Shown here piece by piece: positions 1-42,542 of a stretch of 42,542 bases of DNA. A program made the position numbers and the translations under genes. Source of the DNA: Bacilli bacterium (GTDB taxonomy: Bacteria > Bacillota_I > Bacilli_A > RFN20 > CAG-826); contig JAKSVI010000010.1 in assembly GCA_024408095.1 (NCBI GenBank), positions 1 to 42,542 of the forward strand, given 5' to 3'. The number at the start of each line of letters is the position of its first letter. Within the stretch, counting starts at the first letter, position 1. The notes under the pieces are model-generated. The model saw nothing but the letters and a program-made list of their open reading frames with translations, searched no databases and was not told the DNA's origin.

Positions 1-52
1 CTAGGGGTCAATCAATAATGCATCCCTTGGATACATATATTGTTAATGAGAT
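1..52. repeat. Left copy of terminal inverted repeat
   Basis: These 52 bases are the exact reverse complement of 42489-42540 at the other end of the contig. The next base inward differs (A here, G there) and similarity then fades. The copy lies beyond the recJ terminator in non-coding DNA. The outermost bases CTAGGGG fit with the CCCTAGGG at the right end into a CCCCTAGGGG palindrome, so the contig appears to break at the centre of a roughly 104-bp palindrome. Confidence 0.95.
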
Positions 53-109
53 ACTAATATAATAATAGATTATATCTATTTTTTAAATAAAAAATACTTC
101 TCAAATATT

Positions 110-139
110 AAAAAGAGTAGTAAAAATATTATTCTACTC
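110..139 (-). terminator. Intrinsic terminator after recJ
   Basis: On the minus strand the arms GAGTAG and CTACTC enclose a 13-nt AT-rich loop and are followed by TTTTT. It lies about 55 nt past the recJ stop. Bases 53-109 hold nothing else that I can recognise. Confidence 0.6.
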
Positions 140-192
140 AATTGAAATTTTATTTTTGTGGGTTAAATATTTACTGTAAGAAAAATATAATT

Positions 193-1755
193 TTATTTTG
201 TGGATGAAACAACATTTTTTATTAAAAATTCAATATTTTTATTATTTTTATAAAAGGTTTTTCTTATTGTGCCAAACATATCAACATATGGAGTTAATAG
301 AATTTTTTGTTTGTTAAATCCAAAACCAACCAATCGATTATTAAATCCAATCTGAGACAATATGTGTTCACCATTTTTCGAAAACATTAACGAATCAGTT
401 TTAATTCTAGAGATTTTTAAATTTGGTGTTTTCCAGCACTCACCAAAAGGGGCGAAAGAACTAATTAAATCAGCATTATCTTCAGTAATATCATTAATCG
501 AAATTTCAATAAAATCTTCGTGATTTGCCGTAATTTTTTTATTTTTAGCAATATCTAAAAACCCATTTTGAAAATCAATAAATTTATCAACAGATACTGA
601 ACATCCGCCAGCAGATGAATGTCCACCATACGCGATTAAATATGGTTTTAATTTTTCAAAAGCTTCGACAATATTAAATCCCTCGGGTGATCTGGCACTT
701 CCTTTATAAACGATTTTTGTTGAATCTAGTGTAAATATAATGACTGGTTTTTGATAAACATTCATAAGGGAATTTGCTACTAATCCAAGCAACCCTTCTT
801 TTATATCCATTATCGAAATTATGGCAGACTGGGTTGCGTCGACATTAACGCTATCATTGGCTTGTTTCGTCAATAACTTTCTTTCTTCATTTAATGAAAT
901 CAAATAATTAAAGTAGGTTATAATATTTTCTTTATCATTATTGGTAAAATAATAAACAATTTCATTTATTGATGTATTATCAATAAGCCTTCCAACTGAA
1001 TTTATACGAGGTGCAATCTTCATACCTATCGTATTTTCATTAAAAGGTTCGTTATCTGATAGCAAATCTATTTGTAAAAATTCTCCATTTTTATATTCCT
1101 GAAATACAGCGCGTAAAAAATCTCTATTAAAACCAATAAGAGGCATCATATCACTTATTAACGAAATAGCTGCTAGGGTCGATAAATATTTATCAAAATA
1201 TCCTAAATACGCATAAGAAAACATAAATGCAGTAAACGCACCGCTTGTCGTTATATCGCTGAATTTAGAGATAATAGGGTGAATAATATAATCTGCAATT
1301 GGCAAATTCTCTTCAGGTTGATGGTGATCTAAAATAATAACTTTTATACCGTTTTCTTTTAATATCTCTATTGGTTTAAAGGCTGTAACACCATTATCAA
1401 CAGTTATTATTAAATCATAATTTTGTTTTACAAATTCTTGAGCTTTACTTTCGTTTATTCCATATCCATCTTGATAACGATTAGGTAAGTAGAAGTCAAC
1501 AATATAACCAGTATATTGAAACATCTTTACTAATATGGAAGTGCCCATAATTCCATCAGCATCATAATCCCCATAAATTAAAATCTTACCATTATTCTTT
1601 TGTATTTCTCTTACAAGCTTAATAGCTGATTCAATTTGTTCAAAATGCATTCCATCAGAAAAAGTGGACAATGAAACTTCCTTATTTAAGTTAAGGTATT
1701 GATCGTAATTAATCTGATAATAATCAAGTAATTTTTGTAATAATCCGTGGTTCAT
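193..1755 (-). CDS. recJ: Single-stranded-DNA-specific exonuclease RecJ
   Basis: This is a DHH-superfamily 5'-3' single-strand exonuclease of cytoplasmic recombination and repair. Visible motifs are DYDADG (63-68), VDNG (119-122), DHH (143-145), the RecJ segment APRINSVGRL (about 248-257), GSARSPEGF (352-360) and the DHHA1 glycine motif GGHSSAGG (377-384). At 520 residues it is a compact RecJ, and the N-terminus before the first motif is short. The ATG lies only 10 nt after a terminator hairpin, with no Shine-Dalgarno and an in-frame TAG just upstream, so no longer start exists. It follows secDF as in Bacilli. Family assignment is firm; how its translation starts is unclear. Confidence 0.95.
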   Translation of the reverse strand: MNHGLLQKLLDYYQINYDQYLNLNKEVSLSTFSDGMHFEQIESAIKLVREIQKNNGKILIYGDYDADGIMGTSILVKMFQYTGYIVDFYLPNRYQDGYGINESKAQEFVKQNYDLIITVDNGVTAFKPIEILKENGIKVIILDHHQPEENLPIADYIIHPIISKFSDITTSGAFTAFMFSYAYLGYFDKYLSTLAAISLISDMMPLIGFNRDFLRAVFQEYKNGEFLQIDLLSDNEPFNENTIGMKIAPRINSVGRLIDNTSINEIVYYFTNNDKENIITYFNYLISLNEERKLLTKQANDSVNVDATQSAIISIMDIKEGLLGLVANSLMNVYQKPVIIFTLDSTKIVYKGSARSPEGFNIVEAFEKLKPYLIAYGGHSSAGGCSVSVDKFIDFQNGFLDIAKNKKITANHEDFIEISINDITEDNADLISSFAPFGECWKTPNLKISRIKTDSLMFSKNGEHILSQIGFNNRLVGFGFNKQKILLTPYVDMFGTIRKTFYKNNKNIEFLIKNVVSSTK

Positions 1756-1760
1756 ATAAT

Positions 1761-1782
1761 AAAAAGGCTACAAAATGTAGCC
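1761..1782 (-). terminator. Intrinsic terminator between secDF and recJ
   Basis: Minus strand: GGCTACA, a TTT loop, TGTAGCC, then TTTTTATT. The 7-bp stem starts 7 nt after the secDF stop and the T-run ends just before the recJ ATG, so recJ needs read-through or its own promoter. Confidence 0.75.
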
Positions 1783-1789
1783 TAATAAA

Positions 1790-4543
1790 TTAATCATTAA
1801 TACCAATAAATATAGCTTCTTCTGGTTCTGCCGATTTATTGACAGGTTTATTTTTCTTTGCTTTTCTAGGTTTGCGATTAACGTGAATTTTGCTAAACCA
1901 TTTATATAACAATTGGGCTAATGGTCCATTTAAAATTGGAACCAAAACAATTGCTAATATGCATCCGACAATCGCCACTATATATATCATGGCTGTATTG
2001 GCAGGACCAAACCCAAAGAAGTTAATAACAAGGTAAATAGCTAATACCGCACTATAAATCATAGCTGTGAAACTTGTGCTGACAGCTTTTTTCATGATAG
2101 CTTGACGGTTTTCTACGCTCTTATCATGCGTTTTATCTTCGATAACCATTTCTCTTTCTTTATTCATATAAATGATAGACAGCATGAAGGTAAATGCACA
2201 AACAAGAGGAACTGCAACAACAATATAACTAGAAGCTATAACTCTCACTAAAGCAAATATACCAATGGTAATCATTGAGTTTGCAAGTGGAAGTATGATG
2301 CTTGCTAAACCACGTGTTAATCGATATCTGAGTAAGAAATATAACATTAAGATAGCAGAAGCTATAAGCGTTGCAATTAAGAGCATTTTTGGTTTAGGTG
2401 TTGTACCAACTTTAGGTGTGGAAGAATAAACGAGTGTTGCACTCTTAAGTGAAAGGTTAGCTTTATATCCTTTAAATGGAGAGGAACCATCATCTAAGAA
2501 TTCTTCGAATAATTCGTTAATTGTAAATGCGTCGCTTTCTGTTCCAATTTTGGTAGTACCATCTGAGTAACATGCGTACATTTTTTCATTAAATGAACTA
2601 TCTAAAGTAACAATATAAACAAAGGTTTTAACTTCGTCATATTTATCTTCGTCGACATTTTTACGGTAAGTAACCAAAGCTTCGCTTGGTGAATCATAAG
2701 TTGCAATATATTCAATCTCTTTTGTTGTAGGATTAACTTTTGATTGAATTATCGTTGGAGATTTTAAACGATCTTCTTCTTTGGAATCAGGATTTGAATA
2801 ATAATGGATATTATTTAGAATCTTAGCTAAACGCTCATTACCATCAGCAAATCCTTCGTCTTCGATTGATAAAATTACTTGTGTATCACGAGTTGGATTA
2901 GAGGTTCTAAATAAATCACCGTTATTTAATACAGAGAATGTAATGGAACCAGCTAAAGTAGCAATAAATAATAAGGCAGTTATAATGCCAACTGGTTTTT
3001 TACTTTTTGTAAAGTCCTTCTCAGCATAAGCACCAAAATAAGTTTGTTTTTCTTCGTTTGTATGATCTGGAACTTTATCAGCTTCGATGCCAAACAAGCC
3101 ATATCTACCGGACAATTTTGTGGTATTTGTGGCTAGCCACATTAAAATTCTTAAAACAATTAAGTTTAATAATAATGAGCATAATCCACCTAAAACAGTT
3201 ACTGCAGCAAATGGTCTCATCATAGATCCACCCATTAAGAACATCATGGCGCCAATAACAATAACAACAACGTTAACATCAACTATTGGTAAAACACTCT
3301 TTTTGCCAGCTTCAGCATTGGCTTTCTTCAGTGTACGTCCTCGATAGGCTTCATCTTTTAATTTTGTTAGATAAATGACATTGCTAACTAGTGATGCAAT
3401 CGCAACTAACACCAATCCAACTACGGCTGCGGTATTAAATGTTGCGCCAGTAGCAACTAATAAGCCAACGCCACCGAAAACGCTACCAATTGTTGTGACA
3501 ATAGCGGCGAGTGAGCCTAGTCTAAAGAATACAACTAATAGTAAAGATAAAACTGCAATAGCAACTAATGTAGCGATTAGTGTTGTACTATTTGCTAAGC
3601 GCTCACTTGTTGTGACTGTAACTAATGGTTCAACAATAGGAGCAGAAGTATTGTAATATGTGTATTCAACCTTATAAGGAAGTTCAACAGCATTAATTAA
3701 CTTAACATAATAATCAGTAATCCAATAAGCTTCTTTCAACTCTAAAGAGGTTACATTGCCATCTCCATCTATATCTTGGTTAATCATGGCGTACATTAAA
3801 CCTTTATTACCGTTATAATATAGATTTTTATTTCCTGTACCATCTGATTCATCAGGAGCATATGTTAAAGGCATAACTAATTTAGATGACAAAACTTCAC
3901 TTTGCTTGCTTAAAGATTCATAAGAATCTCCCTCTTCATAGTCGTGCCAGAAATATAAATAAACGCTTTCTTCTTCGCCTTCTTCAGAAGGTTCACCTCT
4001 GTCTTCATAAGCTTTTTGAGCTTCAGCAAGAACTTCTTTAAAGTTAGTGTCGTCTTGGTTAACAGGAATAACGATTGCAGGATTGATATCACCAATTTGA
4101 ACTCTATAAGCACCACCATTAATAAATGTTGATGGATTTTCAGGATCTTTTGTCCAAGCAACGGCAGGACCATTTGCAGAGGTTGTGATAGCTAATGAAC
4201 CATTAAATGATAAATATTTTGCCAAGTAATCATAATGACTTTCTTTTTCTTGATACAAATTAACTTTTATAGCGTTATCACCCAATGTTGTAATTTCAAA
4301 TGAATCAATATCAAAACCAGCCAATCTATCTTCCATAATCTTAGCAATGGAACTGGCCATTGTTGGATCACCTTGTTCTCTAACTGGATTGTTTTCATCT
4401 TTTTCAGAAATGTAGAAGACCATTTCTCTTCCTTGAGAATATTCAAGATTGGTAGAAGCATTTAAAAAGATATTACTGAAACTCGTCAACATAATAACGA
4501 GCGCGCTAAATGCGAGTGTAATGTAAGCCCATAATCTACGCAT
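1790..4543 (-). CDS. secDF: SecDF-type protein translocase accessory subunit
   Basis: A fused SecD-SecF membrane protein of 917 residues, expected to help the Sec translocon complete export. The order is: N-terminal membrane segment (about 5-27), SecD extracytoplasmic domain (30-315), a five-helix SecD bundle (about 318-472), a membrane segment (about 517-538), SecF extracytoplasmic domain (545-715), a SecF bundle (about 718-885) and a lysine-rich tail. Two oddities: by eye, the conserved proton-relay aspartates of SecD TM4 and SecF TM4 are replaced (V386 and L788), and residues 257-268 form an EF-hand-like calcium loop. AGGAGG precedes the ATG by 7 nt. It sits between ruvB and recJ, as in Bacilli. 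Confidence 0.9.
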   Translation of the reverse strand: MRRLWAYITLAFSALVIMLTSFSNIFLNASTNLEYSQGREMVFYISEKDENNPVREQGDPTMASSIAKIMEDRLAGFDIDSFEITTLGDNAIKVNLYQEKESHYDYLAKYLSFNGSLAITTSANGPAVAWTKDPENPSTFINGGAYRVQIGDINPAIVIPVNQDDTNFKEVLAEAQKAYEDRGEPSEEGEEESVYLYFWHDYEEGDSYESLSKQSEVLSSKLVMPLTYAPDESDGTGNKNLYYNGNKGLMYAMINQDIDGDGNVTSLELKEAYWITDYYVKLINAVELPYKVEYTYYNTSAPIVEPLVTVTTSERLANSTTLIATLVAIAVLSLLLVVFFRLGSLAAIVTTIGSVFGGVGLLVATGATFNTAAVVGLVLVAIASLVSNVIYLTKLKDEAYRGRTLKKANAEAGKKSVLPIVDVNVVVIVIGAMMFLMGGSMMRPFAAVTVLGGLCSLLLNLIVLRILMWLATNTTKLSGRYGLFGIEADKVPDHTNEEKQTYFGAYAEKDFTKSKKPVGIITALLFIATLAGSITFSVLNNGDLFRTSNPTRDTQVILSIEDEGFADGNERLAKILNNIHYYSNPDSKEEDRLKSPTIIQSKVNPTTKEIEYIATYDSPSEALVTYRKNVDEDKYDEVKTFVYIVTLDSSFNEKMYACYSDGTTKIGTESDAFTINELFEEFLDDGSSPFKGYKANLSLKSATLVYSSTPKVGTTPKPKMLLIATLIASAILMLYFLLRYRLTRGLASIILPLANSMITIGIFALVRVIASSYIVVAVPLVCAFTFMLSIIYMNKEREMVIEDKTHDKSVENRQAIMKKAVSTSFTAMIYSAVLAIYLVINFFGFGPANTAMIYIVAIVGCILAIVLVPILNGPLAQLLYKWFSKIHVNRKPRKAKKNKPVNKSAEPEEAIFIGIND

Positions 4544-4593
4544 AATCGTTCCTCCTGCAGGTAATATGTATAACGCATACGCGTCTATAGTAA

Positions 4594-4622
4594 AATATAC
4601 TATCTTACTTTTAGTAAATCAA
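4594..4622 (-). promoter_or_regulatory. secDF promoter
   Basis: Minus strand: TTGATT (4617-4622), a 17-nt spacer, and TATATT (4594-4599), about 50 nt before the start codon. ATACGCG (4577-4583) and CGCGTAT (4633-4639) flank it as an inverted pair, possibly by chance. Confidence 0.65.
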
Positions 4623-4651
4623 CATTAATGTGCGCGTATATGTAAAAACTC

Positions 4652-5635
4652 TTATTTCGATATGTATTTTAAAGCCTTTTTTGTTGCAATTCTTCCTCGT
4701 GGTGTCCGGTCGACGAACCCGATTTGTAATAAATATGGCTCATAAACTTCCTCAAGATTATCAATTTCCTCTCCAATTGCTGCAGCTAACGTTTCTAATC
4801 CTACTGGCCCACCATTGAAACGATGAATTAATGTTTTTAGATATTTAATATCGACATCATCAAGACCAATATCGTCAACTTTAAGATATTTCATAGCGGT
4901 ATTTACATCATTAATTTGAATGTCACTTTTCTCGTAGAAATGTGAAAAATCTCTAACTCTTTTGAAAAGTCGATTTGCAATTCTTGGAGTTCCACGACTT
5001 CTTTTAGCCAAAGAAAGGCAAGCATCGTCATCAATAGTCATATTAAAAACTTTGGCGGTTCTTTCTATTATCTGTTTTATTTCGTTCACATCGTAGAAAT
5101 CTAATTTTTGAATAATGCCAAATCTTGCTCTAAATGGAGAAGAAAGGGTTCCGGCTTTTGTGGTTGCACCAATAAGTGTAAAAGGTGGCAATTTTAGTGT
5201 CATAACATTGCTTCCACTTTCTCTGTTAATCATGATATTGAATTCAAAATCTTCCATCGCACTATAAAGAGCCTCTTCAACAATTTTTGGCATACGATGT
5301 ATTTCATCTATAAATAAAATATCTCCAGCTTCTAAAATTGATAAAAGTGCTGCTAAGTCGCCAGTTTTTTCTATTGAGGGTCCAGTAACAAAATGTATTT
5401 TTGCATGCATCTCGTTTGCGATTATATAAGCTAAAGTAGTTTTTCCTAACCCTGGGGGACCATAAAGCAAAACGTGGTCTAAAGGTTCGTCACGATGCAA
5501 AGCTGCGCCTATAAAAATTCTTAAATTTTCTTTTACGATTTTTTGTCCAACATACGAATCTAAATTTTGGGGTCTTAAATTAATTTCATCATTATTTTCT
5601 TTTTGGTCAAACTCTGCGTCAATTACTCTACTCAT
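4652..5635 (-). CDS. ruvB: Holliday junction branch migration ATPase RuvB
   Basis: The AAA+ motor (327 aa) that, with RuvA, drives branch migration of Holliday junctions. Walker A is GPPGLGKTT (59-67), Walker B ends in DEIH (110-113), sensor 1 is GATTKAG (156-162), the arginine-finger region is PFRARFG (167-173), and the C-terminal winged helix ends with DRTPRGR (309-315). The length is normal for the family. Its ATG overlaps the ruvA stop (ATGA), so the two genes are translationally coupled. Confidence 0.98.
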   Translation of the reverse strand: MSRVIDAEFDQKENNDEINLRPQNLDSYVGQKIVKENLRIFIGAALHRDEPLDHVLLYGPPGLGKTTLAYIIANEMHAKIHFVTGPSIEKTGDLAALLSILEAGDILFIDEIHRMPKIVEEALYSAMEDFEFNIMINRESGSNVMTLKLPPFTLIGATTKAGTLSSPFRARFGIIQKLDFYDVNEIKQIIERTAKVFNMTIDDDACLSLAKRSRGTPRIANRLFKRVRDFSHFYEKSDIQINDVNTAMKYLKVDDIGLDDVDIKYLKTLIHRFNGGPVGLETLAAAIGEEIDNLEEVYEPYLLQIGFVDRTPRGRIATKKALKYISK

Positions 5636-6189
5636 AGTTTTGACCTCAAAAGTTTTAGTGCTTCTTTTAAAATTTCTTCGTTCGAACCATTTCTAACATT
5701 AACTTGGCTTAATGCTTCGTCAATTTTCTTTGTTTTAAAGCCTAATTGCTTAAGTGCTTCACGAACCTCATCATATTGATTTGGATTTCCTTTTGACCCG
5801 GTTAATTGACCTTTCAAATCTAAAATAATTTGGCTCGCTGCTTTAGTTCCAACGCCTTGTAATTTCTTTAAAAACAAAACATTATTGCTTTCAATCGCGT
5901 TTATAACAGATTCCGGAGTTGTTTTAGATAATATGTTGATGGCAGATTTTGGACCAACACCTTTTACCTTAATTAAAAGTGAAAAAACGTTTTTCTCTTC
6001 CAAAGAAGAAAAACCTACTAAATATTCATTATTATCTTTAATGACATTATATGTATAAACAACAGCTTTTTGACCCAACTCGTATATATCAGAATGGCTA
6101 ACTAAAATCTCGTAGGCGACATCATGAACATCAATAACTATGGTGTCTTGTTCTTTATGAACAACAGTTCCTTTTAAGTAATAGATCAT
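5632..6189 (-). CDS. ruvA: Holliday junction DNA-binding protein RuvA
   Basis: The junction-recognition subunit that loads RuvB. The 185-residue protein has an N-terminal OB fold (1-62), two helix-hairpin-helix motifs (GVGPK at 77-81 and GVGTKAA at 112-118) and a C-terminal RuvB-contacting helical domain (about 140-185). GGAGG precedes the ATG by about 5 nt and overlaps the stop codon of the small upstream gene. It ends with TGA used as a true stop. Confidence 0.97.
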   Translation of the reverse strand: MIYYLKGTVVHKEQDTIVIDVHDVAYEILVSHSDIYELGQKAVVYTYNVIKDNNEYLVGFSSLEEKNVFSLLIKVKGVGPKSAINILSKTTPESVINAIESNNVLFLKKLQGVGTKAASQIILDLKGQLTGSKGNPNQYDEVREALKQLGFKTKKIDEALSQVNVRNGSNEEILKEALKLLRSKL

Positions 6190-6197
6190 AAAGCCTC

Positions 6198-6293
6198 CTA
6201 TTTAAACACAACTACAAACATTATTAATAAAATAAGAATAGCAAATGCGCTTAATAACGAGGCAATGATCGCAATATCAAATTTCTTTTTCAT
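6198..6293 (-). CDS. 31-residue single-span membrane protein (unrecognised)
   Basis: A short gene encoding a start of MKKKFD, then an uninterrupted hydrophobic helix (about 7-30) and a final lysine: a positive-inside small membrane protein. The support is positional. AGGAGG lies 8 nt before the ATG and is formed by the last codons of nadE, the nadE stop and this ATG overlap (TGATG), and its own TAG stop runs into the ruvA ribosome-binding site. The gene is therefore stitched into the nadE-ruvA operon. I do not recognise a family; roles such as a membrane regulator or complex subunit would be guesses. Confidence 0.7.
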   Translation of the reverse strand: MKKKFDIAIIASLLSAFAILILLIMFVVVFK

Positions 6294-7033
6294 CACGAAT
6301 CCCTCCTAAATGGTACGGGGGATGGAATAGGAGAACGTTTATGTTCACTAATTCTATGCAATCGTTCTATTTTTTCTTTAGTTTCATCACTGATAGTTTG
6401 GCCCATCAAGAAGTTATCTAAATCTCTATATGAAATGCCCATTTCAGATTCATCAGTTTGGCCACTAAATAGCCCTGCGCTTGGAACTCTTTCGGCTAAA
6501 TCATCAGGCAAACCATATAATTTACTAGCTTCGACAACTTCCCTTTTTAAAAGATGGACAATTGGCAAAAGATCTACACCACCATCACCATATTTCGTGA
6601 AATAACCGGTATATCTTTCGTCGGCATTGTCTGTGCCAATTACCAGCGCATTATTCATTTGTGCAATAGCATATAAAATAATCATTCTAATTCTAACTTT
6701 TAGATTGCTTTTAGTTGCTACATTCAATAAAACATTTTCTTTTTGTAAGCTTTCAAGAGCACTTTTATATATAGAAGTGCCATCAATAGTTAAAGAGTTG
6801 AGTTTAAATTGTTTAACTATTCTTTTTGCATCATTTAAATCATCAGGATTGCTTTCGATAGGAATCATAACAACCAAAAGCTTATCGTTACCAACTGCTT
6901 TTTGAGTCAATAAAGCAACTAAAGATGAATCGACACCACCAGAAAGTCCCAACATATATTTGGACATACCAGTGTTTTTTAAATAATCACTTACAAATTT
7001 CTCAATAACTTTTAAATAATCTTGTAAATTCAT
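6293..7033 (-). CDS. nadE: NH3-dependent NAD+ synthetase
   Basis: It amidates nicotinic acid adenine dinucleotide to NAD+ using ATP and ammonia, the last step of NAD synthesis. The N-type ATP pyrophosphatase P-loop SGGVDSS lies at 31-37. The central GTDNADERYTGYFTKYGDGG block and the ERVPSAGLFSGQTDESEMG segment are typical of NadE. At 246 residues it lacks a glutaminase domain, so it uses free ammonia. It starts 2 nt after the obg stop with GAGG supplied by the end of obg, and overlaps the next small gene by one base. Confidence 0.95.
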   Translation of the reverse strand: MNLQDYLKVIEKFVSDYLKNTGMSKYMLGLSGGVDSSLVALLTQKAVGNDKLLVVMIPIESNPDDLNDAKRIVKQFKLNSLTIDGTSIYKSALESLQKENVLLNVATKSNLKVRIRMIILYAIAQMNNALVIGTDNADERYTGYFTKYGDGGVDLLPIVHLLKREVVEASKLYGLPDDLAERVPSAGLFSGQTDESEMGISYRDLDNFLMGQTISDETKEKIERLHRISEHKRSPIPSPVPFRRDS

Positions 7034-7035
7034 TT

Positions 7036-8316
7036 TTACCTCACAAATTCAAAAGTAAAATCATCTAAAATTACATCATCGCCATCACTCGCGCCAAGAC
7101 GTTCTAACTCGTCATCAACTCTAAGTTGTCGCAAATGAGACATCAATTTCATCATTCCTTCATCAGTTGAAATATTAGTCATTCTGTAAAATTTTATGAT
7201 CTTATCACCATAAATAACCCAGGTATGATTATTTGGCCTTTTGATATAAAATTCCTTCTCTTCTTCACCCAAACTATAAATTTTATGGTCTAAATTTTTA
7301 TCCTCATTTTCATTAAATAAAGGAAATGGAGGCGTTTTTTCAAGAATTTCTAAACATTTGAATTTTAGTTCGTCTAATCCTTGCTCCAATAAACTTGAAA
7401 TTGGCAAAACATCAAGTCCCGTTTTCTTCTTAAAGAGAGATAATCTCTCTAAAGCACCTTCTTCATCAATTTTAGAAGCCACAATTAAAGTAGGCCTCTT
7501 ATCTAAACCAAATCCATATTGTTTTAATTCATTGTTAATTACTTGATAGTCATCAAAAGGATCTCTTCCACTTTCTGAAAAATCAATCATATGTAAGATT
7601 ACTCTACAACGTTCAATATGTCTCAAAAACTGTAATCCTAAGCCTTTTCCAAGATGCGCTCCCTCAATAAGTCCAGGAAGATCGGCCATAACGAAAGACT
7701 TTCCATCGGCAGAATTAACAACTCCCAAGTTAGGAATGATTGTTGTAAATGGATAGTCAGCTATTTCTGGTCTTGCACTGCTCAAAACAGATAATAAAGT
7801 TGATTTTCCAACACTTGGAAGTCCGACAACACCAACATCAGCAAGCAATTTTAATTCCAAAATTAATCTCTTCTTTTCGCCTGGTTCACCGTTTTCAGCA
7901 ATTTTAGGACATCGATTAGTGCTGCTTTTAAATGAAGAATTGCCTCTTCCACCACGTCCGCCTTTAGCAACCAGCAGCTCTTTTCCGTGTTCGTTTAAAT
8001 CTCCTAAAACAATGTTTCCTTCTTCAAGATAAGCAACAGTTCCGACAGGCACATCAACATAGATATCATCTGAATGCTTTCCGTATTGATTTTTGATGTC
8101 GCCTTTTTGACCATCAGGCCCTATAAAACATTTGCTGTGTCTGAAATTATACAGTGTATTGATTTTTGAATTGGCTCTCAAAATTATAGAAGCACCGCGT
8201 CCGCCATTACCACCATCCGGACCGCCTTTAGCAACAAATTTTTCGCGTCTAAAAGCAATTGCGCCATCTCCGCCTTTCCCACTTCTAACTTCAATCACAG
8301 CTCTATCTATAAACAT
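7036..8316 (-). CDS. obg: GTPase Obg/CgtA
   Basis: A ribosome-associated GTPase acting in 50S assembly and stress signalling. The N-terminal glycine-rich Obg fold spans 1-158. The G domain has G1 GLPSVGKST (165-173), G3 DLPG (212-215) and G4 SKID (281-284), with Ser in place of the usual Asn. A C-terminal OCT domain (about 345-426) ends with DGDDVIL, so the protein is full length at 426 residues. Short gaps join it to nadE downstream. It is separated from rpmA by a terminator, so it probably has its own start of transcription. Confidence 0.97.
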   Translation of the reverse strand: MFIDRAVIEVRSGKGGDGAIAFRREKFVAKGGPDGGNGGRGASIILRANSKINTLYNFRHSKCFIGPDGQKGDIKNQYGKHSDDIYVDVPVGTVAYLEEGNIVLGDLNEHGKELLVAKGGRGGRGNSSFKSSTNRCPKIAENGEPGEKKRLILELKLLADVGVVGLPSVGKSTLLSVLSSARPEIADYPFTTIIPNLGVVNSADGKSFVMADLPGLIEGAHLGKGLGLQFLRHIERCRVILHMIDFSESGRDPFDDYQVINNELKQYGFGLDKRPTLIVASKIDEEGALERLSLFKKKTGLDVLPISSLLEQGLDELKFKCLEILEKTPPFPLFNENEDKNLDHKIYSLGEEEKEFYIKRPNNHTWVIYGDKIIKFYRMTNISTDEGMMKLMSHLRQLRVDDELERLGASDGDDVILDDFTFEFVR

Positions 8317-8320
8317 AATA

Positions 8321-8344
8321 TCCTGTTAGCGAATTATCGCTAAC
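8321..8344 (-). promoter_or_regulatory. Hairpin abutting the obg ribosome-binding site
   Basis: On the minus strand GTTAGCGA (8337-8344), a 4-nt loop and TCGCTAAC (8325-8332) form a perfect 8-bp stem. The obg Shine-Dalgarno AGGA (8321-8324) follows it directly. No T-run follows, so it is not an intrinsic terminator. It could control obg translation or be an operator. A TATAAT box lies just upstream, near 8355. Confidence 0.5.
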
Positions 8345-8369
8345 TACCATTATTATATAATGAACAAAT

Positions 8370-8394
8370 AAAAAAGACCACAACTAAGTGGTCT
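8370..8394 (-). terminator. Intrinsic terminator after rpmA
   Basis: Minus strand: AGACCAC, a 6-nt loop, GTGGTCT, then TTTTTTATT. It lies 20 nt past the rpmA stop and separates the L21-Prp-L27 operon from obg. Confidence 0.85.
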
Positions 8395-8413
8395 ATTTTA
8401 AAATTTTATTTTT

Positions 8414-8698
8414 TTATTTGTCAGCAACAACTCTAACAATGGTTCTATCTTTGCCGAGGCGTTCATATTTAACTTTGCCATTAACTAAAGCAAAGATTGT
8501 GTCGTCTTTACCTTTTTTGGTATTTTCGCCAGGATAAATACGTGTTCCTCTTTGACGATAGATGATACTTCCAGCATGGCACCATTGGCCATCACCGACT
8601 TTAGCACCTAACCTACGACCAGCAGAATCACGACCGTTTTTTGTAGAACCAACACCCTTTTTGCTAGCAAAGAGTTGTAAATCTAATTTAAACATCAT
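8414..8698 (-). CDS. rpmA: Ribosomal protein bL27, with cleavable leader
   Basis: A 50S subunit protein whose N-terminus reaches the peptidyl-transferase centre. The sequence begins with a leader ([10 protein letters not shown]) followed by [15 protein letters not shown], the start of mature L27. In Firmicutes this leader is removed by Prp after an aromatic residue, and the prp gene is immediately upstream. The leader ends in QLF, whereas the S. aureus form known to me ends in QFF. A GGAAA ribosome-binding site lies about 13 nt before the first of two ATG codons. Confidence 0.97.
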
Positions 8699-8715
8699 AA
8701 TGATGGATTTCCTTT

Positions 8716-9024
8716 CTAATCTTTACAGATTGTTATGAATTCCTTATTTGATTCGTATATAGTTTGTAATTGAGTTTCGATTGTCTTTAAGACAACTGAA
8801 TCATAATCTGAACATTCATCTAAGTCTTCAACAAGCGCATGTCCATCTTCAAGAATGAAGCGATAATCGTGTCCTTGTAAAGCATTGAATCCTCCGGTCA
8901 TAACAGCACTAACGGCGGCACATACAAGATCTTTTCCGTATGGTGCACTATCAGCATGACCTTTAACCTCAATTAAACGAATCTTATCAGAATTTTCGTG
9001 TTTTTTAATAATTACAGTAATCAT
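8716..9024 (-). CDS. prp: Ribosomal-processing cysteine protease Prp
   Basis: The cysteine protease that removes the N-terminal leader of bL27 in Firmicutes. The catalytic histidine is in [10 protein letters not shown] (H23) and the catalytic cysteine in DLVCAAVSA (C35). The length (102 aa) is normal. Its ATG overlaps the rplU stop (TAATG) with no separate Shine-Dalgarno, which implies translational coupling within the L21-Prp-L27 operon. Confidence 0.93.
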
Positions 9025-9341
9025 TATTTTTCTGGAGCGTTAATAGCTTCAATTACTAAGCAAGTGTATGGTTGACGATGTCCCATCGTGCGACGTTCAT
9101 TTGCTTTGCTCTTATAGGTGAAAACACGAATTTTCTTAGATAAACCATTTTTTTCTACTTTAGCGGTAACTGTTGCACCATTGATATATGGGTTGCCAAC
9201 AATAGTTTTCTTATCGCCAAGAAGTAAAACTTTGTCTAATTTGATTGTTGAACCAACTTTAGCATCTAATTTTTCAACGTAGACTCTACTGCCAACTTCA
9301 ACACGGACTTGTTTTCCACCAGTTTCGATAATTGCGTACAT
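9024..9341 (-). CDS. rplU: Ribosomal protein bL21
   Basis: A 50S ribosomal protein of 105 residues. The start [17 protein letters not shown] and the C-terminal [15 protein letters not shown] region are family hallmarks. AAGGAGG precedes the ATG by 6-7 nt. It is the first gene of the operon and is preceded by a structured leader that probably controls it. Confidence 0.98.
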
Positions 9342-9442
9342 AATGTCCCTCCTTTTTAGAAATTCACTAAGGACTCGCTATTAAGGTAAATCTAAGATTT
9401 TTAAAACCTTTTCTATGCGGTTGTAGCTAGTGAGGCGACAAC
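9342..9442 (-). promoter_or_regulatory. Probable L21 leader RNA
   Basis: About 100 nt of untranslated leader lie between the rplU promoter and start codon. On the minus strand TCACTA can pair with a distal TAGTGA, enclosing a second stem (AAGGT with ACCTT) that contains an AAATC-TTA-GATTT hairpin. Position and architecture fit the L21 autoregulatory leader known in Bacilli. This was judged by eye; a covariance search with the Rfam L21_leader model would decide. Confidence 0.5.
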
Positions 9443-9448
9443 GTTAGT

Positions 9449-9477
9449 AATATAACAAAGTTATAATAATCAATCAA
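9449..9477 (-). promoter_or_regulatory. rplU operon promoter
   Basis: Minus strand: TTGATT (9472-9477), a 17-nt spacer, TATATT (9449-9454). The -35 box overlaps the radC stop codon, so the ribosomal operon starts inside the end of radC. Confidence 0.75.
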
Positions 9478-10201
9478 CACTTTTTTTATTTTTCATTGTA
9501 GAAAAATCCATTTTATTTACTTTGTTAACATGGGGTTGGTTAATGAATGTATAGTAACCATCTTTTGTAATAATAATGTGATCTAGAAGGGGAAGATGCA
9601 CTTGTTCGCTTTTCTTAATAAGTTCGCTTGTAAGGATGAAGTCAGCCTCGGATGGCTGAAGTTTTCCATTGGGATGATTATGTATAAGATAGTAAAAATA
9701 GCCGTTATGTAAGATAAGCATTCGGAATATATCTCTAAAAGAGAATGAGATATTATTATCACTTCCGCGATATAATTCCCCTTCATAAATCAACTTTTTA
9801 CGTTTATTTAATACGATGATGATGAGGGATTCTTGATTGTCATATGCAAGACAAACATAGTATTTGTGAAAAAGGAAGGCTGGGCTTATTTCACCATCGT
9901 AATTTTCTACCCTTGAAAACAACAAACGCTTAGAAAGTTCGAAACATGCAACAAGTTTAAGTGCTGAAATTTTATTCAAGCCTTTAAATTTTAGCATGCT
10001 AGATAATGGCATATTTGATAAGTCTAATAGACCATGTGCATCATTTAATATTGCTTGAGCAATATCAATCGCGGAATTTCCTTTAGTTCCACTGCCTATC
10101 AAAATAGCCAATAACTCAACGTTAGATAACGAATTTGTCCCATATCGAAATGCCTTTTCTCGAGGCCTTTCAAAAATAGGTAAATCCTTTATTTTGCCCA
10201 T
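9470..10201 (-). CDS. radC: RadC family JAB/MPN-domain protein
   Basis: It has the RadC layout: N-terminal LPIFERPREKAF, a helix-hairpin-helix region (about 60-100), then a JAMM metalloprotease-like domain with LIHNHPNGKLQPSEAD as the zinc motif. The biochemical role of RadC is uncertain despite the name. I chose the ATG at 10201 (243 aa) over a TTG seven codons upstream, because the ATG overlaps the upstream gene's stop (TAATG) and gives a typical RadC start, MGKIKDLPIFERPREK. Confidence 0.9.
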   Translation of the reverse strand: MGKIKDLPIFERPREKAFRYGTNSLSNVELLAILIGSGTKGNSAIDIAQAILNDAHGLLDLSNMPLSSMLKFKGLNKISALKLVACFELSKRLLFSRVENYDGEISPAFLFHKYYVCLAYDNQESLIIIVLNKRKKLIYEGELYRGSDNNISFSFRDIFRMLILHNGYFYYLIHNHPNGKLQPSEADFILTSELIKKSEQVHLPLLDHIIITKDGYYTFINQPHVNKVNKMDFSTMKNKKSVD

Positions 10202-10383
10202 TAATTCCAGGTAAATTTCCAACCACCAGGAACGGTAGTTGTTCCTTTATTCGAAATAAATAACTTGTAAATCACCACTGCCATTAACGCGCTAGCTATA
10301 ACTGCCATAACAGTGGTTAATGTAATAGCTGCTCCAACATAGTGATTTTGTAGTTCTTCTTCTGTTAGTAAAATTTTATTCAT
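10201..10383 (-). CDS. 60-residue membrane peptide with PGGW C-terminus (unrecognised)
   Basis: The sequence runs from a polar, acidic N-terminus (MNKILLTEEELQNHYV) through one hydrophobic helix (about 17-43) to a short tail, SNKGTTTVPGGWKFTWN. The gene has a strong AGGAGG 9-10 nt before its ATG, and its stop overlaps the radC start. The N-terminus looks like a leader of small secreted or bacteriocin-like peptides, but there is no double-glycine site before the helix and no export gene nearby. I cannot name a family. Confidence 0.75.
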   Translation of the reverse strand: MNKILLTEEELQNHYVGAAITLTTVMAVIASALMAVVIYKLFISNKGTTTVPGGWKFTWN

Positions 10384-10441
10384 TTAAAAAAACCTCCTAT
10401 ATAAGTAGTTCGGAAGTTTTTTCAATTTTTATTAATTTTTT

Positions 10442-13033
10442 TTAAATTTTTTTAATTTTTTCTAAAATTGATTGTAAATTTTGTTGATGAGTTAAGAGTT
10501 TTTGTCGCTCTAATTCTATCTTATCTTTTGGAGCCTTGGAAACGAAATTTGGATTGTTTAGCATGCGAGAACTTCGTTCTATTTCACTTTGTTCGAACGC
10601 TTTCTCCTTGTTAAGTTTTGCTAAAAGTTCATCTTTATTGGTGTTATTTACAATTAAAACATCAGCATCATCGTAAACCTTCAATTCTCCTGATTGATTT
10701 ACAACACTTTCATTTGTATAACGAATATTTGAGAATGAAAAACGCGATAAATATATATCAAAATCATCAAATAATTTAATTTTAGAATTTAATAAAACAT
10801 CAAGCCTTGCGTTTGGTGCAATTTTATTTTCAATTTTATAATTTCTTATATCCTTAATAATATTAAATAATAACTCAATTTCTTTATTTACCTTATTATT
10901 TATTAATTCTTTTTCATAAGTCGGATATCTTTCTAACATTATGCTTTCTTTATGAGATGGTAAATTAAGATATAATTCCTCCGCAATGAAAGGCGTATAA
11001 GGATAGATCATCAAAATAATCGATTTTAAGCATTTTAGAAGGACTTGTATTGTTGTTTCTTTTTTCAATGCATTATCGCTACTTAAAGAAACTTTGCTCA
11101 TTTCAAGATAATTAGAGCAGAAATCATCATATACAAAGTTATACAAATGGCCGCTTGCAGCATTGAAATCGTATTTTTCCATGTTGCACGTGACGTCTTT
11201 AATTGTCTTTTCTAATTTGTTGATTATCCATTGATCTAATGGCGATAGATTTTTAACCTCCAAATCATTTTCTTTAAATTCTTCAGGTATGACGCTAAGA
11301 ACATAACGTGCGCTGTTCCAAATTTTATTTAAATAGTTAGCGCTGCTTTCAACTTTTTCATCAATAAATCTCATATCCTGACCTGGTGTAGAATTTGTTG
11401 TTAAAAAATATCTCAAAGCATCAACGCCGTATTTATCAATAACATCAATTGGATCAACACCATTTCCTAATGATTTAGACATCTTTCTTCCTAACTCATC
11501 TCTGACTAAACCATGAATAACAACATCTTTAAAAGGTGGCTTTGCAGTAGCGTTCAAAGATTGGAAAATCATTCGACTAACCCAGAAGAAAATAATATCA
11601 TAGCCGGTGACTAAACACGTGGTTGGAAAGTAACGTTTATAATCATCAGTAATCTCCGGCCAATGTAAAGTAGCAAATGGCCAAAGTCCGCTTGAAAACC
11701 AAGTATCAAGAACATCACTTTCTTCGATGTAATTTTCGATATCTTTAGGTGGGTTAACGCTCACCAAAACTTCACCTGTTTTTTTGTTATAATAAGCTGG
11801 AATTTGATGGCCCCACCATAATTGTCTAGAAATGCACCAATCTTCACAATTTTCCATCCATTGTAAGAAGGTATGTTCAAATCTAGCAGGTTCAAAATTA
11901 ACCTTCTCTTTAGTTTTTTGTAATTTAATAGAGGCATCTGCTAATGGCTTCATTTTAACAAACCACTGTTTTGAGAGCATTGGCTCAACAACACAATTGC
12001 TGCGTTGTGAATGGCCAACTTGGTGAACAATTTTTTCAATTTTCACCAAATCTCCCTTTTCTTTAATATCGTTTACTAATTGTTCACGACAATCATATCT
12101 ATCTAAGCCTTGGTATTTACCACATTTTTCATTCATTGTGGCGTTCTTATTGAAGATAATTGGCATATCAAAGCCATATTTTTTACCAATAATAAAATCG
12201 TTCGGATCATGAGCTGGCGTGCATTTCATTGCTCCAGTACCGAAACCTATTTCGACATAATCGTCCTCAATAATAGGCAAAATATCCCCATTAGCAGGAT
12301 TAATTACTTTTTTACCGTGATATTTTTTATATTGTTCATCTTTCGGATTAACAACTACACACACATCTCCAAACATGGTTTCTGGTCTTGTAGTTGCTAC
12401 AATCAGATATTCGTTGGAATCAACAACATGATATTTAAAATAATACATTGCGCCTTCATCATCTTGGTGAATGACTTCTATATTAGATAAAGCTGTTTGT
12501 TGTACTGGATCCCAGTTAATAATTCTTTCACCTTGATAAATTAAACCTTTATTATATAAATCGACAAAAATAGTTCTTACTGAATAATTTAAATCACTAT
12601 CTAATGTAAACCTTTCTCGAGTATAATCTAAAGCCAAACCCATCCTGGCCCATTGTTTGTGAATATTATCAGCATATTCATCTTTCCATTTCCAAGCGTA
12701 AGAAAGAAATTCTTCACGAGAGATTTTGGTAACATCAACACCATTTTCAACAAGCTTTCCCATAACTTTTGCTTGCGTGGCGATGCCAGCGTGGTCCATT
12801 CCTGGGAGCCATAACACATCATAGCCTTTTGCTTTTTTATATCGTGCAATAATGTCTTGTATAGTTGTATCCCAAGCGTGTCCTAAATGTAATTTACCTG
12901 TCACATTTGGTGGAGGAATAACAATTGTAAAAGGTTCTTTTGATTTGTCTCCAGCAGTAAAATACCCTTTTGACTTCCAAGAATCATATTTTCCCTCTTC
13001 AACAATATGAGGGTCATATCTTTTTTCTAACAT
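10442..13033 (-). CDS. valS: Valyl-tRNA synthetase
   Basis: A class Ia synthetase charging tRNA-Val. PPNVTGKLHLGH (41-52) carries the HIGH-type motif and GRKMSKS (515-521) the KMSKS loop. The editing domain (about 190-340) includes TTRPETMFGD. A charged C-terminal coiled coil (about 800-863) completes the 863-residue protein. GGAGG precedes the ATG by about 6 nt. A T-box leader controls it. Confidence 0.98.
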   Translation of the reverse strand: MLEKRYDPHIVEEGKYDSWKSKGYFTAGDKSKEPFTIVIPPPNVTGKLHLGHAWDTTIQDIIARYKKAKGYDVLWLPGMDHAGIATQAKVMGKLVENGVDVTKISREEFLSYAWKWKDEYADNIHKQWARMGLALDYTRERFTLDSDLNYSVRTIFVDLYNKGLIYQGERIINWDPVQQTALSNIEVIHQDDEGAMYYFKYHVVDSNEYLIVATTRPETMFGDVCVVVNPKDEQYKKYHGKKVINPANGDILPIIEDDYVEIGFGTGAMKCTPAHDPNDFIIGKKYGFDMPIIFNKNATMNEKCGKYQGLDRYDCREQLVNDIKEKGDLVKIEKIVHQVGHSQRSNCVVEPMLSKQWFVKMKPLADASIKLQKTKEKVNFEPARFEHTFLQWMENCEDWCISRQLWWGHQIPAYYNKKTGEVLVSVNPPKDIENYIEESDVLDTWFSSGLWPFATLHWPEITDDYKRYFPTTCLVTGYDIIFFWVSRMIFQSLNATAKPPFKDVVIHGLVRDELGRKMSKSLGNGVDPIDVIDKYGVDALRYFLTTNSTPGQDMRFIDEKVESSANYLNKIWNSARYVLSVIPEEFKENDLEVKNLSPLDQWIINKLEKTIKDVTCNMEKYDFNAASGHLYNFVYDDFCSNYLEMSKVSLSSDNALKKETTIQVLLKCLKSIILMIYPYTPFIAEELYLNLPSHKESIMLERYPTYEKELINNKVNKEIELLFNIIKDIRNYKIENKIAPNARLDVLLNSKIKLFDDFDIYLSRFSFSNIRYTNESVVNQSGELKVYDDADVLIVNNTNKDELLAKLNKEKAFEQSEIERSSRMLNNPNFVSKAPKDKIELERQKLLTHQQNLQSILEKIKKI

Positions 13034-13237
13034 AAATTACCTCCAAATAAAAAGCGTCCATTTCTAAGGACGCTAACAGCGCGGTACCACCTTAGTTCTA
13101 GATAATCTAGCACTTCATTGCCTAATTTATTAGGATCAGTTCTCCACAGCGACATTCATCAACTTTTCTAATCGAGCTTCCACCATCCTCGACTCTCTAT
13201 TTAGAAGGTAATTGATTACTCCTCTATTTCATCAAAC
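13034..13237 (-). promoter_or_regulatory. T-box riboswitch, valine-specific
   Basis: On the minus strand the leader contains the T-box AAGGTGGTACCGCG (13080-13093), whose core pairs with uncharged tRNA. It is followed by a terminator with arms AGCGTCC (13068-13074) and GGACGCT (13053-13059) and a T-run. Upstream, a stem I region contains TCGAG/CTCGA arms. A GAAT-GTC-G segment puts the valine codon GTC (13151-13153) in the expected specifier position. Uncharged tRNA-Val should favour antitermination of valS. Confidence 0.93.
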
Positions 13238-13243
13238 ATGTTA

Positions 13244-13275
13244 ATTATAACATAAGTGTATAGAAATCAAAGATT
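13244..13275 (-). promoter_or_regulatory. valS T-box promoter
   Basis: A perfect TATAAT (minus strand, 13244-13249) lies just upstream of the T-box, with a TTGATT-like -35 about 15-16 nt further upstream at the end of engB. The spacing is slightly short. Confidence 0.6.
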
Positions 13276-13845
13276 GTTTTGAATTGCATTAATAATTAAA
13301 TTGATACTATTTTTGTCTTGATTAGAATAAAGAATAACTTCTTCTTTTTTTAAGCGAAGTGAGGATAACTGTTTTAATAATGAGGATTTTTCACTCTGAT
13401 TTAACTTATCAACTTTTGTAATAATAATCTGAAAATTGATTTTTTTATCAATAAAATAATTAATTAAATCAACATCATCTTCTCTTAGTTCTCTCCGAGA
13501 ATCAAACAATGCTAAAACTAATTTAAGATTTCTGCTGGAAGTAAAATAATCATCCATCATATTTTTAAACAGCATATCTAGATCTATTCCACTTATGGCA
13601 TAGCCATATCCAGGAGCGTCGACTAAATATAACTGATTATTAACGTTATAAAAATTTAATAATTGAGTATGACCTGGTTTTTTTGAGGTAAATGCCAATG
13701 ATTTATTGTTGGTTAAGGCATTAATTAATGAGGATTTCCCAACATTGCTTCTGCCCACAAATAAAACTTCAGGAAAATTTCCTTTTGGTGCTTCTATATA
13801 TTTAGAAACGCTTTTTTCAAAAGACGTATTTCGAAAATTTATCAT
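13267..13845 (-). CDS. engB: Ribosome biogenesis GTPase EngB/YsxC
   Basis: A small GTPase needed for 50S subunit assembly. G1 is GRSNVGKSS (31-39), G2 includes KPGHTQ (56-61), G3 is DAPG (76-79) and G4 is TKVD (143-146). The length (192 aa) is normal. Its start overlaps the lon stop (ATGA), matching the conserved lon-engB order of Bacilli. Confidence 0.96.
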   Translation of the reverse strand: MINFRNTSFEKSVSKYIEAPKGNFPEVLFVGRSNVGKSSLINALTNNKSLAFTSKKPGHTQLLNFYNVNNQLYLVDAPGYGYAISGIDLDMLFKNMMDDYFTSSRNLKLVLALFDSRRELREDDVDLINYFIDKKINFQIIITKVDKLNQSEKSSLLKQLSSLRLKKEEVILYSNQDKNSINLIINAIQNNL

Positions 13846-16175
13846 TTATTTTTTATTAAGGCAACTTTAACTGCATCATCCACGGTTTTCATATAAACAA
13901 TTTTTAATTCGTTTTTAACTTCTTTTGGAAGTTCAGAAACATCTTTTTTATTTGATTCTGGAACAATAATTGTCTTAATTCCACTTCTTAATGCCGCTAA
14001 TGATTTTTCTCTTAAGCCACCAATCGCTAAAGCATTCCCACGAAGGGTGACTTCTCCAGTCATGGCAACATCGGGAGAAACGGGCGTATTACTCATGCAC
14101 GAAATAATTGCGGTTGTAATCGCTACACCAGCGCTAGGTCCATCTTTTGGAACAGCTCCTTCTGGAACATGAATATGAATATCATTTTCTAAGAAAAGTT
14201 TAGAATCAATTCCATATTTTTTAGCGTTCGCTTTTACAAAATCTAGTGCTATACTGGCACTTTCTTTCATAACATCGCCTAAATGGCCGGTTAAAATCAA
14301 GCCACCTTTTCCTTTGAAATAAGTTACTTCAATAGGCAAAATATCACCACCACATTGCGTATATGCTAGCCCAGTGACAACACCAACTTGTGGACTTTTT
14401 TCTTTTTTGGAATCTAGTAAAAGCGGGACTCCAAGATATTCACCAATTTTCTTTTCATCAATATCAACATGTTGAATTTTTGGATCTTTGACAATGCTAA
14501 CTGCCACTTTCCTTAAGCATGATGCGATTTTTCTTTCTAATTCACGAACTCCCGCTTCAAAGGTATAAGAACGAATGATTTTTTTAATTGCTTCATCGGT
14601 AAAACTTACTTGAGATTCCTTTAAACCATTTAAAACAAGTTGTTTGTTGACTAAATGTTCTTTTGCGATGTGAATTTTTTCAATTTCTGTATAACTGCTT
14701 AATTCAATTAATTCCAAACGATCTTTTAAAGGTCCAGGAATATTTTCTAAATAGTTTGCTGTGCAAATAAATAAAACATCGCTTAAATCATAAGGTTCTT
14801 CTAAATAATTATCGTTAAATTGTGTATTTTGTTCTGGATCGAGAACTTCTAACAAGGCAGAAGCGGGATCTCCTTTATATGAAGATGCCAATTTATCCAC
14901 CTCATCCAACAAGAAAACAGGGTTATTTACGCCAGCTTTTCTCATTCCTTGAATAATTCTTCCAGGCAAGGAACCTACATATGTGCGCCTATGACCACGA
15001 ATTTCAGCTTCATCAGAAATTCCCCCTAAAGAGGCTTTAAAGAATTTTCTTCCTAAAGCTCTTGCGATGGATTTGCCTAGTGAAGTTTTTCCAGTTCCAG
15101 GAGGACCATAAAAACATAAAATTGGACTTTTTAAATTGCCAGTTAACTTTTTTACTGCAAGATATTCAATGATACGTTTTTTTGGATTTTCTAGTCCGTA
15201 ATGATCTTCATCTAATATCTTTTCGACGCGTTTTAAGTCATCAATATCTTCGGTTTTTTGCCACCAAGGAACATTCATTAAAACATCCAAATAGGAAAGA
15301 ATTAATGCTCCTTCTAAAGAACCTTGAGGCATCATTTGATATTTTTTGACTTCAGCTTTAACTTTTTTCTTAATGTTTTCTGGATAAGGATATTTTTCAA
15401 GCTTTTCTAAAATTTTATCGGGATCACTTTCGCTTTCGCTGTCTTCGCCAAGTTCTTTTTTAATGGCTTTAAGTTTTTCTCTTAAAAAATATTCTTTTTG
15501 ACTTTTTTCAGTAGATTCTCTCACTGCGTCAGAAATATCTTTTTCAATAATTTGTTTTTGGTTTTCGCCACTTAAAAGTGTTTTAACAAGTTCCACCAAA
15601 ACATTGATATCGTTTGTTTCAAGTATTTCTTGTTTATTTGCAACGCTGCTATCAATGCAACTAGCAATTCCATAACAGCAAGATACAACGTCATCTCCTC
15701 TAGAAATGAGGTTCAATACTGTTTTTGGCAAATTTTGAACAATTGATGGCAATGAATCAATAGTTTTTGAAATGATAGACATCGAAGCATCGTTGATATC
15801 TTTTGCAACAACAATCGGAGGTAACATTTCTCCGCTAGCAACATAGTAATCGCTATCAACGTCTCTAGTTACTTTGTTTAGTCTGATTCTATCAACAATT
15901 TCGACGCGCACTTTTAAATTACCATTTCGTTCAGTGCACGAAACAATACGACATAATGTACCAATTTTATAAATATCATTTTCCGTTGGCTCATCAACAT
16001 CGCTAGAAATTTGTGAGGTAACAAAAATTAAAGAATCAGTTTCTTGTCTTGCAATATTAATAGCGTTGACCGAGAAAGTTCTGCCAGCTTCGATTAATCT
16101 TTGATTACTAGGGAAAATTACTAATCCCCTTGTGATGAGTACAGGAAGGGTTAATGTCTGAGGCTTATTTGCCAT
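13842..16175 (-). CDS. lon: ATP-dependent protease Lon
   Basis: A cytoplasmic AAA+ serine protease of 777 residues. It has an N-terminal substrate-binding domain (1-200), a coiled-coil linker, Walker A GPPGTGKTS (357-365), Walker B with DEVD (424-427) and a C-terminal protease domain. The catalytic Ser681 lies in PKDGPSAG and Lys724 in the GGLREKSLAA region. AAGGAGG precedes the ATG by 7 nt. It lies between tig and engB as in Bacilli. Confidence 0.98.
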   Translation of the reverse strand: MANKPQTLTLPVLITRGLVIFPSNQRLIEAGRTFSVNAINIARQETDSLIFVTSQISSDVDEPTENDIYKIGTLCRIVSCTERNGNLKVRVEIVDRIRLNKVTRDVDSDYYVASGEMLPPIVVAKDINDASMSIISKTIDSLPSIVQNLPKTVLNLISRGDDVVSCCYGIASCIDSSVANKQEILETNDINVLVELVKTLLSGENQKQIIEKDISDAVRESTEKSQKEYFLREKLKAIKKELGEDSESESDPDKILEKLEKYPYPENIKKKVKAEVKKYQMMPQGSLEGALILSYLDVLMNVPWWQKTEDIDDLKRVEKILDEDHYGLENPKKRIIEYLAVKKLTGNLKSPILCFYGPPGTGKTSLGKSIARALGRKFFKASLGGISDEAEIRGHRRTYVGSLPGRIIQGMRKAGVNNPVFLLDEVDKLASSYKGDPASALLEVLDPEQNTQFNDNYLEEPYDLSDVLFICTANYLENIPGPLKDRLELIELSSYTEIEKIHIAKEHLVNKQLVLNGLKESQVSFTDEAIKKIIRSYTFEAGVRELERKIASCLRKVAVSIVKDPKIQHVDIDEKKIGEYLGVPLLLDSKKEKSPQVGVVTGLAYTQCGGDILPIEVTYFKGKGGLILTGHLGDVMKESASIALDFVKANAKKYGIDSKLFLENDIHIHVPEGAVPKDGPSAGVAITTAIISCMSNTPVSPDVAMTGEVTLRGNALAIGGLREKSLAALRSGIKTIIVPESNKKDVSELPKEVKNELKIVYMKTVDDAVKVALIKNK

Positions 16176-16198
16176 AGGAAATCCTCCTTAATTTTAAA

Positions 16199-17473
16199 TT
16201 ACTCGTTTTCTTTTAATAAGAATTCTTCAATTCTTTGCATTTTAAGATTGTTACGGAACTCTGCTTTTTGTGGTTCAAGAGCTTTTTTAACATCTTCAAT
16301 TTTCATCTTGTATTGGTCAGCAATCTTAGCCATTTCGAATTCAACATCGGCATCGCTGATTTCCATATTTTCTGTTTGACCAATTTTTTCAATGAGCATG
16401 TAATTAATCACATCTCTTGTAGCATCTTCACGTAGTTTTTTCATGAATTCTTCTTCTTTTTGGCCAACAAATGTAAGATATTGTTCCAAAGTCAAACCGC
16501 TTTGTTTCATACGGTTTTCCATGTCTTCTTTCATTGATTCAACTTGTGCATCAACAATTTCCTCAGGCATATCAATTTTGCTATCTTTAGCAACCATATC
16601 ATAAAGTTTGTTTAAGAATTCTCTACGAGCTTCTCTTTCTTTATTTGCTGTTAATTCGCTTTCTTTATTTTTTCTTAATGCGTCAACAGTCTCAACACCT
16701 GCAATGCCTAAATCTTTAACAAATTCATCGTTTAATTCTGGCATTTTTTTAGATTTTACTTCATGGATATCACATGCAAATACTGCATCTTTTCCAGCTA
16801 ATTCTGGAGTGTACTGTTTTGGGAATGTGACTTTAACATCAACATGTTCTCCGGCTTTTTTGCCAACTAATTGATCTTCAAAGCCAGGAATAAATTGTCC
16901 ACTTCCTAATTCCAATTCGTGATTTTTAGCACTTCCGCCTTCAAATTCTTTATCATCAACTTTTCCAACAAAATCCATAACAACTGTATCACCTAATGCA
17001 GCTGCGCCCTCTTTAATCACTAATGTTGCATTTTGAGCAACAGTTGCATTTACAGCATCATCTACTTCTTTTTTGGTGACTTTTGCTTCTGGCTTTCCAA
17101 GTTTTAATCCTTTGTATTTACCTAAAGTAATTTCTGGAGCGGTGACAATTTCGAATTTCACTTCTAATTCAGTATCACTTAATTTTGTAACATCAACTTT
17201 TGGTTGAGCATATGGTTTGACGCCATCTTTTTCAATAATATCTCTATAAATGGATGGAAGCAGAGAATTGATAGCTTCGTCCATGACCTTAACTTGATCA
17301 ATTTTACTTTTGACCATATTAAGTGGGGCTTTTCCTTTTCTGAATCCATCAATTTGAACTGTGCTTGCTATTTTTTCAAAAGCCTTTTTTTGAGCTTCCT
17401 TCCATGAATTTTCATCTACAGTTACCATTACTTCAACATGTGAATGTGGTTTTTTCGTTAATTTTCTTTCCAT
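16199..17473 (-). CDS. tig: Trigger factor
   Basis: A ribosome-associated chaperone and peptidyl-prolyl isomerase. The ribosome-docking signature GFRKGKAP (43-50) lies in the N-terminal domain. An FKBP-type isomerase domain (about 155-235) and a helical C-terminal chaperone domain follow. The length (424 aa) is normal. AAGGA precedes the ATG by about 9 nt. It is the first gene of the tig-lon-engB group. Confidence 0.98.
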   Translation of the reverse strand: MERKLTKKPHSHVEVMVTVDENSWKEAQKKAFEKIASTVQIDGFRKGKAPLNMVKSKIDQVKVMDEAINSLLPSIYRDIIEKDGVKPYAQPKVDVTKLSDTELEVKFEIVTAPEITLGKYKGLKLGKPEAKVTKKEVDDAVNATVAQNATLVIKEGAAALGDTVVMDFVGKVDDKEFEGGSAKNHELELGSGQFIPGFEDQLVGKKAGEHVDVKVTFPKQYTPELAGKDAVFACDIHEVKSKKMPELNDEFVKDLGIAGVETVDALRKNKESELTANKEREARREFLNKLYDMVAKDSKIDMPEEIVDAQVESMKEDMENRMKQSGLTLEQYLTFVGQKEEEFMKKLREDATRDVINYMLIEKIGQTENMEISDADVEFEMAKIADQYKMKIEDVKKALEPQKAEFRNNLKMQRIEEFLLKENE

Positions 17474-17507
17474 ATTTTTGATTCCTTTCGAAAATTGTGT
17501 CTTTTAA

Positions 17508-17536
17508 AGTATAAACTAGTTTATAAAACATATCAA
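17508..17536 (-). promoter_or_regulatory. tig promoter
   Basis: Minus strand: TTGATA (17531-17536), a 17-nt spacer, TATACT (17508-17513). It begins immediately after the T-run of the upstream gene's terminator, leaving a leader of about 28 nt. Confidence 0.78.
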
Positions 17537-17537
17537 T

Positions 17538-17558
17538 AAAAACGCGCATAGTGCGCGT
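17538..17558 (-). terminator. Intrinsic terminator upstream of tig
   Basis: Minus strand: ACGCGCA, a CTA loop, TGCGCGT, then TTTTTATTG. This GC-rich stem in an AT-rich genome ends transcription of the TPR-like gene. Confidence 0.85.
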
Positions 17559-17582
17559 ACGACATAAAGAATATCAAAGTAA

Positions 17583-18491
17583 CTAAAAATCTTCTAAAGC
17601 CTTATTTATTTTGTTTTTTAAACTATTAACTTTGTTAATGTCGATATTTTTTTCTTTTCCTTCATTAAAAATAAACTCATCATTACCGGATTTCATATAA
17701 TCCATAGCAATTGCCTTTAGAGCGAGTAAAAGTGTTTTATTATCATCGTCAACTCGATTTGGGTAAATATAAAGCAAATAAGAAGATAATATCTGAGTGG
17801 CGTTTTCCACTAATGAGGGGTCTTTATAATCAATTTGCATTTCTCTCAAGAAATTATTAAAATCATCACCGATAAAAGGCGGTTGTAGTTCACAAGGAAC
17901 TACTTCAACTAATCCATTTTGTGATAAAAACGTGATTTTATCATTATATTTTTTGTTAACTAAAAGCAATAAAGCGAACGATCTAATAGATTGCTTAGGA
18001 AATGTAGCCAAAATAAGCTTAATTTCAGCAATAAATAAAGATATATCTTTATCTCTTACCATATCTAAGGCAATTAGGACTTCATCTGCATCCTTGCTTT
18101 GTAATTTTTCAATTATTTGTTCATTGCTAAAAGATTTGACTTGTAAGGCTTTTTTTTCTTCCATCCTAATGTATTTATGGCTGTCTCTTAATATTTCTTC
18201 AACTTGTTGGGACTCATATGGCATATTTTCGTACTCTCTAAGAGCATTATAGGCATCATCAAAACGGCCTAGAATGCAAAGAATCTCCAAATGAATCTTA
18301 ATTAATAACGCTAAGTTGGTTTTTAAAATGGCTTTATTGTTTTCAATTACTTCCAAACTTTTATCAGGTTGGCCTAACGCTAGAAAGGAAGACAAACGAT
18401 AAAAAAGAGATGTCGCATCATTTGAATTTTCAGTCAATTTAACGACTAGAGAATACTCTTTTTTATCCATTAAGCTCTTTAAGTTGTCCAT
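17583..18491 (-). CDS. TPR-like helical protein of unknown function
   Basis: A soluble 302-residue, all-helical protein with no signal peptide. The N-terminal half (1-105) has repeating amphipathic helix pairs (LFYRLSSFLALGQPDKSLEVI; IHLEILCILGRFDDAYNAL) like tetratricopeptide repeats. The C-terminal half has no motif I recognise. It lies upstream of tig, and similar TPR proteins occur in Mollicutes-related genomes, which suggests a role near protein quality control; that is inference only. No Shine-Dalgarno precedes the ATG. Confidence 0.65.
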   Translation of the reverse strand: MDNLKSLMDKKEYSLVVKLTENSNDATSLFYRLSSFLALGQPDKSLEVIENNKAILKTNLALLIKIHLEILCILGRFDDAYNALREYENMPYESQQVEEILRDSHKYIRMEEKKALQVKSFSNEQIIEKLQSKDADEVLIALDMVRDKDISLFIAEIKLILATFPKQSIRSFALLLLVNKKYNDKITFLSQNGLVEVVPCELQPPFIGDDFNNFLREMQIDYKDPSLVENATQILSSYLLYIYPNRVDDDNKTLLLALKAIAMDYMKSGNDEFIFNEGKEKNIDINKVNSLKNKINKALEDF

Positions 18492-18552
18492 AAATCATTA
18501 GTATTAAATTAGTAGTTTTTTAGTTTTAGTAACATAGTTAAACAATTGTAGG

Positions 18553-19542
18553 TTATGACAATTTGGCGACTTTTTCTTTCTTCTTTTTTATACGTTTTGG
18601 TTTGCCTAATAACCTCACTTGCATATTGTGGCTTGTAAATAATAAATTGATGACTATAAGCCCACCAATAAAGCCTACTAATGCAACCCAGTCGAAGGCA
18701 GGGGAAACTTTAATTGTATTGCAAAATACAACATCCCAAGAGAAATTCTGCTGCACTGCTTCAATTATTGACTGAGCTTTATCTGGATAATAGGTATTTA
18801 GTATTGATGTTACATTGTTATATTGACTTGTTAAAAAATCATTTCTTAATAATGCAACACTATACGTTCCTGGAAGAAAACCAGAAACTGCTGACAATTC
18901 GTGAAGCATATTGAGTGGCATGTAAGTTCCAATAACAAATCCAGCACCTGCTGAGAAAATAGCAATTAATGAATTAAACGAATCATTATTTGAGAAGAAG
19001 TTAATGATAAAGAATGTTAAAAGTGAAGAAACAATAATTGAAACAATTATTGTCGCCAAAGTTAACAAGAAATCAATTATGCTTGTTAAAACAAAAACTT
19101 TAAAGCACGCTAATATAATTAACGACAAGAAATAAACAAGCATTGTAATTATAAATGTAACAAGGAAATTAAAAATTAAATAACTAGTTATTAAGGTTCT
19201 ATTTTTAATTGGAGAGGATGCAAAATCTTTTACAACACCTTGTTCCCTGTCTTTTAAAACAACATAGCAAGTATTTAAACTAACAGTTATACAAGTTAAT
19301 CCAATAATACCTGAAAGCATCCAAGCATCAACCAATCCAAAGGCTGCTGTCTTTAAAACCTCATTAGGATCGCTTATTTCTTTTTGAATCGCACTTAATA
19401 CTGAACTTTGTTCAAGATTACGTAAAAAGATGTAATAAATAGCAATGGAGCAAACCGGAACCATTAAAGCAAAAAAGAAATTTGTTTGGGTTTTGAAGAA
19501 ACATTTAAAATGTCTTTTAACTAATGCGAATAAACTAGTCAT
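18553..19542 (-). CDS. ABC-2 type transporter permease
   Basis: A six-helix ABC-2 permease (329 aa). An amphipathic N-terminus (LVKRHFKCFFKTQ) is followed by a first helix (about 22-40), a large extracytoplasmic loop, four helices in the middle (about 95-215) and a last helix near 285-305, with a lysine-rich tail. I start at the ATG at 19542, which has GAGGAGG 9 nt upstream, rather than a TTG six codons earlier. It overlaps the end of the ATPase fusion gene by 8 nt, so the two are clearly partners. Confidence 0.88.
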   Translation of the reverse strand: MTSLFALVKRHFKCFFKTQTNFFFALMVPVCSIAIYYIFLRNLEQSSVLSAIQKEISDPNEVLKTAAFGLVDAWMLSGIIGLTCITVSLNTCYVVLKDREQGVVKDFASSPIKNRTLITSYLIFNFLVTFIITMLVYFLSLIILACFKVFVLTSIIDFLLTLATIIVSIIVSSLLTFFIINFFSNNDSFNSLIAIFSAGAGFVIGTYMPLNMLHELSAVSGFLPGTYSVALLRNDFLTSQYNNVTSILNTYYPDKAQSIIEAVQQNFSWDVVFCNTIKVSPAFDWVALVGFIGGLIVINLLFTSHNMQVRLLGKPKRIKKKKEKVAKLS

Positions 19543-21289
19543 TTTCTTGTTCCTCCTCAATTTTATCTGCGCTACGGCCTGTTACATTAAGGAAAACATC
19601 ATCCATGTCGCCTTTTTTCACTTCAAAATCTTTTATATCCTTGCGATTTTTCTCGATGAAATCAGCGGCTTCATTTGTTGTTTTAAAAGCCACATGATAA
19701 CTCAAAGAATCTTGATGATAAGTGTACTTTTGATTCTTAAGTACTTCATTCATATGATCACTTTCTGAAGCGTAAATGATGACATAATTTTGAGAATATT
19801 TATTTTTAAGTTCTGTTGGAGTGCCAGTGGCAATAATGTTTCCGTGGTCCATAATAACTACATCGCTCGCTTGATCTGCTTCTTCAAGATAATGAGTAGT
19901 TAAAAAGACAGACATATTTTTTTCTTTTCTAATATTGTCTATTAGATTCCATACATCCTTCCTTGTTTTTGGATCTAGTCCAGTTGTTGGTTCATCTAAT
20001 ATTAATAATTCTGGGGAATGGAGCATGCTTCTTGCAATATCAACACGTCTTCTTTGACCTCCAGATAATCTCCCAACTCTTCGCTTCAAAATAGCTTTTA
20101 AGTCTAAAATATCAATCAATTCTTGTATTTTTTGTTCTCTTTCTTCTTTGGTAGAAGGATAAAACGCCGCTCTGGTTCTCAAATTATCGATAACAGTTAA
20201 ATCGCCATCAAGAACACTATTTTGAAAAACAATACCGATTCTTTTTTTGACTTCAGCACGTGATGTGTCTAAATCCAAGCCATCAACAGTAACTTGACCT
20301 TGATCCTTGCTTAGAATAGAGGCAATTATATTAATTGTTGTTGATTTACCAGCACCATTAACTCCTAAGAAAGCAAATAGACTACCGCGTTTAACTTTAA
20401 ATGAAATATCATTTACAGCTTTAACATCACCGTATTGTTTAATTAAATGATCAACAGTTAAAATATCAGGGTTCATCTCATCTTTTGCTTTTTTATAAAT
20501 ATCATAGTCATCATCAAAATCAAAGATTTTTAATCTTGAATGAACTGCGTTTATATCCCACTGTTTTATATTGTAAACATGGAAAAATGGCCTCCATTTA
20601 ATGCCCTGACAAAAATGTTTGACAACAGTATTTGGTTTAATGTCTCGTTGTTCGTTAAAACGGAATTCATCAGGAAAATATTTTAAATATTTAACAGATT
20701 TATTTAATGCACTTTGATCAACAAAATATAAATGTTTTGTTCTAATTAGGTTTATTACCTTCTCAAGGAGTTTTGTTTCCCTCATCTTGTCTAAATTCAT
20801 GAGCAAAACGCCACTATTAAAATATTTTGGATTAATCCAAAATTTGCCTAAATAATCTCTACATGCAGCAAGTTCATAGTCTTTTACATCAATATCGTAA
20901 AGTTCTTTAATGTCGCCTGTAGCCATTGTGTCAACATCTAGATAAATAACTTTTCCTTTAAAATCAGGAATTTTATCAATTAATAATCTCAATAAAGCAT
21001 AAGGAGTATAAGAAGCTTTTTCGTTTTTATTTCCTAATAATGTTGATTTATATAAATCATCACATCTATATAACTTAGCGTGACATTTATTTGATATTGA
21101 ATTAACAGTTTTATCAATAACATTAATTTGTTCTTCGCTTATTGGGACAAATGCTTTATTAAGATGAGAAACATCCATAGTTAAAACATTGAATGTTACC
21201 TCTTCTTTAGTTCTTTTTGCGACTGAAATGGCGGACAGCAATATTCCATCAAATGTTCGTTTGTTTCCTGCATAAATGATGTTGATCAT
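19535..21289 (-). CDS. Fusion: family-8 glycosyltransferase + ABC transporter ATPase
   Basis: One 584-residue reading frame holds two complete domains. Residues 1-270 are a GT8-like glycosyltransferase: N-terminal INIIYAGNK, donor-metal motif LDVDT (117-121), FNSGVLLMNL (157-166) and a late KHFCQGIKW (224-232). Residues 272-584 are a DrrA-type ATPase: Walker A GVNGAGKST (309-317), LSGGQ (408-412), LLILDEP (428-434), switch His466 and the usual C-terminal extension. Met272 (20474-20476) looks like the native start of a free ATPase, but no stop codon separates the halves. AGGA precedes the first ATG. The adjoining ABC-2 permease completes an exporter. Confidence 0.9.
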   Translation of the reverse strand: MINIIYAGNKRTFDGILLSAISVAKRTKEEVTFNVLTMDVSHLNKAFVPISEEQINVIDKTVNSISNKCHAKLYRCDDLYKSTLLGNKNEKASYTPYALLRLLIDKIPDFKGKVIYLDVDTMATGDIKELYDIDVKDYELAACRDYLGKFWINPKYFNSGVLLMNLDKMRETKLLEKVINLIRTKHLYFVDQSALNKSVKYLKYFPDEFRFNEQRDIKPNTVVKHFCQGIKWRPFFHVYNIKQWDINAVHSRLKIFDFDDDYDIYKKAKDEMNPDILTVDHLIKQYGDVKAVNDISFKVKRGSLFAFLGVNGAGKSTTINIIASILSKDQGQVTVDGLDLDTSRAEVKKRIGIVFQNSVLDGDLTVIDNLRTRAAFYPSTKEEREQKIQELIDILDLKAILKRRVGRLSGGQRRRVDIARSMLHSPELLILDEPTTGLDPKTRKDVWNLIDNIRKEKNMSVFLTTHYLEEADQASDVVIMDHGNIIATGTPTELKNKYSQNYVIIYASESDHMNEVLKNQKYTYHQDSLSYHVAFKTTNEAADFIEKNRKDIKDFEVKKGDMDDVFLNVTGRSADKIEEEQEND

Positions 21290-21297
21290 AGAATTTC

Positions 21298-21483
21298 CTA
21301 CTTTTTTGTGATTTTAACTTTTGTTTTACAATGTGGACAGATTATATATGCTCCGATTATTTTATCTTCACATATTTCTTTTTTGGTTTCTTTATCAATG
21401 TGACAATCACGTTTAAAATCTAAAGTAATGTCAGAATAAGAATATGTGACTTTTGTTTTACAACTGGGGCATATTATTTCCAT
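21298..21483 (-). CDS. Small zinc-ribbon protein
   Basis: A 61-residue cytoplasmic protein with two CxxC knuckles, CPSCKTKV (5-12) and CPHCKTKV (49-56), so probably one four-cysteine zinc site; CHIDKETKKEIC in between holds two further cysteines. Its stop lies 8 nt before the glycosyltransferase-ABC start and forms part of that gene's ribosome-binding site, which makes it the first gene of the exporter operon. An extended -10 box ends only 9 nt before the ATG and there is no Shine-Dalgarno. Confidence 0.75.
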   Translation of the reverse strand: MEIICPSCKTKVTYSYSDITLDFKRDCHIDKETKKEICEDKIIGAYIICPHCKTKVKITKK

Positions 21484-21492
21484 ACAAAGTGT

Positions 21493-21501
21493 ATTATACC
21501 A
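21493..21501 (-). promoter_or_regulatory. Extended -10 promoter of the zinc-ribbon/exporter operon
   Basis: Minus strand: TGGTATAAT, a perfect extended -10, with only 9 nt between it and the ATG. Transcription would begin about 3 nt before the start codon, giving a practically leaderless mRNA. Confidence 0.6.
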
Positions 21502-21543
21502 AAATATTATTTAATAATATATCGAAATAATATAATTTGCCTA

Positions 21544-21569
21544 CAAAAAAGCAACCCTTTCGGATTGCT
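21544..21569 (-). terminator. Intrinsic terminator after lemA
   Basis: Minus strand: AGCAATCC, a GAAA tetraloop, GGGTTGCT, then TTTTTTGT: an 8-bp stem with a stable loop. It ends the lemA operon and isolates it from the exporter operon. Confidence 0.92.
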
Positions 21570-21591
21570 GTTTTAGCTTTTTCTAATATAA

Positions 21592-22242
21592 TTAGAAGAA
21601 TGTTCCTCTGGCTTGTTGTTTTGTCTCGGCAGAAACTGAGAATGGAATACGTGTTGTATATCCACGCTTTGCAGCAACAATCATTTTTGCAGGCCACTCA
21701 AAGATGGCTTGGTTCCATTGAGCAACACTATCGTTATAAACTTCTCTAGCAGCAGTAATTTCTTTTTGCAAATATGAATTTTGTTGCATAGCGTCAGCGA
21801 TTTGGTCATGGGCTTTTAAATTTGGATAATTTTCTAAAGCAACATTAACGGCTTTTGTTATGTTTTCAACACCTTGAGCAGCACTATTTAAGTCATTGTT
21901 GCTGCGGAATTTTGCAATATCAGTGAATGTTGATTTATCTAAATCAATAGCCTTATCCAATAATTTTGCACAGTTTTGAAGAATAACAACTCTTTGTTCT
22001 AAATAGTTGTCGATTTGTGAAGCATCGTGTTGAATTCTTTGTTGCAATTTACTTAAATAATTGCCAGCATTAATTTTTACGAATAAAAATATTAAACCTG
22101 GAATAATTCCTAGTACCCAAAGAATAACTTGGAAAACAGTACTTCCGGGACCAACTTTTGGAGCAATTTGTTTTTCAATTACATTAATATCTCGTCCTTC
22201 TTTATTGACTGGACCAGTCATTTCGTCTAATTCGTTTGCCAT
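21592..22242 (-). CDS. lemA: LemA family protein
   Basis: A membrane-anchored, coiled-coil protein of unknown function (216 aa). One membrane segment (about 36-56) is followed by long helices and the family's NYPNLKAHDQ and ARxxYNDSVxxWN blocks (here ENYPNLKAHDQ and AREVYNDSVAQWN). AAGGAGG precedes the ATG by about 7 nt, and the upstream membrane-protein gene ends 12 nt before it, so they form a two-gene operon. Confidence 0.92.
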   Translation of the reverse strand: MANELDEMTGPVNKEGRDINVIEKQIAPKVGPGSTVFQVILWVLGIIPGLIFLFVKINAGNYLSKLQQRIQHDASQIDNYLEQRVVILQNCAKLLDKAIDLDKSTFTDIAKFRSNNDLNSAAQGVENITKAVNVALENYPNLKAHDQIADAMQQNSYLQKEITAAREVYNDSVAQWNQAIFEWPAKMIVAAKRGYTTRIPFSVSAETKQQARGTFF

Positions 22243-22254
22243 ATATTTTCCTCC

Positions 22255-24069
22255 TTATTTTGTGGCGTTAAGACTTTTAATAAATGAATCTAATGCGCTA
22301 TCTGTTCCATTTGGAACATAAGAGACGAATCTCTTATTAAAAAGTATATCATTTTCACTACTAATTGTGTTAGAAATATTATTATATTTATTCATTGAAC
22401 AATTAACGTTTTGAACAACAAATGGGGTAATTTTGTCAGCTTTTTGATAGTCAATCCAATGAACGGGAACATCGTAAAATTTGCCATCTCCAGCCATTAC
22501 TTTTACGTAAGCAATACGATCTGTACCAGTGAAAGAATATGAATGAATGTTAACCAAATCACCTTCATTTATTTTGTTCACAAATTCACTTTTTAAAATA
22601 ATATTAGTGATTGTATTGTCAGGTCTAAATTTGTCTCGATTGTGGCGATTTGCAGAGCTTTCGACCTCAAATGAGGTGATATTTTCTTTATATAAACCCT
22701 TATGGATGTACTCACTCGTTTTGGTTTGTTGATATAAAGGAATGCTCATTAGAGGTGCAAAATCAAAATATAAACTTTTTAAATATGTGTCACAATAATC
22801 AATAAAAGATTTTTTGCTATCATCAAATGAGAAATTAATGAATTTATTCGGATCTCCTCTATACAAACCTTCTACTTGAGAGTGTGCGCTGGCAATGTAG
22901 TTTAAACATTTATTTTTTCTAAAAGAAAAATCATCACCATATGGTTGTTTATTTCTTATTAAATTAACAATATTTTTTTGCGCTAATGGAGTAAATAGTA
23001 GTCTAAATTCTACGTTATTATCTCTATCAAGAGCTCCAAAAAGAGCTTCAAATTCTGGATTTTGCAATCTAACAAATCCTTTGTCGATATTTTTTTGAGC
23101 ATATTTATCTAAGGATTTATCTTGTTTTTTCACGTAATCATCAATTTTATTTTCGTTCATTGAATTTGCAGGAGATGGATGACGTGAAAAGTTCAAATTA
23201 GGTGCAGCTTCATTGCCATATAATAATGTTGTACTAACATAATAATTTGGTTCTGGAGCAGTATATTTACCGACTAAGACCTGAGACACGTTGGTTGTTT
23301 TCCAAGAACCATCAACATAGACTTTTTTACTATAAGTAACAGTTCTAGTACCAGTATAAACATGGTCTATCATATTTTGACAATAATTTTCCATAATAAG
23401 GAATGGATTTCCCAATATGCTGCCTGATTGAACAAATAAGCTTGAATTGCAGTCGCTATGGTCTTCATCAAAGCCAAATTTAGCTTTCAAATATTCAAAC
23501 TTGCTTGGATCAAAAATCTCATCCATTTGAAATAACGGTATTGTTTCATTCAAAAGTTTTGCTGGCATTCCCCAATCAAACAAACTATTAAGCGGGGCCA
23601 TTTGAGTATAGCCTTCAGCCATGGCAGCTTCTTTCTTTTTGATCACTTCATCAATGCGTTGGTTTAATTGTTTAATGTCTTTACTAACTTTCAAAATTAT
23701 TAAAAATAATAAACAAATGCTTAGGAAAATAGCTCCAGCTCCTATTCCTATCATTAAACCAACATTTGGTACTTTTTTAAGAATACCCATTACTAAGCAA
23801 ACGACTCCAGCAATTCCAAAAATAATAGCAAAAGCAATTAAAAATCCTTTAAATACTTTTGTTGATTTCGCCTTCTTTCCAAGTTTGGTTTCTTCGTCTA
23901 AATATTTTTTGTATTTTTTAACAGTCAATCTGTTAGCTTCAACATCAACATTTGCTTGCTTGTTCAATGTCTCAAAAAATTCATCAGCATTATCATGAAA
24001 TGCATCTTTTAGACGGTCATTGTAGAGTTTTGTTGGCTCTAGTAAATCTAAATTACTAACTTTTTGCAT
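22255..24069 (-). CDS. Large membrane protein, partner of LemA (unknown function)
   Basis: A 604-residue protein with a cytoplasmic helical N-terminus (1-70), two adjacent membrane spans (about 74-96 and 103-127), a coiled-coil stretch (128-150) and a long soluble C-terminal domain of mixed composition. I recognise no catalytic motif. It resembles, in layout only, the large two-span proteins found beside lemA in other Firmicutes. It has no Shine-Dalgarno; a TACAAT box lies 6 nt before the ATG and the previous gene's terminator is only about 40 nt upstream, so the mRNA is probably leaderless. Confidence 0.8.
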   Translation of the reverse strand: MQKVSNLDLLEPTKLYNDRLKDAFHDNADEFFETLNKQANVDVEANRLTVKKYKKYLDEETKLGKKAKSTKVFKGFLIAFAIIFGIAGVVCLVMGILKKVPNVGLMIGIGAGAIFLSICLLFLIILKVSKDIKQLNQRIDEVIKKKEAAMAEGYTQMAPLNSLFDWGMPAKLLNETIPLFQMDEIFDPSKFEYLKAKFGFDEDHSDCNSSLFVQSGSILGNPFLIMENYCQNMIDHVYTGTRTVTYSKKVYVDGSWKTTNVSQVLVGKYTAPEPNYYVSTTLLYGNEAAPNLNFSRHPSPANSMNENKIDDYVKKQDKSLDKYAQKNIDKGFVRLQNPEFEALFGALDRDNNVEFRLLFTPLAQKNIVNLIRNKQPYGDDFSFRKNKCLNYIASAHSQVEGLYRGDPNKFINFSFDDSKKSFIDYCDTYLKSLYFDFAPLMSIPLYQQTKTSEYIHKGLYKENITSFEVESSANRHNRDKFRPDNTITNIILKSEFVNKINEGDLVNIHSYSFTGTDRIAYVKVMAGDGKFYDVPVHWIDYQKADKITPFVVQNVNCSMNKYNNISNTISSENDILFNKRFVSYVPNGTDSALDSFIKSLNATK

Positions 24070-24075
24070 AGTTTA

Positions 24076-24104
24076 ATTGTATTAAAATCTATAAGAAAAA
24101 TAAA
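24076..24104 (-). promoter_or_regulatory. Probable leaderless promoter of the lemA operon
   Basis: Minus strand: TTTATT (24099-24104), a 17-nt spacer, TACAAT (24076-24081), then 6 nt to the ATG. The rubrerythrin terminator just upstream leaves no other room for a promoter. Confidence 0.55.
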
Positions 24105-24106
24105 GT

Positions 24107-24136
24107 TAAAAAAAATGGGATCCATCGACCCCATTT
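24107..24136 (-). terminator. Intrinsic terminator after rubrerythrin
   Basis: Minus strand: AAATGGG (24130-24136), a 10-nt loop, CCCATTT (24113-24119), then a run of T. It begins 16 nt past the rubrerythrin stop. Confidence 0.85.
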
Positions 24137-24151
24137 ATACTTTGTAAATAA

Positions 24152-24688
24152 TCAATAATTTTCTGCTCTGACTTCAAAATAGCTTTGTGGATGATTACAA
24201 GTTGGGCAAATTTCGGGAGCTTGTTTACCAACAACAATGTGACCACAATTTCTGCATTCCCAGACTTTTATTTCGCTTTTTTCAAAAACTTTCATCGCTT
24301 CAACATTTGATAATAAGGCGCGATATCTTTCTTCATGAGCTTTTTCAATTTTTGCTACTAATCTAAATTTAGCCGCCAATTCAGGAAACCCTTCACTTTC
24401 AGCATCTTTAGCAAAATTTTCATACATGTCTGTCCACTCAAAATTTTCACCTTCAGCAGCTGCTTTCAAATTTGCTTTTGTGTCTCCAATGCCTTCTAAT
24501 TCTTTAAACCAAAGTTTTGCATGTTCTTTTTCATTTTCGGCAGTTTTTAAAAATAGAGCACTAATTTGTTCATATCCTTCTTTTTTTGCAGCGCTAGCAA
24601 AATATGTGTATTTGTTTCTTGCCTGGCTTTCACCAGCAAAAGCTGCCATTAAGTTTTTTTCGGTTTTAGTTCCTGTGTATTTATTCAT
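24152..24688 (-). CDS. rbr: Rubrerythrin
   Basis: A diiron peroxidase that reduces hydrogen peroxide in anaerobes with electrons from rubredoxin or NADH systems. The ferritin-like domain (1-140) has the iron ligands in AFAGESQAR (Glu20), ENEKEH (Glu53, His56) and KIEKAHEE (Glu115, His118). The C-terminal rubredoxin knuckles are C145-x2-C148 and C161-x2-C164. I start at the ATG at 24688 (178 aa) with GGAGG 8 nt upstream; the GTG five codons earlier lies within that ribosome-binding site. It points to an anaerobic organism exposed to oxygen stress. Confidence 0.95.
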
Positions 24689-24748
24689 TTTTTTATCCTC
24701 CACTTTAATTTTAGCACTTTAAAATATTTTTACGTGTATCAAAAATAA

Positions 24749-25777
24749 TTATTTTTTCCTTATTATTCCTTTTATTAATGCAACAATTGGTCCAACGATG
24801 TTATTTAATCCAAACAGTAACCAAAAAGCATTAAAACTTGCTGTATATTCAAGAGGCAATAAACCAAAAGCATTTTGATTAGGCGCATATGGGAATACAC
24901 CACATGAAACCATATAAATAATATAGAAAATTAGGTTAATAGCTAGTACTGCTACAGCAACCTTAATTGCGACTTTTTTCTTAATCTCATCTTTGAGACC
25001 ACAATAAATGAGACGATAAAAAATCACCATCAAAAACGCCATAAAATATGTAAACATCAAACCTATATTAAAAATAATATAACCATGTGTCCAATCCATT
25101 ACCCAGAAGCACATTATAAATGCCGCTAAGCTTCCAACGCCTACTAAGTAGGATATAGGATAAAATACTTTATCAAGACCGCGTATTATTTTTTTATTGG
25201 ATCCTTTGACATAAGGCAACTCGCTCTTTTTAATAGTTAACTTTTTTGAATAAACAACGGAAAATATACCGAATAAAATAACTATCAAACCAGCGAAAAT
25301 CATATCAAAGGGATATAATGGCGTAACTAATCCTTCAACAAATCTTTCATAAATTTTAGTTAAATAACCAACAATGGTATAAACGAAAATGATTGTACCA
25401 AGACCAACGGAAATATAGCCATTAACTTTCCAGGCTTTAATTCTACCATGTTCATCTCTAGCTCTATAGGCTCTCCAAGTATAGATTCCTATATAAACTA
25501 AGGAAATTACAAAAAGGAATAACGGCAACATTCTTACAAGCTGAACAAGGCCTTGCTTCGGTGTGCCGGATACAATTGAGCCTACGATATTACATATTTC
25601 GCAAAAGAACTCCCAAAAAGGAAAAGCTGTTAGCAATATAAGAACTATGAATAATATATTATATGACAAATATTCTTTTTTACCTCTTTGCGAAAGGGTT
25701 GATGAAATTCTATTCTCTTTTTTAAATAAATCTTTAAAACTGAGGGCGGATTTGACTTGGTTTAGTACACGTACCAT
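24749..25777 (-). CDS. Polytopic membrane protein of unknown function
   Basis: A 342-residue integral membrane protein with a basic N-terminal tail (1-36) and about eight helices (near 39-60, 80-100, 118-140, 155-178, 205-228, 230-256, 269-292, 311-334). I recognise no transporter motif. Its ATG lies 16 nt inside the end of the metallophosphoesterase gene, with GGAG about 10 nt upstream, so the two are translated together and may work together at the membrane. Confidence 0.8.
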   Translation of the reverse strand: MVRVLNQVKSALSFKDLFKKENRISSTLSQRGKKEYLSYNILFIVLILLTAFPFWEFFCEICNIVGSIVSGTPKQGLVQLVRMLPLFLFVISLVYIGIYTWRAYRARDEHGRIKAWKVNGYISVGLGTIIFVYTIVGYLTKIYERFVEGLVTPLYPFDMIFAGLIVILFGIFSVVYSKKLTIKKSELPYVKGSNKKIIRGLDKVFYPISYLVGVGSLAAFIMCFWVMDWTHGYIIFNIGLMFTYFMAFLMVIFYRLIYCGLKDEIKKKVAIKVAVAVLAINLIFYIIYMVSCGVFPYAPNQNAFGLLPLEYTASFNAFWLLFGLNNIVGPIVALIKGIIRKK

Positions 25778-26868
25778 CTAACATCATCTCCTTCCATCAA
25801 TTCGTTATAGTACAAATGTTCAATTGTAAAATCACCCGAATCATCTGTTATAGAAACTAGGCTAGCACCAATAAGTTCAATATCCTTATCTATTGTTATT
25901 GTTTTACTTTCATCCTTCATTCCACTATTCAATGATGCATAATAAAGTTCGGTACCACTTTTTACTCCAAAACCATATGTAATTCCATCATATGTTGCAG
26001 TCCAGTCTATTGAATGGGCATGACCCATAAATACACCTTTAACATTGGAAGATTTGAGATTCATATGAATATTAGATGCATTATCACTAATTCCAAAACC
26101 TTCCAATTTAAAGAATTTTGATTTAGTTACTTTAGCATCATTTTTTTGTGCCATATCATAGATTTCTTCAACCTCTTTTTGTGCTATGTGGTAATAGGCA
26201 ATGGCGGGCACATTATTCGCTTTCTCGTTTTGATATTTCATCCACTCTAATTGATCTTGATGAATATAATCATAAGAAAGTCCTAAATCAAAAGCTCCTT
26301 TACGTAGTGAAGAACCACTATCCACATTAAATATTTGCCATTTAACAGTTTTTGACTGATCAACTAAATTGATTACATAGTTGCTTCTCTCGTAAACATC
26401 ATCATTATCTATTTCTGTATACAAGCAATTAGGAGCGTGTCTAAACTGATCACTTAACCAGTTAGGATTGAACGAATTCTCTCTATCATGATTCCCCCAA
26501 ATTATTGCATAAGGAATGTTAAATGAACTAATAAAATTAATAAAAGCTGTCACGTGTGAGGCATTAGCCAACATGAAAGTATCACCAGTAATTTCGATTA
26601 AATCCAATTTCCCACCTTTTGAATGTTTACTTGCTTCTTCAATAACTTTTTTAAGATAAGACTCACTGCCATATGTGTTGTCACCAACTTGTGTACCTCC
26701 GTTCCAGTGTATGTCTGTTAATTGAAGAATATTAAAATTATTGTGAAAATTTAATTCACGGATATAATTCTTGTAATTATCGCCACTCTTATAACTTACG
26801 GTTTGGCCACAGCTTGTTAAGGAAACAGCAAAAATTGCAGGAATTAACAACAAAAATTTGTTCTTCAT
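25762..26868 (-). CDS. Metallophosphoesterase lipoprotein
   Basis: A calcineurin-like phosphoesterase exported as a lipoprotein. The signal peptide ends in the lipobox LTSC (17-20). The dinuclear metal motifs follow in order: LTDIHW (50-55), TGDTF (94-98), GNHDRE (125-130) and a late MGHAHS. The fold and layout resemble extracellular purple-acid-like phosphatases of Firmicutes; the substrate is unknown. I use the ATG at 26868 (368 aa) because it begins a proper signal peptide; a TTG six codons earlier would spoil it. There is no Shine-Dalgarno. Confidence 0.9.
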   Translation of the reverse strand: MKNKFLLLIPAIFAVSLTSCGQTVSYKSGDNYKNYIRELNFHNNFNILQLTDIHWNGGTQVGDNTYGSESYLKKVIEEASKHSKGGKLDLIEITGDTFMLANASHVTAFINFISSFNIPYAIIWGNHDRENSFNPNWLSDQFRHAPNCLYTEIDNDDVYERSNYVINLVDQSKTVKWQIFNVDSGSSLRKGAFDLGLSYDYIHQDQLEWMKYQNEKANNVPAIAYYHIAQKEVEEIYDMAQKNDAKVTKSKFFKLEGFGISDNASNIHMNLKSSNVKGVFMGHAHSIDWTATYDGITYGFGVKSGTELYYASLNSGMKDESKTITIDKDIELIGASLVSITDDSGDFTIEHLYYNELMEGDDVRWYVY

Positions 26869-26874
26869 GCTTTC

Positions 26875-26902
26875 AATATAACACAATTAAGTGTTATTGC
26901 AA
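26875..26902 (-). promoter_or_regulatory. Promoter of the metallophosphoesterase gene
   Basis: Minus strand: TTGCAA (26897-26902), a 16-nt spacer, TATATT (26875-26880), then 6 nt to the ATG. The spacer contains the inverted pair AACAC-TTAATT-GTGTT, a possible operator. Confidence 0.55.
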
Positions 26903-26925
26903 TATTGAAAAGATGAGAATTCACT

Positions 26926-27819
26926 CTACTTGTCAACATTCTTTAAAAATTGTTCTACGCAATCTTTATAACACTGTTTATCGACATCGATGCTGTTGGC
27001 ATGTACGGCACCATTTATAGTTAATTTTTGCTTTCTACAATTAAGGATATTGTATATTCTGTCCATGTTATTATATGGTACAAATTCATCTTTTGAACCA
27101 TGAACTAATAATATAGGAACTCTGTTATTACCAAGATAATTAATTGGAGAGCTTTTCTTATAAGAAAATTTTCCTAAAATAAAGAACCACATGTTTAAAA
27201 ATGGAGCAACCAAAAACCAGGGAATATGTTTCAATTTTACAGTATTTTTCATTTGGTCTTTCAAAGAACAAAAGCCACAATCAGATATGACAAATTTTAA
27301 ATTTTGAGTTAATTTCAGCGTTAATAAACATGTTGATGCTCCCAACGAGACACCAGCAAGGCCCAAGGAAATTTCATCACCAAATTGCTTATATAATTCA
27401 TTAATAATTTCACTTACATCTTGTGATTCCCTATACCCCATTGTAACGGCAACTTTTTTATTAAAGCCATGACCTCTTAAATCAATGACAACACAATTCA
27501 ATCCCAGCTCATGATATAAAAGTGCATGTCTTAAACTGCTTTCATAGTTAGATGTGTGGCCATGTAAAATTAATATGTATTTGTTTGAATTTTCTTTAGG
27601 TATAAACTTGCCATGAATAATGTATCCATCATGAAGAACAAATTGAGTATCTTTTGCTTCTAGTTTTTCAGTTCCGGTCATATTTTTTAGAGTTTTCTCG
27701 TATTCATGTGTTCGAAGTTTAGGAAAAACTGTCAATTTAGCCACAATTAAAGATATTGTTAACAAAAAAACTATGCAAAACGCAACTATTGAGACAAAAA
27801 CAATTAAAAATATACGCAT
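26926..27819 (-). CDS. Membrane-anchored alpha/beta hydrolase
   Basis: A serine hydrolase (297 aa from the ATG at 27819) with an N-terminal membrane anchor (about 3-27). The fold shows the oxyanion region LHGHTSNYES, LRGHG, the nucleophile elbow GVSLGAS, the acid in HGSKDEFVP and the catalytic histidine in GAVHANS. It resembles the YqkD-type hydrolases of Bacillus; the substrate is unknown. There is no Shine-Dalgarno, and a TAAAAT box (27826-27831) sits 6 nt before the start. It is divergent from the gene at 27865. Confidence 0.87.
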   Translation of the reverse strand: MRIFLIVFVSIVAFCIVFLLTISLIVAKLTVFPKLRTHEYEKTLKNMTGTEKLEAKDTQFVLHDGYIIHGKFIPKENSNKYILILHGHTSNYESSLRHALLYHELGLNCVVIDLRGHGFNKKVAVTMGYRESQDVSEIINELYKQFGDEISLGLAGVSLGASTCLLTLKLTQNLKFVISDCGFCSLKDQMKNTVKLKHIPWFLVAPFLNMWFFILGKFSYKKSSPINYLGNNRVPILLVHGSKDEFVPYNNMDRIYNILNCRKQKLTINGAVHANSIDVDKQCYKDCVEQFLKNVDK

Positions 27820-27849
27820 AATCAAATTTTACATTTTCTTATATAAAGT

Positions 27850-27858
27850 TGCTATGAT
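27850..27858 (+). promoter_or_regulatory. Extended -10 of the 234-residue gene
   Basis: TGCTATGAT ends 6 nt before the ATG at 27865. It is back to back with the TAAAAT box of the divergent hydrolase gene. There is no Shine-Dalgarno on this gene. Confidence 0.5.
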
Positions 27859-27864
27859 AATTCT

Positions 27865-28569
27865 ATGAACGAAAAAGAAAATACAAAAACTTTATGGATT
27901 GTATTATCAATAAGTCTGACCGTTGCTATTATTATAGCAGTTATTTTATTTGTAACATTATTTCCTAAAAATTTTACAGAACCTAAATATTGGCAAAAAG
28001 AAAAACAAATAAACAATAACTTAGTTAGTCGTGTTGATAGAGATTTAAACCAATACTTTCCAAACACTTTTATGGAAAACGGGCAAATAAAAACGATTGG
28101 ATATAAAGATAATAATTTTTCTATAACTTATTTGACTACTGATTTATCAAACGATAACAGATGCATCTACATAAATTACTTACTTAATTTAGATTTTGAT
28201 ATAAATCAACAATTAGAAGATATTTATAACAATAATTTTGCCAATTTTCCAAATACACAAACACAAATTTCTTACTCTTTTCAATATCGTACATATGATG
28301 ATAATTTGTTTAATAATGAGAATTTTTTGCTAAAATTCGGAGATTACAAAATTTTATCTTCCGTAATATCTAAACCCTTAAAAGAAGAACAAAATGTCTT
28401 TTATTTTGCTAGTTTTATTATGCAAAAGAAAAACACTTTCGATTTATTATCTATTTCAAACTACAAATATCTATACAGTAATAAAGCCTGTGCTTCTGAA
28501 AACTATTTTTCTAATTTTACCGATAAAGCCTCTAATTTTTATTCATTCTTAACATTTTTAACAATTTAA
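27865..28569 (+). CDS. Membrane-anchored extracytoplasmic protein (unknown function)
   Basis: A 234-residue protein with a short charged N-terminus, one membrane span (about 10-33) and a 200-residue exterior domain rich in Asn, Tyr and Phe (for example QIKTIGYKDNNFSITYLTTD). I recognise no motif. It is one of only four plus-strand protein genes in the window and is divergent from the hydrolase. Lineage-specific surface protein is the most I can say. Confidence 0.75.
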   Translation: MNEKENTKTLWIVLSISLTVAIIIAVILFVTLFPKNFTEPKYWQKEKQINNNLVSRVDRDLNQYFPNTFMENGQIKTIGYKDNNFSITYLTTDLSNDNRCIYINYLLNLDFDINQQLEDIYNNNFANFPNTQTQISYSFQYRTYDDNLFNNENFLLKFGDYKILSSVISKPLKEEQNVFYFASFIMQKKNTFDLLSISNYKYLYSNKACASENYFSNFTDKASNFYSFLTFLTI

Positions 28570-28579
28570 AATTCAAGGC

Positions 28580-28607
28580 TTAGCATAATTAAATAAAGTA
28601 GTATGAT
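28580..28607 (+). promoter_or_regulatory. Promoter of the PLP-enzyme gene
   Basis: TTAGCA (28580-28585), a 16-nt spacer, TATGAT (28602-28607), then 8 nt to the ATG. There is no Shine-Dalgarno. Confidence 0.5.
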
Positions 28608-28615
28608 TAATAAGT

Positions 28616-29866
28616 ATGGAAAAAGAGAATAAAATTTTGAAATTAGTTCAACAATCTGAACAAGATTTAAAGCCTTATTTTGATAAGATTGATGATATAT
28701 GCACTTTTAATTCAAGAAGAATTTTATCTTATTTTATCGAGAACAAAGTTTCCTATTCAGATTTTCAAGATATTAATGGCTATGGAAATTATGATGAGGG
28801 GCGAAATAAACTCGAAAGAATATTTGCAAGCATTTTAGGAACAGAAGATAGCCTAGTCAGACCTCAAATAATGAGTGGGACTAATGCGTTGTATCTTGCC
28901 TTTTCAGCACTATTAAAATATGGAGATATAATGCTGTCTATTTCAGGAAAGCCTTATGATTCACTCTTGGAGATGGTTGGAATAAATGGCAATTCGTCTC
29001 AATCATTGATGAATAATGGGGTTAAATACGAGCAAATTGATTTGTTGGACAATGATTTTGACACAAAAAGAATCGTAGACAGAATCAAAAAACAGGATAT
29101 TAAATTAATAGCGATTCAAAGATCTAGAGGCTATTCAAATAGGTTATCATTATCGATTGAAAAAATCTCAAAAATTATAAAACAAATTAGATCTGTTAAT
29201 AAAGATGTAATTATAATGGTAGATAATTGTTATGGCGAACTTGTTGAAAAGCAAGAACCTGGTCATGTCGGAGCCAATTTAGTTGTTGGTTCATTGATGA
29301 AAAACCTCGGCGGAGGTGTGGCGTCTACAGGTGGCTACATAGCCGGCGATAAATCGTATATACAAATGATATCTGAACGACTTACTGCACCCGGAATAGG
29401 AAAAGAACAAGGCGCTAATTTTAATACTTTAAATTCATTTTTCAAAGGTGTATTTTTAGCTCCATCAACTGTCAGAAACGCTGCAAAAACCGCATTATTT
29501 TCTGCATATTTGCTTGAAAAATTGGGTTTTGTAAATGTCTCACCACGCTATAATGAAGATAGGACAGATATCATCCAAACGGTTGAACTAAAAACAAAAG
29601 AAAATCTTGTGAATTTTGTTCAAGGTATTCAATCATCTTCGCCAATAGATTCTTATGTTAGAGTAATACCTGCTCCAATGCCTGGTTACCCAAATGATGA
29701 AGTAATGGCAAGCGGAGCTTTCACTCAAGGAAGCACTATCGAATTAAGCGCTGATGCACCAGTTGTTCCACCATATACTTTATATATGCAGGGTTCATTG
29801 ACTTTTGAGTATGGAAAAATAAGCATTATAAATGCACTAAATAGGTTAAATATAGATAAGAATTAA
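28616..29866 (+). CDS. Methionine gamma-lyase/aluminium-resistance family PLP protein
   Basis: A fold-type I PLP enzyme of the family annotated as aluminium resistance protein (B. subtilis YnbB) or methionine gamma-lyase family. Family blocks visible are YGNYDEGRNKLE (56-67), RPQIMSGTNAL (82-92), MVDNCYGELVE (201-211) with Asp203 near the pyridine ring, and GSLMKNLGGG (225-234) with Lys229 as the likely Schiff-base lysine. The length (416 aa) is normal. The true reaction is not established; a C-S lyase role is plausible. Its stop codon overlaps that of the convergent SDR gene. Confidence 0.9.
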   Translation: MEKENKILKLVQQSEQDLKPYFDKIDDICTFNSRRILSYFIENKVSYSDFQDINGYGNYDEGRNKLERIFASILGTEDSLVRPQIMSGTNALYLAFSALLKYGDIMLSISGKPYDSLLEMVGINGNSSQSLMNNGVKYEQIDLLDNDFDTKRIVDRIKKQDIKLIAIQRSRGYSNRLSLSIEKISKIIKQIRSVNKDVIIMVDNCYGELVEKQEPGHVGANLVVGSLMKNLGGGVASTGGYIAGDKSYIQMISERLTAPGIGKEQGANFNTLNSFFKGVFLAPSTVRNAAKTALFSAYLLEKLGFVNVSPRYNEDRTDIIQTVELKTKENLVNFVQGIQSSSPIDSYVRVIPAPMPGYPNDEVMASGAFTQGSTIELSADAPVVPPYTLYMQGSLTFEYGKISIINALNRLNIDKN

Positions 29867-30609
29867 TTGCTTCCTAATTGTCCACCGTCTATTCTTATAA
29901 TAGTATTGTTGATGTAGTTAGCTTCTTCACTAACTAAAAAATAAACTAAATTTGCTACTTCTTCAGGTTTTCCGTATCTTTGGAGAAGTATTTTTTCTTG
30001 TTCTGATTTTAAAAATTCTTCATCATATCCATTAAGCTCAGATTCAGTGCCAATAAAACCAGGGGCAATCGCATTAACGTTAATATAAGGTGCAAATTTT
30101 ATTGCCATATTATGCGTTAACGAAATTAAAGCAGCTTTACTAGCATCATATTCTATGGACACTGGATAATATGTATTGATCCCGTTAGTAGAAGATATAT
30201 TGATTATTCTACCCCATTTGTTTTCAATCATGTGTTTGGCAACTTTTTTAGATAATAAATATGCAGCTAAAACATTAACGTCTAATGTTTTTTTGAAATC
30301 ATCAATATTTTTTTCGTTCCAAAGATTCGATAAATCAACAGCAGCGTTATTTACCAATATATCAACACCGCCAAATTCTTTTTCGATTATCGATATCATA
30401 TTATCAATTTCGTTTTCTTTAGAAATATCAGCACAAACAACTAAAACTTCAACATTATATGTTGAAGACAAAAATTGTTTTAGTTCTATGGCCTCTTTCT
30501 CACTTGTTAAATAATTTATAACAACATTATAGTGCTCTTTAGCCAGCCTAGTTGCAATTGCTCTACCAATGCCTTTTGCGGCACCGGTAATTAAAGCGAC
30601 TTTATTCAT
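29863..30609 (-). CDS. SDR oxidoreductase, probable EF-P 5-aminopentanone reductase (YmfI-like)
   Basis: A 248-residue classical short-chain dehydrogenase. The cofactor motif TGAAKGIG lies at 8-15, NNAA near 87-90, the catalytic serine in NISSTNG and the YxxxK pair in YDASKAALISL. By sequence it is FabG-like. It starts 8 nt after efp, in the same orientation and without its own Shine-Dalgarno. In B. subtilis the FabG-like SDR YmfI completes the aminopentanol modification of EF-P, so this partner is the likely equivalent. Generic FabG function is the alternative. Confidence 0.82.
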   Translation of the reverse strand: MNKVALITGAAKGIGRAIATRLAKEHYNVVINYLTSEKEAIELKQFLSSTYNVEVLVVCADISKENEIDNMISIIEKEFGGVDILVNNAAVDLSNLWNEKNIDDFKKTLDVNVLAAYLLSKKVAKHMIENKWGRIINISSTNGINTYYPVSIEYDASKAALISLTHNMAIKFAPYINVNAIAPGFIGTESELNGYDEEFLKSEQEKILLQRYGKPEEVANLVYFLVSEEANYINNTIIRIDGGQLGSN

Positions 30610-30617
30610 TTAAATTA

Positions 30618-31175
30618 TTAAGCTCTTGAAGAATATTTTCCGTCAGCAGAAAAGACAATAATCTTTTCGCCTTGTTCAATAAACATTGGAACACGTAATT
30701 TTAAGCCTGTGTTTGTAACAGCATCTTTAGTTGCTGTCATGCTTGCATTTTTAACAGCTGGAGTTGTTTCAACAACTTCGAGTTCGACTTTCTCAGGAAC
30801 TGAAATAGATAAAACTTGACCTTCAAAAAAGATGATTGTTGCTTCATTTCCTTCAACCAAGAAATATTTGTTAAATCCAATTTTTTGTTCATCTAATTCA
30901 AATTGTTCAAATGTTTCCATATCCATGAAACAATATGTTTCCCCTGCGTTATATGAATATTGGACTGTTTTTCTTAAAATTTCGGCTGGTTCAAATTTTG
31001 TAGAAGCATTGAAGTTTCTTTCTTGAGTTGATCCAGTTTTTAAATTTTTCATTTTTGTCTTTAAAATTGCAGCGCCTTTACCAGGTTTAACATGCATAAA
31101 ATCAAGCACCACCCATGGATCACCATCGATGAGTAATGTTAAACCAGTTCTAAAATCTCCTGCTTCAATTGCCAT
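30618..31175 (-). CDS. efp: Translation elongation factor P
   Basis: It rescues ribosomes stalled at polyproline stretches. The protein (185 aa) has the three beta-barrel domains and the loop HVKPGKGAA (28-36), whose Lys33 matches the modified Lys32 of B. subtilis EF-P. The C-terminal RVPMFIEQGEKIIV region is typical. A weak AGGT lies about 9 nt before the ATG. It shares an operon with the adjoining SDR. Confidence 0.98.
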   Translation of the reverse strand: MAIEAGDFRTGLTLLIDGDPWVVLDFMHVKPGKGAAILKTKMKNLKTGSTQERNFNASTKFEPAEILRKTVQYSYNAGETYCFMDMETFEQFELDEQKIGFNKYFLVEGNEATIIFFEGQVLSISVPEKVELEVVETTPAVKNASMTATKDAVTNTGLKLRVPMFIEQGEKIIVFSADGKYSSRA

Positions 31176-31212
31176 AATATATACCTACTTTCTAATTTTT
31201 ATTACATTTAGT

Positions 31213-31251
31213 ATTTTATAAGCATTTATTATTTAAATCAATTTTAAATAA
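31213..31251 (-). promoter_or_regulatory. efp promoter with overlapping inverted repeat
   Basis: Minus strand: TTGATT (31236-31241), a 17-nt spacer, TAAAAT (31213-31218). The inverted arms TTATTTAAA (31229-31237) and TTTAAATAA (31243-31251), 5 nt apart, cover the -35 box and could be an operator, though such AT palindromes can arise by chance. Confidence 0.6.
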
Positions 31252-31265
31252 CAAATAAGACAAAA

Positions 31266-32231
31266 TTATACTCCACAGACACATAAAGTAATAATTCCGC
31301 CGACAATAATAAAAATAAAGATATACTGTATAATAGACAACTTTTCCTTTAACAATATTCTTGATAAGAGTAAAGAGATAATTACTGTTCCTGCTCCTAA
31401 AATAACAGCGGCGATACCTTGACCGCTACTGAGAGCATATAAATATGTGGCTTGTCCAATTGTTTCGAATAAAGCCGCAAGTAATTTCCATTTTTGATCA
31501 AAAGCTTTTTCATACCATTTCCTTTTAATTGAAACTTCACTACCTTCAATATCGAATAATTTTACTTTTTTAATCTTTAAGAAAATGAAAATTCCAATTG
31601 CAACTAGAAAGAATGTTAATTCATAACAGCAATTTGCAGTATTGACTAAATTATATTCATTAACGCCAACTAAAATTGTTTTGTTTATATCCTCAACATA
31701 AAATATATCTAAAAAAGTCCCAACACTATCAAGGAGCATATAGCAAAATGGCATTGCCATTGCAATGATCGCCAATTTTTTTCCATATTTATAGCGTCTT
31801 TCTGTTTTGCCTTTTTTGTCAAAGACGCCTAATAAAATCACGCCAAGAGTCACAATAACAATTCCTATAATCGCAGGTAATGAAAAGGTTTGTTTTAAGA
31901 AAATCGCACAAAGAATAGGTACGATTGCAATGGATGAATTTTCTATAGGATCAGCAATGCTTTCCTCGATAAATCTTACACCAAAATATGAAAGAACCAT
32001 TGAAAGGATATAGCATGCTGAGACAGGTAAATAATATAAAAAGTTTATTGGGAATGATTGTAAATCAACACCCTGCGTAAATAAAATAATAAAAGCATAA
32101 ATTCCCATGAATAGGCCAACAAAAAAAGTAGTTTTTAAATGAGAATATTTTTCATTTTGTAAATTTCCTTTTTTATAGAAAATCTCCGCAATTCCCCAAG
32201 ATAATGTTGAAACTATCAAAAATGACCACAT
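31266..32231 (-). CDS. EamA/DMT-family transporter
   Basis: An inner-membrane protein of 321 residues with about ten helices in two five-helix halves, as in the drug/metabolite transporter superfamily. The second half shows the family pattern around LFETIGQATYLYALSSGQG and LLSRILLKEKLS. A hydrophilic loop lies between (about 225-240). The substrate is unknown. There is no Shine-Dalgarno; a weak TAATTT box lies 7 nt upstream. It is divergent from the SDR gene at 32415. Confidence 0.82.
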   Translation of the reverse strand: MWSFLIVSTLSWGIAEIFYKKGNLQNEKYSHLKTTFFVGLFMGIYAFIILFTQGVDLQSFPINFLYYLPVSACYILSMVLSYFGVRFIEESIADPIENSSIAIVPILCAIFLKQTFSLPAIIGIVIVTLGVILLGVFDKKGKTERRYKYGKKLAIIAMAMPFCYMLLDSVGTFLDIFYVEDINKTILVGVNEYNLVNTANCCYELTFFLVAIGIFIFLKIKKVKLFDIEGSEVSIKRKWYEKAFDQKWKLLAALFETIGQATYLYALSSGQGIAAVILGAGTVIISLLLSRILLKEKLSIIQYIFIFIIVGGIITLCVCGV

Positions 32232-32414
32232 ATTTTAAAAATTACACAACTACATATTTAACATCACAAAGTGATACCAATATTGAAAATGGGACAAAAT
32301 AAAATTTACAAATCATAATATTAATATAAATTTAAATCTCAACTAAAACAATAAAGCTTTTTTAATGGATTAAATGATATATTTTTTGCTAAATTATAAA
32401 AGGTGGAAAAAATT
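32232..32414. promoter_or_regulatory. Divergent promoter region, DMT transporter / SDR
   Basis: About 180 AT-rich bases serve both divergent genes. They contain the small palindrome ATCAC-AAA-GTGAT (32263-32275) on the transporter side, and on the plus side TGCTAAATT (an extended -10) ahead of AAGGTGG, the SDR ribosome-binding site. I see no ORF or RNA gene here. Confidence 0.45.
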
Positions 32415-33209
32415 ATGAAATATATTGTTGTAACTGGCGCTAATGGCGGCATAGGAAACGCAACCGCTAGATTGCTATTAAAAAACGGATATGAGGTGAT
32501 TGGTGTAGATTTATTTGAATCCGATATCAATGACAAACATTATCATCATATCTGCTGTGATTTATCTAATTCTTCTTCAATTGAAGAATGTAAAGCTTTA
32601 ATCAAGAAGATGACAAATGAGATTTATATGATTTACAATCTCGCTGGCATTTTTAAACTACAAACGATGATTGAAGGTAGTGAAGAGGATTTAAGAAAAA
32701 TACTTGAAGTCAATTTCTTTGGCGCATACAAAATCAATAGATCTTTATACCCTTTGCTTACCAAGAATTCACGTATTTTAATGTTTACTAGTGAGGTAGC
32801 CAGATATTCGCCTCAGCCATTCAACGGATATTATGCTTTAAGCAAAATTATTGTTGATAAATATGCAGATATTTTAAGAAGAGAACTTAACTATGTTGGC
32901 ATCAAAGTGATTAAAGTTCAGTCTGGTGCAATAAAGACAAAACTTTTAGATGGTGTTAATCATGAATATGAGACGACATTGTCCAAAACTAATTGTTATA
33001 AAAAGCCTTTGATTAAACTAAAAAAATTAATGGATGATGAAATTAAAAAGCAGGTTTCTCCTGACTTAATGGCAAAGAAAATTGTTAAATTAGCAGATAA
33101 GAAACATACAAAAATTAACTATAAAATTAAAAATTCATTTAAGTTAAGGTTCTTAAATAGTTTGCCTGAAAAACTTCAAGATTTTATATATTCGAGCGTT
33201 ATAAAATAG
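32415..33209 (+). CDS. Short-chain dehydrogenase/reductase
   Basis: A classical SDR (264 aa) with the cofactor motif TGANGGIG (7-14), YNLAG (a variant of NNAG), a serine in MFTSEVARYSPQP and YYALSK as the YxxxK motif. A lysine-rich C-terminal extension follows. I start at the ATG at 32415, which has AAGGTGG 8 nt upstream; the GTG four codons earlier lies inside that site. The substrate is unknown. It is convergent with hypB. Confidence 0.85.
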   Translation: MKYIVVTGANGGIGNATARLLLKNGYEVIGVDLFESDINDKHYHHICCDLSNSSSIEECKALIKKMTNEIYMIYNLAGIFKLQTMIEGSEEDLRKILEVNFFGAYKINRSLYPLLTKNSRILMFTSEVARYSPQPFNGYYALSKIIVDKYADILRRELNYVGIKVIKVQSGAIKTKLLDGVNHEYETTLSKTNCYKKPLIKLKKLMDDEIKKQVSPDLMAKKIVKLADKKHTKINYKIKNSFKLRFLNSLPEKLQDFIYSSVIK

Positions 33210-33221
33210 AAATGATTTTTA

Positions 33222-33896
33222 TCAGATTTTTATAATTTTATTGTTAACTCTTTCAAGCAAATATTCAACGAATTGATCGCAATTTTCCCCTGTTTTCGCG
33301 CTTATTGAGAAAATTTTTAGTTTTGAATTTAACTTCTTGCAATTGATATTTAATGCATCAAAATTGAAATCAAAAAATGGAAGTGCATCAATCTTTGTGA
33401 CAACTAACGCATCTGTAACAGTAAACATTAAAGGATATTTAATTGCCTTATCTTCTCCTTCTGGGACAGAAAGTAACATCATTGGAAAGTCTGCTCCAAT
33501 ATCAAATTCTGCAGGGCACACTAAATTGCCGACATTTTCTACAATTACAATATCAAGATCATCGAGAGGTAACTTTTTTAGGGCCTCCATAACCATGCAG
33601 GCCTCTAAATGACATCCACCGCCTGTTCTTAATTGGACTGTAGGAACGTTTAATTTTACGAGCTTTTCACTGTCATATGTAGATTCTATATCAGCCTCAA
33701 TAACACCAATGCGATATTGATTGCCAATTAACTCGATTATTTTAGTGATAAAAGTTGTTTTTCCACTACCTGGCGAAGACATAATATTCCATAGAAAAAC
33801 ATTTTTCTCTTTTGTATATTTTCTTACCTCTGCAGCCGTGTCGTCGTTTTCTTGCAAAATACAACTTTTTAAATCAATAAATTTAACCTTCTCCAT
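33222..33896 (-). CDS. hypB: Nickel-incorporation GTPase HypB
   Basis: A SIMIBI-class GTPase that loads nickel into [NiFe]-hydrogenase or other nickel enzymes. Walker A is in SSPGSGKTT (40-48), the metal-binding region is GGCHLEA (93-99, Cys95/His96) and VENVGNLVCP (119-128, Cys127), and TKIDALPFFDF holds the guanine-binding motif. The N-terminal CxxCGC nickel site of E. coli HypB is absent, as in many shorter HypBs. It starts 1 nt after hypA. Confidence 0.95.
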   Translation of the reverse strand: MEKVKFIDLKSCILQENDDTAAEVRKYTKEKNVFLWNIMSSPGSGKTTFITKIIELIGNQYRIGVIEADIESTYDSEKLVKLNVPTVQLRTGGGCHLEACMVMEALKKLPLDDLDIVIVENVGNLVCPAEFDIGADFPMMLLSVPEGEDKAIKYPLMFTVTDALVVTKIDALPFFDFNFDALNINCKKLNSKLKIFSISAKTGENCDQFVEYLLERVNNKIIKI

Positions 33897-33897
33897 A

Positions 33898-34248
33898 TTA
33901 TTCTATCTCAATTCCTCTGATTCTTAATTCCCTACCAGTAATTAATTCTCCAGTATCGCATTCACATCTAGGACATTTATTTTCATATAAATTTACAGGG
34001 TCTAACAGATAAATGTGTCCGCATCCATCACATTTAAGCGTCGCTTCTTTTTCTTCAATAATAATTTTAGATCCTTCCATAATCGTACCAGGAATTACAT
34101 AATCCCAATATTTTTGGACAATTTCCGGAACAAAATCTCTTAGTTTACCCATTTCCAAAACAACAAGTGTTACTTTTTTTGCATGGTTTTTATTAGCAAC
34201 TTCTATAACTTGATTAAATAAAGATTTAACTAATGGTAGTTCGTGCAT
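33898..34248 (-). CDS. hypA: Nickel metallochaperone HypA
   Basis: It delivers nickel together with HypB. The N-terminal MHE nickel site (His2) is intact, and the structural zinc site is C73-x2-C76 and C92-x2-C95. The length (116 aa) is normal. There is no Shine-Dalgarno; an extended -10 (TGATAAAAT, 34258-34266) lies 9 nt before the ATG. No hypC-F, hydrogenase or urease genes are in this window. Confidence 0.95.
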   Translation of the reverse strand: MHELPLVKSLFNQVIEVANKNHAKKVTLVVLEMGKLRDFVPEIVQKYWDYVIPGTIMEGSKIIIEEKEATLKCDGCGHIYLLDPVNLYENKCPRCECDTGELITGRELRIRGIEIE

Positions 34249-34293
34249 AGCTTTTATATTTTATCATATTTTCTTGAATCCATCTGATAATAT

Positions 34294-34321
34294 TTGGTAA
34301 TTTAATAAAATTAGGTATAAT
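34294..34321 (+). promoter_or_regulatory. Promoter of the iron-sulfur protein gene
   Basis: TTGGTA (34294-34299), a 16-nt spacer and a perfect TATAAT (34316-34321). The leader of about 27 nt holds AGAAGGT, 8 nt before the ATG. It is divergent from hypA. Confidence 0.7.
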
Positions 34322-34354
34322 TATTATATATTTAAAAACAGAAGGTAAATATAA

Positions 34355-35461
34355 ATGAGTAAGAACAATTATCCAAAAAGCAAAACAGTTAAAGCGATTT
34401 GTGAAAAGTTAGATACTTTATCTTTCGGATTTCCTCGAAGCTGGCTAAAGAATGATTATGGCTTAATCAAAAGAATTTTCGATGAAGAAAGCGGCCAAAC
34501 ATTTATTAAGATGAAGGCCGGTTTTCAAACTGCGAAAGAATATGCAGAAGCAAACAATATAAGTGAAGATGAGGCAAGCAAAAATCTAGAAAACGCTGCA
34601 AATAAGGCATTAATTTTTAGAAAATGGAATGATCATGAGAAAAAAGACTATCGTCTCTATGCTCCTTATCCATTTGTTGCTGGCTTATTAGAATTCCAAG
34701 TTCAGCATAGCGAGAATATGATGTGGCTTTTACATGTCTCATTATATATGCTCACATCAAAATTTGGAAAAAGAATGAGCCAAACCATGCCATTCTATCG
34801 CACTCTTCCACGTCATCCTGAAGAGGTGGAAGGTGGAATTGTTGCGCCTTACGACAACATTAAAGAAATTATGGACCGCCATACAAGATTCTCGGTTGCT
34901 CCATGTATTTGTAGAATTATGTATCGTTTGAAACCAAACAATACTTGTAATCATCCAATAGAAACATGTATCGAAACTGATGAATACGCAGATTTTTTCA
35001 ACGAAACAGGTATTGGAAGACCAATCACCAAAGAAGAAGCGTGGAAAATAATCATGGATGGTGAAAAAGATGGCCGCGTCGTAAATGTTACGAATTCTAA
35101 AGATGGCGAAAACATTTGTTCTTGTTGCGCATGTGGGTGTGGAATGCTTTATTTAAAGACGCATTATCGTGGACCTGGCGGAAATTATTGGAGCAATTAC
35201 TATGCAAATTGGCACGAAGACAAATGTGTCCATTGTGGTCAATGTTATGAAGCTTGTGGGTTCAAATATTTAAAACATAACAAAAAAACAAATAGAATTG
35301 AAATTGATAGAAACAATTGTTTAGGATGTGGCATTTGTGCAAGCAAATGTAAAACAGGTGCTCTTAAATTAATAAAAAAGAAAGATTCAGAACTTTATGA
35401 GCCGCCACAAACTTATGATGATGCCATTGAAGTTTGGACAAAAAATACCAAAAAGAACTAA
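34355..35461 (+). CDS. Cysteine-rich double [4Fe-4S] ferredoxin-like protein
   Basis: A soluble 368-residue redox protein. The N-terminal 180 residues have no cofactor motif. A middle region is cysteine-rich: APCICR (183-187), C198, C205 and the block CSCCACGCG (255-263). The C-terminus has two classic clusters, C291/C294/C297/C301 and C322/C325/C328/C332. It has no signal peptide. It resembles long ferredoxin-like proteins of anaerobes whose electron partners are unknown. It lies beside hypAB, divergently transcribed, which hints at, but does not prove, hydrogen or nickel-enzyme metabolism. Confidence 0.85.
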   Translation: MSKNNYPKSKTVKAICEKLDTLSFGFPRSWLKNDYGLIKRIFDEESGQTFIKMKAGFQTAKEYAEANNISEDEASKNLENAANKALIFRKWNDHEKKDYRLYAPYPFVAGLLEFQVQHSENMMWLLHVSLYMLTSKFGKRMSQTMPFYRTLPRHPEEVEGGIVAPYDNIKEIMDRHTRFSVAPCICRIMYRLKPNNTCNHPIETCIETDEYADFFNETGIGRPITKEEAWKIIMDGEKDGRVVNVTNSKDGENICSCCACGCGMLYLKTHYRGPGGNYWSNYYANWHEDKCVHCGQCYEACGFKYLKHNKKTNRIEIDRNNCLGCGICASKCKTGALKLIKKKDSELYEPPQTYDDAIEVWTKNTKKN

Positions 35462-35468
35462 CAACTAT

Positions 35469-35507
35469 AAAGCCATTAATATATATTAATGGCTTTTATT
35501 TTTTAAT
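35469..35507 (+). terminator. Intrinsic terminator, iron-sulfur gene (bidirectional shape)
   Basis: The perfect arms AAAGCCATTAAT and ATTAATGGCTTT (loop ATAT) are followed on the plus strand by TATTTTTT. The stem also overlaps the stop codon of the convergent methyltransferase gene, so it may serve both. Confidence 0.88.
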
Positions 35508-36083
35508 TAAATTTAAATAGTATGAGTGTTCTGTTTCTTTATTTTCAAATAATTCAAATTCGTTTTGGAAAAAAATATATTCAATTTGAGGCGAATCTAT
35601 TATTCTGCTTATTTTAGATACTTCAGGACCATTATGATGTTGTTTTAATTCCTCTTTACTTAATGAATGTAAAATAACTAAATGACCATTTTCTTTTAAC
35701 AAGCTAAAAGAAACTTGACTTAATTTTTTTGGATCTAAAAAATGAGGATATGCATTATAAATTACCAAAAAATCATATCTTTTATCAGTTTTGAAAGTGT
35801 ATAAATCCTCGCAGATGAAATGAATAAAATTATTGCTTCGATATTTTCTTTTTGCAATTTTAATCATTTCATCTGAAATATCAATAGCATCGACATAAGT
35901 AGATGAGAACTCTTGCAAAATACCAGCAATGATTCCTGTTCCGCATCCAACATCAAGAACAGAGTCGCCATTACGTATATTTAATTGTTCAACCAGCGAA
36001 CGAATAATATTTATATCTGTATGTTCAAAAGAATCCCATTTTTTTGCTCTTTGATCAAAGAATTTTTTAAGGTCGTTTTTCAT
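35496..36083 (-). CDS. Class I SAM-dependent methyltransferase
   Basis: A 195-residue Rossmann-fold methyltransferase. SAM motif I is LDVGCGTG (43-50), an acidic residue follows in VDAIDIS (about 64-70), and FICEDLY and FLVIYNAYPHFLDP mark later motifs. It resembles small UbiE/Methyltransf_11-type enzymes; the substrate is unknown. There is no Shine-Dalgarno; a TATATT box lies 9 nt before the ATG. Confidence 0.88.
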   Translation of the reverse strand: MKNDLKKFFDQRAKKWDSFEHTDINIIRSLVEQLNIRNGDSVLDVGCGTGIIAGILQEFSSTYVDAIDISDEMIKIAKRKYRSNNFIHFICEDLYTFKTDKRYDFLVIYNAYPHFLDPKKLSQVSFSLLKENGHLVILHSLSKEELKQHHNGPEVSKISRIIDSPQIEYIFFQNEFELFENKETEHSYYLNLIKK

Positions 36084-36148
36084 ATATTAAATAATATATT
36101 TATATTTTATCTTGTTTAATGATTATTTAAAAATTGTTTCTTAGATAC

Positions 36149-37045
36149 CTACCTCAAAGCAGACTTGATTGGAATCCAAATTTGAGTGTGATAATCTGGA
36201 TCAGTTTTTTCTCCATTAACGCAATCATACCATTCAATATTGCCATCACCTCTTAATTCAAATTCTTTATTAAGCGGCAACCATTCTTTGAATATTTTTG
36301 TATTAAGTTCTTGTAATTTTTCTGGGCATGGCCCAACACAATCAAATATTGCCCATTTTCCTGCTGGGAATTCATAAAGCATCATCCCTTCTGGAACTTT
36401 TCCACCAGCATATTTTCCGGCAATTAAATACTTGAATTTTGTGCCTTTACAATCAATGCACACGCCAAATTCACCAATGCAATTATCCACTATTGCTTGT
36501 TCATAATCGTTTTCAGCCGGCAAACCTTTATAAATGTGTGGAAAGCAATACTTCTCACATATTTCGTCCCAAAATAATGGAATTTCCTTATAGGAAGTTT
36601 CCATATCAAATTCTTTAACGAATCCAATTAGTTTAATTGGAAACATGTCTGTAATTTTATAGTTCATATTAGCTACAATTCCTCCTTTAATTTGAATATC
36701 TATTGTCAGAGGATCAAATTTTTTAATTTTATTTTTCTTAATTTGTGATGGAGCAAATTCATGAAACCTTTTAAAAGCCTTAGTAAAAGATTCTGGGGTT
36801 TCATAACCATATTCTAAAGCAACATCAATAATTCTTTTATTATCTTTTAAATCTAGGGCTGCTAAATATAATTTTCTGTTTCTTATATATTCACCTATTG
36901 AATAACCAGTCATGATATTAAAACCAACTTGTAGATAATAACTTGAAACATAAGAATTATTCGCTACATCTTCGATGCTTATGTTCTCTTTAATATGAGT
37001 TTCAATGTAATCGATAGATGCTTTAATACAACGCAACCACTCCAC
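36149..37045 (-). CDS. AraC-family regulator with GyrI-like effector domain
   Basis: A Rob/SoxS-like transcription factor (298 aa). The N-terminal AraC DNA-binding domain (about 8-105) has both helix-turn-helix motifs (SIEDVANNSYVSSYYLQ; RIIDVALEYGYETPESFTKAF). A GyrI-like small-molecule-binding domain follows (about 125-298), ending in YHTQIWIPIK. Such proteins often respond to hydrophobic drugs. The start is GTG, supported by AGGAG 7-8 nt upstream. Its upstream region holds repeats that may be its own operators. Confidence 0.92.
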   Translation of the reverse strand: MEWLRCIKASIDYIETHIKENISIEDVANNSYVSSYYLQVGFNIMTGYSIGEYIRNRKLYLAALDLKDNKRIIDVALEYGYETPESFTKAFKRFHEFAPSQIKKNKIKKFDPLTIDIQIKGGIVANMNYKITDMFPIKLIGFVKEFDMETSYKEIPLFWDEICEKYCFPHIYKGLPAENDYEQAIVDNCIGEFGVCIDCKGTKFKYLIAGKYAGGKVPEGMMLYEFPAGKWAIFDCVGPCPEKLQELNTKIFKEWLPLNKEFELRGDGNIEWYDCVNGEKTDPDYHTQIWIPIKSALR

Positions 37046-37164
37046 AATTTATCTCCTGACAACATTATACTACTTACTAATAGCAATAAAATCTTGTTAA
37101 AAAGTATAATAATTTGTCTGCTTTGCATAGTTTAAAATTATGCTCAACATATAAATTTTTAACA

Positions 37165-37257
37165 GTTACATTATGTAACCACTTCAATAAAATTATTAAA
37201 CAGCGAAACAATGTCACCAATTAAATCAATTGGTTAAAATTTGTAACCACCTCAATA
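37165..37257. promoter_or_regulatory. Repeated operator-like sites upstream of the AraC-type gene
   Basis: TGTAACCAC(T/C)TCAATA occurs twice as a direct repeat (37174-37189 and 37242-37257) with one mismatch, 68 bp apart. The first copy overlaps the palindrome GTTACAT-T-ATGTAAC (37165-37179). Between them lies ACCAATT-AAATC-AATTGGT. They sit 120-210 bp upstream of the regulator's start. Confidence 0.5.
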
Positions 37258-37259
37258 TA

Positions 37260-37286
37260 TAAAAAACAGGTTTGTATCAAACCTGT
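37260..37286 (-). terminator. Intrinsic terminator after tRNA-Thr
   Basis: Minus strand: ACAGGTTT, a 5-nt loop, AAACCTGT, then TTTTTTATAT, starting about 10 nt past the tRNA CCA end. Confidence 0.88.
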
Positions 37287-37296
37287 AATTTACACC

Positions 37297-37370
37297 TGGT
37301 GCCTCCTGGCGGAATCGGACCACCAATAGATCCTTACCATGGACCCGTTATACCACTTAACTAAGGAGGC
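37297..37370 (-). tRNA. tRNA-Thr (anticodon GGT)
   Basis: A full 74-nt cloverleaf on the minus strand: acceptor GCCTCCT/AGGAGGC with encoded ACCA, D-arm GTT/AAC, anticodon stem GGTCC/GGATC (one G-T pair) around the loop ATGGTAA with anticodon GGT, and T-stem GGTGG/CCGCC. The T-loop reads TCCGATT, so position 55 is C instead of the near-universal T. It is flanked by its own promoter and terminator. Confidence 0.92.
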
Positions 37371-37380
37371 AACGTTATTT

Positions 37381-37408
37381 ATTATACTATAAGTAGATAC
37401 TCTATCAA
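37381..37408 (-). promoter_or_regulatory. tRNA-Thr promoter
   Basis: Minus strand: TTGATA (37403-37408), a 16-nt spacer and a perfect TATAAT (37381-37386), placing the transcript start a few bases before the tRNA. Confidence 0.8.
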
Positions 37409-37416
37409 GGTAAAAT

Positions 37417-38709
37417 TTAATATATTTCCTCAGCTAATAAATCATAAACAAAAGCATCAGTAATTTTGATTTTAATATAGTCACCATTTTTATGAACGCT
37501 ATTTGATTTCACAAATATTTTGCCATCGACTTCTCCAGGTGCATTCCAATATGTTCTAATCAAGTAATTGTCTTTATCTTTTCCGATAATAAATCCAGAC
37601 ATAATTTCGCCTACTCTAGTTTTATTTTTTCGATAAGAAATTACTTGTTGGGCCCTCATTATTTTATCTAATCTTTGTTTCTTAATTTCCTCGTCAATTT
37701 GTTCTTTAAAATTATAAGAAGTTGTCCCTTCTTCTCGTGAATATGTAAAAGCTCCTAAATGATCAAATTGTATCTCTTTTATGAAGCTCAATAAATTCTC
37801 AAAATCTTCATTTGTCTCACCAGGAAATCCAACCATAACCGTTGTTCTCAACACAAAATGTGGCACTTTTGCAGAGATTTTGCTAAAAAGTGAATATAAA
37901 TTCTTTTTATTTCCTCTTCTATTCATATCAGATAAGATATGGTCTTCACAGTGCTGTATGGGCACGTCAAAATATGGCGTTAATCGTTCATAATTTTCAC
38001 TTATTAATTCTATTAGCGAATCAGTAATTTCGTCTGGATATAAATAGAGCAACCTTATAAACTTGAAAGATTCTATTTTAAGTAATTCTTTTAACAAATC
38101 CACTATTGTCTTTCTGGGTGTTAAATCCAAACCATATCTTGTTGTATCTTGCTCTAATAAAACTAATTCTTCAATGCCGTTATCAGCAAGGTCTTTAGCT
38201 TCTTTAATAATTGAGTTGAAGTCACGAGACTTGTATTCACCTCTTATTAAAGGAATTGCACAGTAAGAACAATGGTTAGAACAGCCATCTCCTATTTTTA
38301 GATAAGCCATTTTTGGTCCTGTTGATACAATTCTATATTCTTCACTTAATCCACCTTTTGTAGTAATATCATCATCAATTAAGTTTAAAAGTTCATTAAA
38401 TCGATAATAATCTCTAATAGGGATAAATAAGCTCACTTCAGGAATTTGTTTTTTTAATTCGTCATAATAGCGTTCGACCAAACATCCTGTCACAACTACT
38501 TTTTTGCCGTAAGCAAGCATTTCAAAAATTGTTTCTATTGATTCTTTTTTGCTTGGTTCAATAAACCCACAAGTGTTAACCACTATAATGTCAGATTGCG
38601 ATGGATCGTTAATAATTTCATATTTTTGTTTATCAAAAAGCCCGAGGATATTTTCACTATCCACGAGATTTTTATCGCAGCCTAACGATATTAAACCAAC
38701 TTTTTTCAT
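37417..38709 (-). CDS. rimO: Ribosomal protein S12 methylthiotransferase RimO
   Basis: A radical-SAM enzyme that methylthiolates an aspartate of ribosomal protein S12. The N-terminal UPF0004 domain carries one cluster (C11, C47, C76). The radical-SAM cluster is C143-x3-C147-x2-C150 in CSNHCSYCAIP, and a TRAM domain ends the protein (about 370-430). VGLISLGCDKNLVDSE and IRGEYKSR favour RimO over MiaB. The length (430 aa) is normal. It starts 5 nt after the ABC transporter gene without a clear Shine-Dalgarno. Confidence 0.94.
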   Translation of the reverse strand: MKKVGLISLGCDKNLVDSENILGLFDKQKYEIINDPSQSDIIVVNTCGFIEPSKKESIETIFEMLAYGKKVVVTGCLVERYYDELKKQIPEVSLFIPIRDYYRFNELLNLIDDDITTKGGLSEEYRIVSTGPKMAYLKIGDGCSNHCSYCAIPLIRGEYKSRDFNSIIKEAKDLADNGIEELVLLEQDTTRYGLDLTPRKTIVDLLKELLKIESFKFIRLLYLYPDEITDSLIELISENYERLTPYFDVPIQHCEDHILSDMNRRGNKKNLYSLFSKISAKVPHFVLRTTVMVGFPGETNEDFENLLSFIKEIQFDHLGAFTYSREEGTTSYNFKEQIDEEIKKQRLDKIMRAQQVISYRKNKTRVGEIMSGFIIGKDKDNYLIRTYWNAPGEVDGKIFVKSNSVHKNGDYIKIKITDAFVYDLLAEEIY

Positions 38710-38714
38710 TTTGG

Positions 38715-41700
38715 TTATTCACTGCGGAGTGCTAACACTGGGTCTTTCTTGCTTGCTCTAATTGAAGGAATTAATCCACTTAAAACGCTTAACAAGATTG
38801 CAATGCCCACCATTAGAAGAGCTAAATACCATGGTAAATCGCATATGTTCTTAATTCCCAAGGGAGCAATTGAAAGATTTAATATTAATTGGACTATATA
38901 AGTTATACCAATACCGAGTGCACCACTTGCAATACCGGAAATAATGTTTTCTGCAATAAACAGGCGTGAAACATCTTTCTTTCGACCACCAAGAGATCTA
39001 ATAACACCAATTTCTTTAATTCTTTCCATAACAGAAATGATCGTAATAACTGCAATCATGAAGCATGAAACAACCAAGCTTAATGATGTAAAGGCAATTA
39101 ACGCCACGCTAATCGCAGTAACTAACATTTCAATTGTACTGACAATGATAGAAATGGTGTCTGTTACTGTTATTTCTTTTCTTTCGGTTTTATGAACAAC
39201 CATTCCGCCAATAACTAAATCACTCTCAGAATTCCATCTATTTAAATAATTCGTCACCAAATCTTTTGTCTTGAAACTTTTTGGATAAATTTGAATGGTT
39301 TGTGGGACTAAATCAACAGTATATATAGTATCTTCACCCATTGCTATTTTTAAGGTACTGGATGAAGTGGTTATTGATATATCGTCGTCGTTAGGACCAG
39401 TTTTCGTTGCATCAAAATAAACATTCATCAATTTGACTGGCGCGCCGATATAGAGCGCATCAAAGTCTTCTTTGTCTCTAAGAGCAACACAACTTATAAG
39501 TTTGGTAATATCATTATTATCACAGATTATAAAGCTTCCGCCTTCTGCATCACTCCAATCACCTATTGACACAACCGTTCCCAAAATATCATATCCATTT
39601 GGTGAAGTAACCCTTGTACCTACTGGTTTATCTTTTAACAAGTTCTTTTCTGCATTTTTAAAAGCATCGGTAACACTAATTCCATCTTTCATATTTATGG
39701 ATGTAACTTTTAAACCGGCAAGGCTTCTTATATGGCTTGAATCACTTTTAAAATTATCACTACTTCCACCAAAAATTGTTGAAACAATATTAGAAATATT
39801 TAACCCACCACCAGAGTTGTTTAAACTTGACGCATATCCTTCTCTTGTTTTGGGTTTAAACCCTTCAGTACCATCATCTTTAGAATAATCATCATAGAAA
39901 AATTTGACATATGCATTAAATGTCGATAGTTGTGATTTTTTGTTTAAAACATGCTCCTTAAACGAAGTAACAATTTGAGATTTGGAGGAGTCGTTTATAT
40001 ATCTTTCAGCAAAGGCTTTTGTGTAATAAACACCACGTGATAAGCTACCAAACATTGTATCGGATTTTGGCCGCAAAATGGCGCTAACTTTTACTTTAAT
40101 GCCTCCGTATTTTTCCGGATTTTTAATCATATCATCCTCCAAAGAAATATTGGCGTTGTACCAATAATCTGGAGTATCTGGATCAACTTCAACGATCTTT
40201 CCGCTTGTTAATGGAACTGGGAATCCAATTAGATTAGTCGTTAAGGTTGCAGTTGCAGTAAAATTTGATGTTTTTGGGTCTGGACTTGGCTCTTCGCTTA
40301 TATGAGAATCAATGACAAGATTTACACTACTACCTTGATAATTAATAGACCACGAACCATTAACAATAGATTGATTTTCATCTGGTTTCGGCGAATCAAC
40401 ATCACGATACAATATTAGTGATTGATTCATGACAATATTATTTTCTGAATCTAATGCAATTAATGTACCGAGTAAGGAATCGGTTGTTGCTTCATAGTTT
40501 AAGCCCAAAATAATACTGTAATTAAGAAATGGAATAGTGCCACTTAATGAAATTGTTACATTTTTATGCGTAACAAAGTCTGGATCGACATCATATATGC
40601 TATCGTGAGGAAAATAATAAAAATCATGATTCAAAATGTCATCCATATTAAATGAGGTTTCGTATTTGTATTTTTCCTCATATTCTTTTAACAAATCTAA
40701 ATATTCCTGTGCAGAAATCAAACCATTTATATATTTTTTGTGTGCCTCAGTGGATTTGACAGCTTTTTTTGCGATATTTAAGAAATCTTTTTCTGGATAA
40801 TATCCCATTTGAGCTAAAACTAAGTCAGTTAATGTTGTGTCTTTATCAGTAACAAGCATTAATTCATTATCTTTGCTTGGGAAGGTAGATTTTCCAAGCA
40901 TGTCATATTGAGACAAAATATAATTTTCTTCACCAGGAAGTTGTTTCATAAAGTTAGTAAACAAATCAACAAATGCTGCATATTCTCCAAAGCCATTAAC
41001 TGTCTTCAATGTTTTAATATATTGCTGAGAAAGACCGTTAATCGAAATCATACTAGTTTTAGTTTTCTCTTCACTACTTGAATAATCAGTCTTTACGAAT
41101 TTTGTAAATAAGTTATTTGTAGGATCTATTTTATAATCATAATTCTTTGCTGCGTAATATGATTCAGGCATTTGATCGATATAACTGATTAATTCTTCAC
41201 TTATATCATTTGTTTTAATGTTTGTAAAATCTGTATATTTGCTCATCAAATATGCCACCATGGAATCCATGCCAACTTTTGTTGATGTGTCAAATTTAGC
41301 GATTTCTGACTTATCTTGGCTAGATAGACCAGTAAGTAAGGAGGTGGTATCAACAGCCTGTTCAGAAATTGCCAATGGATAACTACTTAATAAGTCATTT
41401 TCCATTTTATCAATATAGTTATTAACACCACATGACACGCCTAAAATTGAGCTAACACCAATAATTCCAATACTCGAAGCTATCGCGACAAGCAATGTTC
41501 TGCTGAATTTGGAAAATAAATTAGAGAATGATAATCCAACAGCAGTGAAAAATGACATTGAAGATTTTTTCTTCTTTGCAATGACTTTAGTATTTAGTTT
41601 CTTTTGAAACACTTCTCTTTCTTTTTCGGTTTCGCCTTTATAAGGTTTAGAATCAGATACAATTTTCCCATCCTTCATTCGAACAATACGTGTCGCGTAT

Positions 41701-42317
41701 TTTTCTGCAAGTTCTGGGTTATGAGTAACCATAATAATCAAATGAGATTTGCTAACTTTTGCTAACAAATCCATAATTTGAACACTGGTTTCACTATCAA
41801 GAGCGCCTGTTGGTTCATCTGCTAAAACAATTTCAGGATCATTTACTAAGCTTCTTGCAATAGCAACTCTTTGGCATTGTCCACCAGATAATTGATTTGG
41901 TTTTTTGCCATATAAACCTTTTAGGCCAACTTCATCTAAGGCTTTTTTAGCCAATTCAATTCTTTCTTTTCTTTTAACCCCAGAAATCGTTAAGGCTAAT
42001 TCAACATTTTTGAGAATTGTTTGATGTGGAATTAAGTTATAAGATTGGAAAACAAATCCAATAGAATGGTTTCTGTATGTATTCCAATCACCATCTTTGA
42101 ATTTTTTTGTTGATCTGCCTTCAATGATTAAATCACCACTTGTGTAATGATCCAAGCCACCAATAATATTTAAAAGGGTAGTTTTTCCACAGCCAGAATG
42201 TCCTAAAATAGCAACAAATTCTTGTCTTCTAAAATTTAAAGTTATTCCTTTCAGAGCGTGAACTGTTGGAATACCTTTTGAGGTATAATCTTTTTTGATA
42301 TTTGATAGTTTAAGCAT
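38715..42317 (-). CDS. MacB-like ABC transporter, ATPase and permease fused
   Basis: A single 1200-residue polypeptide. The ATPase (1-225) has Walker A GHSGCGKTT (39-47), LSGGQ (143-147) and ADEPTGALDS (166-175), of the MacB/LolD type. A first membrane helix follows (about 268-294). A very large extracytoplasmic region (about 300-1050) has no motif I recognise. The C-terminal FtsX-like permease has three helices (about 1050-1190). Such fused mechanotransmission transporters act in efflux, peptide sensing or lipoprotein handling; the substrate is unknown. AAGGAGG precedes the ATG by 6-7 nt. Confidence 0.92.
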   Translation of the reverse strand: MLKLSNIKKDYTSKGIPTVHALKGITLNFRRQEFVAILGHSGCGKTTLLNIIGGLDHYTSGDLIIEGRSTKKFKDGDWNTYRNHSIGFVFQSYNLIPHQTILKNVELALTISGVKRKERIELAKKALDEVGLKGLYGKKPNQLSGGQCQRVAIARSLVNDPEIVLADEPTGALDSETSVQIMDLLAKVSKSHLIIMVTHNPELAEKYATRIVRMKDGKIVSDSKPYKGETEKEREVFQKKLNTKVIAKKKKSSMSFFTAVGLSFSNLFSKFSRTLLVAIASSIGIIGVSSILGVSCGVNNYIDKMENDLLSSYPLAISEQAVDTTSLLTGLSSQDKSEIAKFDTSTKVGMDSMVAYLMSKYTDFTNIKTNDISEELISYIDQMPESYYAAKNYDYKIDPTNNLFTKFVKTDYSSSEEKTKTSMISINGLSQQYIKTLKTVNGFGEYAAFVDLFTNFMKQLPGEENYILSQYDMLGKSTFPSKDNELMLVTDKDTTLTDLVLAQMGYYPEKDFLNIAKKAVKSTEAHKKYINGLISAQEYLDLLKEYEEKYKYETSFNMDDILNHDFYYFPHDSIYDVDPDFVTHKNVTISLSGTIPFLNYSIILGLNYEATTDSLLGTLIALDSENNIVMNQSLILYRDVDSPKPDENQSIVNGSWSINYQGSSVNLVIDSHISEEPSPDPKTSNFTATATLTTNLIGFPVPLTSGKIVEVDPDTPDYWYNANISLEDDMIKNPEKYGGIKVKVSAILRPKSDTMFGSLSRGVYYTKAFAERYINDSSKSQIVTSFKEHVLNKKSQLSTFNAYVKFFYDDYSKDDGTEGFKPKTREGYASSLNNSGGGLNISNIVSTIFGGSSDNFKSDSSHIRSLAGLKVTSINMKDGISVTDAFKNAEKNLLKDKPVGTRVTSPNGYDILGTVVSIGDWSDAEGGSFIICDNNDITKLISCVALRDKEDFDALYIGAPVKLMNVYFDATKTGPNDDDISITTSSSTLKIAMGEDTIYTVDLVPQTIQIYPKSFKTKDLVTNYLNRWNSESDLVIGGMVVHKTERKEITVTDTISIIVSTIEMLVTAISVALIAFTSLSLVVSCFMIAVITIISVMERIKEIGVIRSLGGRKKDVSRLFIAENIISGIASGALGIGITYIVQLILNLSIAPLGIKNICDLPWYLALLMVGIAILLSVLSGLIPSIRASKKDPVLALRSE

Positions 42318-42336
42318 ACTTATCCTCCTTAGAGTC

Positions 42337-42355
42337 TTGTGTATATTTTACACAA
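42337..42355. promoter_or_regulatory. Palindromic operator candidate upstream of the ABC transporter gene
   Basis: TTGTGTAtatttTACACAA is a 7-5-7 inverted repeat centred about 29 bp before the transporter start and overlapping TAAAAT/TATACA -10-like hexamers, so a bound repressor could block transcription. Confidence 0.5.
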
Positions 42356-42488
42356 ATATAAAATTTATGCATTAAAAAAATGCTTTTTTATATAAATATA
42401 ATTTTTTTAATAAATAGCTGAGTATGGCTTAATATAATGCCGTTTGTCTTTGCTTGTATTGTGAAAGTTAGTTTGTTAATATATTTCC
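42356..42488. other. AT-rich intergenic stretch
   Basis: No gene is visible. GCATT-AAAAA-AATGC followed by TTTTTT (42369-42389, plus strand) has the shape of an intrinsic terminator, but no plus-strand gene precedes it. Confidence 0.4.
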
Positions 42489-42540
42489 ATCTCATTAACA
42501 ATATATGTATCCAAGGGATGCATTATTGATTGACCCCTAG
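42489..42540. repeat. Right copy of terminal inverted repeat
   Basis: The exact reverse complement of bases 1-52. Two further bases (GG) complete CCCTAGGG at the contig end. It is non-coding and lies about 170 bp upstream of the ABC transporter start. Confidence 0.95.
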
Positions 42541-42542
42541 GG

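Follow-up and report, generated by a model that had tools for sequence, protein, structure and literature searches.

Can a glycosyltransferase and the motor of an ABC exporter be carried on a single polypeptide, and what would such a protein be for? The question is raised by a minus-strand gene in the window, by which we mean the whole 42,542-nucleotide stretch of DNA analysed, from a Bacilli bacterium of the family CAG-826. It was originally predicted that a glycosyltransferase family 8 (GT8) domain and a complete DrrA-type ATPase share one uninterrupted frame here, so that sugar transfer is physically tied to export. The ORF reading confirmed an open frame of 584 amino acids without interruption, in which both domains were recognised by Pfam (Table 1).

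Table 1. Coordinates of the fusion gene, its domains and motifs, and the adjacent genes in the window.
Feature	Position	Strand	Basis or conservation
ABC-2 permease, 329 aa from ATG 19542	18553..19542	-	PF01061, E 2.6e-9; longest ORF 18553-19560
GT8-ABC fusion gene, 584 aa	19535..21289	-	Start ATG 21289; open frame, Pfam domains, 16 homologous fusions elsewhere
GT8 domain, residues 3-198	20696..21283	-	PF01501 Glyco_transf_8, E 1.5e-20
DxD metal motif D118-V-D120 (in LDVDT)	20930..20938	-	Both Asp invariant, 17/17 fusions
YFNSG block, GT8 active site, residues 156-160	20810..20824	-	Kept as YFN[SA]G in 14/17 fusions; also kept in most of the wider GT8 set
D191-Q192, GT8 active site	20714..20719	-	Kept in 14/17 fusions
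K224-H225-F226	20612..20620	-	Invariant, 17/17 fusions
Helical linker, residues 259-275	20465..20515	-	AlphaFold2 helix 259-272, first strand of the nucleotide-binding domain from 275
Met272, proposed relict or internal start	20474..20476	-	No Shine-Dalgarno match above background; not generally conserved
ABC ATPase domain, residues 292-436	19982..20416	-	PF00005 ABC_tran, E 1.7e-35
Walker A GVNGAGKST, residues 309-317	20339..20365	-	Invariant in 17 fusions except position 310
ABC signature LSGGQ, residues 408-412	20054..20068	-	Invariant in 17 fusions
Walker B LLILDEP, residues 428-434	19988..20008	-	Conserved in 17 fusions
DrrA1-3-type C-terminal domain, residues 489-569	19583..19825	-	PF13732, E 3.7e-6
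61-aa ORF, two CPxC zinc-ribbon pairs	21298..21483	-	Directly upstream of the fusion

The N-terminal part belongs to GT8, with a PF01501 score of 74.3 bits against the curated Pfam cut-off of 24.3. The fold reaches approximately residue 255, beyond the end of the Pfam match at residue 198, and phmmer matched the domain to 3tzt and, with E-values from 1e-4 to 1e-10, to GlyE (5gvv), WbbM (6u4b) and LgtC. The LDVDT motif and the FNSGVLLMNL block (from residue 157) were present as predicted, and D118, D120, N158, D191, Q192 and H225 are all in place; by analogy with LgtC, H225 could be the third metal ligand. An AlphaFold2 model built from 38 aligned sequences had a mean pLDDT of 88, an earlier model from 8 sequences having been poor (pLDDT 72). 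As most of residues 1-230 were modelled with a pLDDT of about 95, the GT8 domain can fairly be called complete.

The C-terminal part carries the Walker A, LSGGQ and Walker B motifs of a DrrA-type ATPase, and both PF00005 and PF13732 scored over their cut-offs, the latter only just (28.0 bits against 27.4). When the whole fusion chain was submitted to Foldseek, the ATPase domain dominated and ATPases alone were found among the best 50 matches. The solved structure nearest to the ATPase domain was 4yer (39% identity), followed by ABCA lipid exporters. In NCBIfam, the ATPase fell outside the drrA drug subfamily (TIGR01188, 280.1 bits against 312.45) and far from the NodI cut-offs (177 bits against 521, and 165 against 424). 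Its C-terminus is of the DrrA1-3_C type, and no Wzt family was among the matches listed.

An ABC-2 permease gene adjoins the fusion on the same strand, as it does 3' of the fusion in the relatives examined. The overlap between the two genes, part of the original prediction, is likely to be 8 nt (ATGACTAG), with the permease starting at ATG 19542; AGGAGG lies at 19552-19557, 9 nt before this codon. The 26-nt overlap given by the longest ORF, which begins with TTG, was set aside because ATG 19542 carries the good Shine-Dalgarno sequence. The small zinc-ribbon ORF is probably cotranscribed with the fusion, and terminator-like sites at 21550-21569 and 17542-17558 flank a unit of zinc-ribbon ORF, fusion, permease and a 302-aa protein. 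Upstream of this unit (22255-24069 and 21592-22242, minus strand) are a LemA-family gene and a 604-aa membrane protein with weak DUF3137/DUF2207 matches. The neighbouring genes of the window were also considered as pathway partners and rejected, since Lon, trigger factor, ValS, rubrerythrin and LemA are housekeeping or unrelated proteins (identified partly by eye).

The joining of two adjacent genes by a sequencing or assembly error, or by a recent loss of a stop codon, would give the same picture, and a separate tandem arrangement of the two genes does occur in one genome (L113). Against this, a search of 224 genomes of family CAG-826, with one locus (L053) added as the seventeenth from its translation, found the fusion as a single open frame in 17 genomes of six genera: the window (g1), G100 (g7), G032, G095 and G096 (g33), eight g26 genomes, G181 (g9), and G230, G238 and G239 (g24). 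The 16 fusions from the five further genera were 41-74% identical to that of the window, and their stop-free frames rule out a missed stop or frameshift at the junction; an artefact can therefore be practically dismissed. The same range of identity across six genera also rules out a recent origin, which had been suspected. Candidatus Fiminaster equi, to which G100 corresponds (L104), is placed in the same GTDB family as the window, CAG-826, in the order RFN20 (PMC8957277), and its 74% identity to the window extends over the domain junction. The relatives thus keep the fusion rather than always having two genes, and L113 was the only genome found in which the GT8 and ABC genes are adjacent and separate. 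Among 279 genomes from the order, and in samples of 395 from the class and 392 from the phylum that also include family members, no fusion was found outside family CAG-826.

It had also been proposed that Met272, in the linker, is a relict or internal start which could yield two products. Among well-aligned sequences this methionine was shared only with the closest relative (L038), and its Shine-Dalgarno match of 3 of 6 is the commonest value for internal ATGs of the fusion ORF, so neither a relict nor an internal start is credible. The length of the linker itself differs among relatives in the alignment. Three fusions of genus g24 (L050, L051 and L053) retain the DxD and KHF motifs but no longer have NSG and DQ; Pfam scored their GT8 domains at 35 bits, at 20 bits (under the cut-off) and not at all. 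These GT8 domains have perhaps altered their specificity or lost catalysis; GT8 activity may therefore not be universal among the fusions.

In an ABC tree of 50 rows, the fused ATPases fall within a supported clade of 28 (96/84). This clade holds 17 GT8-fused members, one fused to a membrane GT2 and 10 that are unfused, and all 10 unfused ABCs have a same-strand glycosyltransferase gene beside the ABC or its permease. Of the 22 ABCs outside the clade, a single one shares its operon with a glycosyltransferase gene; the clade counts are not independent, as its members share ancestry. A GT2 gene lies directly upstream of the ABC in G129, G090, G092, G008, G184 and G506 (gaps of +3 to -20 nt) and two genes downstream of it in G182, G183 and G132, whereas L113 has a tandem GT8-ABC-permease array with the GT8 4 nt upstream of the ABC. 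Several of these glycosyltransferase genes overlap their neighbour by 4-20 nt. G128 (L080:7694-9967) is an independent glycosyltransferase-ABC fusion, in which a membrane GT2 is joined to an ATPase of the same clade in a protein of 757 aa, followed by a permease. The different arrangements (fused, upstream, downstream) imply several separate linkings, and by this comparison a coupling of glycosyltransferase and exporter in this ABC clade is well supported. The idea that sugar transfer is tied to export is therefore strengthened by the fusions in six genera, by the GT2 fusion and by the glycosyltransferase in every unfused operon of the clade.

The fusion and its ALTERNATIVES could be followed in genus g9, where a locus of Pot-type importer, ABC, permease and GT2 is common to G181, G182 and G183. 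The ABCs of these three are 72% identical, and GT8 is fused in G181 only. The GT8 tree placed G181 near the window and g33, whereas the ABC tree placed it with G182 and G183, and forced agreement was rejected (AU p 0.006 and 0.0096). Given the long GT8 branch of G181, it can only tentatively be read as a case of domain exchange or of a second fusion event. A single clade for all GT8 fusions was likewise rejected (AU p 0.00014 in the ABC tree and 0.0038 in the GT8 tree). Repeated gain or loss of GT8 is therefore indicated, and the tree tests fit a single gain followed by losses as well as they fit several gains. Such a change would naturally start from, or end in, the gene order seen in L113. 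No ABC remnant was found beside the unfused GT8 genes of G112 and L107.

The nature of the cargo is suggested by the company that GT8 relatives keep. Unfused relatives (30-49% identity) were found in Clostridia, Lachnospira, Levilactobacillus, Ligilactobacillus, Treponema, Aeriscardovia and Saccharibacteria, most of them in a PlsC-GT8-GT8'-PlsC' cassette to which an AMP-ligase and ACP are sometimes added. The Fiminaster fusion has an AMP-ligase-ACP gene two genes upstream and a PlsC gene three genes upstream. On a contig other than that of the fusion, the window's genome carries a pair of membrane GT2 and PlsC genes (G000:C24, L222), and on a third contig an AMP-ligase/AMP-ligase-ACP/PlsC/ACP operon (G000:C6, L224); both may provide the lipid side of the pathway. 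Because the GT8 relatives, Fiminaster and the window's genome all carry acyltransferase contexts, glycosylation of an acyl lipid is favoured. The cargo had been foreseen as a glycolipid, a glycopeptide or a short glycan; the acyltransferase cassette favours a glycolipid or acylated glycan and makes a glycopeptide less attractive. The cassette itself is conserved in L110-L144 (Lachnospiraceae, lactobacilli, Treponema, Aeriscardovia and Saccharibacteria), no published description of it was found, and it is probably an undescribed glycolipid pathway.

We consider the best explanation, and a reasonably probable one, to be that GT8 makes a glycolipid-like product and is anchored to the exporter by which this product is flipped or exported. 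Catalysis, transport direction, acceptor and exact substrate are all predictions of this model, in which the gene would encode a two-domain enzyme-motor associated with the membrane. The N-terminal domain would move a sugar from a nucleotide sugar onto a lipid-type acceptor at the cytoplasmic face, and the C-terminal ATPase would dimerise on the ABC-2 permease encoded by the overlapping downstream gene, the two driving a glycolipid or a short acylated or lipid-linked glycan outward across the membrane. Through the covalent tether, each ATPase would hold one GT8 and each transporter two, and synthesis would take place right where the product enters the pump. The presence of ABCA lipid exporters among the solved transporters nearest to the ATPase by sequence is consistent with this. 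DrrA-type ATPases serve drugs and peptides as well, which counts against a glycolipid, as does the housekeeping character of the window's neighbours, where no acyltransferase or sugar-nucleotide gene is adjacent to the fusion.

The tether could instead serve dosage and membrane recruitment only, both parts belonging to a shared surface-glycan pathway in which the sugar is put on a molecule other than the cargo. GT2 and GT8 are interchangeable and their order varies (upstream, downstream or fused), and G112 and L107 keep a close GT8 relative without a matching ABC beside it, as such a loose association would allow. However, the linkage holds for 28 of 28 members of the ABC clade and two glycosyltransferase families are fused to it, which suggests a tighter link, and we regard this explanation as unlikely. 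It is improbable that GT8 has no catalytic role and serves the ATPase as a sugar-binding or gating module, comparable to the C-terminal carbohydrate-binding domain of some Wzt proteins. This would suit the three g24 fusions that have lost NSG and DQ and have weak or absent Pfam GT8 scores, but all 17 fusions retain the metal ligands, 14 of them, among these the window's, retain every motif, and the unfused glycosyltransferase neighbours in the clade resemble ordinary enzymes.

We think it quite improbable that GT8 glycosylates a peptide or a toxic small molecule ahead of its export, in the manner of DrrAB or glycopeptide systems: no precursor peptide or biosynthetic genes were seen beside the fusions and the GT8 relatives go with acyltransferases, even though drrA was the best NCBIfam match (280 bits, under the 312 cut-off) and related ABC-permease pairs in family f5 precede TldD/TldE-like peptide-processing genes. 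In f5 (L086, L202-L206), two TldD/PmbA-like metalloprotease genes, identified by eye rather than by profile, immediately follow these ABC-permease pairs, a hint that the lineage may export a peptide. As these related pairs lie outside the clade, the transporter family as a whole is not restricted to glycolipids.

The components of the tethered exporter are known families, and it is their arrangement within ABC-2 glycoconjugate export that appears to be new. DrrA/DrrB-type exporters, including NodI/NodJ, and ABCA-related ATPases likewise combine an ATPase with a DrrA1-3 C-terminus and a separate ABC-2 permease, to which the window fusion adds approximately 270 N-terminal residues that form the GT8 enzyme. 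Wzm/Wzt systems are ABC-2 exporters of lipid-linked glycans with glycosyltransferases encoded alongside; these are separate proteins, and the extra domain, if there is one, is a C-terminal glycan-binding domain. In the window, by contrast, the glycosyltransferase sits N-terminally on the ATPase itself. An example of a Wzm/Wzt-type glycan export cluster has been described (PMC4483657). LgtC (1ga8/1g9r), GlyE (5gvv) and the GT8 domain of WbbM (6u4b) share the family and the metal motif with the window GT8 but stand alone or are linked to further glycosyltransferase domains, not to an ATPase. The PlsC-GT8-GT8'-PlsC' cassette, in which the first GT8 is related to that of the window but unfused, has acyltransferases and two GT8 genes and, unlike the window, no fused DrrA-type ABC. 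No description of a GT8-ABC fusion was found in the open full-text papers searched, where absence is not proof.

Arguments about how a glycoconjugate passes to an ABC exporter usually have to rely on separate proteins; with enzyme and motor on one chain, a single gene pair makes the hand-over directly testable. The fusion has apparently been assembled or taken apart more than once, because two glycosyltransferase families are involved and the domain trees of G181 conflict. Family CAG-826 of RFN20 was predicted to be peptidoglycan-deficient, with standard wall and lipoteichoic acid synthesis predicted absent (PMC10868615), and the window's genome (83% complete) gave a single weak match to the Mur-ligase family and none to a transpeptidase. 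As the family is predicted to be wall-less, surface glycolipids would be a main part of its outer face. A more far-reaching and rather doubtful possibility is that these proteins are one-polypeptide synthase-motors of wall-less Bacilli, in which transfer and ATP-driven flipping are mechanically coupled, GT8 and membrane GT2 can be swapped, and the main surface glycolipid coat that replaces the wall is produced. The fusion and its permease point to a pathway that may make surface glycolipids in these gut Bacilli, which are uncultured and apparently lack peptidoglycan.
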